From: an uncultured bacterium
GTDB lineage: Bacteria; Patescibacteriota; Gracilibacteria; Absconditabacterales; Absconditicoccaceae
DNA length: 54,861 bases
Reading direction: 5' to 3'
Assembly (NCBI GenBank): GCA_903904875.1
Contig: CAIVEC010000015.1
Coordinates: forward strand, 1-54,861
Part shown: piece after piece, positions 1 to 54,861 of the stretch
How the letters are laid out: every line of letters starts with the position of its first letter
How positions within the stretch are numbered: position 1 is the first letter of the stretch
Notes under the pieces: generated by a model
What the model was told of the DNA's origin: nothing
What the model saw: only the letters and a program-made list of their open reading frames with translations
The model's database searches: none
Made by a program: the position numbers and the translations under genes

Positions 1-37
1 CTACATTAATTTCGTATTTAGATTCTAAATTTTGAAC

Positions 38-1324
38 ATGGCATTATCAAATATCCCACCCAAGGGAACGAGTGATCGATTTCCACAGGAGTTCACTGTG
101 CGTAAATATATTTTTGATACGTGGAGAGCGGTTTGTAAAAAATTCGGATATGAAGAATATCTGTGACCATTGGTAGAAAATGCTGCTATACGGAGAGCAA
201 AATCCGGTGAAGATATCTGATGAAGCGAACTCACCCTTATCACGGATAGGACAGGAAAAATAAGTGATCTTGCTCTCAGACCTGAGATGACACCTACCGT
301 CACTCGTATGGTGAGCAGGATATATCTGCAGGAACCTAAGCCTATCAGATTTTTTTCTATAGCGAATTTTTATCGCAATGAAAGACCGCAGAGATGAAGG
401 AATAGGGAATTCCGACAATTGAATATTGATATTTTCGGTAGTCATTCCTTGTATGCTGATTTGGAAATGCTACAGGTGGTCATAGAGAGCATGCTTGCTT
501 TCCAAACACCGAAAAAATCTTGGATATTGTACCTCAATAGTCGTCAGATCATTGATTATATCATAGATACAGAAGTATGATTGGCTGTAGACAAAAAAAC
601 TGAAGTCATAAGACTTATGGACAAACGAGAGAAGCTGGAGAGAAATGATTTCATCGCTATGTTGAAAGATCACGGATTGAATGATAAGCAAATTGATACT
701 ATTGTGACCTATCTATCAATAGATGATATCCAGTCATTGCCCAAGAAATTCCCTCAAATCATCAAGAATCAATGATACAAGGATATGTCAGAGATATTCC
801 TTAAACTTGAATCGTTATGATATACCTGATATTTCCAATTCAAATGAAGTTTGATCAGATGATTTGATTATTACGATGGTATCGTATTTGAGGTATTCGA
901 TCTGCATCAAGATAATAATCGTGCGATGTTCGGCGGATGACGTTACAATGGACTCGCTGAAATATTCGGAGGCACCAGTTTTCCAGCGGTGTGATTCGCT
1001 TCTGGAGATGAAGCTATGAAGCTCTTTTTGGAAAGCCGATGAATGATGGATACAATCCTTGCTCGTCAAAAAGACGTCATCTACTATATCCCTATGTTGG
1101 AAGAAGAATATTACGATACGTATTTTCAGATAGCCCAAACTCTGAGAAATACCTGAAACATGGTAGAACAATGATTGGAAATACAAGGAGTCGGCAAAGC
1201 TTTGCAATATGCCAACAAGAAAGAAATCTCATATGTTGTTCTTCTCGGAAAGGAAGAGATGAAGAAGAAAAAATATAAGATCAAAAATATGAAGACGGGT
1301 GAAGAGAAAGAGATTAGATTATAA
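38..1324 (+). CDS. hisS: Histidyl-tRNA synthetase
   Basis: Code-25 translation MALSNIPPKGTSDRFPQEF...LRPEMTPTVTRMV...FYRNERPQRGRNREFRQLNIDIFG; one open frame to TAA when TGA=Gly. Confidence 0.93.
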
Positions 1325-1378
1325 AAATATATTTCTAAAGGAGAATATACATATTCTTGAAACAGAATATATAATCTC

Positions 1379-1420
1379 GACGTCGTAAAAAATTTCGATA
1401 TCTCAACCTTTTACTGCGTC
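1379..1420. repeat. Imperfect inverted-repeat hairpin, copy 1 (GACGtcGTAAAAAAT...TTTTACtgCGTC)
   Basis: Same outer arms recur at 32876-32918 with a different loop. Confidence 0.6.
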
Positions 1421-1433
1421 TTGATTAAAAAAA

Positions 1434-1456
1434 GACCGGTAGATACACCGGTTTTT
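1434..1456. terminator. Intrinsic terminator-like hairpin (ACCGG..CCGGTTTTT)
   Basis: Inverted repeat followed by T-run downstream of hisS. Confidence 0.6.
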
Positions 1457-1470
1457 CTCGTTGTTGGAAT

Positions 1471-1602
1471 TTAATGTGGAAAATGTGGAGAGAGTACTCC
1501 TGCCAGAATACATATCCCATAGAAAACCACTAGTGATATACAGAATAACATAATGATTAAAGTTACTGGTCTTTGTCTGAAATAATTTATAAAATTTTTC
1601 AT
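1471..1602 (-). CDS. Small single-TM protein (43 aa)
   Basis: MKNFINYFRQRPVTLIIMLFCISLVVFYGICILAGVLSPHFPH*. Confidence 0.4.
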   Translation of the reverse strand: MKNFINYFRQRPVTLIIMLFCISLVVFYGICILAGVLSPHFPH

Positions 1603-1821
1603 AATTTGACATTTTTATTTTATATGTTATAAATTTTTTATCAACAAAAACAACTGATTTTTCCCTTGTCCCGCTGTGCGGGATAAATGCGACATCAAAA
1701 ATCTTTATGCACCGATTCTTGGTATAACTCTCGCATCCCCAAGAAGTCCGGGCGGTCGAGATAGGATTTTTGTGTCTTATTTTAGTAATGTCTTGATTTT
1801 TATGCTCAACTCTATACATTC

Positions 1822-1886
1822 GATAGGAGCAAGACACAGGGAGCATGGAGCAAAAAATCTGCAACTTGTAACTTGCAACCTGTAAC
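1822..1886. repeat. Dispersed word-repeat element, intergenic copy
   Basis: GATAGGAGCAAGACACAGGGAGCATGGAGCAAAAAATCTGCAACTTGTAACTTGCAACCTGTAAC; resembles reverse complement of 36883-36952. Confidence 0.6.
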
Positions 1887-1913
1887 TAATTTGTTTTATC
1901 ATTGTTGTATAAT

Positions 1914-3032
1914 ATGTCATTGCTTCAGTTTGTCATCATACTTGCTGCCGTAGTGTTCATTCTATTCGGACTAGACCTCTATAAACGCAAAAAAATGAAT
2001 GTCCTTCATTTCTTCGTGTTTTTTGTCGGTGGTGGAATGATTGTTATCTTTGCTTTGGATCAAAGTTTATTGGACCAATTCGGAAAATTCTTCGGTATCG
2101 CGAGAGGTGCTGATTTATTGGTATATATCTCACTCATCCTCTTATTCTACTTCTATATAGATCTGCTCAATAAGCATACCAAGGACAGATTTCAACTTAC
2201 CAGGTATATTTCTCAGGAAGCTATCAATGAATGATATGAACAAAACAAGGACCAGATTGTCAATCGACACAATACCCATGAAAAAGATGATTTTATTTTC
2301 AATATCAGGGTGTATAACGAAGAAAAGGAAGTAGGCAAGGTCATCGATGAAATCATTCATGCAGGATTCAGAAAATTAGTCCTTATCAATGACGGTTCGA
2401 GTGACAATACCTTGCAGATACTCCAAGAAAAAAAGAAACAACATCCTGATACGCTCATTATCATTCTTTCTCATACCATCAATAGGGGAGGCGGCGCTGC
2501 AAATCAGACAGGATATAATTTCATCAAGAAATACGGCGATGAACTCAAAATTAAATGGTTTGTATGATTTGATGCTGATGGACAGATGGATGTCAAAGAC
2601 ATGGAAACCTTTATGAAACATATTCATGCTGACCAACATCTCTGATTGGATCTTGAAAACAAAAGACCTGATCTCTATCTCGGTTCGAGATTTCTTGAAG
2701 GAAGCAAGGTAGAAAATATGCCAGGATTTAGAAAAGTGATTCTCTGGATTGCAAAAATAGTTACGAGAATTTTTTATGGAGCGAAAATTTCTGATCCGCA
2801 TAACGGATATAGAGTAATTGCTCTTCCTACGTTCAGAAAATTCGTCATCACTGCTGACGGCATGCATTACGCGAATGAAGTGAATGAGCAGATCAAAAGA
2901 TACCATATGAAATATAGGGAAATACCTGTTCATATCAGATATACTGATTATAGTCTCAAAAAAGGACAGAAAAATTCCAATAGTTTAAAGTTGGCTATGG
3001 AAATGATTTACAAGAAAATATTTTTTAGATAA
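1914..3032 (+). CDS. DUF2304-like membrane domain fused to family 2 glycosyltransferase
   Basis: N-terminal TM segment, then VYNEEKEVGKVIDEI...LVLINDGSSDNT...FDADGQMD...GSRFLEGS; fragments 1902/2310/2646 share one frame joined by TGA. Confidence 0.85.
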
Positions 3033-3047
3033 TTTATATGTGATAGT

Positions 3048-4286
3048 ATGATAGACTTAAAAAAGGTGCGTGATGACGTCGAAGGATATAAAAGAATTTG
3101 CCAGCATAAAGGCAAAAAAATCGATGTGGAATGAATTCTCGCGAAAGATGATCAGAGAAAAGAATTTCAACAGAAGATAGATACCATGAAACATCAACAA
3201 AGCGAATTAGCCTCTAAAAAAGACTATGATGGAGCCAAAGCCTTGAAATGAGAGGTCCAATGATTGGAAAAAAAATATCAGAAAATAATTACTGAGCTTG
3301 ATAAGGAATTGCTGACTATGCCGAATACGGCTTTGCATCCTGATGTCCCTATCGGCAAAGATGAAACGGAAAATGTCGTTGTCAAAACGTTTGGAAAAGT
3401 CCCTAGCTTTGATTTTGAACCGAAAGATCATATCACCTTGATGAAACAGCATGATATGGTGGATGTGGAAAGAGGAGTGAAAATTGCTTGAGCCCGCAGC
3501 TATTTCCTCAAAGGCGATGGCATGCTTTTGGCGCAAGCAATTCTCCAATATACCTTGAAAAAACTTGTAGAAAAATGATTTACACCTATGGAAGTGCCGA
3601 ATATCGTTAATACGGAATGTCTTGTCGGAACGTGATATTTGCCTGGCGGAGAAGATGACGCGTACTGGCTGGAAAAAGATAACCAGCGATTGATCTGAAC
3701 ATCTGAAATTCCTCTGACTGCGTATCATATGGATGAAGTCTTGGATGAAAAAGAATTGCCGAAAAAATATTGCGGCTATTCCGCTTGTTATCGCAGGGAA
3801 GCATGAACGTATGGAAAAGATACGGCAGGATTGTATAGACTTCATCAGTTCATGAAAATAGAACAAGTGGTCATTTTGCCTGAAGATGAAAAAATGTCTA
3901 ACGAATATCATCAGCAGATTCTACAGAATGCTATGGATGTCCTTGATGATCTCAAAATCCCGTATCGTGTATTGCAGCTTTGTAGCTGAGATATGGCGAT
4001 TGGAAAATATAACTCTCATGACTTAGAATGTTGGATGCCTTCCCGTACATCATACGGAGAAACGCATTCCGTGACGTCATTTCTCGACTTTCAATCACGT
4101 AGATTAAATCTTCGTTATCGTGATGCTGAATGAAAAGTGAAATATTGCTATACCATGAATAATACGGCTATCGCCACTCCGAGAATCCTTATCCCTATCA
4201 TAGAAAACAATCAACAAAAAGATGGAACGATAAAAATTCCAGCGGTATTGGTACCGTATATGGGCAAAAAAATCATCGGAAAATAA
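3048..4286 (+). CDS. serS: Seryl-tRNA synthetase
   Basis: [22 protein letters not shown]...[14 protein letters not shown]...[26 protein letters not shown]...SCSNCGD-like [25 protein letters not shown]. Confidence 0.93.
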
Positions 4287-4308
4287 TATTTTTATTCATT
4301 GTATTCTC

Positions 4309-4719
4309 ATGAAGACTGAAAAATCTTGTGGTGCTATTATTTTTCGTAAATATCAATGAGCTATCGAATTTTTGATTGTTCAACAAAAGCAAGGCGGTCA
4401 CTGGTTTTTCCCGAAGGGTCATGTCGAAACAGGGGAGTCTGAAGAACAGACGGCGTTGAGAGAGATTTATGAAGAAATAGGATTGCAAGCACATATCCTT
4501 CCATGATTCAAAGAGATATTGTCCTATCATATCGATACTACGGATGTGGACAAAACGGTTGTATTTTTTCTTTGTACTGTTGCTTCGTGATCATTCACCA
4601 TGGCTGATGAATTACAAAATGTAGCTCGATTGTCTTATGAACAAGCACTACAACAATTGACTCATGATAATGCTAAAGCAGTGTTGACGAAAGCGTATGC
4701 TTTCCTTGCAGCATCGTAA
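4309..4719 (+). CDS. NUDIX hydrolase
   Basis: Nudix box: GHVETGESEEQTALREIYEEIGL. Confidence 0.9.
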
Positions 4720-4777
4720 AATGATTTTAGAATTGAAAAGAAACATCGAATTCGTATATATGCAACACGGCCAAAAT

Positions 4778-4851
4778 GGCACCTTGCTAGAGTGGTCCAA
4801 TAGACGGGTCTGCAAAACCTTGGTTCGCCGGTTCGAATCCGGCAGGTGCCT
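4778..4851 (+). tRNA. tRNA-Cys (GCA)
   Basis: GGCACCT...CTGCAAA anticodon loop (GCA 4812-4814)...GGTTCGAATCC T-arm...AGGTGCC, discriminator T. Confidence 0.95.
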
Positions 4852-4901
4852 TATATACTCTAGCTAATAGGACCGAGCGAAAGCTTCAGTTCCGTTGAAA
4901 A

Positions 4902-4928
4902 AAATCCTGGTGAATAGTCAGGATTTTT
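4902..4928. terminator. Intrinsic terminator AATCCTG-gtgaatagt-CAGGATTTTTTT
   Basis: Perfect stem plus T-run between tRNA-Cys and convergent smpB. Confidence 0.75.
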
Positions 4929-4944
4929 TTTATATGAGTGTTTT

Positions 4945-5400
4945 TTATAAATGCTTTATTTCCCTGTCCATCTGTTTTTTGATGTCCCTTTCTTTGAGGA
5001 TCTGTTTTTTTTCCACTTTTCTTATGAGCTTAGCGACTCAGATTTTCAACTTAATCAAGCCGCGTTTATTGATGAATATCTCCAGCGGGATGATTGTCGT
5101 TCCTGATTTATCTAATGCAGCAGAAATTTTCGCTAATTCTTTTTTGGTAATCAATAATTTCCTTTTGCCTTTGGATTGATACCCAGGCACGAGCGCATGC
5201 GAAGTCTTTTCATACAGTGGCACGTCCATATTGAGGACTCGTAATTCTTTGTCTTCTAATCTCACAATACTGTCTTTGATATTCACATGGCTTGCTTTGA
5301 TTGATTTGACTTCGTATCACTTCAAAATGATTCAGACCTCATATTCCTTGTCGATCTCATAATCGTGATACGCGTGTCTATTTTTGGTGATAAGCTTCAT
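4945..5400 (-). CDS. smpB: SsrA-binding protein SmpB
   Basis: MKLITKNRHAYHDYEIDKEYEVGIILKGYEVKSIKASHVNIKDS...RKLLITKKEL...INKRGLIKLKIGVAKLIRK. Confidence 0.93.
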
Positions 5401-5401
5401 A

Positions 5402-5535
5402 TGAAGACTAATGAATAATGAAAAGTGAATAATGAAAAATGTCGGACTTATTTTGTAATGGACTATTGTAAATTACTATAGTTTATATTAAGATAAATTC
5501 ATACATTATTCATTATTAATTCTTAATTTTTAATT
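5402..5535. repeat. AT-rich word-repeat/inverted element (AATGAATAATGAAAAGTGAATAATGAAAAATG ... CATTATTCATTATTAATTCTTAATTTTTAATT)
   Basis: Repeated TGAATAATGAAAA words and an opposite arm; overlaps the 3' end of the next minus-strand CDS. Confidence 0.6.
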
Positions 5536-6655
5536 GTTTTTTAGCATCTACCCGGTTGATCTTCGTGTTTCCTGCTCAGAGATTGATATAGATATTTAGC
5601 GTCGTTTTGGCGGTTGCGATATTTTTTGATTGGAAATAATGTCCTGAAAGCGCATCAAATTCAGGCGTTTTAAGCATGCCTACAAAATGTTTATAATACA
5701 TTATTACTCATACATCTTTTGGAATATCTATGTCGACATTAGCTGCAGTGCCTTGGATCTCTATTTGGTTCCCTGAAAGTACATTTCCTACTCTTATCGT
5801 GATATCATCTATTCCAGCGTGAAATTTGAGCATTTTCCGTTGAAAGGTGCCCAGATCGATGGTATGCAATCAGAGAAGATTTTTTACATAAAGAAGATCT
5901 ATTATTTTATTGGTCGGTATAGTGAGATCGATATTGCTTGAGTGGTCTTGGAGTATGTTCCGATTGTTATCTTCATTGAGTTTTAAAAAGGCAACATTCG
6001 TGTTATTACCTGATGAAATCAATAAATTCCTATCTGAATTCCGTGTTCATTGGATAGCAGTATCTTCACCGCTTCCTTCAATGTACGAATTTCCCACCAA
6101 TGTCTGGATATACAGATTTGTCCTTGTATCTTTGTCTGTTTTCGGAAGCGTATAGTTGATAGCTTCTCCTGATTTCCGTTTACTTGATGGATTGAGTGAT
6201 GTATAAACGGATATAGTAAAGAGTCATCCCCACACTGCTAAGAAAATGATCAATCCGAATATCTTTCCGAATATCCCTCTATAACTCCGGATGATGATGG
6301 AACTCAATATGATGATGATAGGAAATACTTGATGGAGTTTGAAGCTATTTACTGAAAGCGAAATGATTCCTGTAGATTCTCCGAGCATGAGGAAGCCTAT
6401 AACAAGCAATGCTATGATGGTCAACGTCCTGAAGAATCCGTGTATCCTTTGTTTCTTATAGACGATTTTTTCTACAATCTGAATGACAGGTTGTTGGATT
6501 ATTTGTGGCTGTGGCGGCAAAGGTTCCTGCATTGGTGGAGGTGGAGGAGTATATGTCGGTACTGTTTCTTTGGCTTCAGAAAGATCTTCTTGTTTATCCT
6601 CTTTATCAAGATTTTTCCCTAATTCCTTTTCTACGAAATTTTTCGCTTCAACCAT
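5516..6655 (-). CDS. Membrane protein: Pro-rich N-terminus, TM segments, LiaF/DUF4097-like (toast-rack) C-terminal domain
   Basis: MVEAKNFVEKELGKNL...YTPPPPPMQEPLPPQPQ; several TM; IDLTIPTNKIVDLLYVKN...LKFHAGIDDITIRVGNVLSGNQIEIQGTAANVDIDIPKDVGVIMYYKHFVG. Confidence 0.7.
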
Positions 6656-6673
6656 TACTGAGATATTACAAAA

Positions 6674-8077
6674 CTAAAACGTGATGTCTTCCGATTTGAT
6701 TCTTTTTTGTTTCATGCTATCTCTTTCCCTGATGGTGACGGTTCCGTCTTCCAGACTCTGATGATCAACCGTGATGCAATATGGCGTTCCGATCTCGTCT
6801 TGTCTGCGGTAAGACTTTCCTATATTTCCGCTATCGTCGAATTCGCACATATGATCTTTACTGAGTTTTTTGTAAATATCGTGAGCCATCTGGACCATTT
6901 TTTCATCTTTTTTTACCAACGGTATGACGGCGAATTTTATCGGAGCGATATTCTTATGAAATCTCGCTACGACTCTTGTCTGCTCAACTCCATTACCATC
7001 GGTATATTTTTCCTCGTCATATGCATCTATCATAGCAGTCAAAATAGCTCTCGTGAGACCTCGACTCGGTTCGATGACATGTGGAACATATCTTTTCCCT
7101 GTCAGCGGATCACTGTATTGCAAATCCTTGCCGGAAAATTTTATATGCTGGCTCAGATCATAATCTGTCCTATATGCGATACCTTGCAATTCTCCCCGTC
7201 CCCATGGAAATTCGTATTCCACATCAAACGTTCCTTTGCTATAAAACGCTAATTCTTCTTTATCATGCTCTCTGAATTTTAATTTTTTTTCACTGATTCA
7301 GATTTCGTCGATCCATCGCTTCTTACTTGTTTGCATCCATTCTTTGAACGCTTTGAGTCAGACTTTCTCGTCATTTTCTACGAAATATTCTATCTCCATC
7401 TGATAAAATTCCCTTACTCTGAACATGAAATTTCCTGGAGTGATTTCGTTTCTGAATGCTTTTCCTACTTGAGCGATACCAAATGGTATCCTGACTCTCA
7501 TGGTATCTAAGATATTCTTAAAATTCACAAAAATTCCTTGCGCTGTTTCCGGTCTGAGATAGATATCCATTCATTCACCTTCAATCACGCCTTGTTCTGT
7601 TTTGAACATCAAGTTGAATTTTTTTGGTTCGGTCCATTCACTCGCTCAGCACACCGGACATTTGACTTTTTTGGCTCATAGAAAAGCGAATAAATCTTCC
7701 GCAGGTGTTTTTTCTCCCGCTCGGTTTTTTGGAAGCTCCTTATCCTTGGATTTCAGGAGAGATTCTTCAATCAGTTTATCTGCCCTAAATCTTGATTTGC
7801 ATTTTTTACAATCAACTAATGGATCAGAAAAACCAGCTACATGACCTGATGCTTCCCGAACTTTTGGATTCATGAGAATCTGAGAATCTAGTCAGATGAT
7901 ATCTCCTCTTTCCTGAACGAAATATGTTCGTCGGCTATTTTCTATATTTCTTTTGATTTCCGTTCCATAAGGTCCCAAATCCCGAGCATTAGCTAATCAT
8001 CCATAAATATCTGATCCTGGGTAGGCGAAACCTCTTCTTTTGGCTCGTGAAACGATAGTTTCTAGGCTAAATCACAT
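6674..8077 (-). CDS. glyS: Glycyl-tRNA synthetase (class IIa, single chain)
   Basis: [38 protein letters not shown]...[16 protein letters not shown]...[15 protein letters not shown]...[14 protein letters not shown]; starts ATG TGA. Confidence 0.94.
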
Positions 8078-8179
8078 AACAAAAAAAGTAATATACTAAA
8101 AAGTAAAGTATCATGAAGTATATAGGAAAAAGAGGGGGTTTTGCAATCAAAAAAGGGGGCAAAAAAAGTCCTCCAAAAT

Positions 8180-8207
8180 TTGCAAATTTTTGAATTCCGA
8201 GTATAAT
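8180..8207 (+). promoter_or_regulatory. Sigma70-like promoter TTGCAA-16nt-TATAAT
   Basis: Perfect -10 (8202-8207); predicted +1 about 8214. Confidence 0.65.
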
Positions 8208-8213
8208 TTGTGT

Positions 8214-8560
8214 AAGGAAGAAGGTCTTGCATATAACTATAATGCGATACACTATCAGTCTACTTGCTGTATTCTAGTGTTCTCACTATGGGTTTTGTAT
8301 CTAAAAGTGCTACACAAAAACAAAAACAAAACTGCCTATTATTTTATCCTTTTTGTAGCATCAAGCTTTTACTTACTCCTTGTAGTCTTCATTAGCTGGT
8401 ATAGTACTGTCAAAAACTGGTTTATACCTTTGTGTATATGTTGTTTGTATCGTATTGGTTGCGCATCCGCTTCGGTGGATACTGAAATCTCCGCTTTGCT
8501 AGTATAATAGCGAGGATCTGATTTTTGCAACGTTTTGTATACGAGTTCCTTCTTCCCTAC
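8214..8560 (+). ncRNA. Candidate structured ncRNA A
   Basis: Starts at predicted +1; 9-bp perfect long-range stem GGAAGAAGG (8216-8224)/CCTTCTTCC (8548-8556); internal hairpin ATCCGC-TTCG-GTGGAT; same outer stem in copy B. Confidence 0.45.
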
Positions 8561-8701
8561 CAAAAAAAACAGTCGAAAATGTTCATTAATATAGTCATAA
8601 AAAAGTCATCGAAAATTTGATACATTGTCCTTCAAAAATATAGTTCATGTTTTTGATTGAATAATGGATCAAATTAAGTCCATAAAAAAGTCATCTAAAA
8701 T

Positions 8702-8729
8702 TTGACAAATAAAAAATTTGGGGTATAAT
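8702..8729 (+). promoter_or_regulatory. Consensus sigma70 promoter TTGACA-16nt-TATAAT
   Basis: Perfect -35 (8702-8707) and -10 (8724-8729). Confidence 0.75.
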
Positions 8730-8735
8730 TAGAAT

Positions 8736-9110
8736 AAGCAATCTTCTCTCAATACCATATATTCGTTTTCTACTGATATATGCTATAGGAAGAAGGTCAT
8801 GAATAGATACCGTGTTAACCCTTACCGGTTAGCATCGCTCATTAATCTACTGATTCCTGTACGCTGTGCACTTCAACGTTGTTATGATGAAATTAGCGTT
8901 ATCATGATAATTATAGTACATGTGTTTATGGGTGTTAGTATAGGCTTGCCCTATATGCTGCTAATCAAAATGGTTTATGAGTAGGATGTTTTTGTTTCTT
9001 ATTATAAAGTCTCTTTGTAGTAATTCTTGAACATCTTATGTCTCTTTATCGGCTTTCTTCCTTACCTACACAAAAACAAAAGATAAAATCGCTTCTATGC
9101 GATTTTTTTT
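8736..9110 (+). ncRNA. Candidate structured ncRNA B (may also carry a 61-aa small ORF at 8799-8984)
   Basis: GGAAGAAGG (8788-8796) can pair with CTTTCTTCC (9053-9061, one G-U); palindrome TTATCATGATAA; ends at terminator 9085-9110. Confidence 0.4.
9085..9110 (+). terminator. Intrinsic terminator AAAATCGC-ttctat-GCGATTTTTTTT
   Basis: Perfect stem plus T8. Confidence 0.8.
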
Positions 9111-9178
9111 CATTCTTGACTTGATAGGTCAAAAGTCTAGTATGACCATATTATTTATCTTCTGTTTTTTTTCACAGA

Positions 9179-9625
9179 ATGAGTGATTGTATTTTTTGTA
9201 AAATAGTCGCCGGAGAAATTCCGAGCGTGAATATCCGAGAAGATGATGATTTTATCGCTATCTTTGATATCTTTCCTAATTGCAAAGGTCAGACTTTGGT
9301 GGTTTCCAAACAGCATTTTGATTCTGATGTATTTACTATAGACGATGATCATTATACCAAACATCTTCTGGCAGTCAAAAAAGTTATTTCATTGCTTAAG
9401 AAATGATTATGACTACAAAGAGTTGCAGCAGTAATGGAATGAATGTGAGTCAATCATGCTCATTTCAAATTATATCCTATGCATGGAGTAACAGGTGAAT
9501 GGAAAGAATATATCTGAGGAAGAGAAATCTTCTTCGATGAATATCCTGGATATGTCACTACAGAAATTGGTCCTAAAGCTGATATGAACGAACTCCAGAA
9601 ACTCGCTGAACAAATCAAAAAATAA
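9179..9625 (+). CDS. HIT family protein
   Basis: MSDCIFCKIVAGEIPSVNIREDDDFIAIFDIFPNCKGQTLVVSKQH...GVNHAHFKLYPMH. Confidence 0.9.
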
Positions 9626-9647
9626 ATATTTTATCGTATTTCTTGCC

Positions 9648-9785
9648 ATGCAGCAAAAAGAAACCATTGATAGATCATCTGAAGCTATCGCTCCTTGCAC
9701 CAAAAAACAAGGAATCATAGTACGCACGTTAAAAAGCATTTTTTCTGTTTTCAAACATATACCGATTATCCCTTTCAGGGGATAA
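9648..9785 (+). CDS. Small hypothetical protein (45 aa)
   Basis: MQQKETIDRSSEAIAPCTKKQGIIVRTLKSIFSVFKHIPIIPFRG*; stop lies inside a terminator hairpin. Confidence 0.35.
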   Translation: MQQKETIDRSSEAIAPCTKKQGIIVRTLKSIFSVFKHIPIIPFRG

Positions 9786-9793
9786 TTTTTTTA
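9763..9793 (+). terminator. Intrinsic terminator ATTATCCC-tttcag-GGGATAATTTTTTT
   Basis: Inverted repeat plus T-run. Confidence 0.75.
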
Positions 9794-9813
9794 TTTTCTT
9801 ACCACATATTTCC

Positions 9814-10206
9814 ATGATTGCAATTCCAAAATTACTTTTGTTGCGGACGGTGTTCTTTTTCCTTGTATGGGCTCTGCCTATGATCATTAATCCAAAGTTC
9901 AGTGTCGGGCTGATAGAGAAACTTACGAAGAATACGGAACTTTCATTCTTGTTAGGATTCATTCTATTGGTTATCGCGTTCTTGTATCTCTTGGTATATG
10001 TTAATTTGGATGGCACCTGGTATATGATGTTCTCTATCATCGGATATCTTACCTTGCTCAAATGAGCAGTTATGATGTCCCTGCCAAGGCATGCAGCTAA
10101 AAACGCAAAAAGAATGTATGGTACGGCTTCTATGACAAGGATTATGTGAATACTAACGCTTGTTGTAGCTGCATTTATTCTCCGAGCTACGCTTGTTAAA
10201 TTCTAA
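9814..10206 (+). CDS. Integral membrane protein, tandem paralog 1 (130 aa)
   Basis: MIAIPKLLLLRTVFFFLVWALPMIINPKF...FSIIGYLTLLKGAVM; 131 codons. Confidence 0.75.
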
Positions 10207-10238
10207 TATCGTAGTTTTATTTTCTTATATATTTTCTC

Positions 10239-10631
10239 ATGTTTGCTTTTCCACAACTCCTTTTACTTCGGACAGCGTTCTTTATCCTGGCGTTCTGATT
10301 GCCGATGATTTTCGCTCCAAAGGTTTTCAAGTCTATCATAGAAAAAACTCTGAAAAATTTCGATATTGTCAGAGTCCGGGCGTTCATCACTATGCTCATC
10401 TGATTCCTGTTTTTGAGCGTCTATCAGAAATTCAATAATGGACGAGCTATGACATTTTCTATCTTCGGATATCTCTCATTGCTCAAGGGATTGATATTGC
10501 TCCGATTCCCAACTTGTGGACATGCTAAGTATAAACGGTTCTATTCAACCGTTACTGCTTCTGTTATCTTAGGTATCATCGTCGTACTTTTCGCTGCATT
10601 CCTTACCTGGATTGCATTGATAAAAATCTAA
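10239..10631 (+). CDS. Integral membrane protein, tandem paralog 2 (130 aa)
   Basis: MFAFPQLLLLRTAFFILAFGLPMIFAPKVF...FLSVYQKFNNGRAMTFSIFGYLSLLKGL. Confidence 0.78.
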
Positions 10632-10661
10632 TACTATTTTTTATCTGTTACTCTATATTCC

Positions 10662-11054
10662 ATGTTCACGTTTCCACAACTGCTCCTGCTTTTTTGGGCA
10701 TTAATCATCCTGGCTATGTGATTGCCGCTGCTTTTTGTCCCAAAAAAATTCAAACCAATCTTGGAAAGGATTCTGAAAAACTCTGATATCGTGAGAGTCT
10801 GGGCATTTCTTATGATGCTCATCTGATTCCTGTTTTTGAGTGTCTATCAGAAATTCGATAACGGATGGGCGATGATATTCCCTATTTTCGGATATATCGA
10901 ATTGCTCAAATGATTGACAACATTTCGATTCCCATCATGGGGACGGACAAAGTATAAATGGTTCTTCTCTAAACCTGTGCAATCATTCATCATGGGTATC
11001 CTGGTTATCCTTGTTGCAGTGTTTATTGCTTGGGTAGCGTTGATGAAGATCTAA
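10662..11054 (+). CDS. Integral membrane protein, tandem paralog 3 (130 aa)
   Basis: MFTFPQLLLLFWALIILAMGLPLLFVPKKF...FLSVYQKFDNGWAMIFPIFGYIELLKGL. Confidence 0.78.
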
Positions 11055-11073
11055 ATACAATAGTATTATACAC

Positions 11074-11104
11074 TAAAAAGACGGTTTATGCCGTCTTTTT
11101 ATTT
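11074..11104. terminator. Intrinsic terminator AAAAAGACGG-tttatg-CCGTCTTTTT
   Basis: Perfect 10-bp stem with flanking A/T runs. Confidence 0.85.
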
Positions 11105-11189
11105 TAATACAATTTTATTGTATTGACTTTATCTATTAAATTACTACGCTAGTAAAACTTTTCCAACTTTTATTACTCAAAATTTACCT

Positions 11190-11405
11190 ATGACCTGTTC
11201 TGACCTCAAAGTGAAAATGCACGGCAAAGTCTCGGTCTGACCAAAATCTCAAGTCGTCATTCCTAAGGATGTAAGAGACCTTCTGAATATCAAACCTGGC
11301 GATGACTTGATGATCATTACCAAATGAGATATGGCGATCGCGATGATCAAAGCGGACGATGTTCCAAAATTTCTCCAATATATAAAATCTGAACTTGAAC
11401 AATAA
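11190..11405 (+). CDS. AbrB/SpoVT-domain DNA-binding protein
   Basis: MTCSDLKVKMHGKVSVGPKSQVVIPKDVRDLLNIKPGDDLMIITKGDMAIAMIK. Confidence 0.85.
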
Positions 11406-11429
11406 TCTGATTTATATTCTTTGTTTTTC

Positions 11430-13139
11430 ATGATGAAAAAGATTCCCCTTATATTCTTCGTATCGTTTGCTCTTCTCTTTGTCACCGGATGCGGCAAACA
11501 AGTCGATGACACGGCATTGTCTACATGAACCGTGCAAGGATTCACCACTTCGTATGTGGTAGGAAGTTCACCGGCATTCCAGAAAGCGTTGTATGGAACC
11601 GTCATCGCCGATGACATCAAAAACGTTCTCACGAATAGGTGAGGCATTTTGGATTATATCGACTGTCAGCCAGGCAAGGAAGTCTATAAAGATACCATCA
11701 TCGCCAAGATAACACCGAATGAAGACGATGTTACGTATCAAAATTCAGCTATCCAGCTTTCTACCTTGCAAGAACAAGTGAATAATCTGACTACGATTTT
11801 CTCTATGACCGATGATACGCTTGCTTTGCAAAAATCCATCCTTCAAGACCAGTATGATAATAACGTCACGCTTCTGAATAATCTGAACAAATCACAAGAC
11901 TATAGCGCGTCAAGCATGAAGTACCAGGAACAATTATTGGATCAGCAATATGATTCTTTGAAAACTGCGAAGACCATAGATTTAGATAAAATGAAGACGA
12001 GCATTTTGAATGCATACAAACAATATCTCGTGATGATAAAAGATGCGTTGAAGAAAGTGAATGACGTATTCACCGCTTCGGCGTTTTCGGTTTCCGATAA
12101 GAATACTCAATTGAAACAAGAAGTGCTTTCAGAATATTCCAGACTACATAATGAATTATCCGATACCATGACAGCCGATCAATTTTCCCAATACCTGTCT
12201 GATATGTCGGATTTCATGGCTTTGGCTGCGAGCAGCGTCAATGCTTCGACACCATCGACCTCATTGCCTCAGGCGAGCAGTCTATGAGTTTCCATCGACT
12301 GATTGTATACTACATTCACTACCTTGGCGAGTACTTTCGTGGGAAGTAAATCCGCTTTCGATACTCTGGCTTCTTCGTATGATTCCGTGAAAAATACCTA
12401 TGCGACTCAGATAAAAAGCGCTGACATCAATTCAACTAACCTTGAAAACAATACTGCTAAGACGACAGCCTTGCAGCTCGAAAATCAGAAAGCAAGCTTG
12501 CAGCTTGCACAGAAGACGTTGGAAACGCAGCTCACTTCAGCTGATGATAACAAACAGCTCCAGCTTGCTAGCTTGAAGAATCAAGTGCTTACCTTGAAAC
12601 AGAATATAGCTGTCTTATCGAATTCCCTTGAAGGTGAGATCTTGTACGCTGATGTCGATGGAATCGTCAAGGCGAGAGTCGTCGGCGAAGATAATAAAGT
12701 CGCTCCAAATACTTTGCTTTGCCAGATCATGCCTACTTCGCCATGAAATCTCAGCTTGCAAGTATTCTCTTATACCCAGTTAGCTGTCGGCAGCAAAGTC
12801 GGCATCTATAACGATCAGTGAAAATTTCTTTGAACATGAACATTAGTGTACGAATATCCTTATAGAGATCCTGCGACGCAGAATTACATCTATGAAATCC
12901 CTGTATTGAAGTCTTCGCTCAAGGAGAATGAAAGAGTGTTGGTCACCTCTTCACAGCTCGCTGACCAGAATGATATACGGATACCTTTACAATACATCAG
13001 CCCGAGGCTCGAAGGTAATCTTGTTAGACGTAAAGTCGGATCGTGAATTCAGAATGTCTATGTGACCTTATGAAATATCGATGATAGTTATGTCCAGATT
13101 TTGAGCTGATTGAATATGTGAGACGAAATAGTGCAATAA
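11430..13139 (+). CDS. Lipoprotein membrane-fusion/periplasmic adaptor (HlyD/RND-MFP-like)
   Basis: Lipobox-like FALLFVTGCGKQ; biotinyl-lipoyl and long coiled-coil architecture (LEQVNNLTTIF..., GEILYADVDGIVKARVVGEDNKVAPNTLLCQI). Confidence 0.75.
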
Positions 13140-13162
13140 GTTTTTAATTCTATTTTTTTGTG

Positions 13163-13984
13163 ATGCTGAATCTTGATTTCATTAAACAACTTGAAGATCC
13201 ATATTATCTTCCTCCTAGGGAAGAAGTTCTTGTACAAACCAAAAAATGATTATGGGATGAATTGGATAAATATGATCGGAAAGAAGGGAAAATATGATGT
13301 GAAATAATAACTCAAGAACTCATTGAGATGCTTTCTTCTCATCTTTCTTCTCATATTGAATGAAATAATATCATCAAGATTCTGGAAGTATGAGCTGGCA
13401 ATGGAAAACTTGCTTATTTTCTGCAAAAGAATTTGAATCAAAAATGTGCGGATGCATTCGATTATCTCGCTGTGGATTATTGATTGGATGAACGGAAGAA
13501 TTCTTTGCCTATCGTTCAGAATATATATGCACAAGATGCGCTTAATGCATATAAACCTAATATCATCATTGCATCTTGGCTTGATTTTCATCCATATAAT
13601 CTATTACCTCCTGAGTTTAGGTCAAAATTGGATAAATTTGTTTCTAGTCCAAATAAATGAGAGTCCTCGTTAGAAGAAAAAGAAATGTGTAACTTATATA
13701 ATGAGAAGAGAAGTGGTCCTGATATTACTCATTATCGAAGGAATACTCCTAGTGTCAAAGAATATATCCTTATCTGACCTTTTTCTTGTACGTGAGATTT
13801 GGAAAAAACATATGGATTGCATTTTTTATCAAAAGATCCTCTTGAAAATCCTGTTTGGTTACAAGACTGATTTATTAAAACAAAATTGGATATACCGACA
13901 TATAATAGAACAAATCTTTTATTTTGATTTGGTAGTGAAAAAGAAAATTCTGAAGTATATTCGTTCAAGAGAAAAAATATTTAA
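13163..13984 (+). CDS. Putative SAM-dependent methyltransferase
   Basis: Motif I IIKILEVGAGNGKLAYFLQ; DYLAVDYG; IIIASWLDF. Confidence 0.6.
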
Positions 13985-14000
13985 ATAATATATTGTAATT

Positions 14001-17000
14001 ATGATCAATTTTTTAAAGAAGAATAAAGTGGCGATATTGGTGTTTACCGTATTTATCTGAATATACGGAGCATTCAGCGTTTTTACGATACCCAAAGAGG
14101 CGCAGCCATCGGTGAATATCCCGTACTACTATATCAGCTTCAGTTATTTGGGCGCTGATCCTTCTTCGATAGAGGAGCAAGTGGTCATCCCTTTGGAACA
14201 GAAAATAAAATCGGTCACGAATATAGATAAGATCACCTCATCGTGCTATTATAATTTCGGAACCATACTTGTGCAATTCACTACCGCCAAAAGCGATGTC
14301 GATGCGACCAATGATCTGAAAGCCGCTATAGATCAGGTGTATCCGACGCTCCCAACTGACGTGAATTATCCTACGGTCAAGAAAATATCCGTCAGCGATA
14401 CGCCTGTGTATTCGTTTTCTGTCGCAGGGAATGTCCCTACGCAAGTCATGTATGACAGACTCAAATCATTGGAAGATCAGCTCAAGTCTGTTGCGTGAGT
14501 TTCCGACATCAACATCATCGGAAAACCTGTCAAAGAAGTTAAGCTTACCTTTGATGCACAGAAGCTGGCCGTCTTGGATATGGATTTCTCTATGATAGTC
14601 GGTCAGCTGAAAAGCGCTTTCGTAAAGTTTCCGGTAGATAAGAAAGACGTTGCCGGCAAATTATATTCATTCGAAATAACCAACTATGAAACCAATCTGA
14701 CGTGATTGATTGAACAGCTCAAAGATTATGACCTGCTTGATGTCGCTGGCAAGTCCATCAAACTCAGAGATATCGCAAGCGTATATATAGGATATAAGCA
14801 ACAGGATAAGAAATCGTTCGTCATCACCAATATCAATGGTAGTGATACGCAGAACGCGCTTTCCTTCCAGATAAAAAAATCTCCTGGCTATAGCCTGGAC
14901 ACCTTCGTAGATGAACTGAAAGCTGTTGTCACTGCATATGCTAAAACCACTCCTGATCTCAACTATACAGAGACCTTGTCTCAGAAAGAAAGCATCCAAA
15001 GGACCTATGGATTATTCATGGAAAATTTCCGAGAAACAGCGCTTTTGGTATTTTGTATCATTCTTCTATTTCTCGGATGGAGATCTTCATGGTTGATCAT
15101 GCTGTCGTTCCTTATCGTGTATTTAGGCAATTTCATCTATCTCAAATCTATAGGATATAGTTTCAATAATATTGTCTCGTTCGCCTTAATCCTGGTGCTG
15201 TGAATCATGATAGATAACCTGATTGTGATCACGCAGTGAATTGTCGTCGGCCTGCAAAAGTTTGCAGGCAATATCCGGGAAGCAATAAAAGATTCCATTC
15301 ATAACTACGGCAAAGCGATATTTTTCTGAACATTGACGACGATTGTCATCTTCATTCCGCTCTATTTTTGATTGACGTGAATCATGGGCGAGTATATCAA
15401 AGCGATGCCGATAACCATCATCTCCAATCTGGCTATTTCGCTGGTTGTGACCATGTTCATGCTACCCGTGCTTGCTTTGTTCTTCTTCAAATCATGACAA
15501 GTATATGTCTCTCCGCCATCGTTGTCGTTTCTGGAGAAGACCGGCGTGAAATTCGCTGATCGATGGCATCGTAGGAATCAAACGAGATGGTGATCCAGAT
15601 GAATTATTTTCTGATTCCTTGCATTCTTTGTCTGAGCTTTATCGCTCATACCTTTGTGAATAGTCAAATTCTCGTTCATGGGAAATATAGATTCCAATAA
15701 TGTTTGGATGAATCTCAAATATGCGCCGTGAATCAGTATGGCTGACAATCAGGAATATACTTCTAAAATCGCACATGCGACGTTGAAATATTTCCAGACC
15801 GTCATGTCCGGCGTGGTCAAGGATATCACTATCGATCTCGGACAATGATATTCTTTGAAATGAGCATGAGGCGCAGGCAATAATGTAAGCTCATTCACCA
15901 TGAGGCTTGTCGATACCACGAAAAGGAACATCAAATCTTTCCAAATAGTCGAGAAGATGCAGAAGGAATTACTGGTCGCCTTGGAACAGAAATATGCTTT
16001 TCTGCAGGATGCCTCCATCTTCACGCTCCAGGCATGAGCCGGTTCGGGAAAACCTATAAGCTTCAATATCGTCGGTGACGATTATCAGAAAATCAATGAC
16101 TACGTCCAAGAGATATTACCTTATATCAAAGCCATTCCTGGCGTTTATAATGTTGGAATATCCATCGAATATACGAACGGAAAAATCGTCTATGTCCTTG
16201 ATGAGAATAAAGCTAAATCGCTTGGCATCACGAGTATGTCTTCCGTTTCATCGTTGATCGCACTCAAAAACGCAGGATATGAATCCAATGGCGTCAAGAT
16301 AAAAGAATTCTCCGATTTCGGCAGCGATACGTTATCGTTGAATGCATTCTTATCGACTGACTTGTCGGTAGAACAAACGAAAATAGGAAAAGTCACCTTG
16401 GACCAGATCATCAGCAAAAAAGAATTACAGCCGGAGATCAATGCGATTACGAGAGAAGACGGTAAAAGATGTATATCCATTCAGGCCGACAAGACTAATA
16501 GTGCAGTGTTGACTGATATCACTACGGCGATTGATAAGGTCATCAAAAATCATCCTTTGCCTGATGGATTACAGAAGACAACTTGATGAGATGCAGCCTC
16601 GCTGACACAAGCTTCGCAGGATTTAAGCAAAGCCATGCTTATCTGACTCATCCTTATGATCCTCGTGTTGATCATCCAATTCAATAATATCAAATATTCC
16701 ATCGTCATCGTTTCCAGCGTATTCTTGACGATAGGATGAACTATTGTCATTCTCGCTATCACCTGATATGATCTTACGTTTCCAGCGATGATAGGAATCT
16801 TCTGAGTCATGGGAGTCTGAGTGAATCAGGCATTGATCCATATCGAGGATTTTAAATATTACTATCAGGAGAAATGACTTTCCGTCGTAGATAGTTTCCA
16901 GCAGAGCATCGCGGAAAGATTCATTCCGATCTTTCTGACGAAATTGACGACCATCATCTGATTGCTTATTTTGGCCATGAAAGACGAATTATTCTGATCA

Positions 17001-17114
17001 ATGGCGATAGGATTCATCTGATGATTGATTGTATCGTTCTTCATCACGTTATTGTATATCCCTTCACTGATGAATTTGGTGTCTAGAAAGTATTACAGAC
17101 AAAAAGAAGAATAA
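14001..17114 (+). CDS. RND superfamily efflux transporter (AcrB/HAE1-like), 1037 aa
   Basis: MINFLKKNKVAILVFTVFIGIYGAFSVFTIPKEAQPSVNIPYYYISFSYLGADPSSIEEQVVIPLEQKI...GIMIDNLIVITQ; two TM/porter repeats; open only with TGA=Gly. Confidence 0.9.
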
Positions 17115-17138
17115 AATTTTACCTATCCTCTTGATGAT

Positions 17139-17762
17139 ATGCTGATTATAAAAAATGGTGAAATTATACATGATGTCTCTGAATTGCCTGAATTCAAATT
17201 TTTTGTAGAAAGCAAAAAAAACGATATCACTAACGCTCTTCTGCTGAAACCCATGTTTCTCCAAGAAAGATTGAAGGAGATAAGACAGCAGATCATACAA
17301 GAGAGCTTTAAATATATCTGAAAACCGAGCATTGAATATCGTGGTCCTGATTCTGGTATGGACGAAAGTGGATTCGGATGCTCTGGTTTCATAACGTTTC
17401 TTCTGAAAAAATTTGGTTTGAATATTGATTGAATAGGTCACGTCAACGAATATTTCGATGCTTATGGTGTTTCGGTCCATGAGGATGCTGTATTGCCTTG
17501 AGACTTGATATTCTTCTCTTGGGATGGATATGTACCTCTCCATATGTGATTGATGATTTCCGATAAAGAATACATCCATGCGCCTTGAAGAAATAGTCAG
17601 GTGAAAATAACCAGAATAAAGAAAAAAAATATAGCGAATACTTCCGGAAATATCATATACACCAAAAGTCCAATATGATTCAAAAGAATAGTATTACACG
17701 TCAAGGACTGATTCGATTACAATAAAAAGCAAAATGGAAAAAGATATAATAAAATTATCTAA
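17139..17762 (+). CDS. NlpC/P60-family cell-wall peptidase
   Basis: GCSGFITFLLKKFGLNIDGIGHV...LPGDLIFFSWDGYVPLHMGLMISDKEYIHAPG. Confidence 0.8.
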
Positions 17763-17823
17763 TTTTTGCATTCCATATCATCATAAATAACATTTTCTTG
17801 TAAAAACTTACTGATTCATTACC

Positions 17824-17857
17824 TTTAAGGTTAATTTAAGGTGATTCTTTATATAGT
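17824..17857 (+). promoter_or_regulatory. Direct repeat TTTAAG-GTTAA-TTTAAG (17824-17840) upstream of TATAGT -10 (17852-17857)
   Basis: 11-nt spaced tandem half-sites overlapping the -35 region, as in OmpR-family activator sites. Confidence 0.5.
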
Positions 17858-17888
17858 AGCATATTTTTTTTATTTTTTATTATTCAGG

Positions 17889-18128
17889 ATGACTACAAAA
17901 AATATTATGGATAAGGTAAAAGATTTTTTTACCGTTAAAAACTCTCTTATAGTCATTATTTGTCTTCTTGTGGTTATATTGATCTTCCAAAATATCCATA
18001 GGTATGGATGACATCAATATCATCGTAATTCCGGCTGATCTATAACTAGTTCTCGTGGAATGTGACTCCCTGGAATGTGATGAGAAATGATGTGATGAGG
18101 ATATGCTGGTAGAAGATGAGGAAATTAA
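17889..18128 (+). CDS. Small TM protein with Gly-rich, UGA-dense C-terminus (79 aa)
   Basis: MTTKNIMDKVKDFFTVKNSLIVIICLLVVILIFQNIHRYGGHQYHRNSGGSITSSRGMGLPGMGGEMMGGGYAGRRGGN*. Confidence 0.6.
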
Positions 18129-18196
18129 TATTAATATATTCAGAATAAGAGTATATTATTTTTATGTAAAAGATTTTTAATTTAATAAAACATATA

Positions 18197-20041
18197 ATGA
18201 ATATAAATGAAATTTCTAAAAAAACGTGGGAAATAATCAAAAACCATAAACGATACGTACTTACTGTTGCTGTTCTTCTTATCTTGGTAGTGATATGATT
18301 TTTTTCTTCAACTACTACCACGACGACAGCTACCACGCAGACCTATACGGTTGCGAGCGGCACTATCGAGAATACGCTCAAGCTTATCTGAACTACGAAG
18401 ATAACAAATATGCAGACGCTTGTTTTCTGAACCGAAGGCAAGGTCGCAAAAGTCTATGTGAAAGAAGGCGATAAGGTGAAAGCAGGCCAGCTTCTGGCTG
18501 AACTTGATAAAAAACAACTTTCCATTAGTCTTTCCCAGCAGTCATTGAGTATCCAGAATGCAAGGATAAATTACGATAAGCTTTTGAATCAATATACTGA
18601 TGCTGATATAGCTAAAGCTCAGAATGACGTCAATAGCGCGAAAAGCAAATTGAATATAGCTAAACAGCAATTAGCTGATATGTCTCTGGATCAATGAAAA
18701 AATATTTCAACCCAAGGTAATATAGCACAAACTAATATCATTTTTTCTAAGTCTATAGTTCCAAAAGGCAATGATATTCTGCAAGATATCCATGATGTCA
18801 TGTTTGGTGACCAAAAAGACTATATCTCTCTTAGAAGTCCTTGAAACTGGGTGTCTGCACAAAGCTATTATTCTCAAAGCAATGCTTATTATCAGCAATT
18901 TACAACAACTCTTTCATCTGTAGAATCAACTACTACAACTACACTTCAATCAATCCAGGATCTCCAGGATAAATCAAATCAGTTTTTAAATGCTCTTTCT
19001 GCTACCTTGGATAATCTTGTCGCTGCTATCAACGATTCTTTAGTCTCTGTTGATTTGTCACAAGTCACTCTGGATGATACTGCATTGACTCCTCTGAAAG
19101 CAGATAATTCTTCGGTTTTGTCTTTGAGGTCGACCTTAAACACTAATATATCATCATTACAAAATTCTGATACTACCATCCAAAGCAAAAAAGATGAAAT
19201 AAGTACTGATGAAACACAACTAAAAACGTATCAACAGACATTGCAGGATATGGAAAGCTGACCTGATTCCAATACGAGGATACTTCAATCAAATTCTATC
19301 AAACAATCACAGCTCAGTTATGAACAGACTTCCCAACAGCTGGATAATTATCAGATTATAGCTCCTTTTGATGGAACTGTTGATACCGTAGGATTCAAAG
19401 TTGGCGATACTGTTTCCTCTAATGCAGGTACTTCCGCTGATGGTATAACCGTATCCAATCCTGATGCGTATGAAGTAAATATGCTCATTGATCAGATAGA
19501 TATCGTCAAAGTGGAGCCAGGACTACCTGTAGAGATCACGTTTGATGCGTATCCTGATTATCTCATCACCTGAACTATCAGCAGTATAGATCCGACACCG
19601 GTCACTAGTGCTGGAGTGGTTTCTTATGCTGCGAAAATCAATCTTCAAAAGACTGACGGAAAAAAGATATATGACAGTATGTCGGCGAATATCAAAGTCA
19701 TCATTAATCATAAAGAAGGTATATTGGTCCTACCGACGGCAGCTATCCAGACGAGCGGTGATCAAACTTTTGTGTGGACTCAACAATGAACAAAAGATAT
19801 TTCAATCGGTATAACTGATTGAACACAAACGGAGATTTTGAGCTGATTACAAGTAGGTGATATTGTTTCCGCTAAAGAATATCAGGTGCAAACTGCTACA
19901 CAATCAAGTAGTCTATTCCAACAAAATAGAAGTAGTTCTAGTAGTACGTGAAGTTCTTGAACAAGGACTTCATCAGCATCATCAACTCAATCATTTAGAA
20001 TGTTGCAAGGCGCTGGAGGTGGCGGTCCTGGATGAGATTAA
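18197..20041 (+). CDS. MacA-like membrane-fusion protein
   Basis: TVASGTIENTLKLIGTTKI...GKVAKVYVKEGDKVKAGQLLAELDKKQL...YQIIAPFDGTVDTVGFKVGDTV; Gly/Ser-rich C-tail. Confidence 0.85.
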
Positions 20042-20065
20042 TTTTTACTTGTAGAAAATCTGTAC

Positions 20066-20800
20066 ATGATAGAACTCAAACATATCAAAAAAGATTATCT
20101 GAGCGGCAAGGAGGTAATGACTAAAGCATTGCAAGGTGTCGATCTGACCATCAAGGATGGTGACTTTTTTGCAATCATGTGACCTTCCGGATCGGGGAAA
20201 TCGACGTTGATGAATATCATCTGACTTTTAGATACTCCGACGCATGGAGAATACATCCTTGATGGAGTAAAGCTCCCTGAAATGACAGAAAACGAAAAAG
20301 CGCAATTGCGTTCAAGAAAAATCTGATTCGTATTCCAGGCGTTCAATCTGATTCCTAGGATGAAGGTTATAGATCAGGTCATGCTTCCTCTGTTTTATCA
20401 ATGAGTGCCAAGATGAGATGAACATGAAAGAGCGATAGGTGCTTTGACGAAAGTATGATTGGCGCATAAAGTTCATAGCAAGCCTAATGAGCTCTCTGGA
20501 TGAGAGCAGCAAAGGATAGCTATCGCACGTGCGATAGTGACTAATCCTACCTTGATACTTGCTGATGAGCCGACAGGAAATCTTGATACCAAGACAAGTA
20601 TCGAAATCATGAATATTTTCACGAAGTTGAATAAAGAAGGAAAGACAATCGTTATGGTTACGCATGAGCATGATATTGCCGCTTTCGCAAAACATAATGT
20701 GCATATGAGGGATGGATTGATAGAAAGAGTCCATATCAATGAAGAAAAGAAAATCAAAAACGCTTGAAATTCAAAAATTCAAGCTGCAGACAAAATATAA
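20066..20800 (+). CDS. ABC transporter ATP-binding protein (MacB/LolD type)
   Basis: Walker [11 protein letters not shown], signature [14 protein letters not shown], Walker [13 protein letters not shown]. Confidence 0.93.
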
Positions 20801-20839
20801 AACGATAAAAAATATTTTATATTTAATAGTAGGAAAAAT

Positions 20840-22054
20840 ATGTCGGTGTGGGTATATTTAAAAAATGCATTTGATTCATTGATAGCCAGTAAATTGAGAT
20901 CCGGACTTAGTAGTTTGGGTATCATTATCGGTATTTTCTCTGTAGTCGTATTGTTGGCACTAGGGCAATGAGCAACCGCATCCATCCTTTCAAATATCCA
21001 ATCATTGGGGACAAATCTTCTGATGGTGAGTCCTTGATGATCAAGACAGTCCAATGTAAGGTGAGCGGAATGAGGAAGAGGTTCTGAAAATGTTCTTACC
21101 ATGACTGAATCCGATCTCATCAGCAAACTAGCTAATGTAGCCATGGTTTCTCCTGAATATTCTTCCAGAGGTCAATTTATCTATCTTAGTAATAATGCTC
21201 AAGAAACTGTTTATGGCGTAATGCCTTCTTATCTTCAAGTGCGTAACTCAAGCGTAGCATATGGATCTTTCATTACCCAAAGAAACGTCGATGATGTAGA
21301 TAAAGTTGCGGTGATCTGATCAGATACGGCTACTGTATTGTTTGGAAATAAGAATCCTATAGGAAAAGATATCCGTATGGGGAATACTATCCTGACGGTG
21401 ATTGGCGTAATGAAAGCTAAATGAACACAAGGATTTTGAAATGCTGATGATGTTGTGTTTGTCCCTTTGACTACTGCTCAGGAAAGATTATTTGGAACTA
21501 AATATCTTTCTGATATTTCATTATCAGTGACTACTGCTCAAGCTGTGGATGCTACAAAAACACTCATTCAAGATACACTTCTCAAACATTTTAATATCAA
21601 GAGTGCTGATGAAGCTAATTTCAGCATTCAAAATCAAGCTGATATGGTATCTACGATTACTTCTGTCACCAGTACGTTAAAACTGTTTTTGTGAGCGATT
21701 GCTGGTATAGCATTGCTTGTCTGAGGTATCGGCGTGATGAATATCATGCTGGTTTCTGTAGCAGAAAGGACCCGTGAAATATGAATCCGTAAAGCAGTCG
21801 GTGCACAGAATAAGGATATTATCATGCAATTCCTTTGTGAATCTTTGGTATTGTGTTTAATCGGTGGAATCATAGGTATTCTTCTGAGCTATGTTATCGT
21901 GTTTGCGTTGAAAAGTCTCATAGCATGAATTATCACTTTTCAATCCATCCTTATGGCCGTCTGATTTTCAATCCTTATAGGTCTGTCTTTCGGTATTTTC
22001 CCTGCGTACAGGGCTGCCAAACTTAAACCGATCGAAGCATTGAGATACGAATAG
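20840..22054 (+). CDS. MacB/FtsX-type ABC permease
   Basis: [35 protein letters not shown]...[28 protein letters not shown]...[17 protein letters not shown]. Confidence 0.93.
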
Positions 22055-22120
22055 TTTTTCTTGATAAAATATGCCAATTGTGTACAAAAGTCTGTGACTT
22101 TATATTTTTTTCGTATTTGA

Positions 22121-23437
22121 ATGTTCAAAGACGCATTACTTTCATGACAATTACAGGATCATGTAGGAGAAAAAACAACACTTCGCTGATGGTTGCATAC
22201 TGTCCGTGCGGTTTCCGCTAATTTAGCTTTTCTTATCCTCAGAGATAGAGACGGACTAGCACAAGTGGTGATTGAAGATCCGGAAGAGATCAAAAAGCTT
22301 GATGGTTGCCTTATGGGGACTATTCTGACGGCGACAGGAACGGTAGCAGAAATGTCGAAAGGAAAATTTCGTTTCGAATTACAGAAGAGTAGCGTGAATG
22401 TACTCAGAAAAATTATTTATCCGAGTCCTATAGATATCTCCAAGGACGAAATCCATGCTGATGGGGAGACTATCCATGATAACAAGGTGGTGGTCCTCAG
22501 ACATCCAAGATATATGAAAATATTCAAAATAGCCGCACTTGTGGAAAAAACCATGAGGAAATTTTTTGATGACAATGGATTCACCCAGATCAACACACCA
22601 AAGATCATCTGATTCCCTACGGAAGGATGAGCGGAAGTGTTCGAGGTGGAATATTTCGGCCGTAAGGTCTATCTCGCTCAGAGTCCGCAATTCTACAAAC
22701 AGATCATGGTACCCGTGTTTGAAAGGGTCTATGAAATCGGAAGAGCGTACAGAGCAGAAAAGAGCAATACCAACAGACATATGTCAGAGATTTTGATGCT
22801 GGATATGGAGATGTGATTCATCGATAGTTTCGAGGATATCATCAAGATAACCGATGACTTTGTAAAATATACCATAGAGCAGACTTGGAAAGAAGGAGAA
22901 AAATTATTGACTGAATTATGATCTACGAAACCATTGCTCGCCAAAGAAACTCCTTGTATCACGGTCAAGGAACTTCACGAACTTATGAAGAAAGAAACCG
23001 GTGAGGATTATACCAAACTTCCTGACCTTACTTCAGCTGAAGAGAAATTCATCTGTGAATATAGCGCTAAAAACCGATGATCCGATTTAGTGTTCGTTAC
23101 CGAATTTCCACGGCATGATGCAAAATTCTATCATCATCAGAACGAAAAAAATCCTGAAGTAGCTGATAGGGCAGATATGCTCTTCAGAGGTGTTGAAATC
23201 ATCACGCTCACGCAACGTGAAGTTGAGTATGATAAGTTAATACAACAAATAAAGAATCAAAAATTAGATCCGAATAATCCAGGATTGAAACATTATCTCG
23301 ATGCGTTCAAATACGGAATGCCTGATGAAGGTGGATTCGGATTCGGTGTCGCGAGATTTGTCCAGAAGCTTATTGGACTTGAAAACGCTAAAGAAGCGGA
23401 ATTATTCCCTAGAGATGTAAACAGAGTGACTCCGTAA
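22121..23437 (+). CDS. aspS: Aspartyl-tRNA synthetase, short archaeal/non-discriminating type
   Basis: LRGWLHTVRAVSANLAFLILRDRDGLAQVV...[41 protein letters not shown]...VYEIGRAYRAE...FPRDVNRVTP C-terminus; 438 aa. Confidence 0.88.
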
Positions 23438-23462
23438 GCTTTTATAGATAACATTACTTATT

Positions 23463-23816
23463 ATGAAATTCGTACAATGAGATACCAAACCTTGGGATGA
23501 TAAACAGGGATATAGCAAGAAAATCTATTTGGACGAAAAAGAATTGAATGCTCCTTGAAACTTAGTCCAACAACTCAAGGTCTCTGCGTGACAAAGAGCT
23601 GAAATACATTATCATAAAGTGCAGACGGAAATATTCTATTTTTTCGATGATACTGGGTACTGGATTGTAAATTGAGAGACCATTCATCCTAAATCATGAG
23701 ATGTCTTGGTCATTGAACCGAACGATAAACATACCGTAGTGAACGAGACAGACAAAGATTACATCTATATCTGCTTCAAAATCAATTATGTGTCAAATGA
23801 TTTTTATTTAGACTAA
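23463..23816 (+). CDS. Cupin-domain protein
   Basis: AEIHYHKVQTEIFYFFDDTGYWIVNGETIHPKSGDVLVIEPNDKHTV. Confidence 0.75.
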
Positions 23817-23843
23817 TCCTTATTTTAATTTTTTCATACAGAA

Positions 23844-24506
23844 ATGAGAATTACCCGTTTCGTGCAATCATGTCTGTTAATAGAAACCAAGGGGAAAAGA
23901 ATCCTGATAGATCCAGGAGAGATTTTTTTTGAAGAATCGTTATTGACTGATTATTGGAAAAATATTGATATTCTCTTAGTAACTCATAAACATTCTGATC
24001 ATTGTTATGTACCAGCTATCTTGAATATTGTAAATAATCCAAAGACAAAATTTTATACTACTTTGGAGGTTGTAAATTCTCATAAAGAATTACATCCAGA
24101 TATTGTTTCTGTATGAGATATTTTGAAAATTGATGGAATAACGGTCCATGTGGTTAAAGCCGTTCATGGTTTTCTTCCCCATCTCAAGGGTGGCAATGAG
24201 GTCATGGAATGAGTTGGATATATTATCGATGATGGAGAAAAGAGACTTTATGCGACAGGAGACTCTCTCTGTTTTTCTACAGATGATGTCTGTGATATCC
24301 TTTGTGTCCCTGTTTGTAATCACGGTCTGGTTATGGGTCCATTTGAAGCAGCTTTATTTGCTAAGCAGGTCAAAGCTACATTGACGATTCCTTTTCATTA
24401 TGACAATAAAAAATATCCGGTCGATCTAAAAGAAGTAGAAGAAGAATTTAAAAAACAGAATGTTGTATATACCATTTTGGGGTATAAAGAGTCAATTGAA
24501 GTATAA
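23844..24506 (+). CDS. MBL-fold (UPF0173-like) metal-dependent hydrolase
   Basis: RILIDPGEIF...ILLVTHKHSDHC...LYATGDS...TLTIPFHYDNKK. Confidence 0.85.
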
Positions 24507-24512
24507 TAAGCT

Positions 24513-24585
24513 GCCGGGATAGCTCAGCTGGTAGAGCAGTGGTATCGTAAACCAAAGATCGTGGGTTCGAATCCCATTTCCGGCT
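24513..24585 (+). tRNA. tRNA-Thr (CGU)
   Basis: GCCGGGATAGCTCAGCTGGTAGAGCAGTGGTATCGTAAACCAAAGATCGTGGGTTCGAATCCCATTTCCGGCT; loop ATCGTAA. Confidence 0.93.
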
Positions 24586-24613
24586 AATTGATATTTATCT
24601 TTCTGATATATGC

Positions 24614-25552
24614 ATGGGAATCTTTTCCATACTACTCACTATAGTAGGGTTAAGCGCTTTTGAAACGATATCAAGTGTTGATAATGCCATCATCAATGCA
24701 GAAGTGCTTTCCACTATGAAACCGAAATACCAGAGACGGTTCCTTGTACGAGGAATTTTGATCGCCGTGTTTATCGTGAGAGGACTTTTGCCGTGGCTGA
24801 TCATCTACTTCACTGCGCCTCAGTTATGATTCATCGGCTCATTCACTGCTACCTTTAGCAATAATCCTCAGATACATACTATCATAGCATCATCAGCTCC
24901 TATCTTGCTCATGGGTTGAGGAATCTTTTTGCTATTCCTCTTTTTCTATCGGTTATTTTTGGAACCGAAACACTTCGGGCTTCCTCATGAAAAATTCTTT
25001 CAGAAACAATGATGACGATTTTATGCTATCGTCTCTATCATACTTGTTATTCTCGTTTGGCTTGGCATGAATATCAGTCCGATGGTCGGATTCGGTGCAG
25101 TCGTATGATCTTCAGCGTTTTTTATCATTCATGGATTCAAGACTCAAGCGGAACGCCAGGAAGAAAGACTTGCCCAAAATAGTAAAAATATCTCTGATAT
25201 AGCCAAAATTCTCTATCTGGAAGTCATCGATGCAACTTTTTCCCTTGATGGTGTCCTCGGTGCATTCGCGTTTACGCTTTCTGTTCCGCTTATCTTGATA
25301 GGAAACGGTTTAGGCGCTTTTGTCGTGAGACGGCTCACCGTGCATAATGTCCAACGCATCCAAAAATATAAATATCTCAAAAACTGAGCGATGTATTCCA
25401 TCTTGTGTCTAGGTATCGTGATGATTCTCAAAAGCTTCTGATTCGGACTTCCTGAATGGATTTCTCCTGTGCTTACTTTCGCGATTATCGGCTACTTTTT
25501 CCGAAAATCACATATTGACCTCAAAACGGTAGAAAAAATCCTTGAATCATAG
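24614..25552 (+). CDS. DUF475 / TerC-like integral membrane protein
   Basis: FETISSVDNAIINAEVLSTMKPKYQRRFLVRGILIAVFIVRGLLPWLIIY...LEVIDATFSLDGVLGAFAFTL. Confidence 0.88.
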
Positions 25553-25626
25553 TTTTGCTTGAAAACCTGGTGTAAAAACGTACATTTTCGGATGACTGTT
25601 TTTTTATTTTTTGTTATTGTATTCCA

Positions 25627-25899
25627 ATGACTACCAAAAAAAAGGCGACAAAAATTATTATCATCCTCATCCTTCTTGTTTTCCTTGTAATCACCTGATT
25701 GTCTGCTATCGTTCCTTATCTTGGAGGAAATAAAAATGCTACATTAACGGGAGATGTCGTTTCATGATCTGTTATTGAATCTTGAATAGATACATCTATT
25801 GATTCTGAGAATAGAGATACCGGTGCAACTCAACTTCCTGAAATGACCAAAGAAGAAGCTTCTAAGCAAATACAACAAATACTTTCTGGATCGAAATAA
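25627..25899 (+). CDS. Small single-TM secreted/membrane protein (90 aa)
   Basis: MTTKKKATKIIIILILLVFLVITGLSAIVPYLGGNKNATLTGDVVSGSVIES... Confidence 0.55.
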
Positions 25900-25932
25900 T
25901 CCGCTAAATAAATTTACTCTTTATATTTGTCT

Positions 25933-26847
25933 ATGAAACTTATCGTTGAACAATGTCAAAGATATGCAAAGATGAGAGCTCACACTGCTACGCATCTGCT
26001 CCATACCGAGCTCGCTAAGATTTTCAAGACCACGAAGCAAGCTGGTTCTCTTGTAGATGAGGACTATCTCAGATTTGATTTCAATACGGACAGGCTTTTG
26101 ACTCCGGAAGAGATTCATACTATCGAAAAAAACATCAATCAGATGATTTATGATGCGTACAATGTCGAAGTCAAAGAGACTTCATACGATGAAGCGATCA
26201 AACTTTGAGCCAAGGCATTCTTCGAAGACAAATATGGTGATACGGTCCGTGTGGTGAGAGTGTTTAATCACAGTAATGAGATCGTTTCTATCGAATTATG
26301 CTGATGAACTCATGTGGTTAACACGAAAGATATCGGCTGTTTTGCTATAACTGGACAAGAAGCAGTGGCTTCCGGAATCAAAAGAATTACTGCAGTTACC
26401 GGCCCTAAGGTTGCACTGAGAATTCACGAGGTGCAGGACATCCTTGATACTACGATACAGAAATTATGAATCAAAACCCATACCCAGCTTGCCGATAAAC
26501 TTGATAAAGTCCTCAAAGAATATGATGATATGAAAGCAAGTTTGGAATCTTTGGAAACTAATATGATCAAACAACTATTAGAATGAACTGATTTTTCTTC
26601 ATGAAAGGATTTGGACAAGGTATTTCTTGTCCCCGTTGAATTGAATTTCAAAAACGTCGTTTTCCAGGCAAAATGAATATTCAAAAAACAGAATATATTA
26701 ATTTTCAATAAAGAAGGAAGTTTCGTCCTTTTAGCTGACAAATGAATATCTGCAAAAGCATTTTCTGAAAAACTTGGTATTACATGATGAGGAACTGAAA
26801 CCATGATACAAGGAAGAGATGAAAAGATTTTAGGATTGTTTAAATAA
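25933..26847 (+). CDS. alaS: Alanyl-tRNA synthetase C-terminal half (editing + C-Ala domains), separate gene
   Basis: MRAHTATHLLHTELAKIF (HxxxH) ... ELCGGTHVVNTKDIGCFAITG (CxxxH) ... LGITGGGTETMIQGRDEKI. Confidence 0.85.
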
Positions 26848-26849
26848 GT

Positions 26850-27359
26850 ATGGATGAACTTGTACATAAAGCTAAGCTATTTTCAAAACACTATCATACT
26901 GGCCAGCTTTACTGAGATTGAAGAGATTATTTTATCGCTCATATAGAACCTGTTGTTGAAAAAGCGATTGAATTGGCTGAAAAACTTGGTTTGGATATTA
27001 CGGAAACGGCTATTTTAGCATATTTGCATGATGTTTTGGAAGATTGCGAACAAGTAACTTCTAAGATGCTTGAAGAAAATTTTGGTAAGGATATATTGGA
27101 TGGAGTGTTTTTGCTTTCTAATCGTATTGCTAGTGTCCCTAACTCGGATAAATCTCCGGATGGATATTTTGAGGCGATTGGTCGTGCAAGACCAGAAATT
27201 AAAATTGTTAAAGTGGCTGATAGACTTATGAATCTTGCTTCTTATTCTAACCATTTGGACAAACAAAAAAGGATTACTTTGGCACAACATTATAGCGATC
27301 AAAAAAAATATTTTGAAAAATATGATATCTATCCTCAACTTCTATCCAGTGGGAATTAA
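26850..27359 (+). CDS. HD-domain (RelA/SpoT-hydrolase-like) protein
   Basis: HIEPVVEKAIELAEKLGLDITETAILAYLHDVLEDCEQVT...IVKVADRLMNL. Confidence 0.8.
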
Positions 27360-27384
27360 GTGGTTTTAATTAAATATATTATCT

Positions 27385-27864
27385 ATGATCTCATTTTCTC
27401 AGGTGCAAAAAAAAGATATTCCTGTGCTTGCAAAAATCTATGCGAAAGCATTCAATAAAGAATGAGAATCTTGGACACCTAAAAAAAGCAACGAAATCAT
27501 AGAATATCGATATTCCAAAAAGATAAAAATCAAGGTTTTATATAAAAATAGTATTGTTTGAGCGTTTTTCTCCGACATCAAACCGTTGTATATGTGAAAT
27601 GTATTGAATGACGGTGATGTTTTCATAGATCCTGATTTCCAGAATTTATGAATAGGAAGATGACTCTTTGTCTATGGTATCCAATATGCTAAGAAGAAGT
27701 TCAATGCCGTATGACGGGATTTCTATACGTTCAAAAACAGCTATCAGTATAAACGATACAAAAGCATGTGATTCGCCCCTTCAGATAAACGGGTGTTGAT
27801 GTCAGGTAATATAGATACTGTTTTAAAAAAGATCAAAGAGAAACATACCAAACAGAAAAAGTAA
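27385..27864 (+). CDS. GNAT-family N-acetyltransferase
   Basis: DVFIDPDFQNLGIGRGLFVYGIQYAKKKF...FKNSYQYKRYKSMGF. Confidence 0.75.
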
Positions 27865-27891
27865 GTAATGATTTACCTACTATATCTATCC

Positions 27892-28233
27892 ATGAGAGCA
27901 TTTCTTAGAGCAAAAATCCATAAAGCTACCGTAACCGATGCAAACTTGGACTATATCGGCAGTATCACTATAGATAAGACATTGATGGATCTCGTGGATC
28001 TTGCCGAAAACGAAAAAGTTCTCGTGGTAAGCAATACTTCCGGCGCGAGATTGGAGACGTATGTAATTATAGGTAAAGAGAATTCCTGAACTATCTGCAT
28101 GAACGGCGCTGCCAGCCATTTAATCACTACCGGTGAAGAAGTTACCATCATGGCATTTGAGTATACCGATACACCAACTAAGCCAAAATGCATTTTAGTG
28201 GATACAAAAAATACTTTTATACGTTATCTCTAA
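27892..28233 (+). CDS. panD: Aspartate 1-decarboxylase
   Basis: [34 protein letters not shown]...[33 protein letters not shown]; Gly-Ser processing site kept. Confidence 0.9.
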
Positions 28234-28245
28234 TACTTCATTTCC

Positions 28246-30765
28246 ATGATAGAAAACCAAAATAAAATTTCTCTTCAAGACTTGTATACCAAATTGCATG
28301 CTACGGCATGATGATTGTCTCAACTTGATGCTGAAAAAATTGCAAAAACATATGGATATAACGAAGTGCAGAAAGCCAAGAAAATCACTTGAATCCTGAA
28401 ATTTTTGTCATATTTCAAGGATCCGCTTATTATTGTTCTGCTTATCTGCGCTGCTATTTCCTGATCTACCTGACAATATAAGAATTCGATAATTCTTACC
28501 CTTATGATTTTCTTGAGTGTGATTCTCAAATATTATCAGGAAACTAAATCAGATAAAGCGGTCCAGAAAATCCTCCAGAAACTTGAAATAAAATCCAAGG
28601 TGTTGAGAGATGGCCAGGAAAAAAGTATTTCCACTAAACATATAGTACCTGGTGATGTTGTTCTTTTGTCCGCAGGTGATATCATCCCTGCTGACGGTAC
28701 GCTTATCCAGGCTGATGATCTTTTTGTTAACGAATCTTCATTGACCGGGGAAAGTTTTCCTATGGAAAAATTAGTAGATGGTGAATTAAATGCTGCTCTT
28801 GTGTTTTCCGGGACTAATGTCGTTTCTGGATATGCAAGATTTCTCGTGACCGGTACATGAGCCAATACGGAATACGGGAAGATAGCTCAACAGCTTATCA
28901 AACCCTTGCCGCTGACAGCTTCTGAACTAGGGATAAAAAAATTCTGATATCTTATCATCAAAGTCATTATTTTCATCGTGGTAATTATTCTACTGATCAA
29001 TGCGATCAATCATAAGAATATCCTGGAATCCATCATTTTCGCTTTAGCGGTGGCTGTCGGAATCACTCCTGAACTCTTGCCGGTGATCATGAGCATCAAT
29101 ATGGCAAATGGATCCGTAAAAATGGCTGACAAATGAGCTATCGTCAAAAGACTCAATGCTATTCCGGATTTCTGAAGCATGGATATCCTCTGTACGGATA
29201 AAACTGGCACACTTACTGAGGATAAGATCACCTTGGTAAAATACATCGATGTATTCTGAGAGGTGAATCAGGATGTTTTGAGATTCTGATATATCAATTG
29301 ATATTTTGAGACCGGAATAAGAAGCGTCTTGGATGATGCAATCCTTGCATATGAGAATATAGATATCGGCCGTATCAAAAAGATGGACGAATTACCCTAT
29401 GATTTTTTCCGTAAGAGATCGTCTATCATCTATCAGGAACAAGGTGATGGAAAAAAGATGGTCAGCAAATGAGCGCCAGAGGAAATGTTTAAGATTTGTT
29501 CTTCATATCTTGTTTGAATTGATGTAAAACCTGTAGATGCCGATTTCATTAAAAAAGTCACTTCAGTATATGATGATCTGAGCAGTAATTGATTTAGAGT
29601 CTTGGCAATAGCAATCAAGGATCTCGGTGATAAAGAGATAAGAAATATCAAAGAAGAGGAACAAAAGATGATATTGGTAGGTATGTTGGCTTTTTATGAT
29701 CCGCCTAAGCGTGATGTGAAAGATGCATTGATTGCTATGGAGAACCATGGAATTAAAATCAAAATTCTGACGTGAGATAGTCCTTTGGTTACCAAAAAAA
29801 TATGTGAAGAGTTGGATATCCCTATAGAAGGTATCATGTCATGAGAATATCTGGATCTGAATGTATTGGAAGATGATGCGCTTGCGGCCAAAGTCATGGA
29901 AACGAATATTTTTGCCAGATTGTCGCCAAGCCAAAAAGATAGGATAATCATGGTACTCAGAAAACAATGATTCGTTGTAGGATATTTGTGAGATGGCATC
30001 AATGATGCACCTTCGCTCAAAAGCGCTGATGTCTGAATCTCTGTAAGCAATGCTGTAGATGTAGCCAAAGAAGCTGCAGATATCATTCTGGTAAGGAAAT
30101 GACTCAAGGAACTTCTCGATGGGGTGATAGAAGGAAGAAAGACATTCGGAAATACTATGAAATATATGATGATGTGATTGAGTTCTAATTTCGGGAATAT
30201 GTTCAGTATGATAGGAGCAGTTCTGTTCTTGCCGTTTTTTCCTATGTTGCCAAGCCAGATCCTACTCAATAACTTTCTCTATGATCTCTCACAGATTTCG
30301 TTGCCTACGGATCATGTGGATGAGGAATATATCAGGAAACCCAAACATCGGAACATAAAATTCATCAGGAACTTCATGCTCACTTTCTGACCTATCAGCT
30401 CAATTTTTGACTTCCTGACGTTCTATTTCCTATTTGCCGTATTCCATTTCAAAGGCTCCATGTTCCAGACCTGATGGTTCATAGAATCATTGGCTACACA
30501 GATATTCGTAATCTACGTCATCAGAACGAGAAGAATACCTTTCTGGAAATCCTGACCAAGCAAACGATTATTGACTACTACGTTCGGTATGGTGCTACTA
30601 GGATTCATCTTCACGCTGCCGTTGTTAGGTCCTATCTTCGGCTTCACCTTTATGCCTGCATACGCATATCTCACTATCCTGGGCTTAGTGCTTGTCTATC
30701 TAGTTCTCGTTGAAATCGTGAAGTACTTTTTCTATAAAAGACTATACAAATCCTCTGACTCATAA
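28246..30765 (+). CDS. P-type ATPase, MgtA-like
   Basis: DDLFVNESSLTGESFPMEK...DILCTDKTGTLTEDKI...VVGYLGDGINDAPSLKSADVGISV; 839 aa. Confidence 0.92.
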
Positions 30766-30833
30766 AAATACATAATAAAATGATAAAAGCTTCGCGATAA
30801 AATGATAAAATATTTTAATCTTTCACTCTGTGT

Positions 30834-31622
30834 ATGAAAATCGCTTCTCGAAACGTCAATGGAATCCGTGCCGTCACCGGCAAGTGATTTTATAATCGGG
30901 TCAAAAAAGAGAATCCTGACATCATCTGTTTACAAGAAGTGAAGTCATTTGAAAGTCAATTACCTCCAGATTTCCGTTATCATATGGCTGATTATAATCG
31001 GCTCCGGCATACAGGAGAGAAACCATGATATTCCGGTGTAGTAACGTTATATAAAAAAGATTTGAAATTTATTTCATGAACATCAAAGTTTGATTCGGTG
31101 GAACATTTCCATGAGGAAGGCAGGGTAGTCGAGACGAAGTTTCAGGAATTCACGTTATTGAATTTATACTTTCCTAACGGAGGTGAAAGAGCTGATGGTA
31201 CTGAAATGTTGAGTTATAAATTGAAATTCTACGAACATTTCATTCACTATATCAATAAGCTCAGAGATAAATGAGAAAAAATTATTACCTGCGGCGATTT
31301 CAATATCTGCCATAAGGAAATAGATATCGCCAGACCAAAAGAAAATGAAAATTCTATTGGATTCCTTCCTATCGAAAGAGCTGAATTGGATAAACTGGAA
31401 GAAAATGACTATGTAGATGTTTTCAGATATTTCTATCCTGATAAAAAAGATCAATATACGTGGCGGAGCCATCGGGCAGGTTCCAGAGCAAGGAACGTAT
31501 GATGGAGATTAGATTACTTCTGGGTATCTAAACATGTACTTCCTCATATCAAAAAAATCACCCACGAGACTGCTGTAGAGTGATCTGACCATTGTCCGAT
31601 TGTTTTGGATTTAAATTTCTAA
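30834..31622 (+). CDS. xth: Exodeoxyribonuclease III / AP endonuclease
   Basis: [19 protein letters not shown]...[12 protein letters not shown]...[22 protein letters not shown]...[11 protein letters not shown]...GSDHCPIVL. Confidence 0.93.
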
Positions 31623-31701
31623 TATACACGACTTCGTCGGTATAATTCAATCATCCAAAAAAAACTGCGTTTTTACTGGTTTTTTTGGCGGTTGAAATAT
31701 A

Positions 31702-32748
31702 TTATCTTCATCTTTTCAATACTGATTTAATCCGCTGAAAAAAGAGGAATCATGTGTTTGATGTTGGTGAACCTCCTGTGAGATAGTCAGAATAGGTTGT
31801 ATTATTGAAGGTACATTTGGAATAAGTGAATGATCCCTTTAATGTTCCGTTTACGCATGCTCTGATCTCTACATTACATGGCAGATCGATAAATCCGCGT
31901 GGAGCTTTATACGCTTTGATGAACTGTCCGTGCTTGATTTTCTGTCCTCGAGGAGTCGTACAATTCGCTTTATTCGGCAATGGGCTTTCAGTAACTCCTG
32001 GTGTATTTGTTACTGATGAATTTGTCGTTTCTCGTGTAGTTGTCGCTGTTTGTGTGGTGTTGATTTTTCCTTCCGTATTAAATTCTGCTCATGAATTTAC
32101 CGGAGCTGTCGGCTGGATATATTCGTTGAGTACTTTTTGATTGTAAGAGATCACTTCAGCTTTTGTATATACATATACTACATCTTCTTTACATGAGCGT
32201 TGAATGAATGTTCCTCCAAGCACTCCATCGGTACAAACTCTTTTTTCTATATTACAGATGCTGTTTACATCTGTTCTTTGTTCGTATGCTAGGACAAAAT
32301 CCTTGTTTTTCACTTCTTCTTTCCAAGGAGTGATACAATCCAAAGATCCTGTATTGATGGTTCCTGTTTTTTGAGCTATCTGTCCTGTACTCATTGTTCA
32401 GCTGTAGAGTTGTCCTGTTTGTGTATTCCCAATAACCTGTGCAACTTCATTAGAATTAATGAGATTATCAATGGTTTCTGTATTGGTACCTGTTGTGGTT
32501 CCTGTATTTATCTGTCCTTGATATGTTTGTTGTCCTCATTCATCCTGGAATAGATAATCCCATTGTTGATTAGCTGCATTATGAACAAAAACTTCGTCTG
32601 TATTTCGTACGAATTGAAGTTCTGTAGTCTTTGTAGTATCTTTTTGGAAAATCATGACCATTGCAAAAAAAAGAAGGACAAGCGTGGTTGCTGTTTTCTT
32701 CATAGTATCCTTACTGATTTTTTGCAAGTGTTTTTTGAGGTGTTTCAT
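31702..32748 (-). CDS. Secreted/anchored protein with two 4-Cys repeat modules
   Basis: N-terminal TM; LDCITPWKEEVKNKDFVLAYEQ...SICNIEKRVCTDGVLGGTFIQRSC and ANCTTPRGQKIKHGQFIKAYKA...LPCNVEIRACVNGTLKGSFTYSKC. Confidence 0.7.
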
Positions 32749-32875
32749 GGTGATTTTTGCCTATTTTTAAAGCATTATAATTATAGCCTTAAAAAAAATC
32801 CTGTCAAATTCCATGAACAGAATTATTTGACTTTTTCTATATATATTAGCTAGTAATACCTGAAGGTATAGCTTC

Positions 32876-32918
32876 GACGTCGTAAAAAATCCTCAATTCT
32901 TCTGATTTTTACTGCGTC
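32876..32918. repeat. Imperfect inverted-repeat hairpin, copy 2 (overlaps mnmA stop codon)
   Basis: GACGTCGTAAAAAATCCTCAATTCTTCTGATTTTTACTGCGTC. Confidence 0.6.
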
Positions 32919-33955
32919 TCAGCTATTATTCACGATCCGATACATTCATCACCCTTATAAGCAACTATGGTTTGACCTGGTGCAATGGCTCGTTGTTTAT
33001 CCTTGAAACTCACTACAATCTCTTTTTGTTTGTTTGTTTTAAGAGTAGCAGGTTGCGGTTCCTGTCTGTATCTGATTTTTGCAATAATTTTTGTTGGTAA
33101 TTTATATTCCTTTCCGATCCAATGCCATCAGGTAGTCGTAATAGTCTTACCGAAAAGCTGTTTATCTTCTTTTTCACCTACTACTATTATATTATGTTTA
33201 ACATCTGTCTTGATGACATATGCTTTGAAGGGGAGATTGAGTCCGTGTCTTTGTCCTATGGTGAAAAAATACGCTCATTCGTGTTTGCCGATAATTTTTC
33301 ATTTTGTATCTACTATATTACCTTCTTTTTTTGGAAGTTTTTTGAGCAAAAATTCCTTGATAGGTATATTTCCGATAAAACATAATCACTGGCTATCCTT
33401 GCGTGCAGCATTCGGTAATCATATTTTCTTCGCTAATGCTCTGATTTCCGGTTTCGTGTATCCTCAGATAGGAAATAATGATTTAGAAAGCTGGTATTGG
33501 TTGAGCCCTGCAAGGAAATAGGATTGATCTTTGTTGTAATCCATTCATCTGAGTAACGTATATTCTTTTTTATTGGATTCGATCCTCGCATAATGTCCTG
33601 TAGCGATATAATCGAATCATAAATCCATCGCTTTCTGGAGAAATACGTCGAATTTGATCAGCGAATTACATAATACATCAGGATTCGGTGTTATTCCTTG
33701 CTGATATCCGTTATAGATGTATTCAATGATCTTTTCGTTGTATTCTTTCTGGAGATCAAATGAGATAATCTCTATTCACAAAAATTTGGAAACCTTGATT
33801 GCTTCTTCGGCATCGGTATATGTCGTACAATTCCCTGTGTCAGAGACATAATTTTTCATGAACCCCGCTACGACGTCATATCATTGCTGTTTCAGAAGAT
33901 ATGCAGCGATTGCGGAATCCACTCCTCATGACATTCAGACTAGAACTTTTTTCAA
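32909..33955 (-). CDS. mnmA: tRNA-specific 2-thiouridylase MnmA (TTG start)
   Basis: [36 protein letters not shown]...ITPNPDVLCNSLIKF...ATGHYAR...KDQSYFLAGLNQYQL...RKDSQGLCFIGNIPIKEFL. Confidence 0.93.
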
Positions 33956-33990
33956 AATGCTAAATGCTAAATGCTAAATGCTAAATACAT
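33956..33990. repeat. 4x tandem ATGCTAA word repeat directly 5' of mnmA
   Basis: AATGCTAAATGCTAAATGCTAAATGCTAAATAC. Confidence 0.8.
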
Positions 33991-34021
33991 GTTTATGTAT
34001 TATATAATTTTTTTCAATAAG

Positions 34022-34047
34022 AAAACTCTGCCCGGAGGCAGAGTATT
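34022..34047. terminator. Intrinsic terminator AAAACTCTGCC-cgga-GGCAGAGT
   Basis: 8-bp GC-rich stem flanked by A/T runs. Confidence 0.75.
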
Positions 34048-34072
34048 CATTTTTTTTTTGTTTTTAAAAAGA

Positions 34073-34171
34073 CTATTTCTTTTTAGCCTTTTTAGCTGGT
34101 TTTTTCTTAGCAACTTTCTTAACTACTTTCTTAACAGCTTTTTTAGCTGCCTTTTTTTTCTTTGCTACCAT
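34073..34171 (-). CDS. Very small Lys/Ala-rich histone-H1-like peptide (32 aa)
   Basis: MVAKKKKAAKKAVKKVVKKVAKKKPAKKAKKK*. Confidence 0.6.
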   Translation of the reverse strand: MVAKKKKAAKKAVKKVVKKVAKKKPAKKAKKK

Positions 34172-34314
34172 TTGCGGTATATAATAAGAGATAAAATGCC
34201 AGGTAGAAATTTAACTTTTAACAGTTAAATTTTCCTTGCTACAATTTTTATATGTAAGGAAATAAAAAAAGCAAACACAATCACACTTTTTTTCAAAAAA
34301 TGAAAAGTGAATGT

Positions 34315-34494
34315 TATGGCTTCTTACCTAATAATTCTTTATGTCGAAAAAAATGTAGTTTACATATTCAATTAAATATGTAAATTATGTCATAGTTTTG
34401 AATTTTTTTTGAGGAAGTACCACATCTTTCTCATGGAAATTGCGATGTAGACAAAAAGTTAGTTTATATGAGAAATACAGCATATGAAGCCATA
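34315..34494. other. Candidate structured RNA/regulatory region bounded by a 9-bp inverted repeat
   Basis: TATGGCTTC (34315-34323)/GAAGCCATA (34486-34494); inner TTTACATAT/ATATGTAAA and TTTCTCAT/ATGAGAAA stems. Confidence 0.3.
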
Positions 34495-34541
34495 AAAAAT
34501 GCCTTTTATTTGTTTATATTCTATGAAAATATCTTGTAATG

Positions 34542-34916
34542 TTATTTTTCTATCTTTCTCTGAATCATTATGCATGCATCATGGATGCATTCAATGTTGT
34601 TTTTTTTGCAAAATTCAATCGCTTTATCACTTTGCGCTCATGGTTGCATCCAAACATTTTTGATTCATAACGCTTTCACTTGTTCCAAAACTTTTTCTGT
34701 GACTGCCGGAGGCGTGACGAAAATCACCACATCGATTTTTTCCTCTGTCGCAGAAAGGGTAGGGTATACCTGTATTCCTAAGATCTCTTTCTCGTTGGGA
34801 TTAATAGGTAGTACCTTATATCATCATTCTAATAAATCCTTGAATACCTGGTATCCGTATTTCTCTTTATTGTTTGATGCACCGACGACAGCATAGAGAA
34901 AATCTTTATTGATCAT
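34542..34916 (-). CDS. CoA-binding domain protein (YccU-like)
   Basis: FLYAVVGASNNKEKYGYQVFKDLLEGGYKVLPINPNEKEILGIQVYPTLSATEEKIDVVIFVTPP...VWMQPGAQSDKAIEFCKKNNIECIHDACIMI. Confidence 0.85.
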
Positions 34917-34920
34917 ATTA

Positions 34921-37200
34921 TTAGATTACTTCTAAAAATCTGCATTCGATTTTTCTGACTCAGAATTTCGGATTATGAAATTTTACGATAGCAAGATGAT
35001 TCCGTATCTCCAATACGTATCCTGTTCCGAATAATTTATGCCTGACTACATCTCATTCGTTGATATCCGGACCGCGTGACGGATCCATATCTCCTCAGAG
35101 ATCGAATTTCTTTTTCAGATCTTCCGGTATCTCGTCCAGGAATCTGCTCGGTGGATTCATTTTCGTTTGTCATCGTGTCATCCTGCTGTGTGCGTGCGAA
35201 AGGAAGAGAACATCCTTGGCTCTTGTCATGGCTACATACATCAATCTGCGTTCTTCTTCCAATAATTTCGGTTCCATCATTGCGTTGGATAATGGGAACA
35301 TATTATCTTCCAGTCCTGCGACGAATACCACAGGGAATTCTAATCCCTTGCTTGAGTGTACGGTCATCAATTTCACCGCATCGATATCACCGTGTTCGTT
35401 TTCTGAGATATCTGATAATAATGCCACTTCTTCCAAGAATTGTCTGAGCGTCTCTTCACCTGTTTCCACATATTTTTCCGCCATATTTATCAACTGTCCG
35501 ATGTTTTCATATTTTTCATCGGCCTGGATATCTCATCATTCCTCTTTGACCAAATATTCCCTGTATTTTATCTTTTTCACTAATTTTTCTAATACTTCAG
35601 CTGGCCTGTTCTCCGGTATATATTTTTTAAGCTCCTTGATAGCTGCCATAAATTCCTGGATTCACTTTTTCGCTATCGGTGTGACTTTGATATTGGATGA
35701 TTCTTTGATTGTTTTTTCAAGGATATCGAACAATGAGGTATCTTGAATCATTGCTTGCTCTTCGAGATGCTCGATGGTGGTCTTTCAGATTTTCCTGTTT
35801 GGTGTATTTAATATCCTTTTGAGGGAAACATTATCTACGGGATTGAGTAGATATCTGATATAAGAAATAACATCCTTGATTTCCTTCCTTTCGAAGAATT
35901 TGAACGCTCAAAACACTTTATAGGGTATTCCTTCTTGAATAAAGAGTTGTTCAAAAGGCGAGGACTGAGCGTTTGTCCTGTATAATATCGCTATCGATCA
36001 TCGGGATTTTATTTTGTTCCCTTCTTTCATCTTTTTGATGAGATCGATAATGTTCGCTGCCTCATCCATTTCGCTTCCATGAGAGAAAATAGTGATCTTA
36101 TCATCACCGGTCCTGTGCGGAATGATCTCTTTCTGATATTGATTGACGTTATTTTTGATGATATGATTGCTCGCATGAACGATATGCGGTTTGCTGCGAT
36201 AATTGATCTGTAATTTGAACATCTGGATATCCGGCCAATATCTTTTTACATTCAAAAAGTTTTCCATCATCGCTCATCTTCGTCCGTAAATGCTTTGAAA
36301 GTCATCTCCGATAAGCGTGATGTTGCCTTCTGGTCCGGAAAGCATTCTCATCAGCTCAAATTGGATCCGGTTGGTATCCTGAGCCTCATCCACTAATATA
36401 TAGGTAAATTTATTCTGCCGTTTTTTTAATATCTCCTTATCTTTTTTGAATAACATGTAGGGGAGTAGGAGTAGATCGTCAAAATCAAGTGAATTGGATT
36501 TTTCAAGTTCTTTCTGATATTGTTCATAGACCTTGTACATCGTCTGATCGTAATCGGATTTGATATTCTTGCTTGCGGACTGAGGATCTAGTCAAAGATT
36601 TTTCTGGCTGGAGATAAAATTCCTTGCTTCAGGCACTTTGAATATCTCCTGGAGATTTAGCTTCTTCAAAACATCCTTTAATACGGATTGGGATTCGTTC
36701 GTGTCGAAGATTCAGAAGTTCTTGGTATACTTCATTCATAATTTTTCTACGTCTTCTTTGAGTATCTTCAAAAAAATGCTATGGAATGTGCCTATCCGTT
36801 TCAACGAAGCGGCCGTATGGAAATGCTGTGGTGTGAGTACTTCGTCATTAGTCGTTACGCTTTCGAGAAAATCGTCAATACTGGTTTCAGGAAGCAGGTC
36901 TCAGGTAGCAGGTTGTTTTTTTGCTCCTTGTTCCTTGTTCCTTGCTCCTGTCAAAATATCCTTGGAAATCTTAACAAGTCTCTCTTTCATCTCGTTAGCA
37001 GCTTTGTTGGTGAAGGTGACTGCTAAAATCCTGGTAATAGAAATCTGCTTGCCTCGGACGAGATAGGCTATCTTATAGGTGAGCACTCTTGTTTTTCAAC
37101 TCCCTGCTCCAGCTATTATTAAAGATGAAGTGTCGGTGTAAATACATGCTTTTGTCTGTTCTTCGTTCAGCTGTGTCGCTACATACGCTTTGATATCCAT
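34921..37200 (-). CDS. UvrD/PcrA-type superfamily 1 DNA helicase
   Basis: [22 protein letters not shown]...[14 protein letters not shown]...DFDDLLLL...[11 protein letters not shown]...[14 protein letters not shown]...[21 protein letters not shown]...[15 protein letters not shown]. Confidence 0.93.
36883..36952 (-). repeat. Dispersed word-repeat element inside the helicase coding sequence (in frame)
   Basis: Reverse complement GACAGGAGCAAGGAACAAGGAACAAGGAGCAAAAAAACAACCTGCTACCTGAGACCTGCTTCCTGAAACC; related to 1822-1886. Confidence 0.6.
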
Positions 37201-37360
37201 GTTCCAGAATGTAGAATTAAAAAAAAATTGTGAATATAATAACTTGTTTGGGAGTGTAGTGAAAACTTTCCGTGTTTCAATTTGAATATTTCTTATTTTG
37301 TGGTTTTTTCTTATTGACTTATTTCAACTATTTACTATAAAATACATATTTATTCTTTAT

Positions 37361-38416
37361 ATGAAGAAGATGGGAGGCGATATTACGCACCATGTAAACA
37401 ATCCTCAAGTATTGAAAGATATGCAGGAATATCTTCGTAATCCTCAAACAATCAAAGAACTTTATGATGCGCTCAAAGCTCTGCCTCAGGAAGAATTTTA
37501 TGATTTGCATGAAGAGGAGTTGGGAGAAGTTTTTACGATGTATTGGAAATTATGAGAAAAACCCGATAGAGAGACAAATGACGATCGTATGAGATATGAT
37601 ATTGGCAAAATGATGGATCTTAAACGTGATGTTGAAGGAATAACTACCTGTTTATTGTCGGCATTAGAAAATTATTCAGCGCCGTATTATTTTAGAAAGG
37701 AGGAACAGGAGAAAAGACTCTTGTTTGAGAAACAAATGAAAATCTTGTTTGTTAATATCCTGGAGTGTCTTGCTGCTCATAAGAAAAAGATAACCATTGA
37801 TGAAGTGGTAGATCTAAAGCGTTATATCGTAGAGAGGTTTAATACGGTGAAGGCCCTCGATCATAATGAATTGGCTCACATTCTTTCTCTGTTGCTTCAA
37901 CGTCATATCTATGTATGAGAAAATACTATAGATAAGGCAATACAACATCTTATAGAAATCCACGGAGAAGATATCTCTCGTCCGCTATTATGATGAAGAG
38001 ATAATCCAAAAGATTATAAACGAGATTCATTGCTTTTCATGCAATATGGTTTCGGTCAAATTAGTATTGATGAAATGGTAGATGGATTTAAAGAAATTAT
38101 AAAAAGAAATAATGAATTCATCCAATCGTCATTACAGCCGTTTATCCCTTTATACAATTGGTTGCGTGTTGTGCTTCAAAAAACGAATGATGATGAGGAA
38201 ATAAGTGAACAACTTGTTTCAGCTAATGTTTCTACCGACATTACAGAAATAAAGGACGATATAGATATCAAAAGCATAGCTGACTATTCTTATGAAAACA
38301 ATTGTCTCAAAGTAGTATTGAAAACAGATAAAACTGTCTTGGAAGAAAAACTTCGTCCGTTAAAAAAAATCTGTGATCTGAGCAGAATGGATAATCTCCC
38401 TGCGTTAAATTCTTAA
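37361..38416 (+). CDS. Hypothetical protein (351 aa, alpha-helical)
   Basis: Three ORF fragments (37298/37589/38030) in one frame joined by TGA; no motif recognised. Confidence 0.65.
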
Positions 38417-38440
38417 TCTAAAATATTATTTTATAATAAA

Positions 38441-38472
38441 AAAATTCCCGGAAAATACTCCGGGAATTTTAA
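38441..38472. terminator. Bidirectional terminator AAAAAATTCCCGG-aaaatact-CCGGGAATTTT
   Basis: Long perfect inverted repeat between convergent genes. Confidence 0.85.
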
Positions 38473-38491
38473 TAAAGAATGATTTTTGATA

Positions 38492-39598
38492 TTATTTTTC
38501 CAAAATGATTGCTGCGATGTCAGGGAAATGCTCTGTATAATCGCCGAAGATTTGAATGCCGAAGGCATCGGTAGGAAGCTTATCCCAAGTGATCTTTTCT
38601 TTCCATCCTGCGCCGGAATATGATCCGAAACTCATAGGCGATGAGTGTATTTCGGTAAATGATGCCCATGGACGAATCAGTTTGTCCTTTACTTCCATCG
38701 GTTCTGCATGCATGTAGTCATGTTTTAAATGCGGCACTATGCATATAGGGAAATCACCAGCGATTCCTCCGCCCATTTGTAAGAAGGCAATGGATGAATC
38801 CTTGGTATTATCCACATACCATTCTGCTAAATGATGCATGTAAGCAAAGCCATGTTTGATGATTGACGGATTGATAGGATTTTTGAGTTTATACTTGGAG
38901 AGTAATGGGTGATTACCACTATAACATGCATGAGTAAAAATATTTCCCATCGTGCTATCTTCTGCTCCTGGTACATAGACAGGAATTTTGTATTTCCATG
39001 CTTGATATAACCAACAATCATCTTCGTTTGCTTTCAGATCTTTCTTTATCAGATTGTGCTCTAATAACTGGAAGAAAAATTCATGCCATAAATAACTCTT
39101 GTTTTCTTTTTGAGATTTACGCCACAATTTTTCCAGTTTAGGTAGGATTTTTCTTACGGACTCATCTTCAGGTAAAAACGTATCAGTAATCCGTCGTAAG
39201 CCTGCCTCACGGAGTTCGTTTTCTTCTTTTGGAGTAAGCTCCATGTAGCCGGGAATATTTGCATAGTGACGATGCGCTACATAACGATACAAGCTTTCTT
39301 CCATATTGGCTCCTGTTACAGATATTCCATGGAGTTTGCCTGCGCGTATAAGTTCACTAATAACTATTCCCATTTCAAATGAAGAACCAGCGCCTCCCAT
39401 GGAAAGAAATAGTTTTCCACCTCTTTTTAAGAATTTTCTTAACCATAATCCAGCATCTATAGTTTTTCCACCATTACAATGGCGTTTAGTGTAAACCAAA
39501 AAGTTAGTTATAGGTGTATTTGGATCTGGCTTGTAATTTCTTTCTCCTTGTACGATTTTTTTTTGTAAATCGGGAGATAATTTTTTAATTTTTGTCAT
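38492..39598 (-). CDS. Deoxyhypusine synthase-family protein
   Basis: GKTIDAGLWLRKFLKRGGKLFLSMGGAGSSFEMGIVISELIRAGKLHGISVTGANMEESLYRYVAH...SIIKHGFAYMHHLAEWY; uninterrupted 368 aa, no UGA. Confidence 0.8.
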   Translation of the reverse strand: MTKIKKLSPDLQKKIVQGERNYKPDPNTPITNFLVYTKRHCNGGKTIDAGLWLRKFLKRGGKLFLSMGGAGSSFEMGIVISELIRAGKLHGISVTGANMEESLYRYVAHRHYANIPGYMELTPKEENELREAGLRRITDTFLPEDESVRKILPKLEKLWRKSQKENKSYLWHEFFFQLLEHNLIKKDLKANEDDCWLYQAWKYKIPVYVPGAEDSTMGNIFTHACYSGNHPLLSKYKLKNPINPSIIKHGFAYMHHLAEWYVDNTKDSSIAFLQMGGGIAGDFPICIVPHLKHDYMHAEPMEVKDKLIRPWASFTEIHSSPMSFGSYSGAGWKEKITWDKLPTDAFGIQIFGDYTEHFPDIAAIILEK

Positions 39599-39790
39599 AA
39601 TTTTGTTTTAAGAAGATTTATATTAGTTTTTATTTTATGGTACATTTTGTATCTATTTTATAGAGTAAGTCAATACTTGTGTTTTTGGCTTGTTTCTAGC
39701 AATACTACCATCTATTGAAAAAACAGAGGAAATGATTATATATAAAAAAATACAGATTCCTCATGTGATTTGCATTTGGGTTAACCGACC

Positions 39791-39820
39791 GGGAGCCTGT
39801 TTTTTAGGCTCCTTTTTTTA
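39791..39820. terminator. Intrinsic terminator GGAGCCTgttttttAGGCTCCTTTTTTT
   Basis: 7-bp stem plus T-run. Confidence 0.8.
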
Positions 39821-39829
39821 AATATTCTT

Positions 39830-40189
39830 TTATTCGATTATTCCTTTTATATCCGATAAATGCTTAAATAAGCTCTCTTTTTCTTTATCGGTCGGCTGCG
39901 TATCTTTTTCTGTATATTTCTGTCTAAGATCCCATAATTCTCTTTTTAATTTCTCTATTTTCTCATCTACTTTATTATATTCCTTTTTATCTATTGTATT
40001 TATCTGTCTTTCGATGAATGTTCGATAATTATCCACTGCTTCGGTCACTGTTGTAAAACAAGCCGTCCAAGGATTTACCGTTCTAGAAAACTCAGCTTCT
40101 ATGGAAGCTTTGGCTCAGTCGATTATTTCTTTCATTTCATTTATCAAATCTCTCACTTTGGGAGAGAGTTCTGTAATATTTATATTCAT
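39830..40189 (-). CDS. Hypothetical coiled-coil protein (119 aa)
   Basis: MNINITELSPKVRDLINEMKEIIDGAKASIEAEF...DEKIEKLKRELWDLRQKYTEKDTQ. Confidence 0.6.
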
Positions 40190-40212
40190 AGAGTTTAGCG
40201 CTGAGAAATAAA

Positions 40213-41151
40213 TTATTCTTTTACTACTAATTTGTCCTTATATTGCTCATATATCTCTTTGATGTCTTCTGGAGTCTCATAGTTTGGAAAAAGTGTCTGG
40301 TTAAGTTCGATCTCTGTCGTTATTTGTTCAGCGATTGTATTGTTAGTTTCAATCAGATGATTGATGATTTTTTTATCTATTCCATTATGTTCCAAAATCT
40401 CCCTGATTTCCTCTTCCGTCATGATATGGAATTGTCATTTTGGTTTTCTTCTGTTTTCATCGTAAATTTTAAATCAATCCTTGATGGCGAGCGCCACTTC
40501 CCGTGCTTGTTTATCTGTTTTGGAGGGATAGAAGTAATTATTGTCCACTACGCAAGCAATCTGCTCTTTTTCCGCTAACGCCAAGAGCAGTTCATTCACT
40601 TTTTTGGATTCATTTGTTTCGTTATAGTCTTGTGCTATGATTTCCAGATAGACGTTGTCTTTTCCTATCGTATCCTGGATGAGGTGGATGATTTCAATTA
40701 TTTTAGACTCTTTCTCATCGAGCGCAATCATCTTGCCTATCCGTGAATTCGCTCATCCAAACAGACAAATAATCTCTCTTCAGAATTTTTTCAACGCTTG
40801 GAGATCTATCTTCGGCTTGCCTTTGATCCCTTCCTTGTTGGCGAATGACGTCAATTCCATGAGTGATTGATATCCTTCTTTGTTTTTTGCGAGAATGACG
40901 ATATTACCGATCTGTTGATCGGATATCTGGGAATTGATATCCATAACGAATCCAAGCTCTACCCCTATGATAGGTTTGATGCCTGCATCTTTGGCTAATT
41001 GGTAAAACTTAATGGCTCAATACATACCATTATAATCGGTGATGGCGATGGCATCCATTCAGAGTTCTTTGGCTTTGTTGACGATGGCTGCTGGTTTGCC
41101 TATCGCTTCGAGGAAGGAGAAGGTACTATGGCCGTGTAAGTGTGTAAACAT
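40213..41151 (-). CDS. Stand-alone PHP-domain protein resembling the DnaE N-terminus
   Basis: MFTHLHGHSTFSFLEAIGKPAAIVNKAKELGMDAIAITDYNGMYGAIKFYQLAKDAGIKPIIGVELGFV...FHIMTEEEIREIL; stops at 312 aa with no polymerase domain. Confidence 0.8.
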
Positions 41152-41310
41152 GTGTAAATAGCGTAAGTAGCGTAAATATCTATATAGAGTAGCAGAAGTG
41201 TATTTTTTTGTTTTGAGGTTTCAACGGTAAATGGAGAAAATCAGATTTTGTGATTGAAAAAACGAGGCTTTTTGGTATAGTGTAAACACTTTATTTTTGT
41301 TGTAATTGAA

Positions 41311-43476
41311 ATGTTTAAGAAGATAGTGATAGGAATGTTTTTGCTCTGCGGATTTTGTGCTTTTACATCTGCGGCTTCATGGAATTTGCCTGGCATAACT
41401 ATCGTTACTCGTGCCCAATGGTGAGCTAATGAAAGCTGGAGATATTCTCCTACTTCAAAAACTGAAAGAGATGCTATCAACCAGCAACAAACAGATAATG
41501 AAGCTGGTCAGCTTACAGAAACTGTCTATCAAGGACAGATGGCGACCGATTATCTTCTTGAAACAACGCCTGATGAACAAATCGTAAATGAATATCGCGA
41601 ATCATCAAGCGGTAATTTTCTTAAATGGCCGGAAAGTATTCATACAAATAAATCTAAGATCATCATTCATCATACTGCTGATGATTATTCCGCTTTGCTT
41701 ACGTGAGGGACTTGAGCAGCAATCCAAGAAATGCAGGCTATCTATAAATATCATACACTGACGAAATGACGAGGTGATATAGGATATAATTTTGTCATTG
41801 ACCCGTTTGGAAATATCTACGAGGGAAGAGCATGATGAGCATGAGTAGTATGAGCACAGACGGCTTGGAATAATACACCGAGCGTATGAATTTCCTTGAT
41901 GGGAAATTTCAATATCCAAACACCTACGGATGCGGCGCTTAAATCACTAGTAAAACTCACCACAGCTTTGGCAAGAAAATACAAGATCAACCCTAAAGCC
42001 ACTACTACGTATTTCAAAAAATCAGATACGGTCCCATATCTTCAAGCATATCAGAATTATACGATAGCAGGACATAGGGATGCATGAGTGACTTCCTGCC
42101 CAGGAACTAATCTCTATAATTTATTGCCGGAGATCAGGGATCAGGTCAGTGAAAATCTCACTACTTATACCTTGGTCAGCAGCACCCGTAAAATCGTTTC
42201 ATTACCTTCTGTAAATAGATGAATTACCGTAGATTGACGATATTATTCTGACAATGATACAGATACTTTTGCGCTTCCTATCAGATGGATAGGAGTGAAA
42301 TCATGCACGACGACAGATACCACTATCACTATCAATTCTTGTACGTCAAAAAACAATCAATTACTCATTTCATTGACGAAAAAATGAACGAGCGGACTCA
42401 AAACCATCAGTGCTGTTACTTCTTCAGGAACCAAAATGTTTTCCATGAACCTTATTCGGCAAGAAGATTTCGCAAGTATCGCCAATCAGTTGAAACAAGA
42501 CTATATGACCACGAGATGAATCACTGCTTCATCACAAAGCATCAATAAAATAACGTCAAAAATCACTGTATCTGATATAAAAACCTTGATGCAGTGACCG
42601 TTAAATATTCTGCTCTATGAATTGAGTACGAGTTTCCCAAGATATGAAATTTCTTGTGACGGGTGATGCAGTATCCAGGCTGATGATAAAACATATACGG
42701 ATACCAAACCTATTGTAGAAACAAGCAACGGATTCATCTATCTTACGCTTCCAATGTTTGAAAATCCTTTAGAAATTAAACTTCTTGAAATATCTTCATT
42801 GAGCGGAGGACTTGTCCATGTAAATAACTATACGAGAAAATCCTATGGAGGCACTCCATGGAATACTTTCAGAGGATCATTGATCCGAAAAAAGGATACC
42901 ATCAAAAATCTTGCCGCAGGGAAATTTCTTGATCAAGCCGTTGTGATAAACAGAACATCATTCGATAATTATATGAAGGGTATTGCGGAAACCAGCGATA
43001 GCGATAATGTCGAAAAACAAATATTAGTTTTATTGCTTGCAAAGATGTATACGTTATTCTATATGAATGGACAAAATACTCATCCATCGATTCCTGCAGG
43101 AGCTAGCTATCAAGCGATAGATAATCCTGATATGTTCCAGAAATACGTCTGAGCTTGACGGGAAAAAACTTCTAAAATGTCTTCGAGCTTATTAGCAAAT
43201 ATCCAAAATAAGGTCGTCATGTATGATGGCTATGTGCCTATCCTGCCGTATTTCAGCTGTTCTGGCGGATTCACCTGGTCAGCGAAAGAGAAACGGTGAT
43301 GGAACGACACGCCGTATCTTCAGTCTAAGCTGGATTTTGCTGCATGCTTTGATTTCAATGGACATGGTGTCGGACTCAGCGGAAAATGAGCGCAATATCT
43401 TGCAGAAAAATGATGGACCATGAAACAGATTCTGCAGTATTATTATCCTGGCGTAGAATTAGTTACTACCAACTAA
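41311..43476 (+). CDS. N-acetylmuramoyl-L-alanine amidase (Amidase_2/PGRP) fused to SpoIID-like domain
   Basis: Signal peptide; KIIIHHTADDYSALLTGGTGAAIQEMQAIYKYH...GDIGYNFVIDPFGNIYEGRAGG...TIAGHRDAGVTSCPG; C-term YFSCSGGFTWSAKEKRGWNDTPYL...CFDFNGHGVGLSGKGAQYLAEKG. Confidence 0.85.
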
Positions 43477-43500
43477 AAAATATTTTGTTTATAATAAAAA

Positions 43501-43528
43501 AAGGAATCGAAATACTCGATTCCTGTCC
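43501..43528. terminator. Intrinsic terminator AGGAATCG-aaatact-CGATTCCT
   Basis: 8-bp perfect stem flanked by A/T runs. Confidence 0.75.
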
Positions 43529-43548
43529 GTTTTTTTGATTCTTTGAAA

Positions 43549-43833
43549 TTATTGTTCGGTTGTCTTAAATGTAATAGTTCTTACTAACATAATTTTTGTT
43601 GAATAAGAAATCCGAGACTCATCCGCTGATTCCAAAGTTAAGAATGCATCTGATATTGATATTATTTCTACAGATTTGAATTCTTGTTCCTTTTTCTCAA
43701 TGAATTTGACAGTTGCTTTGTTCATTTTTTTTAATTCCTGTAATGTTTTTCGCTTTATTTCTTCTAACATATCTTCTAATGAATTTACGTCATATACAGA
43801 AGAAAGTGTTTCGATAGATACGTTTGTTTTCAT
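43549..43833 (-). CDS. Hypothetical protein (94 aa)
   Basis: MKTNVSIETLSSVYDVNSLEDMLEEIKRKTLQELKK...; flanked by terminator. Confidence 0.5.
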   Translation of the reverse strand: MKTNVSIETLSSVYDVNSLEDMLEEIKRKTLQELKKMNKATVKFIEKKEQEFKSVEIISISDAFLTLESADESRISYSTKIMLVRTITFKTTEQ

Positions 43834-43904
43834 GATTCTATATTTTTATTTGTTTTTATACTTATATATATTCTATTTATAAAGTCAAGTCTTTCGGGGT
43901 TGTA

Positions 43905-44801
43905 ATGAATATCGATTTTTTTACATATATTATGCTATTTTATATGCTAATATATTTCGTGTATAAACAGATCCTTCATACCTTATTCCAGTGAACTGCT
44001 GATCAGGCATGTGAACATATTCTTGCACTGTATGACAAGAAGGGTTTCTGTGTCGTCGATTATCTCTATTTCGCAAATATTTCCGCTAAAAAGCTTTTTG
44101 AATTGCATCATATCGCTTATCCGGTAGAGGACTTCCGTGAAGCGTTGCTTCATAACTATAAACAGATGAATATCAAGTGAATTTATCCTGTATATCAACA
44201 CGCTATCCTGGATGCTGATGTGGTGCTGATGGACGGTATCGCATTACAGCTTTTCTATTATCTCGCTAAGAAAAAACGATTAAAAAATCTGAATGGGACT
44301 GATTTCTGTCCGCATTTTCTCTCATATATCAAACAGCATCATCCGGATAAGGATATGAATGTCATTCTCTATGGAACCTATCCGCATCTGTTGGAAAAAA
44401 CAAAACAATTACTACTCAAACAAGGATATAATGTCGTCTATGCACAGGATGGCTATACGAATTTAGACTGGGACAATGTCGACCTTGCATTGAAGTCAAG
44501 AGATAAGGATATTAATATTCTTTTAGTCGCTAGAACGACCCCTCTCTATCCTATTCAAGAAATTTGGACATTTGCCAATAAAGACCATATTCGTCAACAT
44601 AGACTTCTCGTGATGAATCAAGGCGGCACCTTTGATTTCCGGGTCGGTGAGCAAAAAAGGGCTCCTAAACTTATAAGAACGCTTAAATTGGAACGGTTAC
44701 GAAGGCTTATTTCCGATCCCAAGAGAAATATCAAAAAAGTGGTCTCTACCTTGGCGCTTTTTAGGTATATTTTGTCGTATTTGCTGTTGAAAAAGAAGTA
44801 A
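43905..44801 (+). CDS. WecG/TagA/CpsF family glycosyltransferase
   Basis: DADVVLMDGIALQLFYYLAKKKRLKNLNGTDFCPHFL...NVILYGTYPHLLEKTKQLLLKQGYNVVYAQDGY...INILLVARTTPLYPIQEIW. Confidence 0.85.
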
Positions 44802-44928
44802 AGATGTATACATATAAAAAAAATGGCAGTTTTTTTGATTTTTTAGCCCCGGAGACGGGATAAAAACGATGGGAAAATCTTTTTGTGAGATTTCCCTCAT
44901 CTTATTTTATTGATTTACGCTTCATTTG

Positions 44929-46983
44929 ATGCATTTAAAAGAAAAAAAATTTCTCTATCTTGCAGAAGAACAGGTTTTCAATTTTGCTGAGGAAGTGCAG
45001 AACGGAATTAAGATAAAAATGTTCGTCGGATTCCAATCCAATAAATTTTTGGACTTCCAGAAGGATCTGCTTCAGGATTTTGTTGCAGAATTCAAGGATA
45101 AAATCAGCGATGAAAACTATGATGTCGATGAGGTAAAAAATAATTTCGAGATAGCTCTCCAAAACTTGAACGTAAAGCTCAAAGCATTTGCTGACAAAGT
45201 CCGTGATGTGGATTTTTTTGGCATCAAAGGATACATCCAACTCGTCATGGACAATATCCTTATGCTTTCCATGATCGGTGATGTGAGTGTGATGATATTC
45301 AGAGATGAAAAATTATATTATTCGCTCACTAATTCGCTTAACGACAAATGAAAGATAGATCTATTCTCTGATTTCGTGGAAGGGGATGTAGAAAGCAATG
45401 ATCAGATACTTTATGTGGGAACCAAAATCTCTGATGTATTCGATCATAGCGATTTCAAAGAAATGGAAAGCGTATTGAAATCAGAAGATACTCATTTGAT
45501 CAATTTTTTCCAAGAGCTTCTCAATGCAAGATTGGACAAAAAATCATTCGGATTTATCTTCCATTATCTCATTACCGGAGCAGCAGTAAAGACTCATGAA
45601 GAGTATATCAGCAAGATGAGTGAAAATTCGCTCTTTGGTAAAATCAAGAAGACATTACTAAAAAATAAATATCAAGCAACCGTTGCTGTTCTCAGTATTT
45701 TCATCTTGTTTATGCTGATCAACTTGCTTTCACAGGTATTGAAATCAAATGCTGATACGTTTGTGACCTCTGATGGAACAACCGTTGATCTTACGATAGA
45801 AGATATCAAAAAGGATCTCTTCACGTTCCAAGGCATGGACCCGACCTCTGAAGAGAAATCCATCAAATACAATGAAATACTTGCAAAACTTGATGTGCTT
45901 CAAAGTAAAGGAAGATGGCTTGAAGATGTGGCGCAATTCAGAAAATTATTACAATCAGAATATTATAAAGGATTTAATATCGTCTATGTAAGCAGCTTGA
46001 CGAAATTCGATGATGCCACGCTTGGCAAGAAGACAAAAATTTTGACGTTCAATACTTCAGAGACTTCACAGCTCGGTGATATCCAATGACTCTATGTCTG
46101 GAGAAATATGATTGTTGAGGGAAGTAAGTCTGCACTCGTAGGAGCGCTTGATGATAATATGAGAGGATCATTGATCACCTACAATCTTCCTTCAACGGAT
46201 ACCATGAAGGGATGTAACCTTAACTTATTGAAAGACGGACTCTATTGTTTCACTAATAATTCAAATATCTATTCTATCAATAAAGAATGAGCTCAACCAG
46301 TGACTACTACTGATACTGAACCGTTCTCAAAGAATATCGCTAGCGTGGTCACCTACGGAAAGGCGAATCTCTATGTTTTCGAGAATAATGTCAGCGCTGC
46401 AGGCAATACGACATTAGTTACAAGATACCGCAATACCTTGTGATCACAAACCATCTATCAAGGAGGACAAAAATATTATCTGGGTGCAAATATGACATGA
46501 TTTTCTTTCTGATCCGGATTCGCTGATTTCGCTATCGATGGATCATTCTTGGCGTGGAATGAAGGTAAACTCTATCAATTCCGAAGAAACCCTCCGACAG
46601 CATTTACTCTTGATGTCCGTGAGATCAAATTGCTTGGATGAGACAAAAAAACATTACAATATTCCAATGATGTGAAAGTGATCAGTTCTATAAATTCAAA
46701 ATATGTATATCTTTTTGATAGAATAAATCAGACCTTCACTATCTATGATTCTCGTCCAGCAAAAAGTGCTGATCAATATAACTACAACTATGGTCTCTAC
46801 TATGTCTTTATGTTCAAATTTGATCTGGGCGCTACTAATAGAGTCATCGATATCGATATACCTGATCCTAGCTGAAATAGACCGGAAATGTATATCTTAT
46901 CATCCGATGGAATAAATAAAATCGCTTTATATGAATTTATCGATAGTATTACGGACAATAAAGTGCTCAAACAACTTAATTAG
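44929..46983 (+). CDS. Large single-TM protein, possible degenerate PP2C-like N-domain and C-terminal propeller-like region
   Basis: MLSMIGDVSVMIFRDEKLYYSLTN...GDVESNDQILYVGTKISDVF; TM ATVAVLSIFILFMLINLL; repetitive beta-rich C-terminus. Confidence 0.6.
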
Positions 46984-46985
46984 AC

Positions 46986-47047
46986 AAAAGTATCGAGTAT
47001 CAAGTATCAATTCTTGCTACTTATGTCTTGATACTTACTACTTAATT
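46986..47047. repeat. Word-repeat element (GTATCGAGTATCAAGTATCAA...TTGATACTTACTACTTAATT)
   Basis: Repeated GTATCAA words with opposed arms in the gap between 44929-46983 and alaS N-half. Confidence 0.65.
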
Positions 47048-47073
47048 TCGTTTAGAAAATAAGCTTGAGAACT

Positions 47074-48654
47074 ATGAAAAAAATATCATCGAAACAGCTC
47101 AGGGACCATTGGAACAGATTTCGAATAACTAAGAAACACATATATCTCCCAGAAAGCTCACTGATCGGCGGCAAGGAAAGCACCGCTATGTTCACTATTG
47201 CGGGAATGCAACAAATTATCCCATATCTTTTCGGTAAAGAGCATCCGCTCGGAAAAAGATTATTCAATATCCAGAAATGTGTCAGAACGGTTGATATCGA
47301 TGAAGTCGGTGATGCAAGCCACTGTACTTTTTTTGAAATGATGGGAAATCGATCACTTGGCGATTACTTCAAAAAAGAAGCGGTTCAGCGAAGTCGGGAA
47401 TTTCTTGTCGATGTACTCTGATTCGATCCAAAAAAATTGGCAGTAACGGTCTTTGAATGAGATAAGGATACATCGAGAGATGAGGAAACAACGTGATATC
47501 GGAAAACTGTAGGAATACCTGAAGATAAAATCGCCTATATGCCGGCAGAAAATAATCGACGAAGTCCTGGACCGGTCTGACCTTGCGGACCTGATACCGA
47601 AATATTCTATCGAGTAGGGAAAGCTAAACTTCCTCCCAAGGATTCTAATCCGAAAACCGATGAAGATAATCGGCTTGAAGTCCGGAATAACGTCTTTATG
47701 GAGTTTTATCGTGATGAAAAAGGCAGGCTGACAAAATTAAAAAATAAGAATGTCGATACCGGAATGGGATTCGAAAGGATGTCGAAAATCTTGCAGGGAA
47801 AGGAAACAGTTTTTGATACTGACATCTTTGCTCCATTGATCGCTTTGATTGAAACAACGCTTGATATACATTACAAAGGCAATGAAAGAAGATGCAGAAT
47901 CATCGCTGATCATATCAGGACAGCTTTTTTCCTTATCTCTCATGATATTGTTCCTTCCAATGAGGGGAGAGGATATGTTCTCAGAAGATTGATCAGAAGG
48001 ATGTATTATAATTTCATGCTTTTGAAACCGGTTGCTGAAGAGGTGTTTGATTCCTTTGTAACCACCATCGTTACATTTGTTGATGCATTGATGGCAGCGA
48101 AAGCGAACACCAAAAGTATTAGCACAGTAGTGATCAAAGAAGCCCATCAGTTCCAGAAAACCATCACTCACGGACAGAAATTGCTTGATGAGCTTATCAT
48201 ATGAGCGAGCAAGAAGACTATTTCAGGAAAAGATATCTTCAAACTCTATGATACTTTCGGATTCCCATTGGAATTGACCAAGGAAATTGTTGAAGAACAC
48301 TGATTGTCGCTCGATGTGAAATGATTCGAAAAAGAGATGAAAGCACAACAGGAAAGATCCCGTGCATGATCCAAGGATATGTTCAAACAAGGAATAGATC
48401 GAGCAAGCTATCTGCAATGAATTCCACCTACGATTTTCGTTTGATACCAAACCTTGGAATCTGATGGTATGAAAGTATTGAAAGATTTCGAAATAGCTTG
48501 ACAAAGGATACTGGTATTCGATAAGACACCTTTTTACGCAGAAAGCGGAGGTCAGATATGAGATAGGGGAGTTGTAGAATTAGATGATGGCAAAGAGGTG
48601 AATGTAGTCCAGGTTCAGAAATATAATTGAATTTTCCTTCATTTTGTAGAATAG
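47074..48654 (+). CDS. alaS: Alanyl-tRNA synthetase N-terminal half (aminoacylation + tRNA-binding, ends in editing beta-barrel)
   Basis: [28 protein letters not shown]...[69 protein letters not shown]...DTGMGFERM...[17 protein letters not shown]...VQKYNGIFLHFVE* TAG. Confidence 0.9.
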
Positions 48655-48683
48655 ATTTATTTATCTATGTGATTATTTTTTTG

Positions 48684-49262
48684 ATGCAATATATTGTACC
48701 AAGATTTCCTTCTTCGTTTCCTTCAAAAGATAATCGTAAATGAACCTGTGGAATGTATACACTCAAAGCGATAATTGAATGATATACGGGAAGTCAGATC
48801 AATAATTATAGAAATTATGCTAGTGGTTGGATTAGTAGAAAATTTTGATATATGCTTCCTACTTGATTGACTAAAGTACTTAGACAATTATGATTATCAG
48901 CCAAAAGGATTCATTGCAGATGGATGAAAAAAGAAAAAAAAATCGAGGTTCTCAAATCTCTCTTACATAAATGACCTGTCATTCTCCTTATCTCTCATGC
49001 GTATAGCAGTACGAGGAATTTTTCTTTTCGTAGAGCATGTACCTTACAACATTATATCAGTTTACGGTGATATGATGATGAAAAACGTATCTTCTATGTC
49101 TATGATTCCAATACGGAAAAAGCTCACTACAAAGGTGATACGCTCCCGGTAGGGAATATCATCCTGGAATACGATAGATTGCTTCGATATCGGCGTCTTG
49201 GCGGTCGAGGGTTCTATAGAAATTTCGGTATAGCTGTGGATTATATCAACAAGCAGTATTAA
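48684..49262 (+). CDS. C39-like/papain-fold peptidase-like protein
   Basis: NRKGTCGMYTLKAIIEGYTG...HKGPVILLISHAYSSTRNFSFRRACTLQHYISLRGYDDEKRIFYVYDSN. Confidence 0.55.
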
Positions 49263-49318
49263 TTGACTTTTAATTATAAATATATATAAGATTTTCTCTT
49301 ATATATATTTTTTTGATA

Positions 49319-51007
49319 ATGGTGAATAGACAAGAGATAGCTGATATGGAAAAAAATCTTGATAATCTTAAAAATCAGATACTTTCAATAAATATGGATA
49401 TACATGATAATCCGGATATATTTCCCCAATTGAAGGAATACAGACAGAAGCTTTCTGATATAGTAAAATCATCAAAATCCTTATCAAAATTATCAATTTT
49501 ATCAAAAAATGAGCAAAAAGAACTTGATGTTATGCTAAGAACATTTTCTGCTGCCTTACAAAGTGTTGCATTAAATACTTTTATAAAATATAAAGAACAA
49601 TATGTCGCTGGTGTACATGTTGCTTTTGCCTTTATGATAAAATATCCTCAACTTTTTATTGAAAATTCTGATGAAAATATCTCTATCGTTTTGCATATTC
49701 GTGATATATTGCGGCACTTTCTTGCAGAGATCTATGCTTCTTCTTCTACTCCAGAAGTTTTCGCTGATTTATGTCAGAATAAATCTGTATTATCTCATGA
49801 ACAAACCCTATCTTTACTTACAACACTCATAGACAAAGTTATTTCTACTCTAATCAAGGAGATTCTAGATGATATAAGTGATCGGGATGATGAACAAAAG
49901 AAATCTTTTGTACAACAGGTAAGAACAAAATACCCCAATGCATCTAAAAATTTAAATTATATTCTGCTGAGTAAAAACAAACGAAATACCATCAAACAGG
50001 ATTTTCTTACTTCTTCTAAGAAAAGTCTTTGTCTTGTAATGCAGGAAAAATTTACTGAATTGAATGATGGAGATTTCCATGAAATCATACATTCCTTATC
50101 TGTATTGTTCATGTATTTTGGTTCTAATGAAGATGGAATAGACAAAATGTTTTCTAAATATGTATCTTTATTCTTGGAAGAACAATTCCAACAATCCGAT
50201 CATAAAAAAACTTCTAAGCTGGAAAAAAAAGTATCTGGAATACAACAAATGATTTCTTCTGAGTTGCTTGATTTACAAAGATCACCTACCAAATTAGAAG
50301 AATTGCCTCCTGGTTTAAAAGATGATATTGTACTTTATCTTAGCAAGAAGAAAATCAATGGGAATTATGAAAAACTCGTGGATGTCATAGAAAAAATCCT
50401 TCAGAAATTTTTGACGAAAAAGAAAAATATCAGAAAACAATGGTTCATAACAAAAATATCGTCATATAGTTGACCTTGCGTGGATGATGATTTTTTTGAT
50501 CTTCTGGCAAAGTATGGTGTTTCTTGCATTGATGAAACCAAATGATTGCAGGAAGAATTTTATGAAGAAGAAAATATTCCAGAATATCAGTGACCATCTC
50601 ATGCCAAACATCCACTTTCTGGTGAAAAAAATCAGATCCTTGATGCTTTACATGTTGTTGATACTCTTGAATGTTCGGACGGAGAATCCAGAAATATCTA
50701 TCTTATGAAAAAAATATGCTGATATACTGATATCTTTGAACAGCTTGGCTATACTTTTGATAACAAGGAAAAATTTATTGAAAGTACTGCTGAATATTGT
50801 TATTCCAATGATAGATTGGAAAAGGATATCAGAAGAGTCCTTTATGATATTATTGTCAAAAATAAATATGAACAACATAAAGATGGACGTGATTATTATG
50901 TTTTTTCCATGCCTAGATGATGGAGAATCATTTTATACAAAAAATGAGTCATTGGCACTATATGACCCCATGATTATTATGAAAAATTTCTCAAAAATAA
51001 TCTCTAG
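49319..51007 (+). CDS. Hypothetical protein (562 aa)
   Basis: ORF 49313-50473 continues through TGA to TAG at 51005-51007 as one frame; no motif recognised. Confidence 0.65.
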
Positions 51008-51459
51008 TCTATCTTATTGTATCTAGGGAAAAAGGTATATACTATCTTGTAGAAGGAGTCGATCACTTTATCGAGTCCTTTTTCCTGTTTGAGCATCCTT
51101 TCTGTTAATATTCATTCGAGCTTGAACATCTCCTGTTCCACTTGCTTGCCTGTTTCCTGGAATGATTTCCCTTCTCATGATTCGTTGAGCGTCCTGAATT
51201 TCCAAAATAGTTCATTATACACTTCAAAAAATCTTTTGAATAGCTGGCCTCATTTAGTCTTGTTCATGCCTTCTATCTTTTCGGAGATATAATCGTTGAT
51301 TATATGCTGGATATCTATTTTCTGCTCAGGAGAAATGCTTTTGAATATCGGACCGAACACTTCGTGTTTCTCTAAATCAGAAAAATACGGGATATATCAT
51401 TTCTTTTCTTCGATATTTGCTATGATGTTGGTAATCTGATCTACTTCGTTCTGGTTCAT
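51004..51459 (-). CDS. Hypothetical helical protein (151 aa)
   Basis: MNQNEVDQITNIIANIEEKKGYIPYFSDLEKHEVFGPIFKSISPEQKIDIQHIINDYISEKIEGMNKTKGGQLFKRFFEVYNELF; TGA=Gly frame to TAG. Confidence 0.65.
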
Positions 51460-51707
51460 CTGTTTTTGAGTCGTAATGTCTTAAAAAATCATAGGCTTAA
51501 TGTGGAAAGCAAAAATCATAGCGTCGGGATGATGGCATTGATCCGTGGTCTAGGGAATTTTGTGGTATAGAGAAATATCACTATGACCACGTATGTGAGT
51601 ATCGCAATGATTATTTTTCTTGCTCGGCTTGTCTCTCGTGCCTTGTCCGCTTCTACACGTTTATTTCTGGATTTGATCTCGTTGACTTGTTGCTGGATGG
51701 TCTGCAT
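51441..51707 (-). CDS. Small membrane protein (88 aa)
   Basis: MQTIQQQVNEIKSRNKRVEADKARETSRARKIIIAILTYVVIVIFLYTTKFPRPRINAIIPTLGFLLSTLSLGFF...; overlaps start of 51459 gene. Confidence 0.6.
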
Positions 51708-51812
51708 GGAATTTTTAGCAACTAAAATAATCCTCTATGGAGGACTTCTTGATGACTTCTTGATGACCATACTATACTAATTTTTCTGATCAATTTCAAT
51801 GGGAAATTGATA

Positions 51813-53477
51813 TTAACGGATGTCCGCTCATTCCAGATAGAATCATCCATTGAACGTATCTTTCCTGATTTTCCCTACCAATGCTACGGGTATCTCTCCA
51901 TGACGTGCGATAAGTTCTTCGACTTCATCTCATCTTCATCGGAACATAGTAGTGATCTTTTTTTTGCCGAACGTTCCATGGATTTTGAGATGACATTTGC
52001 CCTTTGTCCCTACTTTCTCTATTTTTTGAATGCTGACATTTTCTAGGAGGAATATCGGTTCTTCGTTCCCTTCGCCGAACGGTGCTAGTCTATCTATATT
52101 AGTAAGCGTAGCATTATTTCGTTCGTGTTCATAGATTTTTGTATCGACTTGAACTGATTTGATGAGATGGTCATCGCTGATGCATTGCTCGCAATAGTCG
52201 TTAAATTTCTGAATGAGTGTATCTAAATTCTCTAACTTGACGGTCAATCAGCCAGCTCATCTATGACCGCCGAATCTTACAAGCAGATCTCCTGCACTTT
52301 TGAGCATATCTATCACGCTAAAATAATCCGGTCACCTCAAACTTGCTACTCCTATCTGTCTTTCTTGATCGATTTTCATAATCATGGAAGGCTTGTTGTA
52401 TTTTTCCGTAATCCTTCCTGAAACTATACCGACGATTCATTCGTGAAACTCTTCGTGATATGCTATCAGTATTTTCTTTTCTAAGTCCAACATAGTTTCA
52501 GCTTCTTTGAACATCCTTTCTTGTATCTGTCTTCTTTCCGTATTTATTAATTCTAAATTATCAAGATAACCAACTTGTTTTTCCCCGGAATAGAGGAGCG
52601 CATACAGGCTGTCGTAGGGAGATCTGATCCTGCCTCCCGCATTGATCCTTGGTCAGATGATATATCATATATGATAGGTATCTATCGTTCATTTGATCTT
52701 CAGAAAATCCAGAAATCCTTTGAGGGAATCGGGCAAATGTTTACGGGAGTTCAAAAGCTCCAATCACTTTTTCACCATCATCCTATTCTCATTCACTAGA
52801 GGGACGACGTCGGCTACCGTTCAGATAGTCACGATAGGAAGGAAATAATTGAATATATGATTTTTCTCTTTTTGATCAAAGTTAGACTTTGTTAATAATG
52901 CGCAGATGAGCTTGAAGGTCACGCCTACGCCTGCTAATCCTTTGAAGGGATACTTAGGAGAAATTACGGGATTCACTACCGCTACGGCTTCAGGGATATC
53001 TTCCAAGTCTTGATGATGATCGGTTATTATTAATTCGATTCCTTGCTCTTTGGCGTAGATGGCTTCCTGCAATGACGCGATACCGTTATCTACGGTGATA
53101 ATCAGATTCACTCATTTCTTCTTGATATCGTCGACATGCTCTTTCTTGATTCCGTAGCCTTCTTTGATCCTATCGGGATATTGGATGCTGACATTCTTGT
53201 ATTTGAGGAATCTGGTGATGAATTCATACAGGATATAACTTGAGGTTATCCCATCAACGTCATAATCTCAGAAAATCATTATTTTCTCTTTGTTCTTCAC
53301 CGCAGTAATGATTCTCTCTACCGCCTTATCCATATCATTCAGTAAAAACGGGTCCAATCGGTAGTCGCTAAGTTTAGGATCCAAAAAAGAGCCAACGTCG
53401 TCGTTGATTCATCTTACGGCAAATAATCTAGTCAGCAGATCTTCGTCTGGATTGTCGTGTACTACGTGATAATTCAT
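51813..53477 (-). CDS. recJ: Single-stranded-DNA exonuclease RecJ
   Basis: IMIFGDYDVDGITSSYILYEF...VNLIITVDNGIASLQEA...ELIITDHHQDLEDIPEAVAVVNP...GLAGVGVTFKLI; C-term GGHAGAGG-type region. Confidence 0.92.
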
Positions 53478-53583
53478 ATTCGGATATATGTGAGAAGTTT
53501 GAAACAAATTTAGTGTGTGAGTATTGTAATATTTTATAGAACAAATACAAATAAAACTTTATTTTTTTTGACGCTTCGCTGGA

Positions 53584-53612
53584 CTTACTTTTGGCAATGC
53601 TCCAAAAGTAAG
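53584..53612. repeat. Perfect 11-bp hairpin CTTACTTTTGG-caatgct-CCAAAAGTAAG in a GC-richer spacer
   Basis: Inverted repeat read directly. Confidence 0.8.
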
Positions 53613-53826
53613 CAAAAACGCTTTCCAGATGCAAATCGACTGAACTGTCGTTTCAAACCGAATAGCTTACCATCTCACCTTCCGCCCCATCCCGGTAACC
53701 ACCGGGACGGGACCCGCTACGGTTCGTTCATATCGATTGCTTCGGATTCGGTGAGTGTCTGGTGTGCATCTGGCGTTGTATTTCAGATGATTTGATAATG
53801 ACTCAAGATTTTATGGATACAAAAAA

Positions 53827-53852
53827 ATCCCCGGAATACTCGGGGATGTAAT
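53827..53852. terminator. Terminator-like hairpin ATCCCCGG-aatact-CGGGGAT
   Basis: Inverted repeat flanked by A-run and T-rich sequence. Confidence 0.65.
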
Positions 53853-53878
53853 TTATTATTATGTTGATGTTGTTATTA

Positions 53879-54310
53879 TTATTCCAACATACCTGCTGTT
53901 TTCATTGCTTGGGTGAATCCGGAAAATTCTTTTTTGAGTATCTGTAATTTATTGTCTCGTTTTTCCTTTTCTTTTTTCACCATTTTCTTCATTTTTTCGA
54001 TTTTTTTCTGATTTATGAAGTACAATGCTTCTAAAGTGGTTTTACGTCCTCGCATATTTCTCCATCTACCTTTTTCTATCTGTTCTTTATTTATTTTGAC
54101 CATTTCGCAATCCGTTAACCAACAAATATCCTCGTCAAAATTTTTAACGTAATGAGATCCAGTCCAACCTGAGAGTATTTGGAATTTTCCACTGTTTTTT
54201 TCGTGAACTTTAACAATTTCTCGGATACCGTTAGAGACGAACTGACTCCCGCTTACTTCTACCAAAAAGATCTGATTGTCTTTTAGGTCTGAAAAATTTA
54301 TTTTTTTCAT
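53879..54310 (-). CDS. Hypothetical Lys-rich protein (143 aa)
   Basis: MKKINFSDLKDNQIFLVEVSGSQFVSNGIREIVKVHEKNSGKFQILSGWTGSHYVKNF... Confidence 0.55.
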   Translation of the reverse strand: MKKINFSDLKDNQIFLVEVSGSQFVSNGIREIVKVHEKNSGKFQILSGWTGSHYVKNFDEDICWLTDCEMVKINKEQIEKGRWRNMRGRKTTLEALYFINQKKIEKMKKMVKKEKEKRDNKLQILKKEFSGFTQAMKTAGMLE

Positions 54311-54439
54311 ATTTTTGTTTTTTTATGACTTTTATTTTGATTTATACTATACATATTATTCCCATTTTTGCAAGATTAAAAAAACACTCATGGACATACC
54401 ATCAGTGCTTTCCCCTTTTTATTGTATTTTATTTGTACA

Positions 54440-54664
54440 CAATTTTTTAACGAGAGAGCATCAGGATAGGCTTCATACAGCCTACAATAATAATCAACAG
54501 GGCTGACTATTGATGTAGATTTTATATAGGGCCCTGATACTCCCTCTGGGTCCATCTGATCTTATTGGGTATAAGATCTAGATAGTGTTTAAGGAGGAAA
54601 TACCTCCAACATAATTACCTATACCAAGGATGTGTAGTGAAGCCTTACGATAAGTAACTATGTT
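54440..54664 (-). ncRNA. Candidate structured ncRNA C
   Basis: Minus-strand promoter TTGCAT-16nt-TATAAT (54671-54698); +1-proximal AACATAGTTAC pairs with GTAATTATGTT; hairpins GGAGG/CCTCC, GATCTTAT/ATAAGATC, TAGGCT/AGCCTA. Confidence 0.5.
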
Positions 54665-54670
54665 ATCTTA

Positions 54671-54698
54671 ATTATACCCTGGATTTGTGGATATGCAA
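54671..54698 (-). promoter_or_regulatory. Sigma70-like promoter TTGCAT-16nt-TATAAT
   Basis: Perfect -10 on minus strand, same spacing as the promoters at 8180 and 8702. Confidence 0.65.
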
Positions 54699-54798
54699 AA
54701 GTTTGAGAGTATTGTTTGCATTTTTTACTCTTTTATAATTGACTTATATAATAATAATTACTGAATATATATTTATGAAGGGATTTGCTAACAAAAGG

Positions 54799-54861
54799 TT
54801 ATCTTCCTATCTTTTTCCGGTCTTCCTTGAACTCGTCTCCGTAATAGATTTCGAAGACAAA
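54799..54861 (-). CDS. 3' end of a CDS running off the window
   Basis: ...FVFEIYYGDEFKEDRKKIGR* in one frame to the edge. Confidence 0.3.
   Translation of the reverse strand, partial: FVFEIYYGDEFKEDRKKIGR

Follow-up and report, generated by a model that had tools for sequence, protein, structure and literature searches.

The DNA between glyS and the gene of a HIT-domain protein in an SR1/Absconditabacteria genome carries a pair of units, A and B, which are likely standalone genes of trans-acting structured noncoding RNAs, most likely the RNA components of ribonucleoproteins (RNPs), of undescribed kinds and present in a part of one SR1/Absconditabacteria family. The analysis shows a promoter, a closed multi-helix fold with compensatory changes, a pseudoknot in B, a terminator, and the lack of a conserved reading frame; the function is inferred, and there are no expression data. 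Both RNAs are closed by the stem GGAAGAAGGUC...CUUCUUCC, further referred to as the handle. It is probably portable between RNAs; its sharing is shown by sequence comparison, whereas the meaning of this sharing is inferred.

The window, that is, the whole analysed stretch of 54,861 nucleotides, comes from an incomplete genome of 965,715 bases in 49 contigs, whose main gene frames are fully open only when TGA is read as Gly. The family of the window comprises 23 genera; genomes are labelled G###, genera g##, and loci L###. Close relatives recovered by glyS include SR1, Absconditabacteria, and Gracilibacteria genomes, one of these being RAAC1_SR1_1 (CP006913). The coordinates of the features are given in Table 1.

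Table 1. Features of the RNA locus and its neighbours (positions in the window)
Feature	Position	Strand	Basis or comment
glyS, glycyl-tRNA synthetase, diverging neighbour	6674–8077	-	PF03129, PF00587
Upstream promoter box AAAAAGTCCTCCAAAATTTG of A	8163–8182	+	Exact copies at 8600–8619 and 8685–8704 (the latter is the box of B)
Promoter of A, TTGCAA-16-TATAAT	8180–8207	+	Consensus scan, 10/12 letters
RNA A (341 nt); the handle strands closing it are 8216–8224 and 8548–8556	8216–8556	+	Fold z, compensatory changes
Loop CAAAAACAAAAACAAAA, A/C-rich, of the signature hairpin of A-type RNAs (here with the stem GCUAC/GUAGC)	8315–8331	+	Recurs in other genera
Hairpin AUCCGC-UUCG-GUGGAU of A (helix 12)	8465–8480	+	4/6 pairs compensatory; stem altered yet matching in relatives
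Promoter of B, TTGACA-16-TATAAT	8702–8729	+	Consensus scan, 12/12 letters
Leader of B: AUCUUCUCUCAAUA, hairpin, UAUA	8741–8787	+	10 aligned leaders
RNA B (274 nt); the handle strands closing it are 8788–8796 and 9053–9061	8788–9061	+	Fold z, compensatory changes
Pseudoknot of B, strand 1 (AUUAGC, in a hairpin loop)	8892–8897	+	Pairs with 8960–8965
Pseudoknot strand 2 of B, GCUAAU	8960–8965	+	Pairs with 8892–8897
Stem of the intrinsic terminator past B, with eight T next to it	9085–9106	+	Terminator scan
Likely own promoter of HIT, TTGACT-16-TAGTAT, past the terminator	9116–9143	+	Consensus scan, 9/12
HIT-domain protein gene (TGA=Gly), downstream neighbour	9179–9625	+	PF01230

The neighbouring genes yield two side observations. 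The glyS of the window is 79–85% identical to those of G008 and G010 (the latter from another genus) and only ~54% identical to those of G001, G004, and G005 from the same genus, though the neighbouring RNAs agree; this identity pattern within genus g1 suggests a replacement of glyS. Beyond HIT, at 9814–11054 of the forward strand, there are three tandem ORFs of 130 codons (starting at 9814, 10239, and 10662), apparently diverged copies of one small membrane-protein gene.

The positions of A and B, their promoters and spacing, closing stems, 3′ ends, and the terminator had been given in a preliminary description, and all these claims hold. It had also placed the beginning of the A stem at the predicted +1; this holds, and for A only, because the stem of B begins ~59 nt after the -10 box, with a leader hairpin in between. 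The upstream box and the -10 box of A are kept in relatives. The box AAAAAGTCCTCCAAAATTTG has three exact matches in 54.9 kb, all at the RNA locus, while shuffles yield an expectation of 0.30 even when three mismatches are allowed. Both A and B have TTCTTCC(C/T)TACC ends. The assignment of an own promoter and terminator to the RNAs is supported by consensus matches only, and the interval from A to B in G002 and G007 has no visible promoter. A sequence similar to the likely HIT promoter is also present in G001 and, by reading, in G004.

A side observation concerns the conserved form of the upstream box, AAAAAGTCnnnnAAAATTTG[AC]. It extends into the -35 box and in the window is confined to these RNA promoters; in the family it is also present, often in tandem copies, ahead of many genes of proteins, several of which have signal-peptide-like starts (e.g., L103, L109, L110, L019, L025). 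Its possible roles are those of an UP-like element and of a site for a regulator.

The sequence GGAAGAAGGTC begins at 8216 in A and at 8788 in B, with exactly two copies in the genome, and GGAAGAAGG on the forward strand of the window occurs only in A and B. The pairing of the handle strands is perfect in A and includes one G-U in B, where the stem is extendable to 11 pairs. A chance partner within 150–600 nt is found for 0.75% of random window positions without G-U pairs, and for 4.4% if at most one G-U is allowed; given two closed units and the conservation in relatives, where both stems recur, chance is not the explanation. The handle is kept in g1, g3, g15, and g21, on RNAs of ~120 to 587 nt with unrelated interiors. 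As unrelated RNAs share this stem at their ends, it seems to be a portable end module; A and B themselves have unrelated interiors, hence these are not two copies of one RNA.

The fold of A yields z = -4.30 compared with dinucleotide shuffles. Its consensus (six sequences) contains 92 pairs, 14 of them with compensatory changes, vs. 5.6 in shuffles, with none of 500 shuffles reaching 14; 95.3% of the alignment cells are paired, vs. 30–50% when the partners are slid by 1–3 columns. The hairpin with the A/C-rich loop is also seen in g3, g15, g19, and g21, with different matching stems. Complementarity between this loop and a U-rich stretch of B, spotted by eye, is not kept in G001 and was disregarded.

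For B, z is -6.02 for the RNA alone and -6.52 with the leader and terminator (again, vs. dinucleotide shuffles). Five close orthologues show 13 compensatory pairs. In the core of B, aligned for nine sequences from two genera, 15 of 23 pairs are compensatory, the pseudoknot included: its six pairs are formed in all nine sequences, and four of the six are compensatory. This nine-sequence core with the pseudoknot is strong evidence for B as a functional RNA. As the alignments of A and B are sequence-based and small, with few orthologues, the shuffle counts should not be read as probabilities.

The leader of B directly abuts GGAAGAAGGUC. The alignment of ten leaders reveals compensatory changes at 7 of 22 pairs; the share of paired cells is 94.1%, vs. 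36–55% in slid alignments. The 5′ strand of the leader can pair with GGAAGAAGGU at 8788–8797: the base of the leader hairpin is extended by pairing of AUCUUC with GAAGGU, the strand that also closes B via its 3′ end. Because both helices use the same GGAAGAAGGU strand, the leader and the handle exclude each other. Folding of the growing transcript predicts the leader to be paired up to 8950 and the handle to be paired at 9062; the isolated duplexes have -7.0 (leader) and -17.3 kcal/mol (handle). The outer leader pairs hardly vary, therefore the competition rests on conserved complementarity, not on covariation.

Orthologues beside glyS and/or HIT are present both within the genus of the window and outside it, the RNAs being found in 5 of the 23 genera of the family. 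Beyond this genus, A-type RNAs adjoin glyS or HIT in three genera, one of them that of RAAC1_SR1_1, and a fourth genus has them at another location. Most orthologues fold significantly; the folds are weak relative to shuffles at the A position of G003 (z = -0.75) and G005 (z = -1.3). The order in G003 is B-type followed by A-type. In G008, A alone was detected. G006 has the leader and a shorter, diverged unit, and was excluded from the alignments. As a separate observation, the place of A in G005 (L118, reverse complement 12409–12705) is taken by a handle-closed unit of C-poor-in-A repeats (TTTGCTTTGCTTGG-like), unlike other copies.

In g15, the A-type RNA itself bears the leader. Next to it comes a third unit, C (~120 nt), closed by a handle of its own; B is found at a separate locus, where its neighbour is a tRNA or an engB-like gene. 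In g19 (RAAC1_SR1_1, G071, G026), the A-type hairpin with the A/C-rich loop is followed by a C-like domain, GGUAAUCC...GGAUU, with no obvious promoter between the A and C domains; a partial handle, GGAAG...CUUCC, is seen in G026 only. Model R3, derived from the C domains of g15 and g19, finds nothing credible in A of g1; the identification of the 3′ domain of A in g1 with the C domain of g15 and g19 was dropped, as R3 has no match there. A pattern search with the handle letters alone located a 587-nt RNA in another genus (G063 of g21). This unit follows a gltX-like gene, has the box promoter, the handle, and the A-type hairpin, and folds with -178.1 kcal/mol (z = -12.94); the next gene is on the opposite strand. 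Two further sites, G010:C86:4968 and G008:C8:48391, have the handle letters with no convincing unit, and R1 matches in G067 and G019 are too weak and were not accepted.

A search of 358 genomes of the class with model R2 of the B core, in which the first filter was coarse, retrieved no genomes except the nine from which the model had been built; the search models are of limited reach. Given the presence in 5 of 23 genera and no B core beyond the nine source genomes, a general cell function is unlikely. The RNAs are likely fast-evolving, with the sequence changing and the folding preserved in related genomes.

Comparison with known RNAs reveals no credible Rfam match, at gathering or permissive thresholds, for A, B, or the copies from g3, g15, g19, and g21; in particular, there is no covariance model match to GOLLD, ROOL, OLE, and other large RNAs of Rfam. 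The RNase P RNA model (RF00010) has no match at the A/B locus; the RNase P RNA of the same genome is found at G000:C12:18589-18922 (E = 8.7e-28; the score of 88.1 bits is below the curated cut-off of 100), and in total 20 of 21 genomes, this one included, have it elsewhere than at A/B. tmRNA (RF00023) is found at the locus neither by the covariance model nor by ARAGORN, and is seen above the cut-off elsewhere in 16 of 21 genomes, the incomplete genome of the window not being among them. Beside this, we observe the SmpB gene (PF01668) at 4945–5400 of the reverse strand, 2.7 kb from the RNAs. The models of small and large SRP RNA (RF00169, RF01854) match neither at the locus nor in 21 genomes of the class, the control for the large SRP RNA being weak; reading of A and B reveals no SRP core motif (the GGAA-loop core for Ffh). 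The 6S RNA model (RF00013) has no match within the window, the search not covering the whole genome; the predicted folds of A and B are multi-branched, in contrast to the long hairpin with a central bubble of 6S RNA. Hfq-dependent small RNAs were rejected as a candidate, since Hfq is found in none of 21 genomes.

Two ORFs, of 61 and 105 codons, overlap the RNAs and have no Pfam match. The code 25 frames are broken in relatives, with shifts from one species to another, hence protein coding is rejected. Phage and plasmid collections yield no match to the RNAs, and we have found no report of noncoding RNAs of Absconditabacteria in the open-access literature searched.

Further claims of the preliminary description may be assessed jointly. 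Two structured noncoding RNA genes with a matching closing stem are supported by compensatory changes in the stem and the interiors and by the absence of a conserved frame, transcription being inferred. The description of the interiors as differing but carrying local hairpins holds, and they are in fact unrelated; the absence of tmRNA, RNase P, and 6S signatures also holds, with no Rfam match and with RNase P RNA and tmRNA located elsewhere in relatives. From the checks it suggested, the Rfam scan matched no family, while folding and covariation in relatives yielded folds that beat shuffles and compensatory changes in A, B, and the leader. Neither a non-conserved stem nor protein-coding homology, both named as refuting outcomes, is seen: the stem is kept, the frames are broken, and there is no Pfam match. 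The leader of B, its mutual exclusion with the handle, the pseudoknot, and the presence of the handle on other RNAs had been missed.

The biochemical function of A and B is not shown; by inference, a scaffold or RNP role is our most likely reading. In the proposed mechanism, during transcription of B the leader hairpin would first hold GGAAGAAGGU, the folding order being predicted; the last nucleotides of B, once they emerge, would displace the leader and close the RNA. The resulting stable body with the common end could be recognised by a shared protein or nuclease; this partner is inferred, and none has been identified. The leader may serve as a folding guard and a processing site. A bolder reading, which we would not expect to hold on balance, is an SR1 RNP system in which unrelated RNAs carry one handle, with a co-transcriptional switch from leader to handle, a shared protein reader, and domains split or joined between species. 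The common end module and the leader acting on the same strand make a directly testable idea of RNA folding and recognition, and both serve as search marks, as the handle pattern did for the 587-nt RNA.

The chief rival explanation is that A and B are tandem cis elements of HIT resembling riboswitches or attenuators, with the handle as P1 and the leader as the alternative pairing. It is supported by synteny: in g1, g3, g15, and two g19 genomes, an A-type RNA immediately precedes HIT and has the same orientation, even in G005 with its glyS ~10 kb away. Also in its favour are the terminator between B and HIT and the mutually exclusive helices, typical of riboswitches. However, HIT has a separate likely promoter past the terminator, and the RNA units also occur away from HIT: the B-type RNA of g15 is elsewhere, the gene after the 587-nt RNA is on the other strand, and the A-type RNA of G026 adjoins glyS, ~5 kb from HIT. 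A leader as long as ~900 nt and containing two promoters would be atypical. We regard cis-regulation as unlikely.

Still less probable is a highly diverged known housekeeping RNA, e.g., SRP RNA or 6S RNA. The place of SRP RNA looks vacant, as neither SRP model matches in the 21 genomes of the class, and B is close in size to the large SRP RNA; since SRP RNA remains undetected in these genomes, a vacant place cannot be excluded. On the other hand, permissive thresholds also reveal no match to any such family, the search for 6S RNA not extending over the whole genome; RNase P RNA and tmRNA are elsewhere in relatives, and the SRP core motif is not seen by reading; besides, a housekeeping RNA would be expected in all genera of the family, whereas A and B are found in few of them, and most of the class lacks these RNAs. 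Remnants of mobile elements or introns, or decayed small protein genes, with the shared ends as termini, are very unlikely. Two units with identical ends and the overlapping ORFs would fit this explanation; however, the frames are not conserved and lack Pfam matches, only two exact copies of the handle exist in the genome, phage and plasmid collections have no match, and the fixed locus and folding conserved in many species, i.e., selection on folding, largely refute it. The preferred reading remains that of standalone RNA genes.

GOLLD, ROOL, and OLE are large ornate bacterial RNAs (PMC12286853). The RNAs described here resemble them in being intergenic, long, multi-helix, and pseudoknot-bearing, without a conserved frame, and with function unsettled when found; they differ in having no Rfam match, in being mostly of 120–450 nt, and in that unrelated RNAs share a portable closing stem and a competing leader. 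Leaders of the riboswitch and attenuator type have a closing stem that competes with an alternative helix, and a terminator nearby. Both features are seen here. The differences are the upstream location of the competing strand, the likely separate promoter past the terminator, and the fact that several units do not precede a same-strand gene. The A and C domains, which are joined in g19 but form separate units in g15, are reminiscent of fragmented rRNAs; however, these RNAs are not rRNA, and the meeting of the pieces in one particle is not shown. To our knowledge, no RNA with this combination of features is known, nor has a class of structured noncoding RNAs been described for the recoded, host-dependent SR1 bacteria. 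The RNAs thus likely represent a new family within a known kind, structured bacterial noncoding RNAs, distinguished by an unusual shared end module.

Follow-up and report, generated by a model that had tools for sequence, protein, structure and literature searches.

A family-restricted, single-copy structured noncoding RNA gene in Absconditabacteria (SR1)-type bacteria, with a predicted two-state 3' domain

The locus and the described structured RNAs

OLE and other orphan bacterial ncRNAs are large, conserved, structured and noncoding; they were found by comparative genomics and covariation and are presumed to work in ribonucleoproteins. The 6S RNAs (RF00013) follow a rod plan of closing stem, bubble and apical stem, and their bubble strands have been described as collapsing on each other (PMC8876501). 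Ms1 of Actinobacteria is a 6S-like RNA of ~300 nt with extra hairpins (PMC9130861), and SRP subunits are reported lost in many CPR bacteria (PMC8080830). The locus studied here lies near the end of a 54,861-nt stretch (the window), which is contig C15 of a 0.97-Mb draft genome (G000; GCA_903904875.1). Its long ORFs open only with TGA read as glycine (genetic code 25), as in the 1037-aa ORF at 14001-17114, whose product is an AcrB-type transporter. The ncRNA at this locus is real, autonomous, confined to one bacterial family and uncatalogued in Rfam 15.

At the gathering score, no Rfam 15 family matched the window or 21 homologous loci, in line with the original prediction that the RNA might be novel. 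Relaxed matches to SNORA61, P8 and mt-tmRNA (E 0.27-10) lay far below the cut-off and were taken as chance, and a literature search found no description of the ncRNA. RNase P RNA (RF00010) had no match at the ncRNA and was found elsewhere in the same genome (G000:C12:18589-18922); the two genes lie within about 0.3-5 kb of each other only in the genus's eight further members, G009 and G010. Neither did tmRNA (RF00023) match the ncRNA, and ARAGORN found none in the window. Full-length tmRNA above the cut-off was present, at a place other than the ncRNA, in 29 of 37 genomes; the window's own draft genome gave a weak tRNA-like match only. SRP RNA (RF00169, RF01854) was absent from the ncRNA and from all genomes searched (0/37 and 0/21). 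The Ffh M domain (PF02978) was likewise found in none of 17 genomes (G000-G010 and G036-G041, including genomes 90-100% complete) compared with 14/14 controls, in line with the reported losses (PMC8080830). A very divergent SRP RNA, RNase P RNA or tmRNA might be suspected from the single copy, the housekeeping-like distribution and the want of any other SRP RNA. With RNase P RNA and tmRNA encoded as separate genes in relatives, the Ffh M domain missing and no SRP domain IV signature among the conserved letters, we consider that identity extremely improbable.

The 6S model did not match the window, either at the gathering score or with E relaxed to 10; it likewise had no match at E <= 0.05 among eight diverse ncRNA copies and none in the window's genus. 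A few relatives carry 6S-like genes just under the Rfam cut-off. In two of them (G009 and G012) such a gene (41-44 bits) shares the genome with the ncRNA, and our covariance model R2, built from 29 ncRNA copies, does not recognise the 6S-like genes. Thus the ncRNA is probably none of RNase P RNA, tmRNA, SRP RNA or 6S RNA, as the first two lie elsewhere, SRP is seemingly absent and weak 6S matches coexist with it.

There are nevertheless likenesses. Like 6S RNA, the ncRNA is an autonomous gene whose predicted fold has, in most genera, a closing stem, a bubble with a 3'-side hairpin, an apical stem and a collapsible bubble. Unlike 6S RNA, it has three extra 5' hairpin domains, no covariance-model match and a 5' bubble strand that is free of length constraint and absent in one genus. 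A 6S-type mode of action may apply, whilst the covariance test does not place the RNA in the 6S family. With Ms1 it shares a length of about 300 nt, lineage specificity and a 6S-like domain with extra hairpins (PMC9130861), but Ms1 belongs to another phylum and a sequence relation is not evident. OLE-type RNAs are alike in kind only, as large covarying noncoding RNAs presumed to be RNP components; the present RNA differs in its structure, its lack of an Rfam match and its confinement to one Absconditabacteria-type family.

Predicted gene boundaries and conserved fold

The elements of the predicted gene are collected in Table 1. The original prediction had placed a TATAAT and a TTGCAT box with a 16-nt spacer on the minus strand, and both are present. 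The TATAAT is perfect and recurs in relatives: a -10 box matching at 5/6 positions or more precedes the start of H1 by 5-10 nt, in nearly all cases by 6-7, in 33 of 36 family copies, compared with a mean of 6.9 and a maximum of 13 in shuffles. The -35 box is weak, being readable as TTTGCA or TTGCAT, although a TTTGCA or similar TTG-type hexamer stands at this place in most of the 36 copies. The predicted 5' end lies at the AACATAG A. Intrinsic terminators were found within 120 nt downstream in 28/36 copies (shuffles 0.35, maximum 2). Within the originally proposed interval of 54440-54698, the conserved structured core, with four helical domains, spans 54452-54664 (213 nt); the transcript probably continues beyond that interval to a terminator that had been missed. 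We infer that transcription starts from a sigma-70-type promoter and ends at this terminator.

Table 1. Features of the ncRNA gene in the window, from promoter to terminator
Feature	Position	Strand	Description and basis
-35-like hexamer TTGCAT	54693..54698	-	16-nt spacer; TTTGCA at 17 nt equally readable
-10 box TATAAT	54671..54676	-	predicted 5' end (A at 54664) 6 nt downstream
Predicted whole transcript	54378..54664	-	~287 nt; promoter spacing, terminator and conserved core
H1	54608..54664	-	15-bp outer stem, inner stem AAGG/CCUU, loop with conserved CACUACACA; fold, covariation, conserved loop letters
H2	54593..54607	-	hairpin GGAGG-UAUUU-CCUCC; fold, covariation
H3	54552..54585	-	hairpin CUAUCUAGAUCUUA-UACCCAA-...AGAUGG with conserved UACC loop; fold, covariation, conserved letters
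H4	54452..54546	-	closing stem, asymmetric bubble, apical stem-loop, 3'-side hairpin
H4, state A (predicted)	54467..54484	-	3'-side hairpin UAGGCU-GUAUGA-AGCCUA, loop consensus UGUAUGAA; covariation
H4, state B (predicted)	54514..54529	-	5' bubble strand CUAUAUAAAAUCUACA; could pair with the 3'-side hairpin along its 5' half and loop
Intrinsic terminator	54378..54407	-	CACTGATGG-TATGT-CCATGAGTG, then T7

Intrinsic terminators of the window's genome favour a GTAT(T) loop, for example at 54385-54407 and 53827-53847 and at about 43500-43524, 38440-38470 and 1430-1455 (all minus strand). The same loop occurs in H2 and after most ncRNA homologues. The GUAUU loop common to H2 and the terminator was set aside as not specific, several other terminators in the window having GTAT loops. 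Downstream of five copies (L089, L090, L092, L093 and L097) a recurrent element, ATTGAGACGC ... GTCGAAATTATACCGAC, follows or replaces the terminator; none is present in the window.

The claim of a structured RNA was borne out by a conserved structure with strong covariation among family homologues. Folding alone gave a minimum free energy of -89.7 kcal/mol compared with a shuffled mean of -54.1 (z -8.1), and -106.7 kcal/mol with the terminator included (z -8.8 against shuffled). The helices proposed from the single sequence are all present: AACATAGTTAC, starting at 54664, pairs with GTAATTATGTT with one G-U as the sole non-Watson-Crick pair, and the GGAGG/CCTCC, GATCTTAT/ATAAGATC and TAGGCT/AGCCTA hairpins correspond to H2, to a part of H3 and to the 3'-side hairpin of H4. 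The minus-strand assignment also holds, R2 scoring 204.6 bits on minus and 23.8 on plus; antisense matches of both covariance models mirror the same helices and were discarded.

In the 29-sequence alignment, 94.7% of cells at the 54 consensus pairs are paired and double-sided changes occur at 51 of these pairs, including all 14 of H3; the stem of H2 appears in relatives as GGUGG/CCACC and GGAUG/CAUCC. The covariation score over the 29 sequences was 0.681, compared with 0.228 after shuffling and no more than 0.105 when partners were slid. These counts take related sequences as independent, and the slid and cluster-permutation controls argue against kinship as their cause. Since the alignment had been fitted to the model, an unbiased scan of all column pairs was run, and every pair in its top 13 ranks belongs to the proposed structure. 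In a structure-free MAFFT alignment of the first 15 copies, 27/54 pairs were already double-changed. The scan did not clearly favour a pseudoknot. A kissing contact that would join the loops of H1 (UUCACUACA) and H4 (UGUAUGAA) suits the copy in the window, but on visual inspection relatives do not keep it.

That no good ORF fits the locus was right as to conserved coding, though a 59-aa code-25 ORF overlaps the 3' half. Within the genus, the length of this stretch varies by amounts not divisible by 3, so this ORF is not conserved as coding sequence.

The most strongly conserved letters of the ncRNA lie in its loops, a pattern consistent with protein or RNA contacts. One rival reading is a trans-acting, base-pairing regulatory sRNA whose unpaired loops (CACUACACA, UACCC) seed on mRNAs. 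The intergenic gene with its own promoter and terminator, and the short, C-rich, strongly conserved single-stranded loops, would suit such an sRNA. However, most pairing sRNAs do not need a whole ~215-nt fold of four covarying domains to be conserved, and we regard this explanation as unlikely.

Distribution and gene neighbourhood

BLASTN found the ncRNA in every other genome of the genus (eight) and in six further family members, and the resulting 15 copies were used to build covariance model R1 (214 positions, 54 pairs). Each of the genus's nine genomes has one copy. With R1 a full-length copy was recovered in 31 of the family's 49 genomes (12 of its 22 genera), single apart from antisense echoes, and R2 added five more genomes at E <= 4e-6 (G012, G020, G029, G034 and G065). 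Among 288 genomes drawn from the class, none outside the family matched R1; among 380 genomes of the phylum, R2 matched only the window's own. Filters in these large-group searches were strict, so weak outliers may be missed. A weak R2 match in G060 (3.6e-4, L123) was rejected, as on reading it lacks the family's H2 hairpin, promoter and terminator. In viral contigs, a scan with GGAGGTATTTCCTCC returned 52 unspecific matches, which were discarded, and a longer family-specific motif had no match. In these searches the ncRNA is restricted to one family of Absconditabacteria (SR1)-type bacteria, in which it is probably kept vertically.

In about a quarter of the family's genomes the ncRNA is absent or undetected, and essentiality is for that reason not proven. 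The gene is nonetheless retained, once per genome, in at least 15 genera with genomes of only about 1 Mb. Retention in such genomes, where even SRP seems lost, implies an important task.

The neighbours of the ncRNA change from genus to genus. In the window's genus it is recJ; other genera have gltX, RNase HII, rsmH or M48 peptidase-like genes, all names other than RecJ coming from reading translations and not from a domain search. Promoter, terminator and ncRNA stay constant while the flanking genes vary. A cis-acting leader, that is, a riboswitch or attenuator of the downstream gene, could be suggested by the terminator at the end of the ncRNA and by the same-strand ORF that follows it in the window (53879-54310). 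That ORF (143 aa) has no Pfam match, the downstream gene is not conserved and gltX is convergent in G022, G026 and G028. Since its neighbours differ or converge, the ncRNA is an autonomous gene and no leader; gene context largely refutes a leader, and we hold it to be very improbable. The 143-aa ORF lies between the ncRNA and recJ on the minus strand, and in G002 a different ORF, of 141 aa, occupies the same place.

The predicted two-state 3' domain and a proposed role

H4 can be folded in two ways. In state A the 3' side of the bubble forms its own hairpin, with double changes at all six pairs, and the distance from the end of its loop to the closing stem is 6-9 nt in all 29 sequences. In state B the 5' bubble strand would instead pair with the 5' half and loop of this hairpin, and copies such as L100 and L111 allow 12-16 continuous pairs. 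Across 13 representatives the state-B duplex averaged -7.6 kcal/mol within a sequence and -5.0 when strands were swapped between genera, an observed energy reached by 0 of 20000 permutations. With the 3' half of the 3'-side hairpin as control strand, p was 0.39. The two folds are predicted to be mutually exclusive, and each is backed by covariation. In genus g19 (L102, L104 and L108) the 5' bubble strand is deleted and state A alone is left, so two-state behaviour is not universal. Over the 29 sequences this strand measures 2 to 32 nt, and G007 alone (L095, 1501-1816) carries within it an insertion of ~100 nt with inverted repeats.

Structured bacterial ncRNAs of this size and with such covariation are uncommon and usually prove to belong to core machines. 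For this ncRNA the analysis showed a conserved structure, promoter and terminator signals of its own, a single copy in each genome that carries it and independence of neighbours. We infer that it works as the RNA component of a ribonucleoprotein. The reading we favour, as the likeliest, is an RNA that binds protein and has a 3' domain able to switch; taken as a whole, an autonomous single-copy gene vertically retained in one family and encoding such an RNA is in our judgement the probable account. In this model the covarying helices would serve as scaffold and the invariant loops CACUACACA (H1), UACC (H3) and UGUAUGAA (H4) as protein contacts. The 3' domain would toggle between a hairpin state and a continuous-rod state, and the switch in H4 could link the binding of protein to a step of regulation.

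One candidate among the possible partners is RNA polymerase, since closing stem, bubble and apical stem are arranged in the 3' domain as in 6S and Ms1 and the bubble can likewise collapse. The plan is seen in H4 of most genera, with an asymmetric bubble; g19 lacks its 5' strand. Taken further, the ncRNA could be a 6S/Ms1-like RNA in which H4, by mimicry of an open promoter, holds RNA polymerase and the UAU(G/A)A loop acts as the -10-like element of the 3' bubble. The 3'-side hairpin between closing and apical stems, bubble strands able to collapse as described for 6S (PMC8876501), the similar size and extra hairpins of Ms1 (PMC9130861) and a genus without a 6S match all fit this idea. However, RF00013 matched no copy searched, the ncRNA coexists with 6S-like genes to which R2 is blind, and a 5' bubble strand so variable, interrupted in G007 and missing in g19, is hard to fit into a polymerase active site. 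We therefore regard it as unlikely, to about the same degree as a pairing sRNA. Less likely again is a broader scheme in which a lineage-specific two-state RNA replaces or supplements 6S in Absconditabacteria. Its 3' domain would alternate between two forms, a promoter-like rod and an open form with the hairpin, and would thereby capture and free RNA polymerase, or some other global machine, in a bacterium that depends on a host and has a genome of ~1 Mb.

For the favoured protein-binding RNA, the alignment, the covariance models and the predicted two states of the 3' domain offer an immediate starting point for probing and pull-down. The locus also indicates that RNA families absent from Rfam can persist in reduced CPR genomes.

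Two further features of the window were noted. Three consecutive ORFs at 9814-11054 (+), each exactly 130 aa under code 25, are possibly tandem paralogues and have no Pfam match above the cut-off. The ORF at 38492-39598 (-) contains a deoxyhypusine synthase domain (PF01916, 86.8 bits), which is unusual for a bacterial genome of ~1 Mb.
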